From Leeuwenhoekiella parthenopeia (GTDB lineage: Bacteria; Bacteroidota; Bacteroidia; Flavobacteriales; Flavobacteriaceae): a stretch of 64,000 nucleotides of DNA. A program made the translations under genes and the position numbers. The DNA lies in contig NZ_JAJGMW010000006.1 of NCBI RefSeq assembly GCF_020782115.1, positions 1 through 64,000 on the forward strand. The letters are read 5' to 3'. Below, in pieces: positions 1 to 64,000 of this stretch (within the stretch, counting starts at the first letter, position 1; the number at the start of each line of letters is the position of its first letter). The notes beneath the pieces are model-generated. The model was not told the DNA's origin. It did no database searches and was given only the letters and a program-made list of their open reading frames with translations.

Positions 1-63
1 CTCTTTGAGAGCTTCTAAAACCACTTTGGTCTTGAACTTGGGTGTGAATTTTCTTCGTGTCAT
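1..63 (-). CDS. IS3-family transposase OrfA, N-terminal fragment
   Basis: The first 21 codons of a transposase start at the ATG complementary to 61-63 and run off the left edge. The peptide MTRRKFTPKFKTKVVLEALK is the typical opening of IS3-family OrfA, a helix-turn-helix DNA-binding protein that is normally joined to the DDE-domain OrfB by programmed frameshifting. Only the N-terminus can be seen, so the state of the rest of the element is unknown. Confidence 0.75.
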   Translation of the reverse strand, partial: MTRRKFTPKFKTKVVLEALKE

Positions 64-127
64 AAAACAGTAAATTTAAAGTTATTTTGGAACTTAAATT
101 ACTGTCCTAATTTTTGGGGGATGCTCA
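1..127 (-). mobile_element. IS3-family insertion sequence, left terminal part
   Basis: The window opens inside an insertion sequence. Reading the minus strand from position 127, the end starts TGAGCATCCCCCAAAAATTA, a TG-starting terminal inverted repeat of the kind found on IS3-family elements, followed about 60 bp later by the start of an OrfA-like gene. The element is inserted in a serine hydrolase gene whose reading frame resumes at 128. The other end, and therefore the target-site duplication, lie outside the window. The exact boundary at 127 is inferred from the repeat and from where the interrupted frame resumes. Confidence 0.75.
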
Positions 128-988
128 GTTGATCTGCATACCAAAACACGCACCTGGTCTGTTGCCAAAAGTATTGCCGTGACCCTGGTCGGTATGCTGG
201 TTGATGCCGGCAAAATGGAGCTCGACGCGCCCCTGGGTATTGAATGGCTGCCGAAAGAACGCAGTTCAGCTAACGATCCACGGGATGCGATCACCTTACG
301 GAACGTGCTTAATATGTCTAGCGGACTCTACACGGTGGATAGCCGCGGGATGGAATATGCCACCGGCTCGGGGCTTTCCTATTGGGCGGGCGCAAGTTCG
401 GCAAACGGCGCACGCGACCGCGGACTCATCCGCAATCCCGGGACCTATTGGGATTACGAAAACTACGATACCCTATTGGCTGTTTTGGCGATGAAAAATG
501 CGCTGGGTGATGCCACTACCTATCTTGAATTTCCCCGGAAAGCCCTCTTTGACCAAATCGGAATGCGGAATACCCTGGTAGGAACAGACCGGTTTGGCGA
601 TTTTATATTGAGTAGTCAGGTGTATGCTTCTGCGCGGGATCTGGCGCGTTTTGGTCTGCTTTACGAGCAAAACGGAATGTGGAACGGCAAACGCCTGCTC
701 TCTCAAGAGTGGATTGATTTTGTACGCACGCCCACCACGGCTGCGGGGCAGGTCAATTCGCTATACGGTGGCCAGTGGTGGCTGTTAGACGACTCCCGCG
801 ATGATGTGCCTAAAGATGCTTACGCCGCACGGGGCAACCGCGGGCAGTATGTGGTTGTGGTACCTTCCCGGGACCTGGTGATCGTAAGACGCGGCCTTGA
901 TTATGGCCGTCAGGGATTTGACGTTTGGGATCTTACACGGGAGGTAGTTAAGGCGTTTCCGGAGGATTATGTTTCGGAGGGGGAATAG
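128..988 (+). pseudogene. Serine hydrolase (beta-lactamase class C fold), 5' part cut off by the IS
   Basis: The frame is open from the IS boundary (128) to a stop at 986-988, about 286 codons. The start of the open frame reads VDLHTKTRTWSVAKSIAVTL, so the SxxK nucleophile motif of class C beta-lactamase/penicillin-binding serine hydrolases (SVAK) lies only about 11 codons after the junction. A YxN-like motif occurs in WDYENYDTLLA, and RGNRGQY may fill the place of the third (K/H)xG motif. These enzymes are usually exported and act on esters, amides or peptides. Signal peptide and N-terminal strands are missing here, and the natural start must lie left of the IS outside the window. A GTG at 179 could start a shorter product, but it would lack SxxK. 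I treat it as an inactivated gene. Confidence 0.75.
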
Positions 989-1039
989 GAAAAATAATGT
1001 TGTGGAATTCTAAAACTGAATATTTTATCGATGGGTCAT

Positions 1040-1342
1040 CTAATATTCTAATGGTTCTTTTCTGGCATACCTCACACGAAGAATATAAACAGCTTCCTTT
1101 TCAACCAAATAAGATATTCGGTAGGTGTGTTTTTCATAGGCCCTGACAGTACCCGGATTATTTGCTTTTAAGGAATCCAGCTTGTACATCTCAGGGTCTG
1201 TAACCAATATTGAAGTGGAGTCGTATATTTCTGAAATGATTTTCTCAGTGATTTCAAGAGATTTGGATTGTTCTAAAAGCATCAAAAAGGCTTCGTTCAG
1301 TTCAGCAGCTGCCTGATGCGTCCAAATTATTGCTCTCCCCAT
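1040..1342 (-). CDS. RelE/ParE-superfamily toxin
   Basis: 100 aa. The arrangement IIWTHQAAAELNEAFLMLLEQ near the N-terminus, then a central YKLDSLKANNPGTVRAYEKH and a C-terminal YRISYLVEKEAVYILRVRYARKEP, matches ParE/RelE-type toxins (YoeB/RelE fold; ribosome-dependent mRNases or gyrase poisons). It overlaps the upstream antitoxin gene by 16 bp, so the two are translationally coupled. The last residues ARKEPLEY are the usual R-x-P ending of the Bacteroidota subgroup. The target (ribosome or gyrase) cannot be told from sequence. Confidence 0.85.
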   Translation of the reverse strand: MGRAIIWTHQAAAELNEAFLMLLEQSKSLEITEKIISEIYDSTSILVTDPEMYKLDSLKANNPGTVRAYEKHTYRISYLVEKEAVYILRVRYARKEPLEY

Positions 1343-1563
1343 TTCTTGATGCGTTCTCGCATTTGTTCATCCGTAAAGGTTTGTCCGCTTTCTATCTGCG
1401 CAATTGAGGTATCTAGTTCTTTATTGTATTCTTCGATACTAATACGCTGGGATGATACTTTTTTATTGTATTTCAGCATATTCTTGATGGCTTCGATAAA
1501 CAAAGGATCGTTTACCTTATCAAGCTCTTCATGAATCCATTTTAAATCTGCCTGTACACTCAT
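1327..1563 (-). CDS. Antitoxin of the RelE/ParE pair
   Basis: 78 aa, highly charged, encoded immediately upstream of the toxin with a 16-bp overlap. It starts with a helix, MSVQADLKWIHEELDKVNDP, and ends with the hydrophilic TDEQMRERIKKWGEQ that would wrap the toxin. It is the small helical antitoxin commonly found in front of RelE/ParE toxins in Bacteroidota. Antitoxins of this type usually repress their own promoter; I see no obvious operator in the 57 bp between it and the pxp operon. Confidence 0.8.
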   Translation of the reverse strand: MSVQADLKWIHEELDKVNDPLFIEAIKNMLKYNKKVSSQRISIEEYNKELDTSIAQIESGQTFTDEQMRERIKKWGEQ

Positions 1564-1620
1564 AATATTCTTTTCTTAACCTAAAGATATAATTATTCTT
1601 CTAAAACTTGAGTCCATCAG

Positions 1621-2475
1621 TTACTCTAAGGCCAGACTGAATTGAATTCCTTCCCCCGGCCGTTTTTGCGCCAGGGTACAAATCCCGAGTTCGCTCAATT
1701 GCAATACCCGTGGGTAACCTCCTGTTACCTGGCAATCCCGCATCAGGGCGATCAGGTTTCCGCCGGGTGTAAGCTGTACGGTTCCGGGAATTACTGGGCC
1801 GGTGGTGATGCCCTTTAACTCATTGCCTACCGCTTCTTTAAAACCAATAGCCATACGGTTTGACGTGGGCAGGAGCGTAAAACTCCCGTTTGTCAACTGC
1901 TCCCGCACCGAAGCTTCCAGCAACTCCCATTCCGGTCCCGGAAAGGCCTCGATGTTGTTTTTATAAATTCCGGTTTCGGGGAACTGTACCCGAGCGCCGG
2001 AATTTTTCTCTGTGGTTGCAGCAACAAAAGGTAAATGATCCCCTTTTTCGACTCGGGATTTTGGGGTAATTCCCGCATACTGACTGCGGCTGTGCAGGAT
2101 TTCTGGTGACCGAAAGCCTCCGTTTATAGCCAGATAAGCTCTAAAACCCTGTTTTAAGCCGCCAAATGTTAAAACATCGCCCGTAACACAACTATACACT
2201 TTTGAGCCTTCCAGAGGCCTGTCATTGAGTTTGAGCTCAAATGTTGCCCCGCATACCGCGATCTGTGCTTCGGCTTGAAAACGCAGTTGTGGACCGGTCA
2301 TGGTGATTTCGAGTACCGCCGCATCGGGTGAATTGTTGAGCAGTAAATTGGCCTTTCGGGCGGCAAGGCTGTCCATCACCCCGCTGCGTGGCACTCCATA
2401 AACGGCGCTTTGCATTCTTCCCAAATCCTGAATGCTGGTGTACAAACCGGGTTTCAAAACTTCGACTTCACTCAT
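1621..2475 (-). CDS. pxpC: 5-oxoprolinase subunit PxpC (biotin-dependent carboxyltransferase family)
   Basis: 284 aa, KipA/AHS2-type protein. The N-terminus carries the family signature KPGLYTSIQDLGR followed by GVPRSGVMD. Later motifs include RAYLAINGGF and the C-terminal QLTPGGNLIALMRDCQVTGGYPRV, both typical of PxpC. With PxpA and PxpB it forms the ATP-dependent enzyme that opens 5-oxo-L-proline (pyroglutamate) to glutamate. It is the last gene of a minus-strand operon and overlaps pxpB by 4 bp (ATGA). The length is slightly below the usual 300-330 aa, but no key segment appears missing. Confidence 0.93.
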   Translation of the reverse strand: MSEVEVLKPGLYTSIQDLGRMQSAVYGVPRSGVMDSLAARKANLLLNNSPDAAVLEITMTGPQLRFQAEAQIAVCGATFELKLNDRPLEGSKVYSCVTGDVLTFGGLKQGFRAYLAINGGFRSPEILHSRSQYAGITPKSRVEKGDHLPFVAATTEKNSGARVQFPETGIYKNNIEAFPGPEWELLEASVREQLTNGSFTLLPTSNRMAIGFKEAVGNELKGITTGPVIPGTVQLTPGGNLIALMRDCQVTGGYPRVLQLSELGICTLAQKRPGEGIQFSLALE

Positions 2476-3200
2476 CGCTTTTGCATTTTCAATTGAAAGG
2501 TTCCTGCTTTAATCTGCTCTTGCAGTTCCTGATGTTCGGCTTTGGAAACCGCAAAAAACTGAATGCGATCTCCGGCCTGAAACGGACACGGAATTTCCCG
2601 TTGCGGATTGAACAATTCCACCGGACAATTCCCGATAATTTGCCATCCTGCGGGACTCGAATTCGGGTAGATTCCGGTTTGATTTTCGGCTATGCCAACA
2701 GCGCCTTTTACAACCGATTGACGCGGTGTTTTTTTACGGGAAATGCGGAGTCGTTCATCCATTCCGCCCAGGTATAAAAAGCCGGGCAAAAAACCCATAA
2801 AATACACGGTATAAATCGGGCGAGTATGTAGCTCGATGATCTCGGGAATTTTAAGTTTATTTGCAAACGAAAGTTCTTCCAGATCAAGACCAAATTCGGC
2901 ATCATAGCACACCGGCAGATGATAGGTTTTGCGCTGCAGATCGGTAGTAGGTATATTCGCGAAATCCACGGATTGAAGACGCTTTAAAGCATCATAAACA
3001 GAATCTATACTGGATAGATAAGTAATTAAAAATGAATTGTATGTATTGATTACTTCAACTTTTGATTGAATTGCATTTTGAAGTAAAAAATCCTTTACCG
3101 AAAGCAGCCAGTTCAGGTTTTCGGGGGTGATGGTGAAGTCCCATTGCAGCAAAACAGCCCGCTCTCCCAGTCTGGATATCTTCGGTTTTTGGGGAATCAT
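2472..3200 (-). CDS. pxpB: 5-oxoprolinase subunit PxpB (KipI/AHS1 family)
   Basis: 242 aa. The motif YTVYFMGFLPGFLYLGGMDE at about residues 130-150, then RKKTPRQSVVKGAVGIAENQTGIYPNSSPAGWQIIG, is diagnostic of the AHS1/KipI family. The name KipI derives from a Bacillus kinase inhibitor, but in most bacteria the protein is the PxpB subunit of 5-oxoprolinase, and the adjacent pxpA and pxpC support that role here. It overlaps pxpA by 4 bp and pxpC by 4 bp, so the subunits are probably made in equal amounts. Confidence 0.93.
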   Translation of the reverse strand: MIPQKPKISRLGERAVLLQWDFTITPENLNWLLSVKDFLLQNAIQSKVEVINTYNSFLITYLSSIDSVYDALKRLQSVDFANIPTTDLQRKTYHLPVCYDAEFGLDLEELSFANKLKIPEIIELHTRPIYTVYFMGFLPGFLYLGGMDERLRISRKKTPRQSVVKGAVGIAENQTGIYPNSSPAGWQIIGNCPVELFNPQREIPCPFQAGDRIQFFAVSKAEHQELQEQIKAGTFQLKMQKR

Positions 3201-3940
3201 AAAGGCTTGATTTGAATGGATGCTTCGGTTAATTTTTGGCGCAAAAAGTTCAGTAATTCCACCGCATTATCGGTATCGCCGTGTACACAAATCGTGTCTG
3301 CTTTCTGTTTAAAAACAGCACCGGAAACTGCTTGAATTTCGCCCAATTTTACCAGCCGGATTACGTGTGCTGCGAGTTGATTTTTATCGGTGATCAGGGC
3401 ATTGTTTTGAGCCCGTGAAACCAGGCTGCCGTCTGCCTCATAATTGCGGTCTGCAAAGGCCTCATAAAACAACTTTAAACGCCCCGAAGCTGCACGCGCC
3501 ATCTCTGAATTGTATGGTACATAAACCGGCATTTTGGGATAGTGGGTTTCCAGAAACGCAGTGATGGCTTCGGCATAAACCGCATCACCCGCACACAGAT
3601 TGTACAACGCACCATGCATCTTGATGTGGTGCAAAGGCAGGTCTGCATTGCGGCAGGCTTCGGCAACCGCTTCTAGTTGTTCCTGAAGCGATGCGCTGAG
3701 ACTTGCAAAGGGCATTTCAAGTTTCTTGCGGCCAAAATGTTCTTTATCGGGAAAAGAAGGATGCGCCCCTACTCCAACCCCGTGTTTTTTCGCCAGCTCC
3801 ACCACCTGCCTGATGGTCTGCGCGTCCCCGGCGTGACCGCCACAGGCCAGGTTACACGAACTGATAAGCGGCATCAGGGCTGCTTCATTGCCCACGCCCT
3901 CGCCCAGATCGCAATTGATGTCTATGGAAAATGCATTCAT
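3197..3940 (-). CDS. pxpA: 5-oxoprolinase subunit PxpA (LamB/YcsF family)
   Basis: 247 aa. It opens with IDINCDLGEGVGNEAALMP, followed by SSCNLACGGHAGDAQTIRQ and HPSFPDKEHFGRK, the conserved blocks of the LamB/YcsF family. HIKMHGALYNLC and ADTICVHGDTDNAV near the middle and end are further family signatures. PxpA, with B and C, hydrolyses the cyclic amide of 5-oxoproline, a spontaneous damage product of glutamine and glutamate. It is translationally coupled to the Nramp-like gene upstream (4-bp overlap). Confidence 0.95.
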   Translation of the reverse strand: MNAFSIDINCDLGEGVGNEAALMPLISSCNLACGGHAGDAQTIRQVVELAKKHGVGVGAHPSFPDKEHFGRKKLEMPFASLSASLQEQLEAVAEACRNADLPLHHIKMHGALYNLCAGDAVYAEAITAFLETHYPKMPVYVPYNSEMARAASGRLKLFYEAFADRNYEADGSLVSRAQNNALITDKNQLAAHVIRLVKLGEIQAVSGAVFKQKADTICVHGDTDNAVELLNFLRQKLTEASIQIKPL

Positions 3941-5160
3941 AAGCTACCGATCACCGTTAAGATTACCTTTCCGCCCAAAATAAGGGTTATGATTAAAATA
4001 ACCAGACTGATCGCATTTTTTAAGGTGGAATTTTTATGTTCCCCCAGCAAGTTCGCCCGGTTGGCCAGCCAGATCAGGATGCCTGCGATGACGGGAAGTA
4101 AAATACCGTTTGCGATTTGTGCAAACTGAATGATCGCAATGGGTTTGATGCCAAACGTTGCCAGAAGCACCCCGGTAAACAGAATGAGCATCCAGGTGGA
4201 CCGAAAAGGTTTGGACTGCTGGTTCCCATCCAGATTTAAACAGCCCTGCGCCACGTATGCCCCGGCCAGCGGTGCGGTAATCGCCGAGGTGACCCCTGCA
4301 GCAAACAACCCCAAACCGATGCAATAGCGGGCCGCCTCACCGTAAAGCGGCTCGAGGCTTTGTGCCAGCCCTGCTGCGCCATCAACAATGCTTCCATTGA
4401 TCGCAGCAGCGGCAATGATGATGCACATGGAGACGATTCCGCCTAAAACCACAGCGATAATCGTGTCCTTTCGGGCTGCGGGTAACTCACGCTTATCCTC
4501 CCATTTCTGATTGACGAGGGAGGCGTGTAAAAACAGGTTATACGGCACTACAGTCGTGCCTACCAAAGCGATGATCATCAGGAGGCTGCCTTCCGGAACC
4601 CCCGGGATAAAAGCATTTTTTAGCAGATCGAAGAGATCGGGCCCCGTCAGGATTGCTGTGATTACAAACGAAAGGCTCATCAAAATCACCAGCACCAGAA
4701 ACACTTTTTCAAGCACTTTATAATTGCCGATGTACAGCAACACAAAGGCAACTGCGCCGATGAGCAGGCTGTAACCGTTGAGCTGAAAGCCCTTTAAATG
4801 GATTATCCCGTCGTTTCCCAGTGCCTGCAAACCCAAAACACCCCCGCTGATGTTTCCGCCCTCATACGCCGCATTTCCCACCACAATGGCGGCGAGCACA
4901 AGCCCGAGAATCAATTTTCTAAGTATTCCGTCGGGCAATTGTTCGCGTAAGACCTGTGAGAGGCCTTTTCCCGAAACCAGACCAATGCGCGCTGCGGTTT
5001 CCTGCAAAATCACCGTTGCCACGATAGACAGGGTCATTGCCCAGAGCAGGCCATAGCCAAATTGCACGCCTGCCAGCGTACACACGGTTACCGTCCCGGG
5101 ACCGATAAATGCCGCGGCGATCAGGGCACCCGGACCTATATTTTTAAACGGATTGCGCAT
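3937..5160 (-). CDS. Nramp-fold transporter with non-canonical substrate site
   Basis: 407 aa, about 11 membrane segments. It is clearly Nramp-like (starts NIGPGALIAAAFIGPGTVTV), but the two metal-coordinating signatures are altered. TM1 reads GPGT instead of DPGN, and TM6 reads VVPYNLFLHASLV instead of MPHNLYLHSSLV. Asp and Asn in TM1 and the Met/His in TM6 bind Mn2+/Fe2+ in true Nramps, so manganese/iron transport is unlikely. The gene overlaps pxpA by 4 bp. In Bacillus subtilis the Nramp homologue ycsG also sits beside the pxpA homologue ycsF, so a role in importing 5-oxoproline or a related compound is a reasonable inference. Confidence 0.88.
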   Translation of the reverse strand: MRNPFKNIGPGALIAAAFIGPGTVTVCTLAGVQFGYGLLWAMTLSIVATVILQETAARIGLVSGKGLSQVLREQLPDGILRKLILGLVLAAIVVGNAAYEGGNISGGVLGLQALGNDGIIHLKGFQLNGYSLLIGAVAFVLLYIGNYKVLEKVFLVLVILMSLSFVITAILTGPDLFDLLKNAFIPGVPEGSLLMIIALVGTTVVPYNLFLHASLVNQKWEDKRELPAARKDTIIAVVLGGIVSMCIIIAAAAINGSIVDGAAGLAQSLEPLYGEAARYCIGLGLFAAGVTSAITAPLAGAYVAQGCLNLDGNQQSKPFRSTWMLILFTGVLLATFGIKPIAIIQFAQIANGILLPVIAGILIWLANRANLLGEHKNSTLKNAISLVILIITLILGGKVILTVIGSL

Positions 5161-6278
5161 TAGCGGTGCGCGGTTTTTAGGGCATAAAGCGCAAAACTGC
5201 CCAGCCAGTGTCCGCCCTCATAATCGTCACCCACTACATTGGGCAGCGAATAATTCAGGTGTTTGTCCGCAGTTTGCTTCAGGTGCGCGTATTGCGGATA
5301 TTGTTTGGCCAGCGCATACAGATTCCACGCCCGGCTGAAGTTGACGCCGTCGAGATGCACCAGCTTACCGTCGGTTCGGTCTGAAACTTCACCCACGGCC
5401 AACTCATAATCGGTATTTTTCAAATCGGGTAGAAACGCATCGGCCCAGGCCAGAAATTCTGCTTCGGGTAATACCAGGCGCATAATATTCAGTTCTTCCA
5501 GGCAGGGCGAAAGAAAATCAGTCCCACCCGGTTCCCAGCTCATCGGGCAGTTTTCGTCTGTATTGTAAAAATCTTTCGCACGTGCTGCGATCAGATTCTG
5601 AAACGTAGTGTCCTGCACGGTTTCGGCATATTCATAGGCAAATGAAAGTCCGAATGCCGTGTTGGGATGTTCGCCCACACGAATGGGATAATTCAGTTTT
5701 GGCAAAAATTCCTCATAACGCTCCACCAGCAAATCGGTAAGCGGTTGCAGGTTTTGCTCCAGTTCGCGCGCCATCGGATCATCCCAGGTATGGAGTTCTT
5801 CCGCCAGTTTCAGAAGCCACGCCCAGCCGTAGGTGCGCTCGTAGGATTTGTTGTGTTCGCCATTAAAATAGGCCACTTCGGCCTCTATATTTTCTTCAGT
5901 AAGATGTTCTTTAAAATAGGCTTTTAAGGTTTCGGCTTCTGCCAAATCGGGAAAGGTCTTTAAAAGATACACCATACTCCAATGCCCGTGAACGGCACTG
6001 TGCCAGTCAAAACAGCCGTAAAACGCGGGATGCAAAACCGAAGGCTCCTTTAAATCCCCGGCTTCACCCAGCGTCTGACTCAGTTTATTGGGATACTCCT
6101 GATTGACGCATGCCAGCGGCAACTGCGCCAGATTATTGGCCTGATCGAGATTGAGTTGCGGGGTGGTATAGGTTTGCTGCACGGTTTTCGTTTCGGGTTC
6201 CGGAGTTTTTTGATTTTGATCGGGTTGGGTATTGCAGGCAGCAAATGCTGCGAAAATCAGTTGATAGAATTTTTTCAT
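5160..6278 (-). CDS. DUF2891 lipoprotein
   Basis: 372 aa. A short signal with AFAAC (Cys at residue 15) suggests a lipoprotein. The remainder matches DUF2891: conserved blocks HPAFYGCFDWHSAVHGHW, YERTYGWAWLLKLAEEL and SWEPGGTDFLSPCLEE, ending DDYEGGHWLGSFALYALKT. The many conserved Trp/His/Glu residues and all-helical look suggest an (alpha/alpha) barrel like glycan-active or lyase folds, but no activity is established as far as I know. Its stop codon abuts the start of the Nramp-like gene (1-bp overlap), so it heads the pxp operon and may act on the same nutrient in the cell envelope. Confidence 0.88.
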   Translation of the reverse strand: MKKFYQLIFAAFAACNTQPDQNQKTPEPETKTVQQTYTTPQLNLDQANNLAQLPLACVNQEYPNKLSQTLGEAGDLKEPSVLHPAFYGCFDWHSAVHGHWSMVYLLKTFPDLAEAETLKAYFKEHLTEENIEAEVAYFNGEHNKSYERTYGWAWLLKLAEELHTWDDPMARELEQNLQPLTDLLVERYEEFLPKLNYPIRVGEHPNTAFGLSFAYEYAETVQDTTFQNLIAARAKDFYNTDENCPMSWEPGGTDFLSPCLEELNIMRLVLPEAEFLAWADAFLPDLKNTDYELAVGEVSDRTDGKLVHLDGVNFSRAWNLYALAKQYPQYAHLKQTADKHLNYSLPNVVGDDYEGGHWLGSFALYALKTAHR

Positions 6279-6508
6279 TCAGGCGGGTTTTAGACAGTTC
6301 TGTGGAACGCTTATCGAGTTAAAGATAAAGAAAGCCACTGAAAACCGGCTTTGAAAAGTGATGCAGCTCTTACTTTTAAAGGCAATGCCGAAAGTTAGAG
6401 TATTCCAAAACACGCCTCAGCATTAAATTTTCTTTACAACGAATACCTCCTGCACTTGCTCCGCGAAGGTTTACAGGTTAATTTTAAAACAAATGAAACC
6501 TGCTCGCT

Positions 6509-7231
6509 ATGTCAAAAATTGAGAAAACCAACCTCAACAATCCCGAAGACCATGGAATCTGGCTGCAAAAGGCCAAAACCCTCCGCAAAATTGTAGGTAA
6601 GCTGGGAATGCTTTTGCCGGTGCTGCTGCTGGCTATTTCACTCACGTTTTTTGACCTCAACGCACCGCTGGAGTCCATCAGTCATTATTATTTCACGAGG
6701 GCTTCTACCCTGTTTACGGGCAGTATGGGGCTTATTGGCACCTTTCTGATTGTTTACAGCGGCGAAGAGCGGGTAGATTTTTGGGTTTCGAACATCGCGG
6801 GGGTTGCGGCGCTTTGTGTGGCGTTTTTCCCTACCAGCAACCTGGCTACCATGTGCTGCGATCTCGATATGCCGTATGCGGTGACCTATTTTGATGAGTC
6901 GAAAGAAGGCTGGCGCTCGCTGTTTCACTATATCGCTGCGGCCGTATTTCTACTGGCTCTTGCCTATATGTCGCTGTTTTTGTTTGTGAAATCAGACAAA
7001 CCGAAAGCACAGCGCAGTCCGAAAAAGATTATGCGCAATCGCATGTATCGGGTTTGTGGCGTGCTGATGCTGGCTGCTCTGCTGGTTGTGGTTTTGGGCC
7101 TTACGGTTGTGATTCCTGAAGCTACCTACGACGAACTCAGACTCACCTTTTGGATGGAAGCGGTTGCCGTGGAGGCTTTTGGTTTTAGCTGGCTGGTTAA
7201 GGGGGAAGCGCTGATGGGGGATAGAAGTTAG
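6509..7231 (+). CDS. Multi-pass membrane protein, unknown function
   Basis: 240 aa with about six hydrophobic segments (near residues 33-50, 70-88, 97-112, 142-160, 184-205, 215-232). The sequence SISHYYFTRASTLFTGSM after the first segment and AALCVAFFPTS resemble uncharacterised Bacteroidota membrane proteins; I do not recognise a named family. It stands alone, divergent from the pxp operon across a 230-bp gap in which I see no clear regulatory element. Confidence 0.75.
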   Translation: MSKIEKTNLNNPEDHGIWLQKAKTLRKIVGKLGMLLPVLLLAISLTFFDLNAPLESISHYYFTRASTLFTGSMGLIGTFLIVYSGEERVDFWVSNIAGVAALCVAFFPTSNLATMCCDLDMPYAVTYFDESKEGWRSLFHYIAAAVFLLALAYMSLFLFVKSDKPKAQRSPKKIMRNRMYRVCGVLMLAALLVVVLGLTVVIPEATYDELRLTFWMEAVAVEAFGFSWLVKGEALMGDRS

Positions 7232-7280
7232 AGGGTTTGTAATTTATTATTCCTTGTTTCTTGTTGCTGGTTGCTGATTC

Positions 7281-7337
7281 CTGAAAACGTAGACTGCTAG
7301 CTAAATTTAGTTGCAGGTTGCAGGTTGTAGGTTGCAG
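7281..7337. repeat. Left member of an imperfect direct repeat flanking the 7405-7833 gene
   Basis: The stretch beginning CCTGAAAACGTAGACTGCTA and continuing into GTTGCAGGTTGCAGG runs is echoed at 7880-7944 (CCTGAAAACTTAGACTGCTA and a similar GTTGCA-rich tail). Both are accompanied by TTTCTGG/TTGCTGG-type simple repeats. The pair brackets one small lipoprotein gene. The function is unknown; duplication of a repeat-rich spacer is the simplest explanation. Confidence 0.65.
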
Positions 7338-7404
7338 AAAAAAATTATCAAGTTTGGCGCAACCTGTTTGATGGAGAGGTATCTATTTAGCAAACAATCT
7401 AATT

Positions 7405-7833
7405 ATGAAAACCAAACTAAGCTTGCTATTCTGCCTTATCGTGTTAATTGGTTGTGAGGATACCTCAGTTGAGGAACCACGGGATGCTACGGCTCTTTTA
7501 ATTTCCGGAAAAGGGAAAAAAACAGAAGCCTACATCAGTTCCGGAGGACCGCAATATTGGGTTGATGCGGAAAAGGGCGAAACCATTACCTTTCAAAACA
7601 ACGGAAGCTTTTCTTCAGACCGCTATGCCGAATGCGCAACGGGTAATTTCACCGTAAAAGAAAATGTCCTCAGCCTGAACTACGATTGTCCCGATTTTAA
7701 TCCCAATACCGAAAACGAGGAGGGTTTGATCACCTACTCCATTGAACAGTTTGCAACTTATTTTATACTCACACCTACCAGCAGACCTATCTGCGTCGAA
7801 GGCTGCAGTTATAAATATGTACGGGTGGAATGA
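7405..7833 (+). CDS. Small lipoprotein, unknown function
   Basis: 142 aa. A signal segment MKTKLSLLFCLIVLIGCEDT ends with a lipobox-like LIGC (Cys 17). The mature part has a beta-rich look (FQNNGSFSSDRYAECATGNF, YFILTPTSR) reminiscent of small lipocalin-like Bacteroidota lipoproteins, with four Cys that could form disulphides. I do not recognise a characterised homologue. It lies alone between two copies of an imperfect direct repeat. Confidence 0.75.
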   Translation: MKTKLSLLFCLIVLIGCEDTSVEEPRDATALLISGKGKKTEAYISSGGPQYWVDAEKGETITFQNNGSFSSDRYAECATGNFTVKENVLSLNYDCPDFNPNTENEEGLITYSIEQFATYFILTPTSRPICVEGCSYKYVRVE

Positions 7834-7839
7834 TGTTCG

Positions 7840-8020
7840 GAGGTTTTTGTTTCTGGTTTCTGGTTTCTGGTTTCTGGCTCCTGAAAACTTAGACTGCTAG
7901 TTAAATGGAGTTGCAATTTGCAAGTTACAGGTTGAAGGTTGCAGGTAAAAAGTTCTTGTTTCTGGTTTCTGGTTTCTTGTTTCTGGTTTCTTGTTTCTTG
8001 TTTTAAAGAATTCAATTCAA
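7840..8020. repeat. TTTCTGG/TTTCTTG simple repeats and right copy of the direct repeat
   Basis: Runs of TTTCTGGTTTCTGG at 7848-7876 and TTTCTTGTTTCTGG at 7953-8002 surround the right copy (7880-7944) of the repeat first seen at 7281-7337. The heptamer periodicity produces a meaningless peptide on the minus strand. Similar short-period runs recur at 43.1-43.4 kb, so this is a genome-wide habit in this organism rather than a local gene. Confidence 0.75.
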
Positions 8021-8034
8021 CAGAAAACAGAAAA

Positions 8035-8440
8035 CCGCACTATCTTCTCGATACAATTTTTTCGAGCTCGGGCTCTCAAAAACCACTCGAAGTGACAAAA
8101 ACCGTAAACAGAAAACGGTAAACCGAAACATCTTCTCGATACAACTGAAACCATTCTCGCGCCCGTTTGCATTCATTCGAAGTGACAAAAACCGCAAACG
8201 GTAAACCACAACATCTTCTCGATACATTTTTTTCGGGCTCAGGCTCTCAAAAACCACTCGAAGTGACAAAAACCGTAAACAGAAAACGGTAAACCGAAAC
8301 ATCTTCCCGATACAACTGAAACCATTCTCGCGCCCGTTTGCATTCATTCGAAGTGACAAAAACCGCAAACTGTAAACCGCAACATCTTCTCGATACAATT
8401 TTTTCGAGCTCAGGCTCTCAAAAACCACTCGAAGTGACAA
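8035..8440. repeat. Alternating A-B-A-B-A tandem repeat block
   Basis: Five units of about 85 bp alternate between two types. Type A (starting near 8040, 8211 and 8381) reads CTTCTCGATACAATTTTTTC, then GAGCTC(A/G)GGCTCTC, then CCACTCGAAGTGACAAAAAC. Type B (near 8130 and 8301) shares the CTTCTCGATACAA start and the TTCGAAGTGACAAAAACCG end but has CATTCTCGCGCCCGTTTGCA in the middle. The A-to-A period is about 171 bp. Each unit begins and ends with related words, as in REP/BIME-like intergenic elements. The block lies between the lipoprotein gene and the terminator of the M16 peptidase gene. Confidence 0.8.
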
Positions 8441-8445
8441 AAAAG

Positions 8446-8479
8446 AAACCCCAAAGCTCCGCAGAACTTTGGGGTTTTT
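8446..8479 (-). terminator. Rho-independent terminator of the M16 peptidase gene
   Basis: An 11-bp perfect stem AAACCCCAAAG / CTTTGGGGTTT with a 10-nt loop lies about 30 bp past the stop codon of the peptidase gene. On the minus strand the stem is followed by TTTCTTTTTT. T-rich sequence also follows on the plus strand, so it could work in both directions. Confidence 0.85.
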
Positions 8480-8504
8480 TCGGTTTAACCTTTCAAAAAA
8501 AAAC

Positions 8505-11375
8505 CTACTTTTTAACTTCCTCGAGTGTTACCTCGTTTCCGTCTTTATCTAATAATTTCACTTCGTCAAAGCCCATCTTTTTAAACTGCTGGTACTGCGT
8601 TGCCGCATCACCTACAACCAGATAGGCCATTTTTGATTCGTCCAGGTATTTATTAGCCAGCTCTTTGTGCTGCTCTAAGGTCATACTGTTAATCGTGGCT
8701 TCCTCTTTCTCGATGTAATTAGGATCTAAATCATACGAACTCCGCTCCTGAAGCATACCTAACAAGGAACCCTGAGTTTCAAAACGACGTGCGTTTGATT
8801 TGATCAACGCATTCTTCGTGAACTCCAGATCTTCAGGTGTGATACCCTCTTTGTACTTGGCGATTTCATCTCTAAAGATTTCAACCGACTCACCGGTAGT
8901 ATTGGTACGCACGCTTGAAGATGCGGTAAAGGTTCCGGGAATTTTGGTTCCGCTAAAGCCTGAACGCGCACCGTAGGTATAACCCTTTTCTTCCCGTAAA
9001 ACCAGGTTGACATTTCCGCTAAATGAACCTCCTAATTTGTAGTTCATCACCTCCGCAGGATAGAAATCTTTATCGGTACGTGGCATCGCGATATACCCGA
9101 TATTGATAATCGACTGTTTCGCATTTGGGATATCTACAAAATACAACGAAGCTTTATCACGGTTGTTTGCAACCGGAAATTCAGGAATCGTTACCTCTTT
9201 AGCTTCCCATTTGGTTTTTAAACCTTCAAGTGCAGCAAGCGCCTTGTCTTTAGACACATCACCCACCACGTGGAAACGGCTTACAGAAGGTGAAAAATAG
9301 TTGTTGTAGTAGTCTTTTAAATCCTGAATGGTGATCGCCTCTACAGACTCAACCGTACCGCTGGTAGGATGTGCCAAAGGATGGTTTTCACCATACAATA
9401 CTTTGTTGTACACCCGGTTTGCAATCACATTTGGGTTTGCGTCAGAACGTTTGATGGAGTTGATGGTGCTCGTTTTGATACGGGCAAATTCCTTCTCATC
9501 CCAACGCGGTTGCAATAAGATTTCTTCTACCAAAGCCATAGTCGCATCAAAATTACGAGCCAGCGTATTCCCTCGTATCACAATAGACTCATCTGTCGTG
9601 TACATATTGATGCTGGCACCCAGACGGTCTATAGCTTCTTCCAGCTCCAGCGGAGTCTTGTTAGCAGTACCTTCCATCATAATATCGGTCATCAGGTTTG
9701 CCACACCGTTTTTGCTTAAATCATCAAGCAGGTGGCCGCCGTCTAGTACCAGGCTGAAGTTTACCAGAGGCAACTCATCCTGAACAATACCATAAACTTC
9801 CATTTCGTTAGGCAATTCAGCCGTCCACGATTCCGGGATATTGAGTTTAGGGCTCTCTCCTATTGCAGGAGGTACCGAACGGTCAAAACTGGAAGGGGTT
9901 TTCTCAATCTCCTTCTCCGCATCTAAAACTTCTGTTTTTACATTTTCGGTGATTTCTTCTTCGACCACTTCGGCTTTTTCGGAATTCTCTGCGATAAGCT
10001 GCATTTCTCCTTTAGGCACAAAACTGGTTAAGACTAAAGGCTTGCCTTTGATGTACTTTTCGTACACCCGCATCACATCATCGGTAGTAACGGCTTTGAT
10101 GTTTTCGATATCTTTTTCAATAAAACCGGGATCTCCGGCAAATACATCGTATTGTGCCAATTGGAACGATTTGCCCAAAACACTGCTGATTCCGTTGTAA
10201 AAATCGGTTTCCAGACCGGCTTTGATACGCTCAATATCTTCGGCCTTGATGCCTTCTTTTTCAAAAAGCGCAAAAGCTTTATTGATACCGGTTTCTACGC
10301 TATCGAGGTCTACCCCGGCATTTGCAGTTACCGAAATACTGAATTTACCTGCAATCTGATCGCTGCTGTTGTAGGCATACGGCTGCGAAGTCACTTCCAT
10401 ATCTTCCACCAAAACGCGGTATAAAGGCGCTTTTTTTCCGTCGGAAAGGATTTGGCCTAAAAAGTCAAGGGCATAGGCATCATCGGTGTACATTTCAACC
10501 GTTGGCCATACCATATTCAATTGAGGCGCAGTGGCGAAATTATCTTCGTGATACAATCTCTTGGTCTCATCGAGAGTCACATTCTGTACTTCTAAAGGCT
10601 CCACTTCCTGACGCTTTTTGATTTCGCCGAAATACTTTTCAACCAGTTCTTTGGTTTTGGCCGCATCAAAATCCCCGGCAATTACCAGCGTGGCGTTGTT
10701 AGGGCCGTAGAACTTGTCGTAAAACTCCTTCACATCTGCTACCGTCGCATTCTGAAGATCTTCCAGTTCGCCAATTACCTGCCAGCTGTACGGATGTCCG
10801 TCAGGAAACAGGTTTTTGTCAATCACCCAACTGGTGTGGCCATACGGATTGTTATCTACACGCTGGCGCTTTTCGTTTTGAACCACTTCCTGCTGATTGG
10901 CAAATGCAGATTCGGTTACCGTGTTGATGAGAAAGCCCATACGATCAGACTCCAGCCACAACACGGTTTCTAAAGCGTTATTGGGCACTACCTCATAATA
11001 GATGGTTCCATCCTGCCAGGTACCCCCGTTAAGCGTACCACCGGCATCCTGAATGGTTTTGAAGAATTGATCCTGCGGCACGTTTTCAGATTCCTGAAAC
11101 AACATATGCTCGAAAAGGTGGGCAAAACCGGTACGTCCCTTTTTCTCGCGGTTAGATCCTACGCCATATTGTATCGCAACAGACACAATGGGGTCACTTT
11201 TGTCCTGATGAAGAACAACGTTTAAGCCGTTTTCCAGCTCATACTTTTCGTAATCGATTGATAGTTTGGCTTCTGCAACATCACCGTCTGAATCTGCCTT
11301 TTTATCGCAGGAAACAAAGGTGGCCACAAAAAACGATAGCATAACCGCCATCGGTGTCCATTTAGTTCTGATCAT
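8505..11375 (-). CDS. M16-family zinc metallopeptidase, two-domain, lipoprotein
   Basis: 956 aa. A signal segment ending FVSC (Cys 23) predicts a lipoprotein facing the periplasm. The first M16 domain holds the inverted zinc motif HLFEH (residues 86-90) and the downstream Glu in EVVQNEKRQR. The second half (from about residue 510) repeats the M16 fold without HxxEH and ends with the R/Y-containing block REEKGYTYGARSGF that binds substrate in the inactive half. A Glu-rich linker (about 465-500) joins the halves. Such pitrilysin/insulinase-type enzymes degrade peptides in the periplasm. The length is normal for a fused M16 protein. It is a single-gene unit with a clear terminator. Confidence 0.93.
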   Translation of the reverse strand: MIRTKWTPMAVMLSFFVATFVSCDKKADSDGDVAEAKLSIDYEKYELENGLNVVLHQDKSDPIVSVAIQYGVGSNREKKGRTGFAHLFEHMLFQESENVPQDQFFKTIQDAGGTLNGGTWQDGTIYYEVVPNNALETVLWLESDRMGFLINTVTESAFANQQEVVQNEKRQRVDNNPYGHTSWVIDKNLFPDGHPYSWQVIGELEDLQNATVADVKEFYDKFYGPNNATLVIAGDFDAAKTKELVEKYFGEIKKRQEVEPLEVQNVTLDETKRLYHEDNFATAPQLNMVWPTVEMYTDDAYALDFLGQILSDGKKAPLYRVLVEDMEVTSQPYAYNSSDQIAGKFSISVTANAGVDLDSVETGINKAFALFEKEGIKAEDIERIKAGLETDFYNGISSVLGKSFQLAQYDVFAGDPGFIEKDIENIKAVTTDDVMRVYEKYIKGKPLVLTSFVPKGEMQLIAENSEKAEVVEEEITENVKTEVLDAEKEIEKTPSSFDRSVPPAIGESPKLNIPESWTAELPNEMEVYGIVQDELPLVNFSLVLDGGHLLDDLSKNGVANLMTDIMMEGTANKTPLELEEAIDRLGASINMYTTDESIVIRGNTLARNFDATMALVEEILLQPRWDEKEFARIKTSTINSIKRSDANPNVIANRVYNKVLYGENHPLAHPTSGTVESVEAITIQDLKDYYNNYFSPSVSRFHVVGDVSKDKALAALEGLKTKWEAKEVTIPEFPVANNRDKASLYFVDIPNAKQSIINIGYIAMPRTDKDFYPAEVMNYKLGGSFSGNVNLVLREEKGYTYGARSGFSGTKIPGTFTASSSVRTNTTGESVEIFRDEIAKYKEGITPEDLEFTKNALIKSNARRFETQGSLLGMLQERSSYDLDPNYIEKEEATINSMTLEQHKELANKYLDESKMAYLVVGDAATQYQQFKKMGFDEVKLLDKDGNEVTLEEVKK

Positions 11376-11801
11376 AGAATTGTTAATTTTAATTAGTAAA
11401 GTTTAAATATACAGAAATGTTTTCAGCCTAAATGACGCAAAAAACACCCCCATGTTACAGATTTCAGTTAGTTCTTTTAAGTGTTTTTGTAAAATCGTTG
11501 AATAAATCGCAAAAAGCACCTGAAAACGGAATTGTTAAAATTTATCTTTTCAATAGGCTAAAAAGCTTCAAAGGCTATTAAAAAAAGGGTTTGTTTGAAG
11601 CGGGTTGGGTAAACTTTACGAACTGAAATTTAAAATACTGATTATAAGCAAGTTTTAAATTTTGTGAAATGCGATCGGTTTTTAGTCTCGAAACGAAAGA
11701 TTAACATTGTTATTCCGAAAAGAAATTAAAGCATGTTTTGTTTTTGTTAGAAATCTTGCATCTAAATCTTGATCCCTCCGTGCTTGACCTATAAACAAAA
11801 T
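11376..11801. other. AT-rich spacer without a gene
   Basis: About 425 bp upstream of the M16 gene with no convincing open frame on either strand. On the minus strand a TATATTTA sequence about 40 bp before the start codon resembles the flavobacterial -7 element TAnnTTTG, but I find no well-spaced TTG partner. Nothing else recognisable is seen. Confidence 0.5.
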
Positions 11802-11838
11802 TTACCCCGATCAACAAGCTGCTTGCTAACCGGGGTAA
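11802..11838 (-). terminator. Hairpin downstream of the 11895-12566 gene
   Basis: The arms TTACCCCG and CGGGGTAA are perfectly complementary, with an inner CAAG/CTTG stem in the 21-nt loop region. On the minus strand it is followed by ATTTTG. It lies 57 bp past the stop codon of the minus-strand gene and probably ends its transcript. Confidence 0.65.
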
Positions 11839-11894
11839 TTGTAAATTGTAAGATTGCGTTTCAGTTTTCTATCGACTGAAATTCGAAAAAGGAA

Positions 11895-12566
11895 TCAGGC
11901 CTTAGTATGAATGCGGTCTAAATCTTCCTGCGAAACAACTCTAAAGGAAAACTTGTAGCCTTCAAAAATCGCGAGACCGTAAAACAGCAAATCCATAACA
12001 CTAAAGGTTTCGCCCATAAGCTGCGGCAAATAACTGTAGTCGAAATACAAAATGGCATTCACAAGGCTTACATCCATTTCATTGGCAACAAATCCCAAAA
12101 TACTCAGAATATTTCCCAGCAAAACAGATAAGAACGCGAGCGCTCCACCCCAATACCCAGAAATCTGACTGATCCCTTTACCTACCAGACGTATGGTATA
12201 ACCTACTCCGGCTCCGATGGCCACAGCCATATAACCTATCTGAAAACCGGTCATCACACTGATGGTTCCCCAGAGAATAGCGCCAACCAGACCAACCGTG
12301 GCACCCATGACAATCGCCGGAATCAGATTTTCTTCTTCTTTGAGTTCTTTTAAATCCTCTTCTGAAAGTTTCTGGTGTATTTGATCTATGGTTAAGGCTT
12401 CAGATTGAATGGCCAGAGCCTGAACCTCTGGATCTTCCTGAAAATCCCCACAGGTTCCTTCAAAATCTGCTTTTCGGTCGGTAAGACTGCATAAAATTCC
12501 GGTTTGTAAATCCATTTTTCGGTTGGTGCATTTCTTGCAAAACGCCAATTGTGCATCACGTGTCAT
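11895..12566 (-). CDS. Membrane protein with N-terminal Cys4 motif, unknown function
   Basis: 223 aa. The first 40 residues carry CKKC, then CSL and CGDF (C-x2-C-x13-C-x13-C), spaced like a small zinc ribbon. A charged helical linker follows (residues 45-80), then about four hydrophobic segments, including a Gly-rich stretch MGATVGLVGAILWG. It resembles uncharacterised flavobacterial proteins with the same Cys-plus-membrane layout. It sits just downstream of yifB (39 bp) and could be co-transcribed with it. No function can be assigned. Confidence 0.75.
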   Translation of the reverse strand: MTRDAQLAFCKKCTNRKMDLQTGILCSLTDRKADFEGTCGDFQEDPEVQALAIQSEALTIDQIHQKLSEEDLKELKEEENLIPAIVMGATVGLVGAILWGTISVMTGFQIGYMAVAIGAGVGYTIRLVGKGISQISGYWGGALAFLSVLLGNILSILGFVANEMDVSLVNAILYFDYSYLPQLMGETFSVMDLLFYGLAIFEGYKFSFRVVSQEDLDRIHTKA

Positions 12567-12605
12567 TGATATAGTATAAATAATTAATAATTCTTCATTT
12601 GTTTG

Positions 12606-14144
12606 TTATCCCAGCCATCCATCCCGATCCAGACTTCGGTATTGTATGGCTTCGCTGATATGATGCCCGTCGATATTTTCGGCGGCTTCCAGATCGGCAA
12701 TGGTGCGGGCCACTTTTAAAATACGGTCGTAAGCGCGGGCAGATAGGTTGAGTTTTTCCATCGCGTTTTTAAGCAGGGTTTTGGAGTGCTCATCAAGCGC
12801 GCAGTATTTGCGAATCTGCTTCACGCTCATCTGTGCGTTGTAGTGTATGCTTTCGCTTTCGCGAAAACGTTCCGTTTGCAGCTTACGGGCTTCAGTCACC
12901 CGCTTGCGTATGTCGATGCTGCTTTCGGCCTTACGCTCGTCTGAAAGTTTATCAAAAGGAACCGGCGTTACTTCAATATGAATATCAATCCGGTCTAAAA
13001 GCGGTCCGCTCACCTTGCTCAGATAGCGCTGCATCTCTGCCGGAGTGCTGGTCACCGGCGCGCCGGGATCGTTAAAATAGCCGCCCGGACTGGGGTTCAT
13101 ACTGGCTACCAACATAAAACTACTGGGATAGGTCACGGTAAATTTGGCCCGGGATATGGTCACTTCGCGGTCTTCCAGCGGCTGCCGCATCACCTCCAAA
13201 ACGGTGCGTTTAAACTCCGGCAACTCGTCTAAAAACAACACGCCATTATGCGCCAGCGAAATTTCGCCCGGCTGCGGATACGCCCCACCGCCCACTAGGG
13301 CGACGTCGCTAATCGTATGATGCGGACTCCTAAACGGGCGGTGTGCCATCAAACCCACGTTTTCGCGCATACGCCCCGAAACACTGTGAATCTTGGTCGT
13401 CTCAAGCGCCTCGCGCAAGGTCATTGGCGGCAAAATGGAAGGCAGGCGTTTGGCCAGCATCGTCTTACCGGCTCCCGGTGGACCTATTAAAATGATGTTA
13501 TGCCCGCCCGCAGCAGCGATTTCCATACAGCGTTTGATGGACTCCTGCCCTTTTACATCGGCGAAATCAAAATCGGGATGCTCCAGGGCGTTGAAGAATT
13601 CGCTTCGGGTATCTACGATGGTGCGCTCCAGCGGTGCACCGGTATCAAAATGATCAATGACCTGCGCGATGGAGTCGATTCCATACACTTCAAGGTCTTT
13701 TACGATCGCTGCTTCTTTGGCGTTTTGGCTGGGTAATAGGAACTTTTTAAAACCTTCTTCCTGAGCCTTAATCGCAATGGGCAAAGCGCCGCGTATGGGT
13801 TGCAGGCTTCCGTCGAGCGAAAGCTCGCCCATAATGATGTATTCGTCTAAATGTTCGGCTTTGATTTGATCACTGGCAACCAGAATCCCGACGGCGAGGG
13901 TAAGATCGTAGGCACTGCCTTCCTTACGCATATCGGCCGGAGCCATATTGAGCGTGATTTTTTTACCCGGAATTTTATAACCGTTGTTTTGAAGGGCCGC
14001 CGCGATGCGGTAATTGCTTTCCTTAATAGCATTATCGGGCAAACCCACCAGGTGATAGCCTATTCCCTTGTCGATATTGACCTCAACGGTAATCGTGGTT
14101 GCCTCTACCCCAAAAACAGCCGAGCCATACACTTTTGTAAGCAT
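12606..14144 (-). CDS. YifB/ComM-type Mg-chelatase-like AAA+ ATPase
   Basis: 512 aa, standard length. The N-terminal third is a Lon-like domain (YHLVGLPDNAIKESNYRIAA). The AAA+ module follows, with Walker A GPPGAGKT at about residue 220, a sensor region LVASMNPSPGGYF and an Arg-finger region LLDRIDIHIEVTPV. It ends with the Mg_chelatase C-terminal domain (LNLSARAYDRILKVARTIAD). In Gram-negative bacteria ComM homologues are hexameric helicases that promote branch migration during natural transformation. The gene is first of a minus-strand unit with the Cys4 membrane protein downstream. Confidence 0.93.
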   Translation of the reverse strand: MLTKVYGSAVFGVEATTITVEVNIDKGIGYHLVGLPDNAIKESNYRIAAALQNNGYKIPGKKITLNMAPADMRKEGSAYDLTLAVGILVASDQIKAEHLDEYIIMGELSLDGSLQPIRGALPIAIKAQEEGFKKFLLPSQNAKEAAIVKDLEVYGIDSIAQVIDHFDTGAPLERTIVDTRSEFFNALEHPDFDFADVKGQESIKRCMEIAAAGGHNIILIGPPGAGKTMLAKRLPSILPPMTLREALETTKIHSVSGRMRENVGLMAHRPFRSPHHTISDVALVGGGAYPQPGEISLAHNGVLFLDELPEFKRTVLEVMRQPLEDREVTISRAKFTVTYPSSFMLVASMNPSPGGYFNDPGAPVTSTPAEMQRYLSKVSGPLLDRIDIHIEVTPVPFDKLSDERKAESSIDIRKRVTEARKLQTERFRESESIHYNAQMSVKQIRKYCALDEHSKTLLKNAMEKLNLSARAYDRILKVARTIADLEAAENIDGHHISEAIQYRSLDRDGWLG

Positions 14145-14279
14145 AGTGATCCGTTAGTTCGCCATCCGGGTAGGGCCTTCGGCTTTTTATTTGGGTAGGA
14201 AATTAACTGAAAAACAGCATATATAAAAGGGAATCGCCGGTATTATTTAACATTTTATTTAGATTAAACCTGCATAGTG

Positions 14280-14287
14280 TATTTTTG
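14280..14287 (+). promoter_or_regulatory. TAnnTTTG promoter element of the VOC gene
   Basis: TATTTTTG matches the flavobacterial -7 consensus TAnnTTTG and lies 14 bp before the ATG of the VOC gene, giving a leader of only a few bases. A clean TTG -33 partner is not visible, so the call rests on the -7 box and its position. Confidence 0.45.
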
Positions 14288-14301
14288 ACAAAAATTTAGT
14301 T

Positions 14302-14793
14302 ATGGCTGACTCCTACTCCATTCCGACATCGACCCGCATTGGTCACGTGCATCTAAAAGTTTCTGATCTGGAACGCGCGCTTCAGTTTTATCACGGGATT
14401 TTGGGTTTTGAAATCATACAGCGTTTGGGCGATGCCGCTGCCTTCATTTCGGCCGGAGGTTATCATCATCACATAGGCCTCAATACCTGGCAAAGTAAAG
14501 GCGGAAGTGCTCCGCCTCAAAATAGCACCGGGCTTTTCCATACCGCAATCGTCTATCCCACCCGTAAGGATTTGGCACAAATACTCAAACGCCTTTTGGA
14601 AAATGGAATACAATTAACGGGCGCGGCAGATCACGGTGTTTCTGAAGCGCTCTACCTGAATGATCCCGATGAAAATGGCGTGGAATTGTATTGGGATCGC
14701 CCCCGGGAAGACTGGCCTCGTGATGAAGCCGGAGAAATCGAGATGTACACCCGCAGACTCGACCTCAATAATTTGCTGCAGGAGCTGTCTTAA
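14302..14793 (+). CDS. VOC-superfamily protein (CatE-like, one module)
   Basis: 163 aa. It opens with RIGHVHLKVSDLERALQFYH, the classic start of a vicinal oxygen chelate module, with the metal His in HVHLKV. NTWQSKGG and GLFHTAIVYPTRKDLA follow, with FHTA supplying a second His. YLNDPDENGVELYWDRP carries the final Glu ligand. The block up to RPREDWP is typical of the N-terminal half of CatE-type ring-cleavage dioxygenase homologues. The substrate is unknown. The 3' end overlaps the convergent FAD/NAD(P)-binding gene by 4 bp. Confidence 0.88.
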   Translation: MADSYSIPTSTRIGHVHLKVSDLERALQFYHGILGFEIIQRLGDAAAFISAGGYHHHIGLNTWQSKGGSAPPQNSTGLFHTAIVYPTRKDLAQILKRLLENGIQLTGAADHGVSEALYLNDPDENGVELYWDRPREDWPRDEAGEIEMYTRRLDLNNLLQELS

Positions 14794-16532
14794 TTCCGCA
14801 TTCGCGAAAGTACGCCTGCAGCCCATTTGTTTGCGGGTTTACCGAAACACTCAATCAGATCGTCTACGCCAATTACGCTGCCTTTTGCCAAACGGCCCAA
14901 TAAAGCTATGAGCTGATGCGTATTGCCAGCTTTACTGACGATGCGGCCATCTTCTAGTGTGTGCAAACCCAGTTTGTAATTTACCGGACTCACTTTCTTA
15001 TCGGCAATCAGGTTTTGAATCAATGGGCTGCTTACTTTCAGCAGCTGTGGCGGGTCAACAACCGAATTAACCATGACATCAGCAGTAACCGATTTTCCAT
15101 TTTTATGCAGTTTCCAGCCTGATGGGACCTCTTCAATCTGCGGATTATCCACAAAATCGAGTTGTAGCACTCCAGCTTCCACCAAAGCGATCAATTGCTG
15201 CACACTGGCGATGGGCGGCCCGTACGAATAGCGTTTACTGGCTTCAATGTACTTTACCATATCTACCATAGCCGCATCCTCAAAATCAAAATGCGTAAAC
15301 TCGTGGTATAAAATACCGAGTGCATAGCGCCATACCTGACCCAGGCAATAATCAAGACTGATTTTCTCGCGGCCGCAAGCCATATCGAGCAGGGCATTTA
15401 AAGCTTCAATCGCCGGTATGTCGTGACTTAAAAGTAATTCGTGCTGAAGCTTTTTCGGTTGCCGAATAAGACTCTCGGTGAGTTTAGCAAGCTCGTGCCT
15501 GTCTAAAGTTGTAGGTCTGGCTTTGGTTTTTAAATTCAGATAAACCGAAGCGGTCATTTCGCCCAAAGCTTCGATTAAAAAGGAGGCGTCATTGATTTGA
15601 TCCGGATGCTGGTTTGCCTCCTCAATTTGGGTTTTAAACCGCAGCATACTTTCTGCTGAGGGTTCAAACCAGGCATCAATCTTGGCGTTTTTAGGCTTTG
15701 GTGCCGGCGGCAAGCCGTCCAGCGAAAACGCAATCAAAGTTTTCGGCGCCTGCTCTGAAGCAGCATACTGAAAACGGTCCGCATCGGGTATTTCGGTAAA
15801 GCTTCCGCCAAAACCCAGCGTCAGGGCCCGCATCTGGTCTACCATAGACAGACCAAAACCCCGCATCGCAACAAGGGTTTCGGGTGTGATGGCTTCGGTT
15901 TCCAAAGCACCTACAGGATAGGGATCCTTATACAAGAGAAGCTCGTGCTCACGGGCGTGCGTTTCCCAACTTTGCAATTGGTCTGAATCGTAAACCGGCT
16001 GATGCCCTATAGTCAGGACGGTTTCGGCTACCTCATATTGCGTACCCTCCGCGTCCGTGAGCAAACAACCTGTTGCCGTGGTTTGCACCGACACGATTGC
16101 CTTTTGCAGGCATTCCGCAAGACCGGCATCTGCCAAAACACGGGCAATGCTTTCAAAACGCGCGTTTAAATAAGCTCCTATTTTAGACCGGGACGGAAAG
16201 TGATCTTTTTCCTGCGGATCGTGATTTTCGGGATAGTTGATCCATTCGCGGTAGGATTGAAAAGCAGGAATGTACAAGCCATCCAAGCGGATTTCAGGTC
16301 TGCCTGCAAGTCCGTTTGCCAGATGCCGCTCGTGAATATTCGAAAGATTTGTGGCCACTTGCTCCGGTGACCAGATCTGACCCGCCCCAAAATGCGCGGA
16401 AGCCTCAAAAAGCAGGAGCTTTGGGATTTTTGGTACAGCAGCATCCTGCAATGCCAGAAATAGGGCTTCAAGTGCGGCAAGTCCGCGAGGTCCAATCCCA
16501 ACAATTGCAATACTTTGATTTTTTTTGGTCAT
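14790..16532 (-). CDS. FAD/NAD(P)-binding protein (HpyO-like)
   Basis: 580 aa. The N-terminus IAIVGIGPRGLAALEALF is a Rossmann dinucleotide-binding GxGxxG-type motif, with E at LLLFEAS about 35 residues later binding ribose. VLTIGHQP is the second nucleotide-binding block of these proteins. The full length matches the FAD/NAD(P)-binding family (NAD_binding_9 type) found next to small-molecule modification genes in many bacteria; the substrate is unknown. No partner gene is evident. It is convergent with the VOC gene. Confidence 0.88.
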   Translation of the reverse strand: MTKKNQSIAIVGIGPRGLAALEALFLALQDAAVPKIPKLLLFEASAHFGAGQIWSPEQVATNLSNIHERHLANGLAGRPEIRLDGLYIPAFQSYREWINYPENHDPQEKDHFPSRSKIGAYLNARFESIARVLADAGLAECLQKAIVSVQTTATGCLLTDAEGTQYEVAETVLTIGHQPVYDSDQLQSWETHAREHELLLYKDPYPVGALETEAITPETLVAMRGFGLSMVDQMRALTLGFGGSFTEIPDADRFQYAASEQAPKTLIAFSLDGLPPAPKPKNAKIDAWFEPSAESMLRFKTQIEEANQHPDQINDASFLIEALGEMTASVYLNLKTKARPTTLDRHELAKLTESLIRQPKKLQHELLLSHDIPAIEALNALLDMACGREKISLDYCLGQVWRYALGILYHEFTHFDFEDAAMVDMVKYIEASKRYSYGPPIASVQQLIALVEAGVLQLDFVDNPQIEEVPSGWKLHKNGKSVTADVMVNSVVDPPQLLKVSSPLIQNLIADKKVSPVNYKLGLHTLEDGRIVSKAGNTHQLIALLGRLAKGSVIGVDDLIECFGKPANKWAAGVLSRMRN

Positions 16533-16713
16533 AACTAGTGGTTCAGGTCAGCGGCAATAGCGCCTTACGGCACATTGCAAAGTTACGACTCAGGCTGCAA
16601 GCCCTACATTTCTAGTCTTAAGCTTGTCTTAAATCTAAATCTTTTGCCAGAAACTGTATCTTTAAATGCGTAAAACAGCGATCGCCGAGATCGTTTCTAA
16701 AGTATGCTTTCTT

Positions 16714-17520
16714 ATGATTACCAGCCGCGAATTAATTGGTGAAATACTGGGAACTTTTGTCCTGATTATTTTTGGTCTGAGTGCCGGCGCTGTCGCCGTT
16801 TTATTCGGCGGATACCAAAGCATTATGCAAATAGGAATTGCCTGGGGGATTTCGGTTATGTTGGCCGTTTACCTTACCCGTCATCTCTCTAACGCACACA
16901 TCAACCCGGCCGTGACATTGGCTATGGTGATCAGCGGGCGAATGCCTGCTAAAAAACTGATTCCCTATTGGTTTGCACAGGTTTTGGGGGCATTCTTAGG
17001 CGGCCTGATGCTCTATTTCCTATTCAGCCCGTCTATACAGGCTTTTGAGGAAAGTAAGGGTATCGTTCGGGGTACCTACGAAAGCATCACCACCGCAAAG
17101 ATGTTTGGGGAATTCTATATGATGCCGGGAAACACGGCAGTGGTAAATCTTCCGCTGGCGATAATCGCGGAAGCATTCGGTACTTTTTTACTGTTATTGT
17201 TTGTGCTGGGCTTTACCGAAGATGCAAACGTAGGCCGGCCTCACGATACCATGGCGCCGGTTTTTATAGGCATTTCGGTAACCATAATCATTTGCCTGAT
17301 CGCTCCCTTAACGCAATGCGGAATCAATCCCGCACGGGATTTTGGTCCGCGTATGGTTGCCTGGATGATGGGTTGGGGTGATGCTGCTTTCCCTGATAAT
17401 TCGGGCGGATTTTTCTGGGTGTATATCTGCGGACCCTTTCTGGGCGCGGTAACAGCTGCCCTCTTTTTTGACCGTATCGTGGCACCCGCCTTACGTAAAG
17501 ACGGGTCAGATACAATTTAG
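16714..17520 (+). CDS. Aquaporin/glycerol facilitator (MIP family)
   Basis: About 268 aa. Both NPA-type half-helices are present: AHINPAVTLAM near residue 60 and CGINPARDFGPR near residue 215. The Asp after the second NPA-R (NPARD) is typical of glycerol-conducting aquaglyceroporins rather than water-only channels. Six membrane segments are visible. I prefer the ATG at 16714 (MITSRELIGEILGTF) because the upstream ATG at 16666 gives a hydrophilic 16-residue prefix not expected in the family and lies directly behind a TATCTTTA -7-like box (16657-16664) where transcription would start. Confidence 0.9.
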   Translation: MITSRELIGEILGTFVLIIFGLSAGAVAVLFGGYQSIMQIGIAWGISVMLAVYLTRHLSNAHINPAVTLAMVISGRMPAKKLIPYWFAQVLGAFLGGLMLYFLFSPSIQAFEESKGIVRGTYESITTAKMFGEFYMMPGNTAVVNLPLAIIAEAFGTFLLLLFVLGFTEDANVGRPHDTMAPVFIGISVTIIICLIAPLTQCGINPARDFGPRMVAWMMGWGDAAFPDNSGGFFWVYICGPFLGAVTAALFFDRIVAPALRKDGSDTI

Positions 17521-17540
17521 ACTGAAGGTTTTCAGTCTAA
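17517..17540. terminator. Bidirectional terminator between convergent genes
   Basis: A 10-bp perfect stem TTAGACTGAA / TTCAGTCTAA with GGTT loop includes the stop codons of both the aquaporin and the alpha-amylase genes. T/A-rich flanks (AATTT on one side, ATTTAAAAAC on the other) fit termination in both directions. Confidence 0.75.
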
Positions 17541-19412
17541 TTTAAAAACAAAAGACTCCAACGGTTTTAGATCTACACGCATTTGGCCCTGGCCATTTTC
17601 TACTTTCAAAGTCGTTTTGGTCTCCTTATAAAGTTGGTCGACCATCTTATAATCGCCATTCTTCAAATTCCAGGTTTCAATAATTTCCTGCGGAATCTGA
17701 AGCTCAAAACCATAGGTATCAAACGGACTAAAATTAGTTACCACAACCAGCTTATCGGTGTCAGACCAGCGTACAAAAGAATGTACCCGGTCGTTGTACC
17801 ACTCGGTATTCTGGCGGTTGTGCCAGTGAATATCTGCATACTCCCCCATTATTGCAGAGTTTTGAGTACTGAAAGTCAATAAACGCTTGTAAAAGTCCCG
17901 GAGATCTTTTTCGGCGCCGGTAGATTTACCCCCGTCAAATTTTTTATCATTCACCCAGCGCACTACCGATGGCACACTGCCGTAATCAAAAATGGATGTG
18001 CGCGTAGGATCGCCAAAACCCAAGTCTTCTTTTGCAGGCTCTCCCAGTTCCTGACCAAAATAAATCATCGTGGGCGACGTGCTAATCAGTGTAGAAACCA
18101 CCATCGCCGGCTTACCCTTCAGGGCATCACCTGCAAAGTCCGGACTGGCAATACGCTGCTCGTCGTGATTTTCCAGGAAATGCAGCAAATTGCGGTCTAT
18201 ATCCTTGTGGTAATAGATGATGGGTGCAATCTGATCTGTACTGCAATGGCCCTGCATAACCCGCTTGATGGTGTCATAAAGTTCTACCTTGTCGTAGAGG
18301 TAGTCCATCTTTCCTTTAAAAATATAATCTCTGTAAAGCGACGGATTATAGACTTCTGCCAGAAGAAACGCATCCGGATTTTTCATCTTTACAGACGAAT
18401 TCAAATAACTCCAAAATTCTACAGGAACCATTTCGGCCATATCGTATCTAAAGCCGTCAACTCCTTTGGCTAACCAAAAATGAGCTATGTCTTCAAACTG
18501 TTTCCAGGAAGCAGGGATTTCCTTGTCTTTCCAGAAATCTGCGTGCTTCTGAGCATCCCAATCTCCTGAATCTCCAGGCAGTAGGTTAAAATCCTTATGC
18601 CCGTCAGGACTAATCCCGTAATTTATTTTTACCGTTTCGTACCAGTCGTTTTGATTGGGTTGTGCAGCCCGAGAACCATTTCCCGTCCATTTTGCAGGAG
18701 ATTCATCAAATTTCCCGTCAGCGAGTGGGTGTTGATCGCCACCTAAGGGCACATAACCATTTTGCCAGTTGGGAACTTCAAAAGCTGCACCCGGGATGTA
18801 GTAAAAATTATTGTTCTTAGCATACGCAACCGATGTATCGTCGTTTTTACCAAAAGGAACAGAACCTTTGGGCGTATTTAAGCTTTCGTATTTGCGCGCC
18901 ACATGATTCGGTACGATGTCAATGATGACTTTCATTCCGGCCTCGTGGGTGCGATTGATAAGCGCCTCAAATTCCTCCATACGCTTTGCGGGATCAACCG
19001 CCATATCGGGATCAACCTGATAGTAATCTTTCACGGCATAGGGCGAACCGGCGCGGCCTTTAACCACATCGGGATCGTCGTTTGAAATTCCATATTGGGT
19101 ATAATCGGTGATTACCGCGTGATGCGGAACGCCGGTGTACCAGATGTAAGTGGTCCCCAGGTCTTTAATCGCCTGTAAAGCTTCGGGTGTAAAATCATTA
19201 AACTTCCCTACCCCGTTTTCTTCAAGGGTTCCCCAGGGTTTATTGGTCGTGTTGGTATTTCCGAAAAGACGGGTAAAAACATGATAAACGACTTCCTTTT
19301 TGGGTGCATTTTCAGTTTTCATAGTAGGTTTAGGTTCTGTAGTGTCGGTTTGATTTTGATTTTTACAGCTGAAAAATACAGCAAAAGCAAGCAGTAGCAG
19401 TTGTTTTTTCAT
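17532..19412 (-). CDS. GH13 alpha-amylase-family enzyme, lipoprotein
   Basis: 626 aa. A lipoprotein signal ends FFSC (Cys 16). GH13 conserved regions are present: DIVPNH (residues 165-170), GFRYDMAEMV with nucleophile D324, LLAEVYN with acid/base E353 and FLENHDEQR with the third Asp near 415. It is probably a periplasmic or surface enzyme acting on maltodextrins brought in by the Sus system. It is encoded directly behind the second GH13 gene (4-bp gap), so both are in one unit downstream of the LacI-type regulator. Confidence 0.92.
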   Translation of the reverse strand: MKKQLLLLAFAVFFSCKNQNQTDTTEPKPTMKTENAPKKEVVYHVFTRLFGNTNTTNKPWGTLEENGVGKFNDFTPEALQAIKDLGTTYIWYTGVPHHAVITDYTQYGISNDDPDVVKGRAGSPYAVKDYYQVDPDMAVDPAKRMEEFEALINRTHEAGMKVIIDIVPNHVARKYESLNTPKGSVPFGKNDDTSVAYAKNNNFYYIPGAAFEVPNWQNGYVPLGGDQHPLADGKFDESPAKWTGNGSRAAQPNQNDWYETVKINYGISPDGHKDFNLLPGDSGDWDAQKHADFWKDKEIPASWKQFEDIAHFWLAKGVDGFRYDMAEMVPVEFWSYLNSSVKMKNPDAFLLAEVYNPSLYRDYIFKGKMDYLYDKVELYDTIKRVMQGHCSTDQIAPIIYYHKDIDRNLLHFLENHDEQRIASPDFAGDALKGKPAMVVSTLISTSPTMIYFGQELGEPAKEDLGFGDPTRTSIFDYGSVPSVVRWVNDKKFDGGKSTGAEKDLRDFYKRLLTFSTQNSAIMGEYADIHWHNRQNTEWYNDRVHSFVRWSDTDKLVVVTNFSPFDTYGFELQIPQEIIETWNLKNGDYKMVDQLYKETKTTLKVENGQGQMRVDLKPLESFVFKLD

Positions 19413-19416
19413 AGAA

Positions 19417-21270
19417 CTAGCGCGTTAAATTGATGATCATTGGCGTTCGCGGCATCACCGAAAGCGTATCAGTCAGCTGAAGCGCTTTTCCTGTAAGCAG
19501 TTCGAGACCCTGCTTATGCCCCGCCAGTCCTTCGTTAAAACGCTCTAAATCGAGCGTTTGCTTTTTCCTGCTCAGGTTTAAGATCACCATAACCCGGTCT
19601 CCTTCCGCATTGTAGCGGAAATAAACATATAGATTTTTATCGGGAACATACTGCAGCAGTTTACCGGTATGTACCACAGGATTGGCTTTTCGCCAGTTAA
19701 ACAACTTCTTCGAAAAGTTGAAGTACTGCTCCTGATAGGCATTACGGCCGTTTTTTTCGCTTTGCGGAAGAAAGGCGTTTTGCTTGTCTGCCGGCCAGCC
19801 TCCCGGAAAATCGTGGCGTATATCACCATCGCCTTTATTTTTATCGCCCTGCATGCCAATCTCACTGCCGTAGTACACCTGCGGGATCCCACGGGTGGTG
19901 CAGATAAGGCTCATCGCCAGTTTATAATCTTCAAAAGCGCCCTTTACGCGGGTGTTGAAACGCTGGGTGTCGTGATTTTCGGCAAAGACCAGAATGTTGT
20001 TGGGATTTGGATAGAATAAATCGTTTACAAAATTCTCATACACGCGGATGATGCCCTGATTCCATTGTTCCTCTTCCACAAAAATCTTATCTAGTGCGTC
20101 GTGCAGGGTAAAGTCCATCACGGTAGGTAAATGGGTGTTGTAATCCTGCAAGGCCCCTATTTTACTATCTTTTTGCCAATAGGCGATTTGAGCGGAATCG
20201 TGTAGCCAGACCTCTCCTACGATATTGAAATTGGGGTACTCATCCATCAAAGCTTTGGTCCATTTGGCGATGCCCTGCTTGTGATTGTAACTGTAGGTAT
20301 CTACCCGCAAGCCGTCTAAATCTGCATATTCAACCCACCAAATCGCATTCTGAATGAGGTAGTTAAGCACCAGCGGATTGTTTTGGTTTAAATCGGGCAT
20401 CGTGGGTACAAACCAACCTTCCTCATAGATTTTTTGATCAATCTGCGCCGCGTAGGGGTCAAATTGCGTGGTCATACGATGGTTGGTATTGGTAAACGCA
20501 TCAAACTGGTGAATCCAGTCTCGCGTTGGCAAATCCTGAATAATCCAGTGCTGCAGGCCCCAATGATTGGTCACATAATCGTGAATGAGTTTCATACCCC
20601 GTTTGTGCAATTCGGTAGACAGCTGCACATAGTCTTCGTTGCTGCCGTAACGCGGGTCTATAGCGTAAACATCGCTCTGGGCATAGCCGTGATAGGAATA
20701 AGCCTCGTCATCATCTTCACAAAGCGGCGTACTCCAGATCGCAGTCGCGCCCAGATCTTTTAAATAATCGAGATGGTCTATGATTCCTTTGATATCGCCA
20801 CCGTGACGGCCGTCGGGTTTGGTGCGATCTGCCTTTTCGACCATTTTAGGATGCGAGTCGCCCGCAGGGTTTCCGTTTGCAAAGCGATCGGGCATCAGTA
20901 AATAGATCAGGTCTGCATTGTCAAAACCTTTTCGCAAAGCGGAATGTTCACGTCGCTTTTTAAAGGAATAAGGCTGTTTAATTTGTGGGCTTCCCTCCTT
21001 TTGAAAGCGCAACTCGTAATCGCCTGCTGCTACCGAAGCACTGTTGATGGTCACAAAAAGGTAGTTGGGATTTTCGGTTTTGGTTACTTCAAGAATGGGC
21101 ATTTCTGCCGAAGCTTCCACCTCGTACGAAGCGATATCCTTACCGTACACCAGAAGCTGCAAACTGTCGCGTTGCATACCTTCCCACCAGAAGGGCGGTT
21201 CAACACGTGCTATCTGAGCCTGAGCCATTACCGAAAATACTAAGAGAATACCTAAAGAAAAGTTTTTCAT
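19417..21270 (-). CDS. GH13 neopullulanase/cyclomaltodextrinase-like enzyme (SusA-like)
   Basis: About 617 aa from the ATG at 21270 (a second ATG at 21276 adds two residues; MKNFSLGILLVFSVMAQAQ is a normal Sec signal). Residues 22-105 form the N-terminal beta domain found in cyclomaltodextrinases. The GH13 barrel follows, with YVTNHWG (region I), DGLRVDTYSY (nucleophile Asp near 325), NIVGEVWL (acid/base Glu) and FAENHDTQRF (third Asp). This is the layout of periplasmic SusA, which cuts imported maltooligosaccharides. A hairpin (21281-21298) lies just upstream of the start. Confidence 0.92.
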   Translation of the reverse strand: MKNFSLGILLVFSVMAQAQIARVEPPFWWEGMQRDSLQLLVYGKDIASYEVEASAEMPILEVTKTENPNYLFVTINSASVAAGDYELRFQKEGSPQIKQPYSFKKRREHSALRKGFDNADLIYLLMPDRFANGNPAGDSHPKMVEKADRTKPDGRHGGDIKGIIDHLDYLKDLGATAIWSTPLCEDDDEAYSYHGYAQSDVYAIDPRYGSNEDYVQLSTELHKRGMKLIHDYVTNHWGLQHWIIQDLPTRDWIHQFDAFTNTNHRMTTQFDPYAAQIDQKIYEEGWFVPTMPDLNQNNPLVLNYLIQNAIWWVEYADLDGLRVDTYSYNHKQGIAKWTKALMDEYPNFNIVGEVWLHDSAQIAYWQKDSKIGALQDYNTHLPTVMDFTLHDALDKIFVEEEQWNQGIIRVYENFVNDLFYPNPNNILVFAENHDTQRFNTRVKGAFEDYKLAMSLICTTRGIPQVYYGSEIGMQGDKNKGDGDIRHDFPGGWPADKQNAFLPQSEKNGRNAYQEQYFNFSKKLFNWRKANPVVHTGKLLQYVPDKNLYVYFRYNAEGDRVMVILNLSRKKQTLDLERFNEGLAGHKQGLELLTGKALQLTDTLSVMPRTPMIINLTR

Positions 21271-21280
21271 ATACACCGTT

Positions 21281-21298
21281 TTACCCCAGCGGGGTTTA
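21281..21298 (-). promoter_or_regulatory. Short GC hairpin before the SusA-like gene
   Basis: ACCCC-AGC-GGGGT flanked by T/A runs forms a compact hairpin 11-28 bp upstream of the start codon and about 70 bp past the regulator's stop. It could be a weak terminator for the regulator gene or an RNA element near the ribosome entry site. No T tract follows on the minus strand, so strong termination is unlikely. Confidence 0.35.
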
Positions 21299-21366
21299 GA
21301 CTAAAAATCGTGTGTGAAAAGAAAAGTGAGCGTAAATATAAACAATTATACGTATTGTTCAGGATT

Positions 21367-22392
21367 TCAATTGAGGTTGGTTGAATCCCGCTCTACCAGT
21401 GAAGTGGTGATTACTGTGGTTCTGAAATTTTCCTCGGTAACGTCAGATTCTAAACGTTCTATAAGCATACCGGCAGCGGCTTTACCAATCTCAACTCCGT
21501 GCTGGTCTACCGCCGTAATACTGGGGGTTGCATACTTTAGCAATTTTCCGTCTGAGAACCCAATAATGGCAACCTCATCAGGTATACGCTTACCGGCTTC
21601 CTGAAGCAGTTTCATCGCAATAACCGCAAAGATTTCATTTACTCCCAAAACCGCATCAAAGGTTTCGTTAGTAACGAGTTGGCGTATCTTATCTTCTGCT
21701 TCATCAACGTGATCTACCGTTACAATAAGCGCGTCTGCCACAGCAAGATCGTGATCGGCCAGTGCTTTTTTATAGCCCTCTTTTCGCAAATACCCTACGC
21801 TGATGTGGTCTTGTGTTGTGATGAGCGCGATGCGGCGGCATCCCTTTTCGACCAGGTGACTCACGGCAGTATAGGCTCCGCGCATATCGTCTACAATCAC
21901 TTTATCGCTTATAACCTTATCGGTAACGCGATCTATCATTACCAGAGGCATTCCCTGATTTTCGACCTCAACCAGATGCTTATAATCGTCTTTTAGCTGC
22001 GTTTCTTTAGAAAGTGAAATGATAAAACCGTCTACAATTCCGCCCTGCGCAAACATTTCCATACTGAGTACCTCTTTCTCAAAAGATTCGTTGGAAACAC
22101 ACACCAAAACATTGTAGCCGCGTTGATGCGCCACTTCCTCAACTCCTTTAAGCACTGTGGTAAAGAAGTCGTGGGTAATTTCGGGGATGATGAGAGCGAT
22201 GTGTTTGGTGCGCTGATTGAGCAGGCTAACCGCAATATTGTTGGGTTTATAATTGTAAAGCTTGGCAAAAGCCTGAACTTTCTGCCGGGTGTCCTCGCCT
22301 ATTTCCGGGTTGTTTTTGAGTGATTTAGAGACCGTAGAGATCGAGACATCCAGTTCTTTAGCAATATCCTTTAAGGTAATTTTTCGTTTCAT
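21367..22392 (-). CDS. LacI-family transcriptional regulator of the alpha-glucan locus
   Basis: 341 aa from the ATG at 22392, chosen because MKRKITLKDIAKELDVSIST is the normal LacI start; a frame extension to 22425 adds 11 unlikely residues. The N-terminal helix-turn-helix (ITLKDIAKELDVSISTVSKS) and hinge (YKPNNIAVSLLNQ) are followed by a periplasmic-binding-type sensor domain (IALIIPEITHDFF...). Flavobacteria commonly control maltose/starch loci with a LacI-type protein instead of SusR. It is divergent from susC, and a 16-bp palindrome lies between them. Confidence 0.93.
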   Translation of the reverse strand: MKRKITLKDIAKELDVSISTVSKSLKNNPEIGEDTRQKVQAFAKLYNYKPNNIAVSLLNQRTKHIALIIPEITHDFFTTVLKGVEEVAHQRGYNVLVCVSNESFEKEVLSMEMFAQGGIVDGFIISLSKETQLKDDYKHLVEVENQGMPLVMIDRVTDKVISDKVIVDDMRGAYTAVSHLVEKGCRRIALITTQDHISVGYLRKEGYKKALADHDLAVADALIVTVDHVDEAEDKIRQLVTNETFDAVLGVNEIFAVIAMKLLQEAGKRIPDEVAIIGFSDGKLLKYATPSITAVDQHGVEIGKAAAGMLIERLESDVTEENFRTTVITTSLVERDSTNLN

Positions 22393-22480
22393 AGCTGCAT
22401 TCGGGTTAACATAAACCTTTCCCAATTTTTAGAAAAAAGCCAGAATTTTTCAGGTTATCTGAATTTTAAAACTTTTCAAC

Positions 22481-22496
22481 ACTCTAACGTTAGAGT
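22481..22496. promoter_or_regulatory. Candidate operator for the LacI-type regulator
   Basis: ACTCTAACGTTAGAGT is a 16-bp perfect palindrome with a central CG, the usual symmetry of LacI-family operators. It sits in the intergenic region between the regulator (start 22392) and susC (start 22613), 117 bp before susC. The sequence fact is direct; binding is inferred from position and family. I did not see a second copy before the GH13 genes. Confidence 0.65.
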
Positions 22497-22612
22497 TAGT
22501 TGTAGAACTGCAATCTATAAAATATTAACAACCTCATTTGCTAAATTCGCAATGTGAAGTGAAAAAAATAGAGTAAACTAACACAAAAACGCAGTTCAAT
22601 TCAAACAATTTT

Positions 22613-25531
22613 ATGAAAATTTTATTAAAAGGAGTATTGTTTCTCTTGCTGTTTTTGCCAATTACATCGATTGCGCAATCAACAGTGAAGGGAACAGTAG
22701 TTGATGCTACCGGGCAAATGCCAATTCCCGGAGTGAATGTTCTTGTTGAAGGAACGACAAATGGTACAACAACAGACTTTGATGGTAACTACACGCTTAC
22801 CGGTGTAGGTGATGGAGCAACGATTAGTTTTTCGTATTTGGGTTTTAGAACTCAAACGATTCCGTTTACGGGCCAGTCAAACATTGATGTAACCCTGACC
22901 GAAGATGCCGCAGAACTCGATGCCGTCGTGGTGGTTGGTTATGGTACTACAACCAAGAAAGATTTGACCGGGTCTGTTTCTCTTGTTGGTGAAAAAGACT
23001 TCAACAAAGGGAATAACGTAACCGCAGAAAATCTTTTAAATGGTCGCGTTGCAGGTCTTACCATCAATACCGGAGGTTCACCGGGTGCAGGTTCTGAAAT
23101 ACGAATCCGCGGTGGAGCTTCTCTTAATGCGTCAAACAACCCGTTGATCGTTATCGACGGTCTTCCTATTAATAATGTGGCCAGTGGCGGACGTTCGGTG
23201 CTGTCTTCAATAAACCCTGCCGATATCGAATCCTTTTCGGTTTTAAAGGATGCTTCCGCAGCTGCGATTTATGGGAACCGGGGTGCTAACGGGGTAATTA
23301 TTATTACCACCAAAAAAGGGAAACAGGGCTTAAAAGTGAATTTTGACAGCCAGGCTAGTGTTGCCCGTCTTACCGATAAAATTGACATCTTTAATGCGAA
23401 CGAGTACCGAAGCCTTATCAATGAGCGTTTCCCCAATCAAACCGGATTCCTGGGTAATGCCAACACAGACTGGCAGGATGCCATCTATCAGGATGCGTTT
23501 TCGTCTCAGCATAACCTTTCGGTAAGTGGTAATCTTGCAGGTAATCTGCCTGCACGACTTTCAATAGGCCGTGCCGATCAGGAAGGTTTACGTAAAACCT
23601 CTTCTTTTGAGCGTACCACTACATCGCTTTCGCTTAACCCACGTTTTTTTGACGGGTCTTTAAAAATTGATTTCAATGCCAACTTAAGCTGGGAGCGCAA
23701 CCGCTTTGCTCCGGGTGTGGAAGGAAATGCTTTTCAGTTTAACCCTACTCAGCCTATTTATGATCCAACTTCGCGTTATGGAGGCTTCTATGAATACCGT
23801 GATGAGAATGGGGTTGCTTTAGGAAACGTACCGCGCAACCCGGTTGCCCAATTGATGCAAACACAGGATATTGCCAGCGTACGCCGCTACTACGGAAACT
23901 TTAAAGTGGACTATAAGCTTCCGTTTTATGAGCCCTTACGCGCCGTGGTAAACCTGGGGATCGACAACAGCGAGTCTGACCGCTTTTTTGAAATAGACCG
24001 AAACAGTGCTTTAGGAACAAACGCTCAGGAAGGTGAAGAATTGGGAAATCGCTCAGATACCGATTTTAAATCGTCTAACCGCTTGTTAGATGCCTATCTG
24101 GTGCATACCAAAGCTTTTGGAGATTTCAATACCGAAATAACTGCCGGTTATTCCTATCAGATTTTTGAAAATGAAAACTTTACAACAGGAAACGTAAGAG
24201 ACCCAAATGCCGCTCCACCGGAGCTTACTTTAGATCCGGATGTGGTTTTACTGGCTTATTTCGCCCGTGGTAACTTTAACTACAAACAGAAGTATTTCTT
24301 AAGCGCTTCGATACGACGAGATGGTACTTCTAGATTTGGTGAGGATGAGCGCTTTGGGTATTTCCCTGCGATCTCCGGTGCGTGGCAACTATCTGATGAA
24401 GATTTCTTAAAAGAATCAAATACAGTCAGTCTATTGAAATTAAGAGCGGGCTATGGTATCACCGGGCAGCAGGACATTGGCTCTGCATATGACTATCTTG
24501 CCCGATACGGTCTTGGTAACGCCATTTCGCAATACCAGTTTGGTGATCAGTATTACACCATTGGTCAGCCCTTCTACCGTAATGCAGGTATTAAATGGGA
24601 AGAAATAACCGAATACAACCTGGGTCTGGATTATGGCTTCTTAAACGGAAAACTAAGCGGTTCGCTTGACTTCTTCCGTAAAGAATCTGATGATTTGCTT
24701 TCTCAGGCACCTGTACCTGATGGAGTAAACTTCTCTAACCAGGGCTTCCAGAACATCGGTAAATTTACCACTCAGGGTATTGAATTTGTTGTGGATTATA
24801 ATCTGGCTTCCAATGAAGACTTTAACTGGAATGTCAATTACAACATAACCTATATAGACCGTGAGATAGATCGTCTTGCTTTTGGTCAGGACATTCTGGT
24901 ACAGGGTATTGCCGGAGGTACCGGTAACACCATACAGGTTCAGCGTCAGGGTTTTGCTCCTAACTCGTTCTTTGTTTACCGTCAGCTTTACGATACAGCA
25001 GGTCAACCTATAGAAGGGGCTTATGTTGACGTAAACGGCGATGGCATCCTAAATGATGAGGATAAATACATCGCCGGCAATGGTCGCGCAGATGTTACCA
25101 TGGGCTTTCAATCTTCTATGAATTATAAGAATTGGGATTTCAGCTTCAACATGCGCGCCAGTTTTGGAAATGATATTTACAACAACGTAAATTCAGGTAA
25201 TGCCCAGTATGGCAACGTGTTTAGAACGGTATTAAACAATGTTCCTACTCAGGTTTTGGAATCTGATTTTGTGAATACTCCGGATGTGATTCTTTCTGAT
25301 TATTATTTAGAAGATGCAGATTTCCTTAGAATGGATAACATCACTCTGGGTTACACTTTTGACGAGGATAAAATGGGTAAAGGAACTTTACGCTTATGGA
25401 CCGGGGTTCAAAATGTATTTGTAATAACAGACTATTCAGGTCTTGACCCTGAAATAACTAACAACGGTGTAGACAATACCATCTTCCCACGTGGTCGCAC
25501 CTTCTTATTTGGATTGAATTATGGATTTTAA
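22613..25531 (+). CDS. SusC-like TonB-dependent outer-membrane transporter
   Basis: 972 aa. A signal peptide ends PITSIAQ (about residue 22). A carboxypeptidase-regulatory-like domain follows (TVKGTVVDATGQMPIPGVNV to about residue 100), then a plug domain (ENLLNGRVAGLTI, IRIRGGASLNASNNPLIVID, AAIYGNRGANGVIIITTKKG), then a 22-strand barrel ending in FLFGLNYGF with terminal Phe. With the adjacent SusD it imports oligosaccharides, here probably alpha-glucans given the GH13 and SusE/F neighbours. It is first gene of susC-D-E-F, divergent from the LacI gene. Confidence 0.95.
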   Translation: MKILLKGVLFLLLFLPITSIAQSTVKGTVVDATGQMPIPGVNVLVEGTTNGTTTDFDGNYTLTGVGDGATISFSYLGFRTQTIPFTGQSNIDVTLTEDAAELDAVVVVGYGTTTKKDLTGSVSLVGEKDFNKGNNVTAENLLNGRVAGLTINTGGSPGAGSEIRIRGGASLNASNNPLIVIDGLPINNVASGGRSVLSSINPADIESFSVLKDASAAAIYGNRGANGVIIITTKKGKQGLKVNFDSQASVARLTDKIDIFNANEYRSLINERFPNQTGFLGNANTDWQDAIYQDAFSSQHNLSVSGNLAGNLPARLSIGRADQEGLRKTSSFERTTTSLSLNPRFFDGSLKIDFNANLSWERNRFAPGVEGNAFQFNPTQPIYDPTSRYGGFYEYRDENGVALGNVPRNPVAQLMQTQDIASVRRYYGNFKVDYKLPFYEPLRAVVNLGIDNSESDRFFEIDRNSALGTNAQEGEELGNRSDTDFKSSNRLLDAYLVHTKAFGDFNTEITAGYSYQIFENENFTTGNVRDPNAAPPELTLDPDVVLLAYFARGNFNYKQKYFLSASIRRDGTSRFGEDERFGYFPAISGAWQLSDEDFLKESNTVSLLKLRAGYGITGQQDIGSAYDYLARYGLGNAISQYQFGDQYYTIGQPFYRNAGIKWEEITEYNLGLDYGFLNGKLSGSLDFFRKESDDLLSQAPVPDGVNFSNQGFQNIGKFTTQGIEFVVDYNLASNEDFNWNVNYNITYIDREIDRLAFGQDILVQGIAGGTGNTIQVQRQGFAPNSFFVYRQLYDTAGQPIEGAYVDVNGDGILNDEDKYIAGNGRADVTMGFQSSMNYKNWDFSFNMRASFGNDIYNNVNSGNAQYGNVFRTVLNNVPTQVLESDFVNTPDVILSDYYLEDADFLRMDNITLGYTFDEDKMGKGTLRLWTGVQNVFVITDYSGLDPEITNNGVDNTIFPRGRTFLFGLNYGF

Positions 25532-25541
25532 ACTAAAAAAT

Positions 25542-27146
25542 ATGCTCAAATTAAAAACATTCGCCTGTTTGCTTCTCCTGGGAGGTGCATTTCTTTCGTG
25601 CGAATCGGACTTAGACGTTACTCCTCAGGACGACGATGAGCTGCTTGCTGATGGTTTCTTTGAGACCGAAGGAGCCTATAAACAAGCTCTTGCCGGGGTT
25701 TACGCTAACCTGAGTTTAACAAGTACCACCGATCCGGGAGGTTCTAACATCGCCGGTCTTGACGCCGGTACCGGGCAGTACATACGCGGTTTGTTTAACC
25801 TGCAAAACCTGTCTACCGATGAAGTGATCTGGACCTATGAAAACGACCCGGGATTACGCGGTATGCAGCGCAACACCTGGAGTTCAGACAATCCGTTGAT
25901 TCTTGGGGTATTTGCCCGGGCCTCCTATGAGATCGCTTTGGCAAACGAATTTCTTAGACAAACTACTTCTGAAAAGCTAAGCAGCAGAGGTGTTAGTGGA
26001 ACCCTGGCCGAAGACATTCAGGTTTACCGTGCAGAAGCCCGTGTTTTGAGAGCTTTGGCTAACTATCACCTGCTTGATATGTTTGGAAAAGCTCCCTTTG
26101 TGACCGAAAATGACGCCGTAGGGTTTGATCAGGTTCCTGAAATCACCGGCAGCGAACTTTTCACTTATATCGAGACCGAATTGACCGAAGCGCTGCCTAA
26201 TCTGGTAGCTGCACGTCAAAACGAATATGCACGCGTTGATCAGGGTGTTGCCAATATGCTTTTGGCCAAGCTTTACCTAAACGCTGAGGTGTACACAGGT
26301 ACTGCGCGTTATGCAGATTGTGTTGAAGTATGTGAGACCCTTATTGGAAGTGGCTACAGCCTTACCCCTAATTATCTGTTCAACTTTATGGCAGATAACA
26401 ATTCTAACGGCGCTCAAAATGAAATCATTTTCCCTGTAGTTAATGATGGTGCTCGAACGCAGAATTTTGGTGGTACCACGATCATCATTCAGGGTGAGGT
26501 GGGAATTCCTGAAAACAACGGGGAAAGCCTGGGCGTAAACCCAACCGGTTTTGGTGGTTTATTCCGCGTAAGACCCGAGTTTGCACGTCTGTTTACTGCA
26601 AACCCCTTGTATCAAAATGATGCCCGTAATACCCTTATTACTCAGGATCGTCCTATAGAAATTGATAATATTGGCAATACAGCACAGGGATATTTGATCA
26701 CCAAGTTTTCAAACCGTACCTCAACCGGTGGTTCTGGTAGCGACCGTACCTTTACCGATACTGATTATCCGTTGTTTCGTTACGCAGACGTACTTTTAAT
26801 GTATGCCGAAGCTGTACTGCGCGGAGGTGGCGGTTCAGAAAGCCTGGCGCTGCAATACGTTAACGACCTGCGCGAGCGTGCTTTCGGGGATACTTCGGGC
26901 AACATCACCCAGGCACAACTTACGCTAGACTTTTTACTGGATGAACGCTCGCGTGAATTATACTGGGAAAGTCACCGCAGACAGGATTTAATCCGTTTTG
27001 GAGTCTATACCGGCAGCAGCTATTTATGGTCCTACAAAGGCGGACCCCAATCAGGTACTTCTATTCCTGAATTCAGAAATCGCTTTCCGGTACCCAACCA
27101 GAGTTTGTCTTCCAATGCAAACCTTTCGCAAAACACCGGCTATTAG
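25542..27146 (+). CDS. SusD/RagB-like substrate-binding lipoprotein
   Basis: 534 aa from the ATG at 25542, 10 bp after susC stops. The upstream ATG at 25521 overlaps susC and would spoil the signal peptide. MLKLKTFACLLLLGGAFLSC is a lipoprotein signal with the Cys at residue 20. The body shows the RagB/SusD hallmarks: EDIQVYRAEARVLRALANYHLLDMFG in the TPR-like part and YPLFRYADVLLMYAEA and ERSRELYWESHRRQDLIRFG near the end. It forms the lid over SusC and binds the glucan before transport. Confidence 0.95.
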   Translation: MLKLKTFACLLLLGGAFLSCESDLDVTPQDDDELLADGFFETEGAYKQALAGVYANLSLTSTTDPGGSNIAGLDAGTGQYIRGLFNLQNLSTDEVIWTYENDPGLRGMQRNTWSSDNPLILGVFARASYEIALANEFLRQTTSEKLSSRGVSGTLAEDIQVYRAEARVLRALANYHLLDMFGKAPFVTENDAVGFDQVPEITGSELFTYIETELTEALPNLVAARQNEYARVDQGVANMLLAKLYLNAEVYTGTARYADCVEVCETLIGSGYSLTPNYLFNFMADNNSNGAQNEIIFPVVNDGARTQNFGGTTIIIQGEVGIPENNGESLGVNPTGFGGLFRVRPEFARLFTANPLYQNDARNTLITQDRPIEIDNIGNTAQGYLITKFSNRTSTGGSGSDRTFTDTDYPLFRYADVLLMYAEAVLRGGGGSESLALQYVNDLRERAFGDTSGNITQAQLTLDFLLDERSRELYWESHRRQDLIRFGVYTGSSYLWSYKGGPQSGTSIPEFRNRFPVPNQSLSSNANLSQNTGY

Positions 27147-27165
27147 AATTAGAAAATTGTAAACT

Positions 27166-28233
27166 ATGATAACAACATTAAAACGAAGTTTGTTTTTACT
27201 CACCGGGCTGCTTATAGCCTCGTGCAGTGAGGAAGATGAAAAATTAAGTGTAGCTTCAGAAGAAGCTCCGCTGGTTGCTAATCTGGATATCAACCGGGTG
27301 GCATTAGACCAGACAAATCCCGGTAACCCTGCCGTTACCGTCAGCTGGTCTGAAGCGGTTTATTCTATGCCTACTCCCATAAAATATGTGATTCAGTTTG
27401 CCGCAAATCAGAATTTTGAAACTTCTGTAAACGCTACAACCACATCTTTAGAGGAGGCTACACTCTCTATGAGCGCGGTAAATAATGCCGTAAATGATCT
27501 GGGCTTTGTACCTTTTGAATGGCAACAGGCCTATATACGCGTACAGTCGTCAATAGGAACCCTTGATTCTGAAATTCAATATTCAGAGCCTATAGGAATT
27601 ATGGTGTACCCCTACTTCTCGTATCCTTATGATGATTACTATCTGGTAGGTGCTGCCACTGCGCCGGGATGGAGTAATGACAACAACAATCCGGTGCTTT
27701 TCAGAGATGCTTTTAATGAAAACCTATACCGGTACACGGGTAGATTCAATCAGGATTTCTTTAAAATTCTCGATCAGCGTGGATCCTGGGTGCCACAGTA
27801 TGGTGTTGAAGGCGGTAACCTTAAATTAAGACCTACCGAAGATCAGCCCGATCCTCCGTCAATAGAATCTACCAGAGCCGGATATCGTACGCTAACGGTT
27901 AACCTCGCAAACAACACCTTTTCCTTTAAAGAGGTAGAAAACGTTCCTGATGCCTTCAGCTCTGTTACCGTTACCGGAAACGCAGGCGGTGATGTTGCCT
28001 TAACGGCATTGGCCTTTGACCCGCATATCTGGTACGTGCGCTCTACTCCATTAGAAACCGGTTCGATTACCTTTTCAGCAAATGGAATGAGTTATGGTGG
28101 GGCGACTGAATTTTCGGGCGTTGCTGAAGTTGATGGCGGAAGCATTCCGGTGCCGGTAAAAGATGATTATGAAATCTGGTTTAATGATATCACCGGAGAA
28201 TATGTGATGATTCCTCTTAACTTTTCTAAATAA
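27166..28233 (+). CDS. SusE-like outer-membrane glycan-binding lipoprotein
   Basis: 355 aa. A lipoprotein signal ends LIASC (Cys 20). An Ig-like domain with NPGNPAVTVSWSEA (about residues 45-150) follows. The C-terminal half, from YYLVGAATAPGWSNDNNNPV, matches the SusE/SusF carbohydrate-binding repeats, with Trp/Tyr residues suited to stack on sugar rings. It shares clear paralogy with the next gene (VGAATAPGW in both). Role: surface starch/maltodextrin binding beside SusCD. It is 20 bp after susD. Confidence 0.88.
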   Translation: MITTLKRSLFLLTGLLIASCSEEDEKLSVASEEAPLVANLDINRVALDQTNPGNPAVTVSWSEAVYSMPTPIKYVIQFAANQNFETSVNATTTSLEEATLSMSAVNNAVNDLGFVPFEWQQAYIRVQSSIGTLDSEIQYSEPIGIMVYPYFSYPYDDYYLVGAATAPGWSNDNNNPVLFRDAFNENLYRYTGRFNQDFFKILDQRGSWVPQYGVEGGNLKLRPTEDQPDPPSIESTRAGYRTLTVNLANNTFSFKEVENVPDAFSSVTVTGNAGGDVALTALAFDPHIWYVRSTPLETGSITFSANGMSYGGATEFSGVAEVDGGSIPVPVKDDYEIWFNDITGEYVMIPLNFSK

Positions 28234-28238
28234 AAAGT

Positions 28239-29675
28239 ATGAAAACAGTTTTAAAATACAGCTTCCTTATAGCTTTCGCAGCAACCACATTTATGGCCTG
28301 TGATAATACGGAAGATCTGGTGCTTACAAAACCTGAAAGTACCTTTGAGATCAATGCCACAAACTTTGCAAATCTGGTATTGAATCCTTCTTTCCCGGAA
28401 AACCCTGCTGTAACCATCAGCTGGAATACTGCCGAAAATGCTGGTGCTACCTATGAGGTGGTTATGGCTACAGATGCCGAATTTTCAAATTCGGTAAGTC
28501 TAGGTACCACAGACCAATCAAACTTTACGATTAGCGTTTCGCAGCTAAACCAAATGCTTCTTGATGCAGGTTTAGAGCCCTACAAGCCAAGTCCGGTTTA
28601 TGTACGCATCAATAATGGTGGCGAAACGACTTCGTCCCTTACCTACAACATCACTCCTTATGCGGTAGAGGCTCCTGTAGTCACAAACCCTGAGGCTGAT
28701 GCCGTTGTTGTGTTAGATGGTGAAAATCCGGATGCGCAGGCTTTAAGTGTTACCTGGACCGATTTTTCACGGGAAGGAACCGAAGTTTCTGTAGTTTATG
28801 AATTGCAAATGGCTGCGGCCGGAAGCAATTTTGAAACTCCTGTTTCTGTAGGCCGTGTCACTAATGGCGGTGAGTATAATCTGTCTAATGTGCAATTGAA
28901 TAATCTGGCTTTAAGCTTAGGTGCTGAAGAAGCTGCAGATTTTGATTTGGAAATGCGTATTGTGGGTACAATCACTACAGATACGGGCGAAAATGTGCGT
29001 ACATCAGAAGTTGTGCCTTTTACGGTGACAACTTATGAATCCTTTACAGACTTATTTTTAGTAGGTGCTGCCACCGCTCCGGGCTGGGATAACAACAACA
29101 ATAATCCTGCAATTGTAAGACTTCCCGATAATAAAGACGCCTATCGCTTTACCGGTAAATTTAATGGCGATGCCTTTAAATTACTTGAAGTACGTGGTCA
29201 ATGGCAACCGCAATGGGGGTTGAATAACGGCAACTTTGCCAGTAGCGAGGCACTTGGGTTTGACCCTGATGTACTTAGTGTTTCTACTACAGGCTATTAC
29301 ACCTTGGATGTAAACACCAAGACCGGAACATACAGCATCACTCCATATGATGCCGGTGGAGCAACCACCTATGGCGCTATGGGTCTTATAGGTTCTGGAC
29401 GTACAGGTGATGATACCGGCTGGGGAGGTGATGACATCGATTTTACACAGTCCACTTTTGATCCGCACCTGTGGTATTTAAATAATATCACCCTGTTTGA
29501 CGGTCAGGTTAAAATACGTGCTAACAATGCCTGGGATGTAAGTTGGGGAGCTAACACCGCGGTAAGCGGCTTCGCGACTTCAAACAACGGTCCTAATATT
29601 CCGGTTTCTGCCGGCACTTATGATATTTGGTTTAGTGACCTTACAGGCGGCTATATTTTTATACCCAGAAACTAA
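28239..29675 (+). CDS. SusF/SusE-like outer-membrane glycan-binding lipoprotein
   Basis: 478 aa. A lipoprotein signal ends TFMAC (Cys 21). There are two Ig-like N-terminal domains (NPAVTISWNTAENAGATYE and LSVTWTDFSREGTE), then a starch-binding module starting LFLVGAATAPGWDNNNNNPA and a second module (DPHLWYLNNITLFDGQVKIR). The extra Ig domain makes it longer than its upstream paralogue. It is five bases downstream of the SusE-like gene and followed by a strong terminator, so it ends the susCDEF operon. Confidence 0.88.
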   Translation: MKTVLKYSFLIAFAATTFMACDNTEDLVLTKPESTFEINATNFANLVLNPSFPENPAVTISWNTAENAGATYEVVMATDAEFSNSVSLGTTDQSNFTISVSQLNQMLLDAGLEPYKPSPVYVRINNGGETTSSLTYNITPYAVEAPVVTNPEADAVVVLDGENPDAQALSVTWTDFSREGTEVSVVYELQMAAAGSNFETPVSVGRVTNGGEYNLSNVQLNNLALSLGAEEAADFDLEMRIVGTITTDTGENVRTSEVVPFTVTTYESFTDLFLVGAATAPGWDNNNNNPAIVRLPDNKDAYRFTGKFNGDAFKLLEVRGQWQPQWGLNNGNFASSEALGFDPDVLSVSTTGYYTLDVNTKTGTYSITPYDAGGATTYGAMGLIGSGRTGDDTGWGGDDIDFTQSTFDPHLWYLNNITLFDGQVKIRANNAWDVSWGANTAVSGFATSNNGPNIPVSAGTYDIWFSDLTGGYIFIPRN

Positions 29676-29689
29676 CAACCACTTCATAT

Positions 29690-29717
29690 AAAAGGCCGTC
29701 TCGTACGGCCTTTTTTT
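29690..29717 (+). terminator. Rho-independent terminator after susF
   Basis: The perfect stem AAAAGGCCGT / ACGGCCTTTT with a five-base loop is followed by seven T residues. It separates the susCDEF operon from the secreted GH13 gene only 16 bp downstream, so the latter is either read through or has its own, unseen promoter. Confidence 0.9.
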
Positions 29718-29733
29718 AGCTTAAAACCACACT

Positions 29734-32520
29734 ATGAAAACAAAACTACTCCTCTTCCTTTTAGGTTGTTTACCGCTGGGGTTACTGGCTCAGACGGTAA
29801 GTATAAGCCCTGATCCTTTTGCAGAAAATGAGCAGATTACGCTAACCGCTTCAAATATTCCGTGGACGGGAGGTGTGTATCTCTGGGCCTGGCATTTTGA
29901 TTCTACCGGAAAGCAAATCAACAATCCCGATGCAACGGGTACTAACTTCAACAATTCACCTGAAACAGCCCGTTTTACTGATAATGGGGATGGAACGTAT
30001 TCCTATACCCTAACACCTACCGAATTTTACGATACCACGGGAATAACCCGAATTGCCTATTTGGTAAAAAATCAGAATGGCTCCCAACAGGGAACAGATA
30101 TTTTTAAAAATGTAGGGGCATTTAATGTCAATCTAACCGCTCCTGCAAACACCACAACCAGTATTGAAGGAGGCACTTCATTCAGCATTACGGCTACCGC
30201 AGGGGTGACTGCAGATTTCAGGCTTCTGGCAAACGGCACAGCGATTAATACCCAAAATGCCACAACCTCCTACTCCTTTACAATAACGCCCAATATCAAT
30301 ACCGATTACCGGCTTGAAGTTACCCAGACCGGAACATCAAACCTTGTCATACGCAGTTTTCGAACCCTGGTAAAGCCTACACCTACCGCCGCAGCAGTAC
30401 CTGCCGGATTGAAAGATGGTTTTAACTTTGATCCTTCAAAACCCAATGAGGCCACGCTGGTCTTTTACGCCCCGGGCAAGGAGTTTATACACGTAAAAGG
30501 AAATTTCAACGGCAATGACTGGTCACTGGACAACACCTACCTCATGAACTATGATGCCGCTGCAAACCGCCATTGGATCAAACTCAATTTTGATTCGACT
30601 ACGCCGCAGGATTTGTTGTACCAATATGTAGTTGAATATGCGATTAGCGTAGCTGACCCCTACGCTACACTAATTCTCGATGAATTTAACGATCAATTTA
30701 TTGAGGCTTCGGTGTTCCCTGATATTCCGGCTTACCCGGTGGGTAAAACTTCTAATCCTGTTTCGTACATAGAACGCGATGAACCGGTATACGATTGGCA
30801 GATCACCGATTTTAAACCCACAAAACGCGAAGACCTGGTAATCTACGAGGTTCTATTACGAGATTTTGATGATGCGCATAGCTTTCAAAGCCTTATAGAT
30901 CGTCTTGATTATCTCGAAGATCTGGGAATCAACGCTATTGAGCTGATGCCGGTTCAGGAATTTGACGGTAATAACAGCTGGGGTTACAATCCCGCGTTTC
31001 ATATGGCCCTTGACAAGTATTACGGCACACGCAATGCTCTTAAAAGCCTCGTAGATGCTGCTCACGCCAAAGGTATTGCTGTGATAATTGACGTGGTTTA
31101 CAATCACGCCACCGGTCAAAACCCCTATTTCAGAATGTATAACACCAGTAATGGAGGTACGGGTGGCCAAGCCAGTGCAGACAGTCCGTTTTTTAACCAA
31201 ACAGCAACGCATTCCTTCAGTGTTTTTAATGACTTCAACCACAATAAAGAAGCGACCCGCAGTTATGTAAAGCGTACCGCTCAGTACTGGATTGAGGAAT
31301 TTAAAATTGACGGCTATCGCTGGGATTTAACCAAAGGATTTACCCAAAATTGTTCCGCTTCAGACGAAAGCTGTACCAATGCCTACCAGCAGGACCGTGT
31401 AGATGTGCTGAAGGCCTATGCCGATATGCAATGGGAAAAAGATGAAGATTTTATCATCATTTTTGAGCATCTGGGCGGCACAACCGAAGAAAAACAATGG
31501 GCCGATTACCGTTTGTCTGAGGGTAAAGGCATTATGCTTTGGAATAAACAAACTGACCCCTACAATCAATCTACAATGGGTTATTCTGAAAATTCAGGTG
31601 TAAGCGGTTCTTCCTATAAAAATAAGGGCTTTAGCAATCCTGCTGCGGTTACCTATATGGAAAGCCATGATGAAGAGCGACTGATGTATAAGAATTTAGC
31701 ATTCGGCAACAGCTCCGGAAGCTATACCGTTAGAGACGTAAATACTGCGCTTAAACGAATGGAAGCCGCAGGAGCGGTATTCTTTACTGTTCCGGGACCC
31801 AAGATGATCTGGCAATTTGGAGAGCTGGGTTATGACATCAGTATTTTCACCTGTGAAGACGGCAGTGTCCCCGGCAACGACAGTTGCAAACTGAGCCCTA
31901 AACCAGACGGATGGGATTATCTGGATAACGCACAACGCGTGACACTGCACGATAACTGGCAGCGTATGATTTTGCTTAAAAAGCGCCTTGCCATTTTTGA
32001 AACCTCAACCTTTAGTATTGAAGAACAGGCTTCAAACCTTACCAAAAAAGTGTATTTAAGTACTACTGCAGCAGGAGAAGGAGAGCCTAATTTTATTACC
32101 ATACTGGCAAATCTGAATGTTACAGCACAGTCTGTCGTCCCTAACTTTCAGGAAACAGGAATCTGGTACAATTTAATGACCAATGCAGAATATGAGGTCA
32201 CAAACACCACAAGCCCGATTACCCTGCAACCCGGGGAATATCGTATTTATGGCAATAAAACGGCAAACCTAAGTATTGCCGAACCTAAAGAGACTAACAA
32301 GCTCATGATTTACCCCAACCCTACCCACGGTAGTTTTTCACTTTCTCAGGGAGTAGATCGCGTACGCGTATTCAGTATTCAGGGAGTTCTTCTTAAAGAA
32401 GTGTCTTTCGAAAACTCAGCAGAGCAGCGAGTAGATGTTTCTAATCTACAAAGCGGCCTCTATCTTGTTGAGATGGAGCGCGATGGGGCAAAAATGACAT
32501 CGAAATTAATCGTAAATTAA
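29734..32520 (+). CDS. Secreted GH13 alpha-amylase-family enzyme with T9SS sorting domain
   Basis: 928 aa. A Sec signal ends GLLAQ (residue 20). There are two beta-rich N-terminal modules (residues 20-215), then a CBM48-like module (EATLVFYAPGKEFIHVKGNF). The GH13 barrel starts near residue 360 and carries VIIDVVYNHATG (region I), DGYRWDLTKGF (nucleophile Asp), IIFEHLGG (acid/base Glu) and MESHDEERL (third Asp). The last 80 residues (MIYPNPTHGSFSLSQGVDRV ... SGLYLVEM) are a type A sorting domain, so the enzyme should be exported by the type IX system to the cell surface or medium. It probably makes the first cuts in starch or glycogen. Confidence 0.94.
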   Translation: MKTKLLLFLLGCLPLGLLAQTVSISPDPFAENEQITLTASNIPWTGGVYLWAWHFDSTGKQINNPDATGTNFNNSPETARFTDNGDGTYSYTLTPTEFYDTTGITRIAYLVKNQNGSQQGTDIFKNVGAFNVNLTAPANTTTSIEGGTSFSITATAGVTADFRLLANGTAINTQNATTSYSFTITPNINTDYRLEVTQTGTSNLVIRSFRTLVKPTPTAAAVPAGLKDGFNFDPSKPNEATLVFYAPGKEFIHVKGNFNGNDWSLDNTYLMNYDAAANRHWIKLNFDSTTPQDLLYQYVVEYAISVADPYATLILDEFNDQFIEASVFPDIPAYPVGKTSNPVSYIERDEPVYDWQITDFKPTKREDLVIYEVLLRDFDDAHSFQSLIDRLDYLEDLGINAIELMPVQEFDGNNSWGYNPAFHMALDKYYGTRNALKSLVDAAHAKGIAVIIDVVYNHATGQNPYFRMYNTSNGGTGGQASADSPFFNQTATHSFSVFNDFNHNKEATRSYVKRTAQYWIEEFKIDGYRWDLTKGFTQNCSASDESCTNAYQQDRVDVLKAYADMQWEKDEDFIIIFEHLGGTTEEKQWADYRLSEGKGIMLWNKQTDPYNQSTMGYSENSGVSGSSYKNKGFSNPAAVTYMESHDEERLMYKNLAFGNSSGSYTVRDVNTALKRMEAAGAVFFTVPGPKMIWQFGELGYDISIFTCEDGSVPGNDSCKLSPKPDGWDYLDNAQRVTLHDNWQRMILLKKRLAIFETSTFSIEEQASNLTKKVYLSTTAAGEGEPNFITILANLNVTAQSVVPNFQETGIWYNLMTNAEYEVTNTTSPITLQPGEYRIYGNKTANLSIAEPKETNKLMIYPNPTHGSFSLSQGVDRVRVFSIQGVLLKEVSFENSAEQRVDVSNLQSGLYLVEMERDGAKMTSKLIVN

Positions 32521-32555
32521 AAATTAAACGATTTAGTAGCCTATTTAGATCAAAA

Positions 32556-32576
32556 AAAGGGGGGATTTCCCCCTTT
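32556..32576 (+). terminator. Rho-independent terminator after the secreted GH13 gene
   Basis: AAAGGGGGG / TCCCCCTTT with an ATT loop, 36 bp past the stop codon. The A-tract before and the TTTCCTC after fit a terminator; the T tail is short. Confidence 0.75.
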
Positions 32577-32677
32577 CCTCATGCTGACCTATTAGCTACT
32601 TTTACTTTGTATTAATGAAATAATTAATGCCATTTCTAATCTGACTAATAGGGGAGTTAGATTTTAAATGATTAATG

Positions 32678-32726
32678 ATTTAGGGGTGAAAGGCACTTTG
32701 CGAAAGCAAGGTGTTTTTCTTTTTTA
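32678..32726 (+). ncRNA. Candidate small-RNA 3' end, copy 1 of an identical pair
   Basis: The 49-bp sequence is repeated exactly at 32883-32931. It reads ATTTAGGGGTGAAAGGCAC and then a hairpin CACTTTGC-GAAA-GCAAGGTG (eight pairs including one G-T, GNRA-type GAAA tetraloop), ending with TTTTTCTTTTTT. This is a strong intrinsic terminator with a conserved 5' lead-in, as expected for the end of a small RNA. About 100 bp of AT-rich sequence precedes it. I cannot confirm a named Rfam family; a flavobacterial class such as Flavo-1 should be tested. Confidence 0.5.
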
Positions 32727-32882
32727 CACAAATCGTAAATTCAAACACCCACAATCTTAAAATTTTTATAGTTTTCTAGTATTGCGGGATTTACATATAA
32801 ATACCATAAAATTAATCGATTTAGTAGGAAATAGACCAAAATGATGTGAAGTTTATTTAATATATTTACAGCGTCATTGACA

Positions 32883-32931
32883 ATTTAGGGGTGAAAGGCA
32901 CTTTGCGAAAGCAAGGTGTTTTTCTTTTTTA
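32883..32931 (+). ncRNA. Candidate small-RNA 3' end, copy 2 of an identical pair
   Basis: Identical over 49 bp to 32678-32726, including the GAAA-capped hairpin and T tract. A TATATTTA box at about 32864, resembling the TAnnTTTG promoter element, lies roughly 20 bp upstream, so a very short transcript beginning near 32875 is possible. The region between the copies is otherwise not repeated. Confidence 0.5.
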
Positions 32932-33001
32932 GGGCAAATCGGTTTTAAAGCCTTAAGACACTTCTTCCCGGAAAAAAAATTACCCGGCAAATTCTTAACC
33001 T

Positions 33002-33220
33002 CTATTCGATCTGATCCTTTCCCGGTTTTGGAAATTCTAAATTGAACCGATCGCGTCTTACGAGAATGCGTTTTCTGAATATCAGAAAAATGAGATACCC
33101 AAACCAGCTAAAAATAGCCACAAGGGCAATCCAAAAAATCAAATCGCGTATGGATTTAAATTTTTTGTACCGTAATTCAAAGAGTAGCAGTACTACAAAT
33201 AAGATTCTAATATAAATCAA
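33002..33220 (-). CDS. Small two-helix membrane protein
   Basis: 72 aa with two hydrophobic segments (MIYIRILFVVLLLFEL and LIFWIALVAIFSWFGYLIFL) joined by a basic loop, then a charged tail. The second segment followed by FRKR resembles the PLDc_N-type membrane anchor seen in many short Bacteroidota proteins. The function is unknown. It is separated by 79 bp from the upstream secreted-protein gene. Confidence 0.55.
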   Translation of the reverse strand: MIYIRILFVVLLLFELRYKKFKSIRDLIFWIALVAIFSWFGYLIFLIFRKRILVRRDRFNLEFPKPGKDQIE

Positions 33221-33299
33221 ACCAGATTCAGACGTTTGGGATGTGAATCCTCAAAACTACAGATTTTAGGCGGGACTAAGACCCCGGAGGTTTTGTAAA

Positions 33300-34043
33300 T
33301 CAATCCCCTTTTTTGGAAGAAGATGCTTCAACAGGTTGCAGGGTGTTGAGCTTATTGATTTCCAAATTGTTTCTTTTCAAAGCTTCATCACCCAGGTTAA
33401 AGGCTATGTATTGCGGGGTGACTATCGTTTCTTCTGCATACATCTGCGTTTTGATGGTCGCAATAGATTGCAGCGCCACCGAAATTGAGGCCGGCGATAA
33501 ATCGGTCGTGGTAGGGATCAAATCATTGATCTTGGAAGAAGCAAGACCAATCACGCGCACTTCAAGCGAGCCGGTTATGTTTTTTGAATTGGCCACCAGA
33601 CTAAACGGGTTGGTAAGATTGATGCATGCCTTTCGGGTTTTGACCTTGGCAACCATACGCACCCCTACTCCTATCAATACCGATTTGGGTTTCCCATCCT
33701 CTTCGGATACCAAAGTCTGGGTTTGCGAAAAATCATAAATCACCTGATAAATTTCGTTTTTCGCAGAAATCCCAATTCCGCCAATGGTAAGGCCACCGTC
33801 CTTTTCAACCTGATACACGGTCACGTTTGAAACCAGATTGGGAAACGAAGATAACAACTCACTGTTATTGGGTATGGTAGACATAGGCCTTACTTCCTGA
33901 GTCAGGGTCTCTAAATTCATAAAATAAATATCCCCATCGTAATGCTGCGGTACGGCCAAAGCGATATAGTCTGTAGTAAAAAAGGTTTGTCCATAAATCT
34001 GACTCCAAAATGCCAGAAAAATTAAAGTATAAAAGCATTTCAT
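33300..34043 (-). CDS. Secreted protein, unknown function
   Basis: 247 aa with a Sec signal MKCFYTLIFLAFWSQIYGQ. The mature part is a mixed alpha/beta sequence with the blocks KSVLIGVGVRMVAKVKTRKACINL and GSLEVRVIGLASSKINDLIP. I do not recognise the family. It is probably periplasmic. It lies alone between a small membrane protein and the terminator of the tilS-DUF885 operon. Confidence 0.7.
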   Translation of the reverse strand: MKCFYTLIFLAFWSQIYGQTFFTTDYIALAVPQHYDGDIYFMNLETLTQEVRPMSTIPNNSELLSSFPNLVSNVTVYQVEKDGGLTIGGIGISAKNEIYQVIYDFSQTQTLVSEEDGKPKSVLIGVGVRMVAKVKTRKACINLTNPFSLVANSKNITGSLEVRVIGLASSKINDLIPTTTDLSPASISVALQSIATIKTQMYAEETIVTPQYIAFNLGDEALKRNNLEINKLNTLQPVEASSSKKGD

Positions 34044-34143
34044 AAGTCAAGTGGTTTTAAGGTTTAGGACTGCAAATCAATTCTTTACAAGTAACTGCCT
34101 TTTAACGAGTTACGCAAGGGGGTTTGAACTCTTTTTAAAGCAT

Positions 34144-34169
34144 AAAAAAAGCAGGTCAAAATGACCTGC
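34144..34169 (-). terminator. Rho-independent terminator of the tilS-dsbD-cocE-DUF885 operon
   Basis: Perfect 8-bp stem GCAGGTCA / TGACCTGC with AAA loop; on the minus strand it is followed by seven T residues. It lies 29 bp past the DUF885 stop codon. Confidence 0.9.
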
Positions 34170-34197
34170 TCCTAAACGTTTTAAAACGTATGGTTTT

Positions 34198-36024
34198 TTA
34201 TTCCTTTTTTTTCGTTCCGATATATTCGATCACCAGCTCTTCTAAAACCGAAAGCGGTACTGCCCCATTGGCCAACACCACTTCGTGGAATTCCCGAATA
34301 TCAAACTCCTCTCCCAGTTCATTTTCAGCTTTGGTACGCAGTTCGAGTATTTTATTCATCCCTACTTTGTACGCCGTGGCCTGACCGGGCATTACAATGT
34401 GACGCTCTACCATTTTAATGCAATCGCTCTCTGCATTTGGCGTGTTTTCTTTGTAATAGGCAATGCCTTCTTCACGGGTCCATTTTTTAGCATGAATGCC
34501 GGTATCGACTACCAGACGACAGGCCCGCCACAATTCCATCGCAAGACGTCCAAAATCGGAATACGGGTCGTCATACATCCTCATTTCTTTGGGTACATAC
34601 TCACAATACAAGCCCCATCCTTCTATATAAGCGGTATAACCGCCGAATTTCCGAAACTTGGGCAGACTGTCCAACTCCTGCGCGATGGCGAGCTGCATAT
34701 GATGCCCGGGGATTCCCTCGTGATAGGCCAATGCCTGCATTTGATATTTCGGCATTGCCTTGATATCATAAAGATTGGCATAGTAAATTCCGGGACGTGA
34801 ACCGTCTGGTGCAGGCGAATTGTAAAAAGCCTTACCGGCGCTCTTTTCTCTAAAAGGCTCAACCCGTTTTACGACAATATCTGCCTCAGGTTTTGTGATG
34901 AAAAGCTCATCAAGTCTTCCCCGCATCTGGTCTATGATGGCTGTTGCCTTTTGCATATAGGCTTCGCGACCGGCATCTGAATCTTCGTAGTAAAAGCGGT
35001 CGTCGTTACGCATAAACTCAAAAAACTCCTGCAAAGTACCCTCAAAACCGGTTTGCTCCATAATCGCCTTCATCTCGCCGTGAATACGCGCAACCTCATT
35101 AAGTCCCAGTTCGTGAATTTCTTCAGCAGTCATACTGGTCGTGGTAGCCCGGTTTAAAGCAATCTGGTAAAACTTGTCGCCTCGCGGAAATTTCCACGCG
35201 CCGTCATCTGTGGTCGCTCGTTGCTTTTGATTTTCTACAAAAGCAATAAGTTCGGTATATGCGGGCTGCAGGCTGTCTACCAATGCTGCAGTCACCTCCT
35301 GCATCAAACGTGCTTTTTCAGCATCTGCTATATCCAGTTTGTTGATTTTTGATTCAAAATCTGCCAAAAGCGGCATCTGATCTGAAGATTTTTCAAAAGG
35401 TCTTCCCTTCAACAGGTTGTTGCTGGCTTCAAGCACGTGATCCAGCACAAATTTGGGCGGTACAATGAGATTGCTCTCCCGTATGCCCAATTGATTGCGC
35501 AATTCGGTGAACAACGGTTTTACATTTTTAACGCGGCTGATGTAGGCTTCGGCGTCTGAGATGCTGTCGATGCGGTGTTTGTTGATCAGAAAAGCAGGAA
35601 TCTCAGCATGCAGACCGTACATCTGGTTTACCGGGTAATTGTAAAAACGATACTCATACTCATCAACAATCTGTTGCATATTGCGCTTGTAGAGTTTATA
35701 ACTCAAAGCGGTTGCCGAGTCTAAAGCTTCGGGATCTACCTCATTTTCCAGGTATTTCAGGCGCTCTTTGGCGCGATCGAGCTCTTCACTGGTTTGTTTT
35801 GACGAAATATCATCCCACTGGCCGTAATTGGTTTTCATCCCCAGATCTGTCTGCCATTGTGGGGATTGGGCAACATCGGCATCAAACTGGGCATCAAACC
35901 AGGCATTAAGCTCCCGGCTGTTTTGCGCGATAGTTTCCGGTGTGAGATTATTAGTCTGCTCGTTTTTGCAGGACGAAAAAATCAGGATAAAACTGAATAG
36001 TAAATAAAAAAAACAGTGTTTCAT
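34198..36024 (-). CDS. DUF885 metallopeptidase-like lipoprotein
   Basis: 608 aa. A lipoprotein signal ends IFSSC (Cys 19). The conserved segment AYHEGIPGHHMQLAIAQ is an HExxxH-like zinc site of the DUF885 family, and GWGLYCEYVPKEM downstream supplies the probable third Glu ligand, as in thermolysin-like clans. The Tyr-rich stretch GIYYANLYDIKAMPKYQM is also typical. Its partner upstream is another likely peptidase (CocE/S15 type), separated by one base, suggesting shared peptide breakdown in the periplasm. The substrate is unknown. Confidence 0.92.
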   Translation of the reverse strand: MKHCFFYLLFSFILIFSSCKNEQTNNLTPETIAQNSRELNAWFDAQFDADVAQSPQWQTDLGMKTNYGQWDDISSKQTSEELDRAKERLKYLENEVDPEALDSATALSYKLYKRNMQQIVDEYEYRFYNYPVNQMYGLHAEIPAFLINKHRIDSISDAEAYISRVKNVKPLFTELRNQLGIRESNLIVPPKFVLDHVLEASNNLLKGRPFEKSSDQMPLLADFESKINKLDIADAEKARLMQEVTAALVDSLQPAYTELIAFVENQKQRATTDDGAWKFPRGDKFYQIALNRATTTSMTAEEIHELGLNEVARIHGEMKAIMEQTGFEGTLQEFFEFMRNDDRFYYEDSDAGREAYMQKATAIIDQMRGRLDELFITKPEADIVVKRVEPFREKSAGKAFYNSPAPDGSRPGIYYANLYDIKAMPKYQMQALAYHEGIPGHHMQLAIAQELDSLPKFRKFGGYTAYIEGWGLYCEYVPKEMRMYDDPYSDFGRLAMELWRACRLVVDTGIHAKKWTREEGIAYYKENTPNAESDCIKMVERHIVMPGQATAYKVGMNKILELRTKAENELGEEFDIREFHEVVLANGAVPLSVLEELVIEYIGTKKKE

Positions 36025-36025
36025 T

Positions 36026-37873
36026 TTAAGATTTTAATACGCTAAACTCAATTTCTGAATCGCCGAAAACGGTATGGGTCTCTTTGCTGAAATCTTTAGC
36101 TTCAGCCTTATAAATATTAGGCACATATTGTTGCGGATTGCGGTCTATAAGCGGAAACCAGGTACTTTGTATCTGTATTTGCAGCTTATGCCCTTTTAAG
36201 AACGTGTGGTTAATACCTTGTAGTGTTAGGTTAACCGGAGTTTTTTGATTCGGCTCAAAAGCTTTGGGATCGCTGAAGCTTTCGCGAAAACGCCCGCGCA
36301 TCACCTCACTGCGCAGCATCATATGATAGTTGGCCATCTTGAGGTATTTCTGAGTTTCGGGATAATCAGGGGCGTCTGACGGGTACACGTCGATTACCTT
36401 AACAATCCAGTCTGCCGAAGAACCGGTAGTGGCTACCTGCAGTTTTGCCAGAATCTCGCCGCTTAAGGTCATATCTTCGGTTAAAACCGGAGTTTCAAAA
36501 ACCAAAACATCAGGTCTGCGGGCGGCAAAGCGCTGATCATCGGTCATATATTTTCTAGGGGTGAATACCATTTTGATATCTTCGGAATAGGGAACCGGTT
36601 TTGACGGATCGCTTACAAACGAATTGGCAAAAGCGGGATTGGCGGTTTGCGTCAGCATTTGATTTTCGCCCAAAAAGTAATGCACTTTTTCAGTAGTTGC
36701 TGCAGGCCATTCGGTATAACTATCCCATTCGCGGGCACCGGTATCGTACATCGAAGCTTCGGGCAGATCTAAATTGCCTTTACCGTCATTCTTTAGAAAA
36801 TGATTGAAAAAGCGGGTCTCGTAATTCTTCTGAAAATCGTCTGAAATTCCATCTCCAAAATAGACGTTACCAATAGCCTGACGCTCATTAGTGCGACTCC
36901 AATCGCCGTGACTCCACGGACCAAAAACCATTATGTTGTAATTGTCGCCGGTTTCTTCAATCATTCGGTAGGTGTTGAAGGGGCCGTATAAATCTTCGGC
37001 ATCAAACAAACCACCCACTACCATTACCGCAGGTTTGACGTCCTTTAGATGCTGAATGATTCCGCGACTGCGCCAAAACTCATCATAATTGGGATGGTCT
37101 TTAATCTGCTGCCAGAATACATTGTCTTCCTTGTAGTATTCATCGAGGTTGGTAAGCGGACCTGCATCCAGAAAAAACTGATACTGATCTTCGGAAGGCA
37201 ATTCGGGAAATTGATACCAGGCCTTGGTTGTAGGTTCGGTTTTCATATAACCAAACACCGAAATCGCACGCCAGTAGCTTTCCAGAAAGGCTCCATTGTG
37301 GTGAAAATCATCAAAGAAGAAATCGCCAATACAGGCCTGTGGCGAAGCCGCTTTTAGCGCCGGATGGCCACTCAATAGCGAGTAGGTCGCATAAAAACCG
37401 GGGTACGAAATTCCCCAGGTTCCCACATTACCGTTGTTGTTTGCTACATTATTCACCAGCCATTCGATCGTATCGTAGGTGTCGCTGGCCTCATCTATCT
37501 GATCGCCGGTTTTATTGGGGATAAAAGCGCGCATATTGTCGTAAACGCCCTCACTGTTCCAGCGGCCGCGCACATCCTGATGCACAAAAATATTTCCTTC
37601 TTCAACCAGATATTTATTGGGACCTATTCGGCCTTTAAAAACATCTGCTCCGTAAGGTGCGCAGCTGTATGGCGTACGCATCATCAGGATGGGATATTCC
37701 TGAGATTTATCTTTTGGTGAATATATGGTGGTATGCAGTGCTATACCATCGCGCATTTTTATCCTGACTTCCTGCTTGTCATAATGTTCTTTTACATATT
37801 CGGGAGTTTGGGCAAACAGGGATCCTGTTACTAAAAGCAGGCCTAAAGCCAGTAAAAATCGCAAATGATTCAT
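36026..37873 (-). CDS. CocE/NonD-family (S15-like) serine hydrolase, secreted
   Basis: 615 aa from the ATG at 37873, where MNHLRFLLALGLLLVTGSLF gives a signal peptide; the frame is open back to 37906 but that overlaps dsbD. The alpha/beta-hydrolase nucleophile lies in GTWGISYPGFYATYS (GxSYxG), the acid in MVVGGLFDAEDLYG and the His in FGPWSHGDW. The C-terminal jelly-roll domain (residues about 400-610) is the X-Pro dipeptidyl-peptidase C-terminal type. Known relatives hydrolyse X-Pro dipeptides, glutaryl-7-ACA or cocaine; the local substrate is open. Confidence 0.92.
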   Translation of the reverse strand: MNHLRFLLALGLLLVTGSLFAQTPEYVKEHYDKQEVRIKMRDGIALHTTIYSPKDKSQEYPILMMRTPYSCAPYGADVFKGRIGPNKYLVEEGNIFVHQDVRGRWNSEGVYDNMRAFIPNKTGDQIDEASDTYDTIEWLVNNVANNNGNVGTWGISYPGFYATYSLLSGHPALKAASPQACIGDFFFDDFHHNGAFLESYWRAISVFGYMKTEPTTKAWYQFPELPSEDQYQFFLDAGPLTNLDEYYKEDNVFWQQIKDHPNYDEFWRSRGIIQHLKDVKPAVMVVGGLFDAEDLYGPFNTYRMIEETGDNYNIMVFGPWSHGDWSRTNERQAIGNVYFGDGISDDFQKNYETRFFNHFLKNDGKGNLDLPEASMYDTGAREWDSYTEWPAATTEKVHYFLGENQMLTQTANPAFANSFVSDPSKPVPYSEDIKMVFTPRKYMTDDQRFAARRPDVLVFETPVLTEDMTLSGEILAKLQVATTGSSADWIVKVIDVYPSDAPDYPETQKYLKMANYHMMLRSEVMRGRFRESFSDPKAFEPNQKTPVNLTLQGINHTFLKGHKLQIQIQSTWFPLIDRNPQQYVPNIYKAEAKDFSKETHTVFGDSEIEFSVLKS

Positions 37874-37889
37874 AAATTTTCTTTTTAAA

Positions 37890-39902
37890 TTAATTCGTGT
37901 AAGCACCTATGCCCTCTTCAAGCCAGGCTTCAAATTCGTCAACATCGGGAGTGTAACCCACCGGTTTATTCAGTTCTGTTTCCGTTTTGGGATCAAGCAA
38001 CACATAATACGGCTGCGCGTTGATCTGGTATTTTCTAATTTGAAAATCACTCCATTTATTGCCCACCGTCTGAATGCGTTTTCCGGTGGTTTCACTAACA
38101 TACTGTTCGTCTTCCGGTAATTTTTCCTTCAGATCTACAAAAAGCGAAATCAGCACCACATCCTGTTGCAATTTCCCTAAAATCTGGGGCTCACCCCAAA
38201 CGCGTTCTTCCATCTTGCGGCAGTTTACGCAGGCCTTTCCTGTAAAATCGAGTAGTACGGGTTTGTTTTCCGCTTTCGCGAAAGCCAAACCGGCTTCATA
38301 ATCGGTAAAGGTTACAAGCTGATAAGGTCCTAACTCGGCTTCTTCGGGCAACTCGCCGTCCGGAAGGGCTGTCCCTCCCTTAGAATATCCCACGCCGTAA
38401 GGCGACTCACTGTAATTCATAGGAGGCGGAAAGCCGCTAATCAGTTTTAAAGGAGCTCCCCAAAGCCCCGGAACCAGGTAAATCGTAAACGTCAATGTAA
38501 AAAGTCCCAAAAGCAGTCTTCCGGTTGAAATATGAGGTAATGGTGAATCGTGAGCTGTGGTAAGTTTTCCAAACAAATACAGGCTCAATCCTATTCCCAG
38601 GGCAATCCAAATCGCCAGAAATACTTCACGTTCCAAAATATGCGCCTGTAAAACCAAATCGGCATTCGACAGAAATTTAAAAGCCAGCGCCAGTTCTAAA
38701 AAGCCTAAAACCACTTTAACCGAGTTGAGCCATCCGCCGGACTTGGGTAGCGAATTCAGCAAACCGGGAAAAAGGGCAAATAACGCAAACGGAATCGCAA
38801 TCGCCAGCGAAAAGCCCAGCATACCAATTATTGGCGCCAAACCTCCTTCTGCAGCAGCCTGAACCAGCAATGTACCCACGATAGGGCCCGTACAACTGAA
38901 GGAAACAATCGCCAGGGCCAGTGCCATAAAAAATATACCGATGATTCCGCCGCGATCTGCCTTACGGTCAACGGCATTGGCCCAGGAGTTGGGCAACATA
39001 ATCTCAAAAGCACCGAAAAAAGAAATGGCAAAAACCACCAGCAATGCAAAAAAGATCAGATTAAACCAGACGTTTGTAGAAAGTGCATTCAGGGCATCTG
39101 CGCCAAAAATCGCAGTAACGATGGTGCCCAGCAAAACATAGATTACCACGATAAAGATTCCGTATAAAATCGCATTGCGGCGACCCACGGCCAGATTTTT
39201 ACTTTGCTTGGTAAAAAAGCTTACCGTCATTGGGATCATTGGGAAGACGCAGGGCGTTAGTAACGCCAGGAAACCCGAGGCAAAGGCTACAAAAAAAAGC
39301 GTCCACAGGTCTTTTTGCTCTTCCTGTTTAACCACTTTTTCAACCGGCTCAATCTTGTCTACTTCCTTTTCGACTTCGCTGGCGGTGCCAAAAGATTCAA
39401 AAGCATTAAAATCGGCTACCACCGTGCCTTTCTTGTTTTCGAGATCAAAAACGATGTATTTCTCCTCGTTGATGCATACTTCCTTACACACCTGATAGGT
39501 CAGAATGAGTTTGACCAGTTTGGTATTTTCATTCGTTAGCGTGATATCCTGGGTTATTGTGGCTGTATCGGACCAAAAGGTTTCATCCACCTCAAAAATA
39601 TCGCTATACACCACTTCGGTTTCGCTTTCTTTAGCCGGACCGTCTAATGTGAAATCTTCACCGGCCTTAAGAAACTCCAGGGCTAATGGGATTGGCCCGG
39701 CAGGATCGGTAAACTGGGAGTAGATGTGCCATTCGGGTTCTATCTGCGCCTCCAGAATCAATTGGTAATGCGTGGCATCCTGTTGTTTTACTTTGGCCTC
39801 CCAGGTGGCGGGATTTTGTGTTCCTGATCCGGGTACAAAACCCTGAGCCTGTATGGCTAAAACAGAAAAAAAGGCAATAAGATACGTAATGTGCTTAATC
39901 AT
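37890..39902 (-). CDS. dsbD: DsbD-like thiol:disulfide interchange protein
   Basis: 670 aa. A signal segment ends AIQAQ. The N-terminal DsbD alpha domain holds the Cys pair in VCKEVCINEEKYIVF. The membrane core follows, with eight segments and the two conserved Cys in TPCVFPMIPMT and FSCTGPIVGT. The C-terminal thioredoxin domain carries CVNC (in LLDFTGKACVNCRKMEE). It carries electrons from cytoplasmic thioredoxin to periplasmic thiols (disulphide isomerases, cytochrome c maturation). The 5' end overlaps tilS by 8 bp and the gene continues into cocE after 16 bp. Confidence 0.94.
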   Translation of the reverse strand: MIKHITYLIAFFSVLAIQAQGFVPGSGTQNPATWEAKVKQQDATHYQLILEAQIEPEWHIYSQFTDPAGPIPLALEFLKAGEDFTLDGPAKESETEVVYSDIFEVDETFWSDTATITQDITLTNENTKLVKLILTYQVCKEVCINEEKYIVFDLENKKGTVVADFNAFESFGTASEVEKEVDKIEPVEKVVKQEEQKDLWTLFFVAFASGFLALLTPCVFPMIPMTVSFFTKQSKNLAVGRRNAILYGIFIVVIYVLLGTIVTAIFGADALNALSTNVWFNLIFFALLVVFAISFFGAFEIMLPNSWANAVDRKADRGGIIGIFFMALALAIVSFSCTGPIVGTLLVQAAAEGGLAPIIGMLGFSLAIAIPFALFALFPGLLNSLPKSGGWLNSVKVVLGFLELALAFKFLSNADLVLQAHILEREVFLAIWIALGIGLSLYLFGKLTTAHDSPLPHISTGRLLLGLFTLTFTIYLVPGLWGAPLKLISGFPPPMNYSESPYGVGYSKGGTALPDGELPEEAELGPYQLVTFTDYEAGLAFAKAENKPVLLDFTGKACVNCRKMEERVWGEPQILGKLQQDVVLISLFVDLKEKLPEDEQYVSETTGKRIQTVGNKWSDFQIRKYQINAQPYYVLLDPKTETELNKPVGYTPDVDEFEAWLEEGIGAYTN

Positions 39903-41211
39903 AATGAGCAGTTATTTTTACAAAACGGGTGGTAGCTTGTGTGACTTTAAAACGATCGTCGCTGCGTACATTAACAACCCAGATGATTTCATCGCCGGAA
40001 CACACCACCCAAACGGCTTCTTTCTGAACCGCAGAGTATTTTAAATCTTTAAATAGTTTACTAAGCTTCTTCTTTTTGCCCTGCATCCCAAAGGGATAAA
40101 ACGCATCGCCTTCCTGCCATCTGCGCACGCGAAGCGGATAGTGAAGCAAGCTAGCATCAAAAATAGCCTCGTTTGGACTACAATCCTCAAAATTTTCAGG
40201 CTTTTGCTGCACGAGCGTCAAACCGGGCAGGGCCAAACGGCTGTCTTCAGAATCTAATTTATAATCCTGCTGCGTATCGGCTTTCAATTCGGTAAGAATT
40301 AAAACATCACGGTCTTTGATCAGCCGGTAATCGCCCGAACTCACATATTTACCGGACTGTGCGTCTAGCAGGGCATAAATATCGTCCCAGGCGGTAAAGC
40401 CAAAACCCTTCAGCAATTGATACAAAACTGCTTTGGTATGCGGTACTTTCTTCAATTCGCTTATGCTTAGGTCATAACCTTTAAAAGACTGATTTACAAT
40501 TTTTGAATATAAAAAGGCCGTGTAATCCTCAAGTAAATCCTGAGTTTCCCGAAGGTGCACCAGGGTGTTTTGAAATCCGTTTAAAAAATTGGCATTCGCT
40601 TCCGTCAATGCCGGAATGGCATGATGCCGCAGGTGATTGCGCAGGTACTTGTCTGAAGCATTGCTGCTGTCTTCGCGCCAGCTTATGCCCTGCTCTTCCG
40701 CATAGGTTTTAATTTGCTCACGCGAAAAGTTTAAAAGCGGCCGCACTACCCGCCTGTTGGTTTCCGGAATTCCGGTAAGGCCGTCGATGCCCGTTCCCCT
40801 GCCCAGATTGATGAGGAAGGTTTCCAGATCGTCCTGCGCATGGTGCGCCGTCAGGATATACTCAAAACCGTTCCGGGTGCAGAGCTCTTCAAACCAGGAA
40901 TAGCGCAGTTCACGCGCGGCCATTTGAATGGAAATCTTTTCCGCAGCCGCGAAAACTTCGGTATCAAACGCCTGAATAAAAACAGGTTTGGAGAAGCCGG
41001 AAGCCAACTCCGATACAAAAACGGCATCGGCATCGCTTTCGCTTCCGCGCAGCTTAAAATTGCAGTGCGCAATGGTAAAATCAAGCCCGGTTTCCTGACA
41101 CAGATGCGCAAGCACCGTGCTGTCGAGACCACCACTAACCGCCACCAAAACGGGTTTGTCTTTCAAAAACGAAAACGTGGAATCAATAAGCGTGGCAAAA
41201 GCTTTTTTCAT
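39895..41211 (-). CDS. tilS: tRNA(Ile)-lysidine synthetase TilS
   Basis: 438 aa from the ATG at 41211 (MKKAFATLIDSTFSFLKD). The frame is open to 41244, but that ATG lies upstream of the TATATTTG promoter box at 41218-41225, which makes the later start more likely. The N-type ATP pyrophosphatase motif SGGLDSTVLAHL is near the N-terminus, then HCNFKLRGSESDADA and HHAQDDLETFLINL. The C-terminal domain reads YPLRVRRWQEGDAFYPFGM. TilS converts C34 of the AUA-reading tRNA-Ile to lysidine and is essential. It is first gene of the operon with dsbD. Confidence 0.95.
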   Translation of the reverse strand: MKKAFATLIDSTFSFLKDKPVLVAVSGGLDSTVLAHLCQETGLDFTIAHCNFKLRGSESDADAVFVSELASGFSKPVFIQAFDTEVFAAAEKISIQMAARELRYSWFEELCTRNGFEYILTAHHAQDDLETFLINLGRGTGIDGLTGIPETNRRVVRPLLNFSREQIKTYAEEQGISWREDSSNASDKYLRNHLRHHAIPALTEANANFLNGFQNTLVHLRETQDLLEDYTAFLYSKIVNQSFKGYDLSISELKKVPHTKAVLYQLLKGFGFTAWDDIYALLDAQSGKYVSSGDYRLIKDRDVLILTELKADTQQDYKLDSEDSRLALPGLTLVQQKPENFEDCSPNEAIFDASLLHYPLRVRRWQEGDAFYPFGMQGKKKKLSKLFKDLKYSAVQKEAVWVVCSGDEIIWVVNVRSDDRFKVTQATTRFVKITAHYD

Positions 41212-41217
41212 GGACCC

Positions 41218-41225
41218 CAAATATA
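41218..41225 (-). promoter_or_regulatory. TAnnTTTG promoter element of the tilS operon
   Basis: Minus-strand TATATTTG fits the flavobacterial -7 consensus and lies seven bases before the preferred tilS start, implying a leaderless or nearly leaderless transcript. A TTG -33 partner at the canonical 17-23 bp spacing is not seen (nearest CAA/TTG at about 29 bp). Confidence 0.45.
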
Positions 41226-41294
41226 CAATTTTAGCCGGGTGCACTTTTATTTAGCAATTGGGATTTATGCGCTCTAAGTCTAAAGTGCTATTTT

Positions 41295-41302
41295 TAGCTT
41301 TG
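41295..41302 (+). promoter_or_regulatory. TAnnTTTG promoter element of the SulP gene
   Basis: TAGCTTTG matches the -7 consensus exactly and gives a leader of about 55 bases before the TTG start codon at 41365. The -33 TTG is not well placed. Confidence 0.4.
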
Positions 41303-41364
41303 TAACTCAGGTTACCGGTCAACAGCCCGGCGTCAGTTAATTTTACAGTCTTAAAAAACGAAAT

Positions 41365-43080
41365 TTGAAAGCTTACTTCCCCATACTCACCTGGCTGCCG
41401 CGCTACAAACGCACCTATCTTTCCGGCGATATATCTGCCGGGCTTACGGTAGGCATAATGCTTATTCCGCAGGGTATGGCCTATGCGATGATCGCCGGCC
41501 TCCCTCCTGTTTACGGACTTTACGCTGCCCTGATTCCCCAAATCATCTATGCGATTATGGGAACTTCGCGGCAAATCGCAATTGGTCCTGTAGCGATGGA
41601 CTCGCTTTTGATCGCTTCCGGTCTGGGAGCGCTTTCGATTTCGGGGATTGAGAATTACATCGCGATGGCAATTTTCCTATCCTTATTTATTGGAACGATT
41701 CAGGTTTTACTGGGTTTCCTGAAAATGGGGTTTCTGGTCAATTTTCTGTCTCGTCCCGTAATCAGTGGCTTTACCTCGGCCGCAGCACTTATAATCGGGA
41801 TCAGCCAGCTGAAGCATTTGCTGGGCATTTCCATAAGCAGTAACAAAACCCTGCCCATTCTTAAACAAACTTTTTCGCAGCTAGACCAGATCAATCCGCT
41901 GGCAGTGGTAGTAGGTCTCAGCGGAATTGGAATTATGCTCCTGCTCAAACGCATACACAGTCAGATTCCCACAGCGATTGTGGTGGTTATACTGGGGATT
42001 GCTTTGGCGTATTTTACGCCTATCACCGATTATGGTCTGCAATTGGTAGGTAAAATCCCTGAAGGGCTTCCCGGGTTTCAGGTGCCTGAAATTCCCTGGT
42101 CTGAGCTGGGCCAACTCTTCACTTTGGCGCTGGCTATGGCGCTCATCGCTTTTATGGAAGTGGTTTCTATAGGCAAAGCTCTTGAAGAAAAAGTGAAAAC
42201 CAGCAGGCTTGTTCCAAATCAGGAGCTTATTGCACTGGGTACCGGCAATATCGTAGGCTCGTTTTTTCAGTGTTATCCTACCACGGCGGGATTTAGCCGT
42301 ACTGCGGTTAATTTTCAGGCAGGGGCCAAAACTGGCGTGGCGGCATTAATCAGTGCGGCCTTAGTGGGGCTTACCCTACTCTTTCTAACTCCGGTTTTTT
42401 ACTATTTGCCTAATGCCATCTTGGCTTCAATTATTATGCTGGCGATCACCAGTCTGATCGATTTAAAATATCCGAAAGAACTGTATAAAAATCAAAAAGA
42501 TGAGTTTGCCCTGCTTATCGTAACCTTCTTGATTACTTTGTTTGTGGGCATCCAGGAAGGAATTATTCTGGGCGTGCTGTTCTCCCTGCTGCTTATGGTG
42601 TACCGAACTTCAAAGCCGCATATGGCGGTTTTGGGGCAGATTAAAGGCACCACCTATTTTAAAAACGTCAACCGTTTTGCAACAGATATTATTGAACGTA
42701 AGGATATTCTGGTGGTACGCTTTGACGCCCAGTTATTTTTCGGCAATAAAGATTATTTTTACAGCGAGCTCAATAAGCACATTATGAGCAAGGGACCTCA
42801 GCTAAAAACCGTAATCATCAATGCTGAAGCCATCAATTATATCGACAGCAGTGCGATTTATATTCTTAAGCATTTGATTTTAGAGCTTCGCGAAAAAGAT
42901 ATCCAACTGATGATTGCAGCCGCAACAGGCCCTACACGGGATATTCTCTTTAAAACCGGAGTGACCGAAATGCTGGGTCCTGAAAATCTGTTTGTTCGTG
43001 TAGTTGAAGCGGTAGAGTTTATTGATGGCATACACCCCCGCACCGAAATTGAAGACCGGGTATCGCGGCAGTCGTTTTGA
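41365..43080 (+). CDS. SulP-family anion transporter with STAS domain
   Basis: 571 aa, starting at TTG (41365); no in-frame ATG gives a better start, since MKAYFPILTWLPRYKRTYLS is the usual SulP opening. The motif GLTVGIMLIPQGMAYAMIAGLPPVYGLYA is diagnostic of SLC26/SulP proteins, with about 12-14 membrane segments to residue 430. The C-terminal STAS domain (DILVVRFDAQLFFGNKDYF ... IDSSAIYILKHL) is intact. Members carry sulphate, bicarbonate or other anions; the substrate is not predictable. It is monocistronic. Confidence 0.93.
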   Translation: MKAYFPILTWLPRYKRTYLSGDISAGLTVGIMLIPQGMAYAMIAGLPPVYGLYAALIPQIIYAIMGTSRQIAIGPVAMDSLLIASGLGALSISGIENYIAMAIFLSLFIGTIQVLLGFLKMGFLVNFLSRPVISGFTSAAALIIGISQLKHLLGISISSNKTLPILKQTFSQLDQINPLAVVVGLSGIGIMLLLKRIHSQIPTAIVVVILGIALAYFTPITDYGLQLVGKIPEGLPGFQVPEIPWSELGQLFTLALAMALIAFMEVVSIGKALEEKVKTSRLVPNQELIALGTGNIVGSFFQCYPTTAGFSRTAVNFQAGAKTGVAALISAALVGLTLLFLTPVFYYLPNAILASIIMLAITSLIDLKYPKELYKNQKDEFALLIVTFLITLFVGIQEGIILGVLFSLLLMVYRTSKPHMAVLGQIKGTTYFKNVNRFATDIIERKDILVVRFDAQLFFGNKDYFYSELNKHIMSKGPQLKTVIINAEAINYIDSSAIYILKHLILELREKDIQLMIAAATGPTRDILFKTGVTEMLGPENLFVRVVEAVEFIDGIHPRTEIEDRVSRQSF

Positions 43081-43084
43081 GTTT

Positions 43085-43370
43085 GGGTTTTCTGTTTTCT
43101 GTTTTCTGTTTTCTGTTTTCTTTTTCTAATATCTTAAACAAAAGTTGAATCGTGTAAAGGTTGAATCGTTGAATCGTATTGTTCAAACACTTCTCACCTC
43201 TTACTTTTTACTTGCCGGTTTTCCGTTTTTTTAAGCTGTTAAAAATAGTTGAATCGTGAAAAGGTTTAACCGTTGAATCGCATTATTTAAACACTTCTCA
43301 CCATTTACCACTAACCTTATACTCTTTGTTCTCTGTTCTCTGTTCTCTGTTCTCTGTTCTCTGTTCTTAA
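43085..43370. repeat. Short-period runs and an imperfect 100-bp duplication
   Basis: TTTTCTG is repeated five or so times at 43088-43123 and TTCTCTG at 43328-43366. Between them, GTTGAATCGT/GTTGAATCG words recur (43144-43178 and 43247-43281), each followed by ACACTTCTCACC, giving an imperfect duplication with about 100-bp period. No gene or hairpin of terminator quality is seen for the SulP gene. Confidence 0.7.
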
Positions 43371-43428
43371 ATAAACTATCTCTGATTTCATATATAAATA
43401 CAAAACCCGAACACGGAACTCCGAACCC

Positions 43429-44382
43429 TTAATTAAACCTGTACGTACCGGCGACGATGATAAAGCGATGCGGTTTGTTGCCTTCGATTTCGCCTTCGGT
43501 GTAATTCCATTTCATACCCAGCGTATAGCGTTTACTGGCAAAAAAGAGTCCGATATTCCCGTTAAAAATACTGTGATTCACGAGGTCTTGAGGTACTACT
43601 TTCACCCCGTTTGCATCGGCCTTTTCTATGGTGGCATTATAGGCCGAAAAATGCATATTCACCCCGGCTTCGAGGAAAAATTCGGTTTCTCCCCTGCCGA
43701 ACAAACTTTGCTGCCGGGCTACAGATTGGGAAATGGGCAAAAATTTACCGATACGAAAATTAAGTCCGGCTTCGGCAAAATTAAAGATCGTACCTGCCGA
43801 AGCGCGCCCGAGTGCATAGAGACTAAACCAATCCTGAGTAATTAAGTCCTGAGCATATTCCGCACGAATATTAATCCCAAAGGTGTTGGGAATCTGATTC
43901 TCCCAATTGTCTACAAAAATGTCTTTCGAAAAATACTCGTGTATAAAATTCTGAATTTCCCCGGCCTGTACCGCCGGTCCCAAAATACCCAGATCGAGCT
44001 TAAACTGCACGTAAGACTTTTCAAACGCATAATTGGTCGCAAAATCAAAATAACCCCAGCCTGCATAGGGCTGCCGGGTTCGTACAATTTGAAACGTCCT
44101 GGCATAGTCGGGCGTATAAGCCTGTACGTGAGCCCCTATCCCGTGACTGAAGGCTGTTTTCTGCGGGAAAATTTTGGAAAGGAAATTTTCATTTAAGGGC
44201 TTCCAATTGAACGCAGCGTGAATGCCGTAGGTATAATGCCAGTCTGTACGCGCCCCAAAAACGGTAAAATCATTATCGTGACCCAGCAGGATTTCGTACC
44301 GATAACCCGGGGTTTCCTGAGCTTTTACCACAAAATTAAAAAGCAGGACCGCAATGAAGCATATCCTTTGGCTAAGGTTCAT
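43429..44382 (-). CDS. LpxR-family lipid A deacylase-like outer-membrane protein
   Basis: 317 aa with a signal peptide ending VVKAQ. The N-terminal LLGHDNDFTVFGARTDWHYTYG fits the LpxR block in which Asn/Asp bind Ca2+ and His/Tyr act. RQPYAGWGYFDF and LGILGPAVQAGEIQNFIHE follow, both typical of the family, and the protein ends with an aromatic-rich beta strand. LpxR removes the 3'-acyloxyacyl chain of lipid A; in Bacteroidota the role is inferred from family. It is monocistronic. Confidence 0.85.
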   Translation of the reverse strand: MNLSQRICFIAVLLFNFVVKAQETPGYRYEILLGHDNDFTVFGARTDWHYTYGIHAAFNWKPLNENFLSKIFPQKTAFSHGIGAHVQAYTPDYARTFQIVRTRQPYAGWGYFDFATNYAFEKSYVQFKLDLGILGPAVQAGEIQNFIHEYFSKDIFVDNWENQIPNTFGINIRAEYAQDLITQDWFSLYALGRASAGTIFNFAEAGLNFRIGKFLPISQSVARQQSLFGRGETEFFLEAGVNMHFSAYNATIEKADANGVKVVPQDLVNHSIFNGNIGLFFASKRYTLGMKWNYTEGEIEGNKPHRFIIVAGTYRFN

Positions 44383-44496
44383 TAGGGGAATCTAAAATAG
44401 GGACATAATACCACATTTCTCAAATGCTTCAAAAGCAACATTCAATTTGTAACGCTAGTTACGTAATTCTTTTGAAATGCTTACGACCTTTGTTTT

Positions 44497-45372
44497 ATGA
44501 ATGACTACTTAAAAATCATCAGCGATTCGTTTACCGGTTACTTCAAGTATCTGGTTGATGAAATCACCAATCCGGGCTGGACCAATTATTTCTACTGGTT
44601 GCTGGGGCTTTCGCTATTGGTTTTTACTTTAGAAGTGGTCATTCCCTGGCGGAAGAAGCAGTCGGTTTTCAGGAAAGGATTTTGGCTTGACGCTTTTTAC
44701 GTAGTGTTCAATTTCTTCCTGTTCTCGCTTATAGGTTACAATGCCCTTTCAAACGTGGGCGTGGCCTTATTCAATGATTTTTTGGGTCTTTTTGGCATCA
44801 CCAATATCGTAGCTGTTGAGGTAAACACGCTTCCGGTATGGGCGCAATTGCTGCTGATGTTTGTGATCGCCGATTTTATACAATGGAATGTGCACCGACT
44901 CTTACACCGGGTGCCCTGGCTGTGGAAGTTTCACCAGATACATCACAGCGTGAAGGAAATGGGTTTTGCTGCGCAGTTTCGCTTCCACTTTGTGGAAACT
45001 TTAGTCTATAAAAGCATTCAGTACATTCCGCTGGCGATGATAGGCTTTGGGATCGAACAGTTTTTTGTGGTGCATATGTTTGCCGTATTTGTGGGGCATC
45101 TCAATCACGCCAATCTGGACTGGAGTTACGGGAAGCTGGGCTATATTTTCAACAATCCACGGATGCATATCTGGCATCACGCCAAAGAATTGCCCCCGCA
45201 GCATCGTTACGGGATGAATTTTGGTCTTACGCTCAGCATCTGGGATTACCTGTTTAAAACCGCTTATGTTCCGCATAGCGGAAAAGACATCGAAATCGGT
45301 TTTCACGGAGATGAGCAGTTTCCGGAAGATTTTGCCGGGCAGGTTAAATATCCGTTTTCTTCTAAAAACTAA
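44497..45372 (+). CDS. Sterol desaturase/fatty acid hydroxylase-family membrane enzyme
   Basis: 291 aa with four or more membrane segments. The eight-His di-iron pattern is visible: HRLLHRVPWLWKFHQIHHSV (HxxxH and HxxHH), then HLNHANLDW and MHIWHHAKE. Such enzymes hydroxylate or desaturate lipids, carotenoids or hopanoids using O2. The physiological substrate is unknown. It stands alone between divergent and convergent neighbours. Confidence 0.9.
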   Translation: MNDYLKIISDSFTGYFKYLVDEITNPGWTNYFYWLLGLSLLVFTLEVVIPWRKKQSVFRKGFWLDAFYVVFNFFLFSLIGYNALSNVGVALFNDFLGLFGITNIVAVEVNTLPVWAQLLLMFVIADFIQWNVHRLLHRVPWLWKFHQIHHSVKEMGFAAQFRFHFVETLVYKSIQYIPLAMIGFGIEQFFVVHMFAVFVGHLNHANLDWSYGKLGYIFNNPRMHIWHHAKELPPQHRYGMNFGLTLSIWDYLFKTAYVPHSGKDIEIGFHGDEQFPEDFAGQVKYPFSSKN

Positions 45373-45389
45373 TTTTAGGACCTCCAAAA

Positions 45390-46442
45390 TTAACTCCTAA
45401 AATACCCCCTCAACACTCCCAGCAGATGATCCAGGTCTTCACGGGTGTGAAGCGCAGTAATGACAATGCGGGTGAGCCGGTTAGCACCTCCTCCCGCATA
45501 TTCAAAATCAGTCACAATGATCTGGTGGTCTTTTAAGTAATTAACCAGACGCCTGTCACTGAAATTGAAACCGGCATGGCCCGGATTGAATTGAAAAAAT
45601 TCCGGGTTTTTCAGATTTTCTAGAAAATAAGATACGTTAGCCTTTAGCTTTTGATGCTGAAGGCTAATGTGTTTTACAGCACTTCCTAAAGTTGCAATCG
45701 CAGCAGGGCTGGCCGGACTCGCCCCTGCAAAAACCGGGCGTTGCCGTATTGCTTCCATACCAGCTGAACTGCCCAGAATAAACCCTGAGGGAGTGGCTAG
45801 TGCCTTAGCCAGCGAACCGCAAACCAGAAGGTCTTTTGCTCCGAGAGCTTTCAGACTTGCATAGCAGCCGCTTCCCTCCTCGCCCACGACACCTATGCCG
45901 TGGGAATCATCTGCAACCAAAATGAGTTGATCTAAAGGCAGACTTTTTAAAAAGGCATAATCGGGAAAATGATCTGATGAAAAAGAGATGCTGTCAAATA
46001 ACAAAACCGGCGGTTTAGATGTTTTCTTTTTGAGGTAATTGAGAATGGAAAACCGTAAATCTTCAGAGGTTTCAAACTGAAAATCGGAAGCCACTCGCAG
46101 CGCCGCATGACTCCCGGGAAAGTGAAATAAATCATAACCCGCACTCCCCAGATAATCCCTTAAAATCTGGCCTGCCATAAACCCCGACGATGTGGTCAAA
46201 CAGGCTTCGGCACCCGTAAATTGGGCAAGGACCTTTTCGGTTTCTTCGTAAAGACCGAGCTGTACATTACTGTTGCGGGAAGCGCCGTGACTGCTTCCGT
46301 AATGCAGAATGTTTTCAGCAAATGTCTTCAGAAAATCGGGATGTGTTTGCAAACCCAGATAGGAAGTTCCGCCAAAATAGCGGTACTCCACACCATCGTG
46401 AGTAAACACGCGACCGGGGTTGTGATTCAGCAGAAAACTCAT
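45390..46442 (-). CDS. PLP-dependent aminotransferase class I/II (AONS-like)
   Basis: 350 aa. The sequence VADDSHGIGVVGEEGSGC supplies Asp and His for PLP, and CGSLAKALATPSGFILG holds the Schiff-base Lys. YFGGTSYLGLQTHPDF near the start and the C-terminal HTREDLDHLL are typical of the alpha-oxoamine synthase family (BioF, KBL). It is translationally coupled (4-bp overlap) to the dipeptide epimerase upstream, a pairing seen in flavobacteria that hints at a shared peptide or cell-wall amino-acid pathway; it is not likely BioF because no biotin genes are nearby. Confidence 0.86.
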   Translation of the reverse strand: MSFLLNHNPGRVFTHDGVEYRYFGGTSYLGLQTHPDFLKTFAENILHYGSSHGASRNSNVQLGLYEETEKVLAQFTGAEACLTTSSGFMAGQILRDYLGSAGYDLFHFPGSHAALRVASDFQFETSEDLRFSILNYLKKKTSKPPVLLFDSISFSSDHFPDYAFLKSLPLDQLILVADDSHGIGVVGEEGSGCYASLKALGAKDLLVCGSLAKALATPSGFILGSSAGMEAIRQRPVFAGASPASPAAIATLGSAVKHISLQHQKLKANVSYFLENLKNPEFFQFNPGHAGFNFSDRRLVNYLKDHQIIVTDFEYAGGGANRLTRIVITALHTREDLDHLLGVLRGYFRS

Positions 46443-47449
46443 AACAATTCAACTCCGCTGCCGCCGGTTGTCGGAAAAATCACTTTTCCGCCTTCCAGGA
46501 TTTGAACCCCCGTGGCGATATCTTCTTTCAACAGCATCGCGCCATCCATATCCACATAATCCAGTTGGGGTAGTAATTGAGCAATTGCCGAAATACCCAC
46601 GGTAGATTCGGTCATGCAACCCACCATTACTTTAAGGCCCAGACTTTTGGCTTCTTTAATCATTCGAAGTGCCGGGGTAAGCCCGCCGCATTTGGTGAGT
46701 TTGATATTGATCCCATCAAAATAACCGGCGCAGCGCTTTACATCTTCCTCAACGATACAGCTTTCGTCAGCGATTATAGGCAAAACGCTTTCAGCCTTAA
46801 GCGCTTGGAGTCCGTCCCAATCGTCTGCTTTTAAGGGCTGCTCCAAAAATTCAACCCCAAGTTCTTTAAGAGCTTTGGCGTTTTTGATTGCCGTAGCCGC
46901 ATCCCAGGCGCAGTTGGCATCTACCCGAAAAACCGCATCGGTATGCTTACGGAGTTCGCTTACGATTTGCACATCATCGGGCGTTCCCAGTTTAATTTTA
47001 TAAATGGGCCAGGGCATTTCCTGCATTTTCTCAAGCATCTTTTCTATGGAAGCCAGGCCAATGGTGTAGTTGGTTATGGGATAGTTTTGGTTAGAAGTTC
47101 CCCACAATTCAAAAAGCGGTTTGTGCTGAAGTTTTCCGTACAGGTCGTGAGCCGCAAGGTCCAGGGCGCAAATGGCAAAATTGCTCAGTTTACGTTCCAC
47201 CAAAAAACTGTGGAAGGCTTCCGGCGTTTCCAAAACAAAGTCTTCAAGTTCCGTGCGAATCGCCTCTATTTCGGCCTGCATACTTTCAAAAGTGATCTGG
47301 TAATAGGGATTTGAAGTAGATTCCCCATAACCGGTCTTTCCATCCTGCGAAAGACAAACCACCAGACTGTCCTGAAAATCATGAGATTCACGGGAAATGG
47401 TAAACGTATGCTTTAAAGGGAGTTGGTATTTTTTTAAAGTAAGTTGCAT
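46439..47449 (-). CDS. Dipeptide epimerase (enolase superfamily, L-Ala-D/L-Glu type)
   Basis: 336 aa. The muconate-lactonising subgroup residues are in place: KIKLG (the KxK pair near residue 160), VDANCAWD (Asp), EFLEQPL (Glu), IADESC (Asp) and NIKLTKCGG (final Lys). The likely reaction is epimerisation of L-Ala-D-Glu or similar dipeptides from peptidoglycan, allowing their use as nutrients. It is first gene of a two-gene unit. A family member can have another dipeptide specificity. Confidence 0.92.
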   Translation of the reverse strand: MQLTLKKYQLPLKHTFTISRESHDFQDSLVVCLSQDGKTGYGESTSNPYYQITFESMQAEIEAIRTELEDFVLETPEAFHSFLVERKLSNFAICALDLAAHDLYGKLQHKPLFELWGTSNQNYPITNYTIGLASIEKMLEKMQEMPWPIYKIKLGTPDDVQIVSELRKHTDAVFRVDANCAWDAATAIKNAKALKELGVEFLEQPLKADDWDGLQALKAESVLPIIADESCIVEEDVKRCAGYFDGINIKLTKCGGLTPALRMIKEAKSLGLKVMVGCMTESTVGISAIAQLLPQLDYVDMDGAMLLKEDIATGVQILEGGKVIFPTTGGSGVELL

Positions 47450-47581
47450 AAAGGTTTGCTGTTTGAGCTAAAATTAAGCATATATAGCATTTTACATCGT
47501 CCAATACGTGTAAATTCCCTTTGTATCAAAAGTTACAGCCATCCTAACCTAAAGCTTTTAATTTCGTATAAAATTTCAGCT

Positions 47582-48922
47582 ATGCTTATTAAACAATTTG
47601 AATATAAACCACTGTCCCATTTCTCCTATGCCATTTTAAGCGAGGGAAAAGTAGCTGTGGTTGATCCGGAGCGTGATCCCGCGCAATACTATGCCTTTGC
47701 GGAAGAGCACCATGCGCAGATCGTAGCCGTATTTGAAACCCATCCTCATGCCGATTTCATCAGCAGTCATCTGCAGATACATAAAGAAACCGGTGCAACG
47801 ATTTATAACAGCGAAAAGACCGGTGCAGATTATACGCATTAACATTTTGATGAAGGTGATCACGTTAAAATGGGAAGCATCGCTTTTACCGCTTTAAATA
47901 CACCGGGACACAGCCCGGACAGCATTACGATTGTAGCAAAAACGGAAGACGAAACCGCATTATTTACCGGTGACACCCTATTCATTGGGGATGTAGGCCG
48001 TCCTGACCTGCGTGAAAAAGCCGGAAACCAGACCGCGAAACGCCGGGATCTGGCCAAAGCGATGTTTCAGACCATAAGCACAAAATTTAAGAATCTGCCC
48101 GATGGGGCGATGGTTTATCCTGCCCACGGTGCCGGCTCGCTCTGCGGTAAAGGCATGAGTGCAGATCAAACCAGCAGTACTTTAAGGGAACAGCGGGAAA
48201 CCAACTGGGCCTTCAAAATGAACGAAGAAGAAGCATTTATCAATCAGTTGCTTGATTCACAACCTTTCATCCCGCATTACTTCGGCTATAACGTAGATCT
48301 CAACAAAACAGGGGCCCCTTCCCTGAGAAGCGCTGTAGCCGATATCCCCTTTAATCTGTTTGAAACCGAAGTTAACGGCGATGCTTTGGTTGTTGATACC
48401 CGCGATGAAGCCGTTTACAAAAAAGGACACAAGCGCAACAGCATCAACATTATGGCCGGTAAGGAGGCTCATAAGTTTGAAACCTGGCTTGGCGCAATAG
48501 TGAAGCCTGAAGAAGAATTCAGCGTGGTGGTTGCTAATGCTGCTGCAGCTCACGAGGTTTTAGACCGAATTGCTAAAATAGGTTACGAAACTCAGGTAAA
48601 GCGGGTTATCACTCTGCAGGAACCTACCGGAGTACGCTCTTCCAAACTGGATTTGGACGCCTTTAAAGCCGACCCGGAAGCCTATACCGTAGTTGACATC
48701 AGAAACCGCAGCGAGACCGAAGCCGGAACATTCTTTGATCACGCGCTTACCATCCCCCTTCACGAATTGCGGGAACGTAGCGGCGAAGTCCCTACTGATA
48801 AACCCATCGTGGTGCATTGTGCGGGCGGATACCGCAGTGCGACCGGGAGCAGCGTGCTCGAGACTGCTTTAGCTCAGGCTAGGGTCTATGATCTGGGCGA
48901 CGCGGTAAAAGACTTTCAGTAG
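47582..48922 (+). pseudogene. ETHE1-type MBL-fold persulfide dioxygenase fused to rhodanese, broken by an in-frame stop
   Basis: Same reading frame throughout, but a TAA (47840-47842) interrupts it at codon 87 (GADYTH-stop-HFDEGDHV). Upstream is the MBL start with VVDPERDPAQYYAF and ETHPHADFISSH, the HxHxD-type metal site. Downstream is LNTPGHSPDSITIV and DTLFIGDVGRPDLREK. Two rhodanese modules follow; the last has CAGGYRSATG with the active Cys. Relatives oxidise glutathione persulphide and transfer sulphur. TAA is one base from AAA or CAA, both common at this place in relatives, so it is a simple point mutation or a sequencing error. Confidence 0.85.
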
Positions 48923-48927
48923 GATTA

Positions 48928-49713
48928 CTATCCCAGTTTTTCAACCCAAACCTGCTGATCAATCGGGAAAACAGAAGGCCCAAATTGGTTAAAAACGGCA
49001 ACATCTGCAGCATCTTTACCCAACCCGAGAATGACATAACCACCGGTCGAGCCCATTTGCGTGGCATCAAAAGTGTACCAACGGTTTCCGACGTAGGCTT
49101 CAAACCAGGCGTGCATATCCATAGGCTGTAAATTGTAAAGGTAACCTACCACAATCCGGGCAGGAATACTGAGACTTCGGCATAGGGCTATGCCCAAATG
49201 AGCGAGGTCCCTGCACACCCCGTATCCATTAGTGTTGACCTGAATTGCTGATAAAGGCTCATTGTTGCTGCCGGGTATGTATTTGATATTAGACCGCAAC
49301 CAGTTTGTAATCGCAGCTACCTGATTGTATCCCAAGATCTCACCCTGCGTGATAGACACCGCCAGTTCGTTAAAACAATCAGACTCGCAATACCTGCTCG
49401 GCAATAAGTAACTCAATACCGAATCGGGTAAATTCTGAATTTCTACAAACTCAGCTCCATAAGCCTCATCTGTATAATCTGATGTTACTACTACAGAGGA
49501 TGTTTTGATCGAGAACATACCGCAGGGAGCAGTTAAACGTTGACAAAGATTGCCGTAATCATCTGTAAATTCATAAACCGGCGTGCCCGGGTCGATCTCA
49601 TATTCCTGTTGTTCTACCCACTGCTGGCTTCCGCTACGCGGTCTCAACATTAAAATAAACGGTGTGGGCGTGGCAATCTCAAATTTTAAATTGCAACCTG
49701 TTCTTAGACGCAT
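48928..49713 (-). CDS. Transglutaminase-like cysteine protease-fold protein
   Basis: 261 aa, no signal peptide. The transglutaminase core triad is visible: Cys in GYGVCRDLAHLGIALCRSLS, His in PMDMHAWFEAYVGNRW and Asp in YTFDATQMG. The N-terminal region (TPFILMLRPRSGSQQWVEQQ) is the beta domain of bacterial transglutaminase_N type. Such proteins are probably peptidases or amidases, often found with circularly permuted ATP-grasp/alpha-E genes; no such partner lies here. It converges with the broken ETHE1 gene (5-bp gap). Confidence 0.9.
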   Translation of the reverse strand: MRLRTGCNLKFEIATPTPFILMLRPRSGSQQWVEQQEYEIDPGTPVYEFTDDYGNLCQRLTAPCGMFSIKTSSVVVTSDYTDEAYGAEFVEIQNLPDSVLSYLLPSRYCESDCFNELAVSITQGEILGYNQVAAITNWLRSNIKYIPGSNNEPLSAIQVNTNGYGVCRDLAHLGIALCRSLSIPARIVVGYLYNLQPMDMHAWFEAYVGNRWYTFDATQMGSTGGYVILGLGKDAADVAVFNQFGPSVFPIDQQVWVEKLG

Positions 49714-50334
49714 AGGTAAAAATTAAAGCCGGATTAGTAAGCATTGGTTCGGTTTTTAAATCGATATAAATCAGTACTAATTTCGAATAAAAGCGGTGCT
49801 TTAGGAAGGTAAATCCAACTAATTTTAAATAATTAGCACATTCCTTAAAAGCTGACTTTTAATTGAATAAAAGACAGAAAATAGCGTTTAGTCTACAACA
49901 TGTTCATGTTTTGTTTGGTTGTTCTTCCAATCCCAACTTCTACATCTGTTATGGTAATTCAACCTAAACACATTTTTCAATTTATAAATCTCCTTTTCAT
50001 GACAAGGTGTTCTTATTTATTTACCGCGCACCAGTACTTCAGCAGGTTTATGGTAAACTACCGGAAAAGGAAACGCCAGCGATTCATTTTTTACGATTTG
50101 CAGGTTATCAAACAGCCGAAAACAAACGTTTTTATTCCGGTTTTATTTTCATTTTAAAATGAAAGACATTTAACAGTAAAAGCCTTGTTTTTGCTGGGCT
50201 TATAAAGCTTTTGGGTCGTAAATTTACTCGTGAATTAAGGCGGAATAAATCTGGCTTTGATTCGAAAAACTAAAAATGCCTTCGGGCCTGCCCAAAGGTA
50301 GTTTTGCATATTAAACTGGCTGCATTTTTAATCC
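49714..50334. other. Spacer without a convincing gene
   Basis: About 620 bp between the divergent transglutaminase-like and cydA genes. An 85-codon frame at 49900-50157 lacks any family signature and looks like chance. TAGTTTTG at 50299-50306 matches the -7 promoter consensus and could serve cydA, with a leader of about 50 bases. Nothing else recognisable is seen. Confidence 0.5.
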
Positions 50335-50350
50335 TTTCGCAGCTGCGAAA
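50335..50350. promoter_or_regulatory. 16-bp palindrome just before cydA
   Basis: TTTCGCAGCTGCGAAA is a perfect palindrome ending 10 bp before the cydA ATG, in the expected leader. It resembles the GCTTTCGCGAAAGC words that recur in the window but has an extra AGCT at the centre. A regulator site or an mRNA hairpin over the ribosome-binding region are both possible. Confidence 0.4.
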
Positions 50351-50360
50351 ACTGTAAAAG

Positions 50361-51743
50361 ATGGATACCGAATTACTTGCCCGAATCCAGTTTGCCTTTA
50401 CCATTGCCTTTCATTACATCTATCCGCCTCTTAGCATCGGGATTGGCCTGTTGATGGTCTTTTTTGAAAGTATGTTTATCAAAACCAAAAAAGAGCAGTA
50501 TCACATTCTGGCCAAATTCTGGACTAAAATCTTTGCGCTTACTTTTGGTATTGGGGTGGTTACCGGAATTGTGATGGAGTTTGAATTTGGTACCAACTGG
50601 GCGACCTACTCGCGCTATGTGGGTGATGTTTTTGGCAGCGCACTGGCAGCTGAAGGAATTTTTGCTTTTGCCCTCGAAAGCGGTTTTCTGGGCGTGTTGC
50701 TTTTTGGCTGGAACCGCGTTAAGCCCTGGGTACATCTGCTATCAACCATTGGGGTATTTCTGGGATCTATGTTTAGCGCGATCTGGATCGTGGTGGCAAA
50801 CAGCTGGCAGCAAACCCCGGCGGGCTATCACATTGTGGGTGAAGGCCTGAATGCCCGTGCTGAGATCACCGATTTTTGGGCGATGGTTTTCAATCCGTCT
50901 AGTGTAGAGCGCATCATACACGTTTGGCTCGGTGCCTTTTTAGCAGGCGCGTTTTTGATACTGAGTGTTCACGCCTATTATATTTTAAAGGGGCGTTATG
51001 TGGCGATCTCCAAAAAAGCCTTTAAAATCACCCTGATTGTGGCCACGATAACTTCCCTTGGGCAGCTGGTTGCCGGTCACGCGAGTGCAGACGGGGTTGC
51101 CAAAAATCAGCCCGCAAAGCTTGCTGCGCTTGAGGGACATTTTGAAACGGAAGCTCCGGCAGATCTATATCTTTTCGGCTGGGTAGATAAGGAAAAACAG
51201 GAAGTTACCGGCCTGGCGATACCCGGCGGACTTTCCTTTTTAATAGATCAGAACTTTGAAACGCCGGTAACCGGGCTTAATGCCTTCCCTGAAGAAGATC
51301 GCCCTTCGCAAATTAACGCGGTGTTTCAGTTTTACCATCTTATGATTGCCATTGGCATGTTTTTGATAGCCTTGAGTCTTTATGGCTGTTATTTATTGTG
51401 GCGCAAAAAGCTGTTTCAAAAGCGCTGGTTGTTGTGGGTGTTTGTGTTTACCGCCCTGCTTCCGCAGATTGCCAATCAGGTAGGCTGGTTTGCCGCCGAA
51501 ATGGGCAGACAGCCCTGGGTGGTTTACGGCCTGCTGCGCACAGATCAGGCTTTTTCGCAGGCGGTGTCAGCCAACCAGATTTTGTTTTCGCTGATCCTGT
51601 TTATGTTGGTGTACAGCCTGTTGTTTGTGCTGTTTGTGTACCTGCTGAACAAAAAAATAAAGCATGGCCCTTATGAGGAGTCTGAGGAAGATGACGATAA
51701 CCGCCCGCTCACTAAAGAAATTTCACAAGCAGTAACCGGTTAA
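50361..51743 (+). CDS. cydA: Cytochrome bd ubiquinol oxidase subunit I
   Basis: 460 aa with nine or so membrane segments. [21 protein letters not shown] at the start carries the distal haem ligand His. The Q-loop lies near residues 240-310, and [13 protein letters not shown] near residue 390 is the diagnostic motif. Haem b558, b595 and d bind this subunit. The enzyme reduces O2 at low concentrations without pumping protons. The length is on the short-Q-loop side, as usual in Bacteroidota. cydB follows after 10 bp. Confidence 0.96.
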
Positions 51744-51753
51744 AACACAGATT

Positions 51754-52791
51754 ATGGAAACATTTTTAGGATTAGACTACCCCACCTGTTGGTTTCTGGT
51801 TGTAGGCGGACTTTTTTCGGGCTATGCCATTTTAGACGGTTTCGATTTTGGCGCGGGTGCCTGGCATCTGTTTTTTAAAAAGGAACAAAGCCGGCGTATC
51901 GCGCTCAATGCCGTGGGGCCGGTTTGGGATGGTAATGAAGTTTGGCTGGTGATTGGCGGCGGGGCGCTCTTTGCGGGTTTTCCGGTGATGTATGCCACCC
52001 TGTTTTCGTCGCTTTATGTACCCTTTATGCTGTTTTTGGTATTTATCATATTCCGGGCGATTGCTATTGAATTTCGTGGTAAAGAACCGATGTTGTGGTG
52101 GCGCAGACTTTGGGATGTGTGTTACAGCATTTCGAGCATTATGCTGGCGTTTTTATTGGGAGTCGTTTTAGGCAATGTGCTTCAGGGAATCGCCATAGGT
52201 CCCAATTTTGAGTACGCGGGATCGGGCTTTTTTGAATTTTTAAATCCGTATGCGCTGATGACCGGTGTTACGACTTTGACACTATTTATGGCGCATGGTG
52301 CCATTTATTTACTGCTAAAGACCGAAGGCCGACTTTTTGCCAAGCTTACCTATCTGCTCAAGAAAGGCATGATCTTCTTTATGGTAAGTTTTGCCATTAC
52401 CAGCCTGTATACACTATTGTACATTCCGCATCTGTCTGATGATTTTAAGAGCAATCCCGCGCTGTTTATCATGCCCCTGCTCACCTTTATGAGTATCGCC
52501 AATGTACCGCGCCTCGCCAGCAAGCGCAATTATAAAATGGCGTTTTTCTTCTCCTCACTTACGGTAAGCCTGCTTATGGTTCTGGTGGCCATAGAATTAT
52601 ATCCCAACCTGCTGTTTTCAACTCTGGACCCTAAATACAGTCTGGATATTTACGAGGCGGCTTCGTCCGATAAATCGCTGGGCATTATGTTGCTGTTTGT
52701 AGCTATTGGCGGTCCGCTTGTGCTGGGCTATACTTTTTTTGTCTACCGAACCTTTAGAGGCAAGGTGCAACTGGATGATCACAGCTATTAA
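51754..52791 (+). CDS. cydB: Cytochrome bd ubiquinol oxidase subunit II
   Basis: 345 aa, about nine membrane segments. GYAILDGFDFGAGAWHLF near residue 30 and GPVWDGNEVWLVIGGGALFAGFP are the standard CydB blocks. It pairs with CydA. Assembly factors CydC/CydD are not adjacent. Its 3' end overlaps the convergent truncated gene by 4 bp. Confidence 0.96.
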   Translation: METFLGLDYPTCWFLVVGGLFSGYAILDGFDFGAGAWHLFFKKEQSRRIALNAVGPVWDGNEVWLVIGGGALFAGFPVMYATLFSSLYVPFMLFLVFIIFRAIAIEFRGKEPMLWWRRLWDVCYSISSIMLAFLLGVVLGNVLQGIAIGPNFEYAGSGFFEFLNPYALMTGVTTLTLFMAHGAIYLLLKTEGRLFAKLTYLLKKGMIFFMVSFAITSLYTLLYIPHLSDDFKSNPALFIMPLLTFMSIANVPRLASKRNYKMAFFFSSLTVSLLMVLVAIELYPNLLFSTLDPKYSLDIYEAASSDKSLGIMLLFVAIGGPLVLGYTFFVYRTFRGKVQLDDHSY

Positions 52792-53174
52792 CGCATATAC
52801 TCCTGCCACGCTACGATAAGGTATTTTTCCTTTCCGTTTTTCTTAAGGTCTAGAAAGCCGTAGTCGTAAACAAAGAGATAGACATCGCCCTGCGTGTTTT
52901 TCCAGTAGTGGGTAAAAAACCTGGGATTGAAGCCTTCGCTTTGTAATTCTATTTTGGCAAGCGTAGTATAGCCGCTGCGGTTATGCGCCTTAAGAATCTT
53001 TCGGTTTAGTTTGAGCTGGCGGTCAACTTCCAAAAAGAAAACGTCTTTTTCCCGGCGCTTTTCGTATTGCTGAATAGACTTGCATTTAATCGAACAGAAT
53101 TTTTTATCGGTGCGCCCTTTTAAAGGTTTTTCTTCTTTAGTTTTCTTTTTCTTCAGTATAGCAAGAAGGCACCG
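52788..53174 (-). pseudogene. Zinc-ribbon-like small protein, 5' end lost at array boundary
   Basis: The frame is open from a stop at 53175-53177 to the stop at 52788, but it contains no ATG. The body (KGRTDKKFCSIKCKSIQQYE, then KLNRKILKAHNRSGYTT, GFNPRFFTHYWKNTQGD and VYLFVYDYGF) looks like a flavobacterial small protein family that normally starts with a CxxC knuckle. Here only the second pair FCSIKC remains and the residues before it (KKKKTKEE) are low-complexity. The first knuckle and start codon seem to have been replaced when the cassette region formed on this side. A CTG or TTG start is possible, so function is not excluded. Confidence 0.5.
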
Positions 53175-53221
53175 TTAAAAATTTTTGAAGCCTTGGAGAA
53201 AATTTAGGGGCCTTATTGCGG

Positions 53222-53299
53222 TTTTGCCTGATAAGGCAAAAATACCTAAGAAAAAGTGTCCTTTCTTTTGGTTCGTTTTCTTTGGACAAGCAAAGAAAA
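53222..53299. repeat. Two hairpins in front of the recombinase
   Basis: TTTTGCCT-gata-AGGCAAAA (53222-53241) and TTTTCTTTG-gacaag-CAAAGAAAA (53276-53299) are perfect inverted repeats. The second ends on the first base of the recombinase ATG. They lie in a short junction with no similarity to either flanking gene, where both the gene to the left and the recombinase have lost their 5' ends. They may be a REP-like element that mediated the junction, or part of a regulatory leader. Confidence 0.65.
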
Positions 53300-53997
53300 T
53301 GAACAGAATAAACTATAGGAACTTGGCCTATTTACAGCGTCTTATTTCGCGTAAAAAATCAAACTCTTACGTAAACCAAAGCATTAATGCGATCAAGTTT
53401 TATTATGAGGTGGTTTTGGGAATGCCCAATCGCTTTTATGAACTGGAACGCCCCAGAAAGGAATACAAACTTCCTGAGGTCGTATCGAAACAGGAAATTC
53501 TTTCCCTAATCGCACACACTAACAATATTAAACATAAGTGTATAATAGCGCTTTTATATGGTTCCGGGTTAAGACGCAGTGAGTTGTTAAATCTAAAAAT
53601 TGAAGATATAGACAGTAAGCGGATGCTCGTTAAAATTAGGCAAGCCAAAGGCAATAAAGACCGATTGAGTATTTTATCTCAAAATGCGTTACTGGATTTA
53701 CGCACGTATTACAAACAATTTAAGCCGAAAGAATATCTTTTTGAAGGTCAAAACGGCGGGCAATACAGCGGTCAGGCAGTAGTAAAGATTATTAAAAATG
53801 CCGCCAAAAAAGCAAAAATCACTACCAAAGTTACCCCTCATACATTAAGGCATAGCTTTGCTACGCACCTGCTGGAAGCCGGTGTAGATTTAAGACAAAT
53901 ACAGGTTTTATTGGGGCATCAATCAACTAAAACTACTGAAATCTACACGCACGTAGCAACAAATACTTTTAAAACAATTAAAAATCCATTAGATTAG
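53299..53997 (+). CDS. Tyrosine recombinase (XerC/D-like), N-terminally shortened
   Basis: 232 aa from the ATG at 53299. The catalytic set is complete: Arg 92 (GSGLRRSELL), Lys near 118 (QAKGNKDR), His 181 and Arg 184 (HTLRHSFATH), His 207 (LLGHQ) and Tyr 216 (EIYTHVA). The stretch SNSYVNQSINAIKFYYE is the end of the SAM-like core-binding domain; about 60-80 residues expected before it are missing. The frame continues to a TTG at 53185, but that prefix is not recombinase-like. The roughly 20-residue extra patch of integron IntI proteins before the HxxR motif is absent. It precedes and shares orientation with the cassettes. Confidence 0.85.
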   Translation: MNRINYRNLAYLQRLISRKKSNSYVNQSINAIKFYYEVVLGMPNRFYELERPRKEYKLPEVVSKQEILSLIAHTNNIKHKCIIALLYGSGLRRSELLNLKIEDIDSKRMLVKIRQAKGNKDRLSILSQNALLDLRTYYKQFKPKEYLFEGQNGGQYSGQAVVKIIKNAAKKAKITTKVTPHTLRHSFATHLLEAGVDLRQIQVLLGHQSTKTTEIYTHVATNTFKTIKNPLD

Positions 53998-54013
53998 TGC
54001 TTGATAAAACAGA

Positions 54014-54052
54014 TATAACACAACCAGTTGTGTTATACGTACGTTGTGTGCA
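54014..54052 (+). other. attI-like recombination site next to the recombinase
   Basis: The perfect 11-bp inverted repeat TATAACACAAC-ca-GTTGTGTTATA (54014-54037) is followed by CGTAC and then GTTGTGTGCA (54043-54052), the box that opens the first cassette. It begins 17 bp after the recombinase stop. It is simpler than the sites between cassettes and stands where an integron's attI would. Assignment as the primary insertion site is inference. Confidence 0.6.
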
Positions 54053-54062
54053 ATTTGAGAAA

Positions 54063-54521
54063 ATGAAAAAACTATTAACATTTACATTTCTGATTTTACT
54101 ATTCAGTTGCGAATCAAAAGTTAACGGAATTTTTTATATCTCAAACGGAAGTCAAGAACAAACTGAAATTCCTTTGCGATTGATAGTGGATAATGACACA
54201 ATATTTGACCAAAATGCTAAATACACAAATATTGCACCTGACTTACAATACATTGAAAACAAAAAGCTGACTAAAGGAAAACACGAAATTATTTTTGAGG
54301 TTGCAAATTCTGATTTGAAACGAACAGAAAACGTGGAATTTGAAAAAGATAAATGGATTTTTCTATCGTATGAATTTAAAAAACCTGCTGATTCAATAAG
54401 AAAAGCTGAATTGGACAAAAGTTTTGGCGGAATAAAGGACTCGACAAACTTATTTCTGTATAACGGACGAAAACCAAGTCTGACTTTTCACATAATGGAA
54501 AATGAACCAATACATCAATAA
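54063..54521 (+). CDS. Cassette 1: small lipoprotein, unknown function
   Basis: 152 aa from the ATG at 54063, 10 bp after the cassette box; the frame extends upstream to 53997, but MKKLLTFTFLILLFSCES is a clear lipoprotein signal (Cys 16). The mature part is a beta-rich domain with a charged middle (LTKGKHEIIFEVANSDLKR) that I do not recognise. It has low GC and no visible promoter of its own, as is common for cassette genes that rely on a promoter near the recombinase. Confidence 0.8.
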   Translation: MKKLLTFTFLILLFSCESKVNGIFYISNGSQEQTEIPLRLIVDNDTIFDQNAKYTNIAPDLQYIENKKLTKGKHEIIFEVANSDLKRTENVEFEKDKWIFLSYEFKKPADSIRKAELDKSFGGIKDSTNLFLYNGRKPSLTFHIMENEPIHQ

Positions 54522-54526
54522 AAAAC

Positions 54527-54664
54527 TGCACACAACAATGTATAACCGCAATTACGGCGGATTCGACTGCGTCCGAATCCACTCGGAATTGCTAACGTCA
54601 GTGCTAAACCGAAAATTAACGCATATTAACCCGTAACTGACGGTTATACAAACCGTTGTATGCC
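54527..54664 (+). other. attC-like site 1 (between cassettes 1 and 2)
   Basis: Layout: R'' TGCACACAAC (54527-54536), spacer AA, L'' TGTATAACCG (54539-54548), a 92-bp variable part, L' CGGTTATACA (54641-54650, exact complement of L''), spacer AACC, then the next unit's R' GTTGTATGCC (54655-54664). R'' is the exact complement of the box in front of cassette 1, as expected if the circular cassette closed there. The variable part has GGATTCG/CGAATCC and CGTCAGT/ACTGACG arms. This matches the architecture of integron attC sites, but with longer boxes than the RYYYAAC/GTTRRRY consensus. Confidence 0.75.
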
Positions 54665-54685
54665 ATATAAAACAGAAACGAAACA

Positions 54686-55954
54686 GTGAAATTAAAACGA
54701 AGGAGAAAATTAGTAACATACTTAAATATTTTAGACCAACCTGTCCGATTTAACCCATTCGTTTTCAGTCGGACTTTTTTATTATGGGCTATACTTGGAT
54801 TAATTGGAGGAATAATTGCAGGAATTTATTGGATTGGACTTGAGTTTCTGACTCATCAATTAGCTTTTTTTAATGGTTGGCAAGTAATTCCTGTAATGGC
54901 AATTTGCGGACTATTAGCAGGCTTGGTAATTCACTTCATTGGAGACCCAGGAGAAATACATTTAATCGTAAACAACATTCGGTTCAACAAAGGAAAACTT
55001 GACCCTAAAAACAATCCATCTATGGTTCTCTCCTCATTACTGTGTGTTGCGTCAGGAGGAAGCCTTGGACCCGAAGCACCATTAGTTCAAGTGACAGGCT
55101 CAACAGGAACTTGGTTAGGTAAATTATTAAGACTTAAAGGAGAAGAATTACGGTCATTAAGTATCGCAGGAATGGCTTCAGGATTCACAGCATTATTTGG
55201 TGCTCCTTTGGGTGGTAGTTTGTTTTCATTGGAAATTTTGCACCACAAACACGCAGTAGAGTATTACAAAGCTATTATTCCTGCATTTGTTGCAAGTTGT
55301 TTTAGTTACTTGGTGTTTGCATTAATCATTCATTTGGGACTTGGCCCAATATGGGACTTATCAGCTTATGAATACTCAGGTATTTTTGATTTTGGTTATG
55401 CAGTTCTATTTGCAGTAGTTGGAGCTACTTTTGGGTGGGCTTTTATTTTTTGCACCAAATTTTTTAAATCATTATTTGAGAAAAAACCAATTCCCATTTA
55501 TTTCAAAACGCTGATTGGAGGAATTTTACTTGGAGTAATTGCATTCTACTTTCCAATAACAAGATACTTTGGACATCACGAAATTAACGAACTGCTTTCA
55601 GGGAATTTCCCATTGACTTTATTGTTTGCTATTTTAATTTTCAAAATTATAGCCATTTCAATAACAGTTACATCAGGTTGGAGAGGTGGATTTATCATTC
55701 CTTTGTTTTTTGTAGGAGCAACATTAGGACTTATTATTCATCAACTTTTTCCTGTAATAAATTTGACATTAGCGATAGTTAGCTGTATGGCGGCAATTAA
55801 CGCCTGTGTAACTCGAACACCAATGAGTACAACAATTTTACTTGCAACATTGACAGGGTTTGGACATTTTATCCCAATCTTATTCGCAAGTTTAACAGGT
55901 TATTTTTTAGCACCAAGAATACCTTTTATTGGCTCACAAATGGAAAAAGAATAA
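54686..55954 (+). CDS. Cassette 2: ClC-family chloride channel/transporter
   Basis: 422 aa, GTG start at 54686 (MKLKRRRKLVTYLNILDQPV), 21 bp after the cassette box. About ten membrane segments are visible. ClC signatures: GSLGPEAPLVQ (variant of GKxGPxxH), GFTALFGAPLGGSLFSLEI and GWRGGFIIPLFF. The protein would exchange or conduct Cl- or similar anions across the inner membrane; members also export fluoride. The gene is unusually large for a cassette, yet both boxes are intact. It is visibly more AT-rich than the flanking housekeeping genes. Confidence 0.9.
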   Translation: MKLKRRRKLVTYLNILDQPVRFNPFVFSRTFLLWAILGLIGGIIAGIYWIGLEFLTHQLAFFNGWQVIPVMAICGLLAGLVIHFIGDPGEIHLIVNNIRFNKGKLDPKNNPSMVLSSLLCVASGGSLGPEAPLVQVTGSTGTWLGKLLRLKGEELRSLSIAGMASGFTALFGAPLGGSLFSLEILHHKHAVEYYKAIIPAFVASCFSYLVFALIIHLGLGPIWDLSAYEYSGIFDFGYAVLFAVVGATFGWAFIFCTKFFKSLFEKKPIPIYFKTLIGGILLGVIAFYFPITRYFGHHEINELLSGNFPLTLLFAILIFKIIAISITVTSGWRGGFIIPLFFVGATLGLIIHQLFPVINLTLAIVSCMAAINACVTRTPMSTTILLATLTGFGHFIPILFASLTGYFLAPRIPFIGSQMEKE

Positions 55955-55960
55955 AAATAC

Positions 55961-56097
55961 GGCATACAACAATGTATATAAAAAATTAGGCGGAACAGTA
56001 CTGAATTTAAGGATTTTAGCTCGTATCAAAATTTATGCTTAACCGAAAGTTTAGTGCTTCGTAATCGCCTACTTTTCATATACTAACCGTTGCCATT
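55961..56097 (+). other. attC-like site 2 (between cassettes 2 and 3)
   Basis: R'' GGCATACAAC (55961-55970) is the exact complement of the box in front of cassette 2. It is followed by AA and the arm TGTATATAAAAAATTAGGCG (55973-55992). The other arm CGCCTACTTTTCATATACTA (56066-56085) pairs with it with a few mismatches, then ACC and R' GTTGCCATT (56089-56097) start cassette 3. The site is about 137 bp. Imperfect pairing of the inner arms is typical of attC. Confidence 0.75.
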
Positions 56098-56107
56098 AAT
56101 TTTGAGA

Positions 56108-56911
56108 ATGAAAAATCTAATAATAATTTGTCTTTTGATTTCAAGTGTTACAGCTTGTAATTCTCAACAGAAAAATAACAAAGAGAAAGACCAAGAAATG
56201 TTCAATATATTCAAAAAGAAAAAACAGAATAAGGAAGAAATACTATCTCACGCAGATTACAACAAACTTTTTGACAATGACTCAATCGAAGGAATGCCGA
56301 TTACAGTAATTGATATCGGAAAACTGAAAGTACCTACTGGAAAAATTGTTGTTTGTGACCCACTTGTAACACCAGATATGCAACCTCTAAATCGAGAAGT
56401 AAAAAGTGGAGAATATCCAATCAAAATTTATGAAGTTAAAACAGAAAATTCTGGAGACAGATATGCAATAGCCCAATTGGAATTTAATAATCTACGAGCT
56501 GAAAAATGGGTATTAGCCGTTCGAGATGGAGAGGATATCAATGAATTGACTGAAGAAGGAGACTTTTTCGGATTTCCTGTTGACGCTGGATTGGGTGGTT
56601 TTTTTGACATTCAAGCTGGAGTGGAATATTTGAAATTTCAAGACGACTTTATGAAGTCAAATCCTAATGGGAATATTTATGACGACTTTTTTGCAATGGA
56701 ATTTAAGAAAAGTGCAAAAGACCAAAATGACCCAAACGACTATGGGAATTGGGTGAATTTTAAACTTCCGAATTCTGACTTAAATATCACAATGTTTCAA
56801 TCAGGTTACGGTGATGGAATGTATCCAGCATATTGGGGAATTGACAAAAATGGAGAAATAACATCATTGGTAATTGACTTTTTTGTTGTCCTTTTACCAG
56901 ATGATGAATAA
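56108..56911 (+). CDS. Cassette 3: DUF4241-like lipoprotein
   Basis: 267 aa from the ATG at 56108, 10 bp after the box; an open TTG at 56090 overlaps the box. A lipoprotein signal ends SVTAC (Cys 16). A Lys-rich stretch (NNKEKDQEMFNIFKKKKQNK) then leads into a DUF4241-type domain: IDIGKLKVPTGKIVVCDPL, SGEYPIKIYEVK and GFPVDAGLGGFFDIQAG. The function is unknown; the domain turns up in immunity-type and cassette contexts, but I do not infer a role. The box and its complement AATGGCAAC (56921-56929) bracket the gene. Confidence 0.85.
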   Translation: MKNLIIICLLISSVTACNSQQKNNKEKDQEMFNIFKKKKQNKEEILSHADYNKLFDNDSIEGMPITVIDIGKLKVPTGKIVVCDPLVTPDMQPLNREVKSGEYPIKIYEVKTENSGDRYAIAQLEFNNLRAEKWVLAVRDGEDINELTEEGDFFGFPVDAGLGGFFDIQAGVEYLKFQDDFMKSNPNGNIYDDFFAMEFKKSAKDQNDPNDYGNWVNFKLPNSDLNITMFQSGYGDGMYPAYWGIDKNGEITSLVIDFFVVLLPDDE

Positions 56912-56920
56912 TAAAAAACT

Positions 56921-56940
56921 AATGGCAACATTGGTAACCG
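56921..56940 (+). other. Half attC-like site after cassette 3
   Basis: R'' AATGGCAAC (56921-56929) complements the cassette 3 box, followed by ATTGGTAACC and then GTTGCACAAG. The arm GGTAACCG looks like an L'' box, as in site 1, but no variable part or matching L' follows. Either the transposase unit is inserted at this point or the rest of the site was lost. The junction AACC-GTTG is the same as in site 1. Confidence 0.65.
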
Positions 56941-58678
56941 TTGCACAAGTCCATAATTTCTAAAAAAATCAATCTATTTAAACTGTTTTTAAGCGGTTTT
57001 CTAGTTTTAGACCGTTGATAAACATTGGAAGTTAATGTGCGTTAGAGTTGATGTAAATGCTTGTTCTACGGTCGTTTTTACTCTAAAATACAAGCCGAGC
57101 ATCCCTGCCCCGCTTTTGGTGCGCTTTTCAATAAACTTCAGGTACTTTTTAATGTTGTAGGCAATGGCAGCAAGCTGCATACACTTGTTGGCCTGCTTTA
57201 ATCCTATGGTATTTACCTTTCTTAACCCCATAAACTGAGTCAAGGTGCCAAAAACAGGTTCTACCGTGCTTTGGCGCTTAGCTTTCATATACCGGCCCTG
57301 TGTGCTTTCTACCCGGGCTATGTTACGCTGGTATTCTGCCCGGTAATAGGTGACGCTAAACTTTTTCTCCTGAGCACTTTTACCCAGACAGCTGCTGCGT
57401 ATGGGGCAATCCATACACACATGTTTGCGGGCTCGGTATTCCTTCTTGCGGGTATCCGTTCTGTAATCGTTGAACTCCTTGGTAAACGGGATTATTTTGC
57501 CCTGTGGGCATAGGTAATGATCTTTATTTTCAACATACTCAAAGCCTTCGGGACCGCCTTTAAAGGTACCGTGAGCAGGTATAAAACTCTGGATTCTCTG
57601 ACGCTCTAAAAATGCATAGTTTTCACCGGAGCTGTAGCCCGTGTCTGCAACACAGTTCTCCCAGACCAGACCCTGCTGCCACAGACGCCGCTTTACACGC
57701 TTAACAATATCGGGAAGTTGCTGGTTATCCTTACCGTCTGCGTGATAAGCTTTAATGTCGGTGATCACATGATGACCCGTATCTACACTTAGCTGGCTCA
57801 GGTAATTGAGTTTTCTAGCCTTGCCCGGTTTCACACTAATACGAGCGTCAGGGTCAGTAGGACTATAGTGGGTTTTATTGCTGGTGTATTTACTGCCTTT
57901 GTTACCAGCGCCGGGTCGCTGGTCACTTCGGCTAGCGCTCAGCACAGGCCTGATCTTTGCTCCAACGCTTGTTGCGGGTAGTTATAGCTTTTAACTCCTG
58001 CTCATTAGCGGTTATGCTGCGCTGGTCGTTATTTGATTTATCCTCTTTGCTTTTGCGAAAAGGCTGCTCTTTATCCATCGACTGATGTGACGAACCCTGC
58101 GCAGGTGAGACTCCAGTTCTTCCTCAGGCACTTTAAGTTCCAGAGTGTCCATCGAAGCGTTGGCCTTTACCGGGGCGCTGTCAATAGCCTGGGTATGACC
58201 GCTCACCATACCTGCTTCTACACAAAGAATGAATACTTTGGTAAAAACCGATTCAAACACCTCTTCCGGGAACAACTGCCGCGTTCGGCTGATGGTAGAA
58301 TGCCAGGGTAATTCTTCATCAATATCATAGCCTATAAAATACAGGATATCAAGTCGCATACTGCAGTGCTCGATAAGCTTGCGGTCGCTGATGATGTTTT
58401 CTAAATAACCCACCAGACAGAGTTTAAAAAACACCACCGGATCAATACTCTTCTGACCACTGCTACCGTAAAAGTCCCGGGTGAGTTGATAGAGAAAATC
58501 AAGGCTCAATGCTTCCTTTAGACGCCGGTAGAAGTTGGTAACCGGTACCCGCTCACTCAACTGAAAACTGTTGAAAAGCTGCTCTTGATATACTTTCTTT
58601 CCTTGCATACCATGAAATTACAACTCAATTGTAAATTACAGGTAAACCGTATGTTAGCTTTTTGCTAACTTGTGCAAC
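56940..58678 (-). mobile_element. IS1182-type transposase unit inside or as a cassette
   Basis: The unit is bounded by inverted repeats GTTGCACAAGT (56940-56950) and ACTTGTGCAAC (58668-58678) and encodes an IS1182-like transposase on the minus strand. The same left end recurs at 59719-59855. The boundary repeats can be read as IS ends or as cassette boxes, because GTT boxes and their complements are what define all neighbouring cassettes. Just inside the right end is a hairpin GTTAGC-ttttt-GCTAAC (58653-58669). The transposase is frameshifted, so it is probably not active. Confidence 0.8.
57007..58608 (-). pseudogene. IS1182-family transposase, frameshifted
   Basis: The N-terminal part (58608 to about 58083) has the usual VVFFKLCLVGYLENIISDRKLIEH start and QAIDSAPVKANASMDTLELK. 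The C-terminal part (57945 to 57007) has GSKYTSNKTHYSPTDPDARI, CPIRSSCLGKSAQEKKF and QSTVEPVFGTLTQFMGLRKV. Near 58080 the frame shifts: the correct reading MDKEQPFRKSKEDKSNNDQ continues one frame over. Near 57925 it is interrupted again with TAG and TGA between. So at least two indels separate the halves and no intact DDE transposase can be made. Both halves still look like family members. Confidence 0.85.
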
Positions 58679-58809
58679 AGGCACAATGGCTATCAGTAAT
58701 TGCTTGTTCTCACCTACCTATGAAAATCCTCGCGGATTTTCAGTTTGGTGTGTACTTGCAAAAGTTAGTACTAACCCACGCAACTACTCATAGCCGAGAC
58801 GTTATGTGC
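58668..58809 (+). other. attC-like site after the transposase unit
   Basis: R'' ACTTGTGCAAC (58668-58678) complements the box at 56940. The spacer AGGCACAAT follows, then L'' GGCTATCAGTAATTGC (58688-58703), a variable part with a perfect hairpin GAAAATCC-tcgc-GGATTTTC (58722-58741) and the palindrome GTTAGTACTAAC, then L' GCAACTACTCATAGCC (58780-58795), which pairs with L'' at 14 of 16 positions. GAGAC and R' GTTATGTGC (58801-58809) open the next cassette. It is a complete site, which supports the transposase sitting within a cassette. Confidence 0.75.
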
Positions 58810-58846
58810 AATTAAAAAACGACACTAAAATTTAAAAGTAACAACA

Positions 58847-59092
58847 ATGACTGAAGTATTTATTACGAACTTTGAAAATCAAAATCAAGCGGACAAAGTT
58901 GCGAACTCTATTCTTAGCAACTATTCAGATATAAAAATCAACACCGACTTGAATGAAACAGAATTACCCTTTCATTGCAGACACACTATTTTGAGAATTG
59001 AAGGAGAAAATTTCAACTCTGACGAAATAAATAGCACCGTAAATAGATTACGAATTAAATGCCAAGTCTTAGAAGATAAAATCTGCTTATAA
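58847..59092 (+). CDS. Cassette 4, gene a: small ferredoxin-fold-like protein
   Basis: 81 aa starting MTEVFITNFENQNQADKVAN. The pattern of short beta strands and two helices (VFITNF ... ADKVANSILSNY ... HTILRIEG ... INSTVNRLRIKCQVLEDKI) resembles a small ferredoxin-like alpha/beta fold without metal Cys pairs. It is 38 bp after the cassette box and overlaps the next gene by one base (TAATG), so the two are translationally coupled. The function is unknown. Confidence 0.7.
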   Translation: MTEVFITNFENQNQADKVANSILSNYSDIKINTDLNETELPFHCRHTILRIEGENFNSDEINSTVNRLRIKCQVLEDKICL

Positions 59093-59697
59093 TGGCTGAG
59101 TTTTGGGAAGAGGCATTTAAAGACAAAAAAGAAATGTGGGGTTCAAAACCTGCAAAATCCACCATCTTGACAAGTGACTTTTTTGTTGAAAAGAATTTAC
59201 AAAACATTCTAATTCCAGGGATCGGATATGGTCGGAATGCTAAAACTTTCATAGATAATGGAATATCAGTAACAGGAATTGAAATTTCACAAACCGCAAT
59301 TGATTTAGCTCACGAACATTTTGACAATAACTTAACAATTCATCACGGGTCGGTAACAGAAATGCCGTTTGACGACAAATTATATGACGGAATATATTGT
59401 TACGGACTAATTTACTTATTGGATAAAGACGAAAGGAAAAAACTAATTCAAGACTGTTTTAACCAGTTGACAGAAAACGGATATATGGTTTTTACAGCTA
59501 TCACAAAAGATGCTAAAACTTACGGACAAGGAACACCGATAAGTAAAAACCGTTTTGAAATGTTTGGCGGTGTTAAAATTTTCTTCTACGACAAAGAAAC
59601 CATAGAGAAGGAATTTGGCGAATTTGGATTATTTGAAACTACGGAGGTGATTGAAAACTATCCTTTTCATTTAATAAAATGTACGAAACGGAAATAA
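59092..59697 (+). CDS. Cassette 4, gene b: class I SAM-dependent methyltransferase
   Basis: 201 aa. SAM-binding motif I is LIPGIGYGRNAKTFIDNG, the acidic residue of motif II is in TGIEIS, then DKLYDGIYCYGLIYLLDKDE and a C-terminal VFTAITKDAKTYGQG with FYDKETIEKEFGEFGL. The layout is of small Methyltransf_11/25-type enzymes acting on small molecules. The start overlaps the upstream small gene by one base. The substrate and the reason for pairing with that gene are unknown. It lies three bases before the complement box GCCCATAAC. Confidence 0.9.
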   Translation: MAEFWEEAFKDKKEMWGSKPAKSTILTSDFFVEKNLQNILIPGIGYGRNAKTFIDNGISVTGIEISQTAIDLAHEHFDNNLTIHHGSVTEMPFDDKLYDGIYCYGLIYLLDKDERKKLIQDCFNQLTENGYMVFTAITKDAKTYGQGTPISKNRFEMFGGVKIFFYDKETIEKEFGEFGLFETTEVIENYPFHLIKCTKRK

Positions 59698-59699
59698 AA

Positions 59700-59719
59700 G
59701 CCCATAACAAAGATAACCG
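59700..59719 (+). other. Half attC-like site after cassette 4
   Basis: R'' GCCCATAAC (59700-59708) complements the cassette 4 box GTTATGTGC in 8 of 9 positions, then AAAGATAACC and GCTGCACAAG. As at 56921, the L''-like GATAACCG is followed directly by the IS left end instead of a full site. Confidence 0.6.
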
Positions 59720-59855
59720 CTGCACAAGTCCATAGTTTCTAAAAAATCGATCTATTTAAACCTCCCGAATCCTCGGGATTAAGCGGTTTTCTAGTTTTAG
59801 ACCGTTGATAAACATTGGAAGTTAACGTGCGCTAGCATTGATTTAAATCCTTCTT
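59719..59855 (-). mobile_element. Decayed second copy of the IS1182-type left end
   Basis: From GCTGCACAAGTCCATAGTTTC on, the sequence matches 56940-57050: CTAAAAAATC, TCTATTTAAAC, then AAGCGGTTTTCTAGTTTTAG and ACCGTTGATAAACATTGGAA. An inserted CCCGAatccTCGGG hairpin and scattered changes show it is diverged. It covers only the non-coding end and the last codons of the transposase; the rest is gone. Confidence 0.8.
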
Positions 59856-60028
59856 TAAAAAAAAAACAGAAAGCAAAAGCCAGTTTATTATCATTCATAA
59901 CCCCAATAACTACATCCCAAAGCGTGGGGATACTGCTTTCAAAGTAACCTGAAATTACCAAGACTGCGTGTTACTCTAAAAAATACGATTTTCGAAGCTT
60001 AAATTGCTCCCTGCCTTAATCCTGTAAA

Positions 60029-60607
60029 ATGATAAAAACAGAAAATTTCGATAAAGTTGAAATTACTTCTCAGGAAGAACTGAGGTCATGGCTAATGAAA
60101 AATCACGCTCAACCTGATAGTGTTTGGCTGATCACTTATAAAAAAAATGAACCCGCTAAATACGTTACAAGGTGGGATGTGCTTGATGAATTAATCTGTT
60201 TTGGATGGATTGATGGAATCAGGCGTAAGCTGGATGCTCATAAAACGATGCAGTTAATTTCCCAAAGAAAAGTGGAGCATTGGGCAAAAACGTATAAAGA
60301 AAGGGCAGCTAAATTAATACGTGAGGGAAAAATGCACGAATCAGGATTAAAAGCTATCGAAATTTCAAAATCAAATGGACTTTGGCATTTTATGGACGAT
60401 GTTGATAATTTAGTTATTCCGGAAGACCTGCACGAGGAACTCTCAAAAAACGATGGAGCTTTAGGATTTTTCAATTCGATCAACCCTTCGAGTAAAAGAT
60501 TTGCATTAAGGTGGATTAAACTTGCTAAAACTGAAAAAACAAGAACTAATCGAATCTTGAAACTTGTTGAACTTTCGGCAAAAGGAGAAAAGTTGCCGGG
60601 AAGTTAA
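60029..60607 (+). CDS. YdeI/OmpD-associated family protein
   Basis: 192 aa. DSVWLITYKKNEPAKYVTRWDVLDELICFGWIDG is the diagnostic N-terminal block of the YdeI family. HFMDDVDNLVIPEDLHEEL and NPSSKRFALRWIKLAKTEKTRTNRI complete the typical C-terminal part. Members are linked to resistance to bacteriocins or polymyxin, but the biochemical function is unknown. It lies between two degenerate IS ends and could be a former cassette gene, although no boxes flank it. No promoter is seen in the 170-bp gap. Confidence 0.88.
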   Translation: MIKTENFDKVEITSQEELRSWLMKNHAQPDSVWLITYKKNEPAKYVTRWDVLDELICFGWIDGIRRKLDAHKTMQLISQRKVEHWAKTYKERAAKLIREGKMHESGLKAIEISKSNGLWHFMDDVDNLVIPEDLHEELSKNDGALGFFNSINPSSKRFALRWIKLAKTEKTRTNRILKLVELSAKGEKLPGS

Positions 60608-60650
60608 TAAACAAAACCTCAGCCGGCAGTACTGAGCTTTTTACAAACCC

Positions 60651-60712
60651 TTACTTCTTAGAAATCAGGCTTATTTAAACCTCCGAAAGCGCAGAATTGA
60701 GCAGCCTTTTCG
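60651..60712 (-). repeat. Degenerate third copy of the IS end
   Basis: CTTCTTAGAAATCAGGCTTATTTAAACCTCC and the following GAAAGCGC..GAGCAGCC resemble, in order, the words TTTCTAAAAAATC, ATCTATTTAAACC(TCC) and AAGCGGTTTT of the IS end. Similarity is weak but collinear. It ends a run of decayed IS sequence on the right side of the array. Confidence 0.4.
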
Positions 60713-60877
60713 TTTATGAACTGTAAATCAACTCTTCACTAACTGCTCTTATGCCTTTTTCTAATATTGTTTTGAGTTTCCAAAACATGACCCGCATTCT
60801 TTACCCATTTTGGCTGGAACGCCCTAATTTTCAAATAAAAATTTTAGCCCTATTTTAGTGCGATTAAAAGCCAAGGT

Positions 60878-61837
60878 ATGTCTGCAATGCAACCCCCGGA
60901 AACGTATAAAAAACAGGAATACAACGACTTTGGTCTGGGCGAAAAAGCCACTTCCGGCCATTACCGCGTGCTTAAAAAGGATGGTTCTTTCAATATTCAC
61001 AAAGACAATATCCCTTTTTTAGAAAGACTTAATTTTTTCCATGCTCTGGTTACCATGTCCTGGCCGCGCTTTTTGCTGCTTGTAGGCCTCACCTATTTCT
61101 GTACCAACCTCCTCTTTGCCTCGATTTATGTTGGCATCGGTACCGAAAATTTAACCGGAATAAATGGCATCACCCCATTTGAGCGTTTTACCGAAGCTTT
61201 CTTTTTCAGTGCACAAACCATAACAACTTTAGGCTATGGGCAGGTGGCTCCATTGGGTATTCTGGCCAATGTAGTTGCCGCTACAGAGTCTATGTTGGGG
61301 CTATTGGGTTTTGCTCTGGCTACCGGTCTGGTTTACGGTCGCTTCTCAAAACCGGCTGCAAAACTTAAATACAGCGAGCACGCCGTAGTTGCGCCTTACA
61401 AAGACATCAACGGCTTTATGTTTCGGGTGGCAAATCCGCACGGGAATCAATTGCTTGAGATTGAAGCCCAAGTTTCCCTCTCTATTTTGCGTGAGAATTC
61501 AAGCCTGCGCGATTTCTATGAGCTCGAACTGGAACGCTCTAAGGTGGTATTTTTACCTGCCGTCTGGACTATTGTTCATCCCATTTCAGGAGACAGCCCC
61601 TTCTTAAAATTTAAAAAGCAGGAACTCGCTATGGGTGACATCGAGATCATTGTAGTCATTAAAGCTTTTGACGAAAGCTTCTCGCAATCAGTCTATTCCC
61701 GCTCTTCGTATAAGTTTGATGAAATCAAATGGGGAGAGAAATTCGTGTATTTAATGGCTCACAAAAACGGAAGGATTTCAGTAGATCTGAGTGGCCTTAG
61801 CAGGTCTGAAACTGCAGAACTCAATACCACTTCGTAG
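60878..61837 (+). CDS. KirBac-like inward-rectifier potassium channel
   Basis: 319 aa. The N-terminal slide helix region is FLERLNFFHALVTMSWPRFL, followed by two transmembrane helices bracketing a pore loop with filter TITTLGYGQ (TLGYG in place of TIGYG/TVGYG). The C-terminal part (ANPHGNQLLEIEAQVSLSIL, FDESFSQSVYSRSSYKFDEIKWGEKF) is the IRK cytoplasmic beta sandwich. It would conduct K+ across the inner membrane. Length is near the KirBac norm. It lies to the right of the cassette array and looks native in composition. Confidence 0.92.
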   Translation: MSAMQPPETYKKQEYNDFGLGEKATSGHYRVLKKDGSFNIHKDNIPFLERLNFFHALVTMSWPRFLLLVGLTYFCTNLLFASIYVGIGTENLTGINGITPFERFTEAFFFSAQTITTLGYGQVAPLGILANVVAATESMLGLLGFALATGLVYGRFSKPAAKLKYSEHAVVAPYKDINGFMFRVANPHGNQLLEIEAQVSLSILRENSSLRDFYELELERSKVVFLPAVWTIVHPISGDSPFLKFKKQELAMGDIEIIVVIKAFDESFSQSVYSRSSYKFDEIKWGEKFVYLMAHKNGRISVDLSGLSRSETAELNTTS

Positions 61838-61944
61838 CCTGATCAAATTTCAAAATCGTAAAACTTAAGATAAAATTAAACCTATAGCATTCTAAAATTG
61901 GTATTTTCATCCGCTTAATGCTTCCGGCTGTTTAGATTGTGTCT

Positions 61945-62673
61945 ATGAGAAATTCGTTACTTCAGTTTATTTACAAATTAGGCAGGCTGCTGCGCGATAA
62001 ATTTCATCAGTACAACCCCGGTCTTCCCTACCTCATTACGATTCTTGTGGCTTTGGTCATTGTTGTTTTGTGCATCAACCTGTTTATCGAGCTTACCGAT
62101 ACGCTGGAGTCTGATACCCTAAACGCCTGGGATTCGCGCGTTACCGAATTTGTTCTCTCTTACCGTAACCCTGCACTTACCAATTATTTCATTATCGTCA
62201 CAGATATTGGCGACCTGTACGGTTACCTCTCTATTCTGGTAATCGCCACAATCTTATCGTATTTTGTTTTTAAGCAATGGAAGTATGTTTTGCAAATTGT
62301 TCTGGTACTTGCCCTGGCTTCGATCTCAAACGTGATTTTAAAACGCTTTATAGACCGCGCACGCCCCGGTATAGAACATTTGGTTACGGTAGAAACGCTA
62401 AGCTATCCCAGCGGGCACGCGATGAGCGCAATGGCGTTTTACGGCTTTCTTATCTATCTGGTTACCCGTTTTAGGATGAACACGTTTTTAAAAGCACTCT
62501 GCATTACTGCCCTGGTGCTTTTTATTCTCAGCATCGGTATCAGCCGAATTTATCTGGGTGTGCATTTTCCTTCAGACATCGCCGGTGGCTTTATCGCCGG
62601 TTTTATCTGGGTAATTTTCTGTATTCTGCTTTTTAATGTAATCGAATTATTCCGCAGGGATCCTAAAACATAA
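61945..62673 (+). CDS. PAP2-family phosphatase
   Basis: 242 aa from the ATG at 61945 (MRNSLLQFIYKLGRLLRDKF); a GTG six bases upstream is a possible alternative. The three PAP2 motifs are present: KRFIDRARPG (KxxxxxxRP), SYPSGHAMS (PSGH) and SRIYLGVHFPSD (SRxxxxxHxxxD). It is an integral membrane phosphatase for lipid phosphates, perhaps undecaprenyl diphosphate or phosphatidic acid. It follows the KirBac-like gene by about 100 bp; whether they share a transcript is unclear. Confidence 0.93.
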   Translation: MRNSLLQFIYKLGRLLRDKFHQYNPGLPYLITILVALVIVVLCINLFIELTDTLESDTLNAWDSRVTEFVLSYRNPALTNYFIIVTDIGDLYGYLSILVIATILSYFVFKQWKYVLQIVLVLALASISNVILKRFIDRARPGIEHLVTVETLSYPSGHAMSAMAFYGFLIYLVTRFRMNTFLKALCITALVLFILSIGISRIYLGVHFPSDIAGGFIAGFIWVIFCILLFNVIELFRRDPKT

Positions 62674-62733
62674 GCTTTTAAAATAGCTACTTAGTATAGC
62701 TGATAAGTTGAAAGGCTTTAATGCCTGATGTTT

Positions 62734-62749
62734 AGCTTTCGCGAAAGCT
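62734..62749. repeat. Perfect palindrome AGCTTTCGCGAAAGCT
   Basis: A 16-bp perfect palindrome overlaps the last base of the BamA-like stop codon. Its core GCTTTCGCGAAAGC also occurs at 38272-38285 (inside dsbD). The inner TTTCGCGAAA occurs at 12857-12866 (inside yifB) and 36280-36289 (inside cocE). Position in both coding and non-coding DNA suggests a genome-wide word rather than an operator. The variant before cydA is annotated separately. Confidence 0.6.
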
Positions 62750-64000
62750 TAAAACGGATAACCAATAGCAAAATTCAAAATCGGATTACTCACGTCCCAC
62801 GACCAGCGCTCGCCTTGTTGCAAACTGGGATCGTGAAAAGGAGCTGCAAGATCCAGACGTATTACAAAACTCTGAATGTCTACACGCAACCCAAAACCGC
62901 CTCCAATACCCAGCTCACTCATAAAATCACTGCCAAAGGTATCACCATCTAAAGCCTCGTTATCTGTGGTGTTCCAAACGTTTCCGGCATCGACAAACAA
63001 GGCTCCCTTCAGCACATTGATCAGCGGAAAGCGGTATTCGAGATTGGCCTCTAAACGTAAATTACCGGTCTGATCATAGTAACTGTTGTCATTATCGGGC
63101 TCGTAAGTTCCGGGACCCAGCGAGCGCGTTCTAAAGGCTCGTACACTATAGGGTCCGCCCGAAAAGTACTGCTTGGTGTACGGCACCACTTCAGAATTGC
63201 CATAAGGAACACCCAAACCGGCGAAAAGCCGTGTTGCAAGGGTTTGATTGCTGAAGTTGAAATGATACCGCACATCGGCATCCAGACGCGCGTATTGCGC
63301 ATAATCAAGGCCAAAAATACTCTGTGGTTTATTTCCGCTTGCAATAAGGCTCAGGCTATTACCGGCGGTGTCAAAATTGGCGTTAAAATAAATCTGATGC
63401 GCTTTCCCCGCGTCTACCATACCGTTATAAATAAACGAGTAGGTAAGACCCGAAATAAACTGCTGCTCAAAACTGGTTTGTAAAAAAGGATTAGCCTCCA
63501 GAATGGCATCAAATTCAGGAGTGGTATTGGCCAAAGAAACGTAGTTTATCGCTACCGGATTGATCTCGTGAGTCACGTATTTATTAGCCTGCCATACGTA
63601 ACCAAACTTCCCTTCCACCGAACCCAGCGTAAACAATTGGGTACGATTGAGATAAGCCACGCCCAATTCCATCTTCGTTTTGGGAATGTCGTATTTGAAA
63701 TAGTCTTTGGAAATGGTAACGGGAAATAGCATTCTGGGGAAAATCAGCGTTCCGTTTAAACCCAATTGAATGCTCGAACTCCCGGCATTATTGCCTGCAC
63801 CACCGGCCTGTACTTCATAACTTCCGTCCAGGGAAATATTGAGCGTCTCCCCGCCTTTAAACAGATTGCGGTTTACAAACGTGAATCCCAGTCCCGGACC
63901 GGTAAAGCCGTTGGATTTGGTGACCCCTTTTACCTCAGCGCGCACGGCACGTTTGTTTAAGGGCGAAAGAAAAATATTGGCTTCCAGCAATCCCAGACTG
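62749..64000 (-). CDS. BamA/TamA (Omp85)-family outer-membrane protein, C-terminal part
   Basis: The frame is open from the right edge and ends at 62749, giving at least 416 codons; the N-terminal POTRA part lies outside. The C-terminal barrel shows the Omp85 signatures: YFSGGPYSVRAFRTRSLGPG (the lid-lock VRGF/Y-like R), NLEYRFPLINVLKGALFVDAGNVW and a final strand ending in NPILNFAIGYPF with terminal Phe. It is a translocation or assembly porin, either BamA-like or a paralogue of TamA type in Bacteroidota. It is encoded convergently with the PAP2 phosphatase. Confidence 0.9.
   Translation of the reverse strand, partial: SLGLLEANIFLSPLNKRAVRAEVKGVTKSNGFTGPGLGFTFVNRNLFKGGETLNISLDGSYEVQAGGAGNNAGSSSIQLGLNGTLIFPRMLFPVTISKDYFKYDIPKTKMELGVAYLNRTQLFTLGSVEGKFGYVWQANKYVTHEINPVAINYVSLANTTPEFDAILEANPFLQTSFEQQFISGLTYSFIYNGMVDAGKAHQIYFNANFDTAGNSLSLIASGNKPQSIFGLDYAQYARLDADVRYHFNFSNQTLATRLFAGLGVPYGNSEVVPYTKQYFSGGPYSVRAFRTRSLGPGTYEPDNDNSYYDQTGNLRLEANLEYRFPLINVLKGALFVDAGNVWNTTDNEALDGDTFGSDFMSELGIGGGFGLRVDIQSFVIRLDLAAPFHDPSLQQGERWSWDVSNPILNFAIGYPF

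Follow-up and report, generated by a model that had tools for sequence, protein, structure and literature searches.

The window, a 64,000-nucleotide stretch of contig C55 in the 4.42-Mb genome of Leeuwenhoekiella parthenopeia, carries an array of gene cassettes headed by a tyrosine recombinase gene (53185 to 53997, + strand; Pfam PF00589 and NCBIfam matches) and interrupted between its third and fourth cassettes by a transposase unit. The recombinase is XerA-like, as is its best solved relative, and scores below the cut-offs of both the NCBIfam XerA model (210.9 bits, cut-off 220) and the integron integrase model (179.7 bits, cut-off 265). Its alignment to IntI4 falls into two stretches separated by 26 residues, where IntI4 has 69, and the extra segment that marks IntI-type integrases is missing; such a recombinase nonetheless stands at the head of a real cassette array, and homologues of it lie near the insertion sequence (IS) described below in several other loci. 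The array itself is integron-like, with cassettes that end in foldable attC sites whose ends are complementary (GTTGTGTGC/GCACACAAC, GTTGTATGCC/GGCATACAAC and GTTGCCATTA/TAATGGCAAC, and, with one mismatch, GTTATGTGC/GCCCATAAC).

The attC-like sites of cassette 1 (54529 to 54662, +) and cassette 2 (55963 to 56096, +) are intact and match our covariance model R1 at 92.6 and 77.6 bits, both being in its training set. Cassette 3 (56090 to 56929, +) encodes a DUF4241 protein (PF14025) and ends with the R'' box TAATGGCAAC at 56920 to 56929, which its R' box GTTGCCATTA complements, while cassette 4 (58802 to 59708, +) encodes an 81-aa protein and a methyltransferase and ends with R'' GCCCATAAC. The methyltransferase (59092 to 59697) has a weak, partial-length PADLOC match to mads_2 (E 1.1e-16) and is probably a plain methyltransferase. 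Elsewhere in the genus, R1 finds 72 attC-like sites in one genome (G001), mostly in two long runs (L232; contig C2, about 623-653 kb and 812-831 kb), which are large arrays for the group.

The transposase unit is an IS1182-family IS at 56934 to 58684 (- strand), with ends taken from mapped relatives and a transposase that is broken in this copy. From left to right the stretch holds a target-duplication copy, ATTG (56930 to 56933), a terminal repeat GTAACCGTTGCACAAGT (56934 to 56950, +), a weak terminator-like hairpin in array direction that was seen by eye in this copy (56980 to 57009, +), the C-terminal (57007 to 57945, -; PF13751, PF01609, NF033551 199 bits) and N-terminal (58012 to 58608, -; PF05598, NF033551 126.8 bits) pieces of the transposase, a right terminal repeat ACTTGTGCAACAGGCAC (58668 to 58684, +) and a right duplication copy, AATG (58685 to 58688), one base off the left copy. 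Each piece scores below the NF033551 cut-off of 270 bits, which is set for the whole protein. Behind the IS lies a displaced attC-like remainder holding L'', L' and R' (58685 to 58808, +), recognised from homologous IS-less sites and from an R1 match at 58677 to 58808 (87 bits, outside the training set). Assignment to IS1182 rests on a DDE transposase (DDE_Tnp_1, DDE_Tnp_1_6, DUF772 and IS1182 models among the Pfam and NCBIfam matches, with NF033551 on both pieces), on terminal inverted repeats around the transposase, with both ends in 57 of 68 mapped copies, and on a 78% identical relative on an Arenibacter plasmid that is annotated as IS1182 family. The other large copy in this genome, on contig C37, is missing its left end.

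Element ends, target duplication and point of insertion

Transposase relatives from public genomes were collected at 78 loci in about two dozen named genera, of which 68 were mapped and 57 had both ends. The other ten were unmapped partial matches (L065, L072, L076, L079, L081, L082, L087, L088, L090, L091); five mapped copies had no recognised left end (L029, L053, L064, L067, L068), seven had no recognised right end (L015, L036, L039, L058, L061, L067, L086), and the left flank of L022 is cut by a contig end. L016 and G003:C2, L020 and G006:C38, and L017 and G008:C7 denote the same assemblies, and their counts are not additive. The end that faces the upstream cassette is GTAACCGTTGCACAAG and the opposite end is CTTGTGCAACAGGCAC, or GTAACC-GTTGCAC...GTGCAAC-AGGCAC in outline, so that the window copy starts with GTAACC at 56934 and finishes with GGCAC at 58684. 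Ends at GTTGCACAAG were rejected, 4-bp duplications aligning only 6 bp further out.

The 4-mers that flank the element are identical in 29 of 57 copies, compared with 11.7 on average, and never more than 21, in 5000 re-pairings. Among the other pairs, 13 have a single difference and 14 have at least two, and a contig end truncates the last; since 27 of the 57 copies carry differing 4-mers, it follows that many insertion sites mutated or were exchanged after insertion. In the window copy, too, the 4-mers differ, with ATTG on the left and AATG on the right. The duplications are plainest in copies that apparently lie off-site (L020 TGTT/TGTT, L016 TATA/TATA, L092 ATAA/ATAA), which answers a call in the first-pass annotation for clean duplications outside arrays, and a copy on the Arenibacter plasmid, kept outside the counts, reads AAC-AAGG before the IS and AAGG behind it.

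Directly before the 4-mer, AAC stands in 60 of 62 judgeable left flanks, the exceptions being AAT (L030) and ATC (L092). A is the first base of the 4-mer in 55 and G the last in 49 of 57 tabulated copies, where each AAC base is kept in 56-57, and one G033 copy is not behind AAC. The window IS is inserted within the attC-like site of cassette 3, directly after its R'' box, and the duplication covers the short unpaired spacer between R'' and L'' plus the first base of L''. Four of the five left ends in this genome follow AAC-N4, and the fifth, on contig C58, follows GTC-TATG. The shared junction goes beyond chance, and the proposal in the first-pass annotation of an IS that targets the cassette site, to be judged by listing the flanks of other copies, is strongly supported.

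The landmarks on which that annotation was built are all present, namely the GTTGCACAAGT/ACTTGTGCAAC ends, GGTAACCG before the unit, the attC-like site after it and a second left end at 59719. The unit it delimited is real, with edges drawn six bases too far in. Because the element starts at GTAACC (56934), GGTAACCG is not half of cassette 3's site, as had been supposed; the left side holds only R'' TAATGGCAAC and the 4-mer ATTG, and the rest of the interrupted site is to the right of the IS. What was taken for an R'' box complementing the unit's own left box is the terminal inverted repeat of the IS. The copy at 59719 does sit at a like junction, behind R'' CCATAAC and the 4-mer AAAG, and is a left-end remnant that runs from 59713 to about 59855 (+) with an 81% match to the left end. 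The same annotation had named two findings that would speak against it, ends at positions other than those drawn and insertion at random sequence; the ends do lie elsewhere, though by no more than 6 bp outward, and the sequences entered are not random.

Selectivity for attC-like sites

Whether a right flank is the remainder of an attC site was judged by three tests, L''/L' pairing, a homologous IS-less site, and covariance model R1. A gapped L''/L'-GTT match better than shuffles (p<=0.05) was found in 37 of 63 right flanks, a homologous site that lacks the IS and has AAC directly ahead of the 4-mer in 43 of 63 within the public DNA sampled, and an R1 match in 43 of 61. At least one test was positive for 51 of 61 right flanks and, with both flanks of this genome added, for 53 of 63. 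R1 is not fully independent, since its training sites, all of them IS-less, had been picked for their homology to IS flanks (42 found, 34 of the ~118-nt class, 28 of these aligned). These three tests replaced a rigid position-by-position comparison of stems that misses bulged ones and that, over the first eight bases, paired at least six in 22 of 63 flanks (control 11%) and at least seven in 11 of 63 (control 1.5%).

Ten of 61 right flanks gave no attC by any of the three tests (L016, L020, L023, L029, L033, L035, L056, L070, L075, L092). Five of them look truly off-site by eye (L016, L020, L035, L070, L092), all with identical 4-bp flanks and the same ends, while L033 and some others start attC-like and then stop. 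Orientation is close to uniform, with 127 of 130 R1 matches near the 68 mapped copies on the strand opposite the transposase and the other three overlapping such matches.

Within the window, R1 finds the sites of cassettes 1 and 2 and the displaced site, the next matches having E 0.32 and above. Across the genome, at E<=0.01, it finds at least 15 sites covering about 2 kb of 4.42 Mb, or about 0.05%, a lower bound given that 150 of 1388 candidates were scored. The linear consensus YAACANNGNNT, by comparison, occurs 853 times in this genome. Targeting by this consensus only would put about 2% of insertions in the found sites, as against 84% of the copies examined, and the transposase therefore probably reads more than the local sequence. 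We hold it very likely that the unit is an IS1182-family IS from a Bacteroidota clade that has specialised in integron-type attC sites and inserts 3' of the AAC of R''.

How the site is recognised is less settled, and it is conceivable, if somewhat unlikely in our judgement, that the transposase reads only the linear sequence around R'' (YAAC-ANNG) and that attC folding plays no part. A staggered cut in duplex DNA would be expected to leave a clean 4-bp duplication, AAC and the A and G of the 4-mer hardly vary (56-57, 55 and 49 of 57), and the apparently off-site L016 lacks a clear dyad. Against this, attC holds 53 of 63 insertions, with 853 consensus matches on offer against at least 15 sites, and of the five clear off-site targets three read AAC-N4-GTT, one of them (L020) a 7-of-8 dyad. 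Several outgroup copies, moreover, sit in palindromes, and IS1272, of the same family, targets hairpins according to the accessible text of PMC4923244 and PMC5678879.

The 28 aligned IS-less sites are foldable. At their edges CAACA and CGTT show little or no variation, and the inner AAC/GTT pairs, being constant, are uninformative on pairing. Double changes that keep the pair occur at 13 of 19 predicted pairs; of the two outer R''/R' pairs, one is disrupted in 9 and the other in 7 of the 28 sites. When the R'' of cassette 3 is rejoined to its remainder, the minimum-energy DNA structure has a folded L''/L' stem and an unpaired R''/R'. In 11 testable flanks without attC evidence, local dyads were no better than after random re-pairing (mean 3.36 of 8 matches against 3.59).

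Cassette-like features, related elements and possible effects on arrays

The first-pass annotation had also considered that the unit might be a cassette. Such a gene cassette would be moved by the array recombinase, which would cut G^TT before TTGCAC and carry along the transposase gene and the attC that follows it. In favour of this, the unit has its place in the array, its boundary sequences resemble R' and R'' boxes that are complementary to one another, and behind it stands a full attC-like site. Some exchange has also happened, the 4-mers of 14 of 57 copies disagreeing in at least two positions; recombination between IS copies explains this equally. A mobilised unit would, however, sit behind a complete attC, and by eye no such IS end was recognised among 226 distinct places in the DNA sampled where GTTGCACAA is followed by G or C. 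Of these places, 198 have the IS tip (117 the GTAAYC tip, 81 the other tip) and the remaining 28 are mutated tips, outgroup ends, R'' boxes and unrelated places. Among 150 places that read AAC-N4-GTAAYCGTT, 127 lead into an IS end, 22 look like chance by eye, and one is the L028 junction, AAC-AATG-GTAACCGTTGTAATC, which is not followed by an IS; there a cassette-like context gives way to non-cassette genes, and the junction may be a decayed IS end, leaving it as one doubtful scar. The IS extends 6 bp past the would-be boxes and shows no sign of movement by the recombinase; rather than being bounded by attC, it is flanked by 4-bp duplications, with the same ends outside arrays and 4-mers that match far above chance. 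We therefore reject the cassette interpretation as highly improbable. Random insertion of an ordinary IS, with its array position owed to coincidence or survivorship, can practically be dismissed, for although intergenic array DNA may tolerate insertions and some copies lie outside recognisable attC sites, survivorship cannot produce a position on which 60 of 62 copies agree to the base.

The IS1182-family element, as judged from sequence, is a parasite of cassette arrays in marine Bacteroidota and not itself a cassette. Its ends resemble cassette boxes because the family terminal repeat, GTTGCA..., does so, and this repeat is also found in relatives outside attC sites. In distant relatives (Hymenobacter, Rufibacter and others, at about 42-51% identity), ends of the form GTGGCTGTTGCA recur, while no ends were recognised in some. 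Several of these relatives sit in palindromes, such as L226 in ATTTATAC-GATC-GTTTAAAT with GATC on both sides, and in L224 and in L228 the two flanks are reverse complements of each other. Since outgroup ends share it, the GTTGCA core is a family trait; what sets the attC clade apart is GTAACC, the left tip, a match to the AACC-GTTG edge found in some attC sites.

The ends, the duplication, the position, the orientation and the homologous intact sites are established at the level of sequence comparison. The IS lies just 3' of the AAC of R'', between copies of 4 bp that are mostly ANNG, and its GTAACC end faces R'', so that the transposase gene reads against the array. We propose that the DDE transposase puts it there by an ordinary staggered cut of 4 bp. 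Recognition may be helped by the dyad or fold of attC, given that the linear consensus alone is far too common. The upstream cassette would lose its normal attC, its R'' being cut off from the rest, and a terminator in the left end may shield the IS from array transcription. A bolder version holds that this DDE clade evolved to read the folded cassette site, that the L'-R' edge of attC is imitated by its left tip, GTAACC-GTTG, that each insertion cuts the array at a chosen cassette, adds a transcription terminator and leaves a transposase-bearing unit which the array recombinase can shuffle at least now and then, and that the 148-150-bp miniatures spread likewise; taken as a whole, we consider it improbable.

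An IS that preys on attC is a known kind, from which this one differs in its transposase family and host group, in duplicating 4 bp and in keeping one orientation. IS1272, the nearest known case within the IS1182 family, is reported in the accessible parts of PMC4923244 and PMC5678879 to target hairpins, deleting part or all of the hairpin without duplication. It shares with our element the transposase family, the palindromic settings of several relatives and little or no free choice of target, whereas the attC clade keeps its site, duplicates 4 bp and uses one conserved type of site. The IS1111-attC elements, as described in the available text of PMC11187229, likewise target the attC of integron cassettes, as 53 of 63 right flanks show here. 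Their transposase, by contrast, is a DEDD enzyme guided by RNA and subterminal repeats according to the same source, and the present clade has a DDE transposase, terminal repeats, a 4-bp duplication and a Bacteroidota host, with no IS110/IS1111 model among the Pfam and NCBIfam matches. Group IIC-attC introns, too, are mobile elements tied to attC sites in cassette arrays (PMC7923331, accessible text), and unlike the window unit they carry a ribozyme and a reverse transcriptase; no Rfam match was found in the window and no reverse transcriptase among the Pfam matches of the unit. In the searchable literature, which excludes preprints, most subscription papers and ISfinder, we found neither a link between IS1182 and attC as its target nor an attC-specialised IS1182 clade with 148-150-bp miniatures. 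The four papers that name both IS1182 and attC deal with other matters, judging by title and abstract, and attC is absent from the accessible text of PMC10057117 and PMC12382657, two papers that mention IS1182, integrons and gene cassettes.

With this clade, a second and unrelated IS family joins those that parasitise integron cassette sites, here in Bacteroidota, on whose arrays of this sort we found little written. Because insertion is exact to the base, the IS marks cassette sites, and as a DDE system it would allow the reading of a foldable site to be tested; it also suggests a concrete way for arrays to be split, terminator-capped and frozen.

About 40 nt into the left end, read in array direction, a hairpin with T-rich sequence behind it was found in 44 of 68 IS left ends (3.5 in shuffles), in 17 of 33 solo ends (1.3), in 6 of 11 miniature ends (0.1) and in 11 of 19 left ends of undetermined type (0.7), compared with 13, 7, 1 and 6, respectively, in the opposite direction. 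By exact pattern, the 13 genomes of the genus contain 26 left ends of the IS against 7 right ends. Solo left ends close cassettes in this genome (59713-59855) and in the genus (L007 2433; L008 9021), and about half of them keep the terminator-like hairpin. Miniatures of about 148-150 bp with the same ends lie within attC-like sites (L236-L242; L170 4436; L151 424), and in genome G013, where the copies measure 148-150 bp, three of seven have identical 4-bp flanks and five of seven stand behind AAC. At L184 (404-600), a left end is followed about 160 bp on by the cassette-like start GTTGTGCAACAGTTGCG, with no attC between them.
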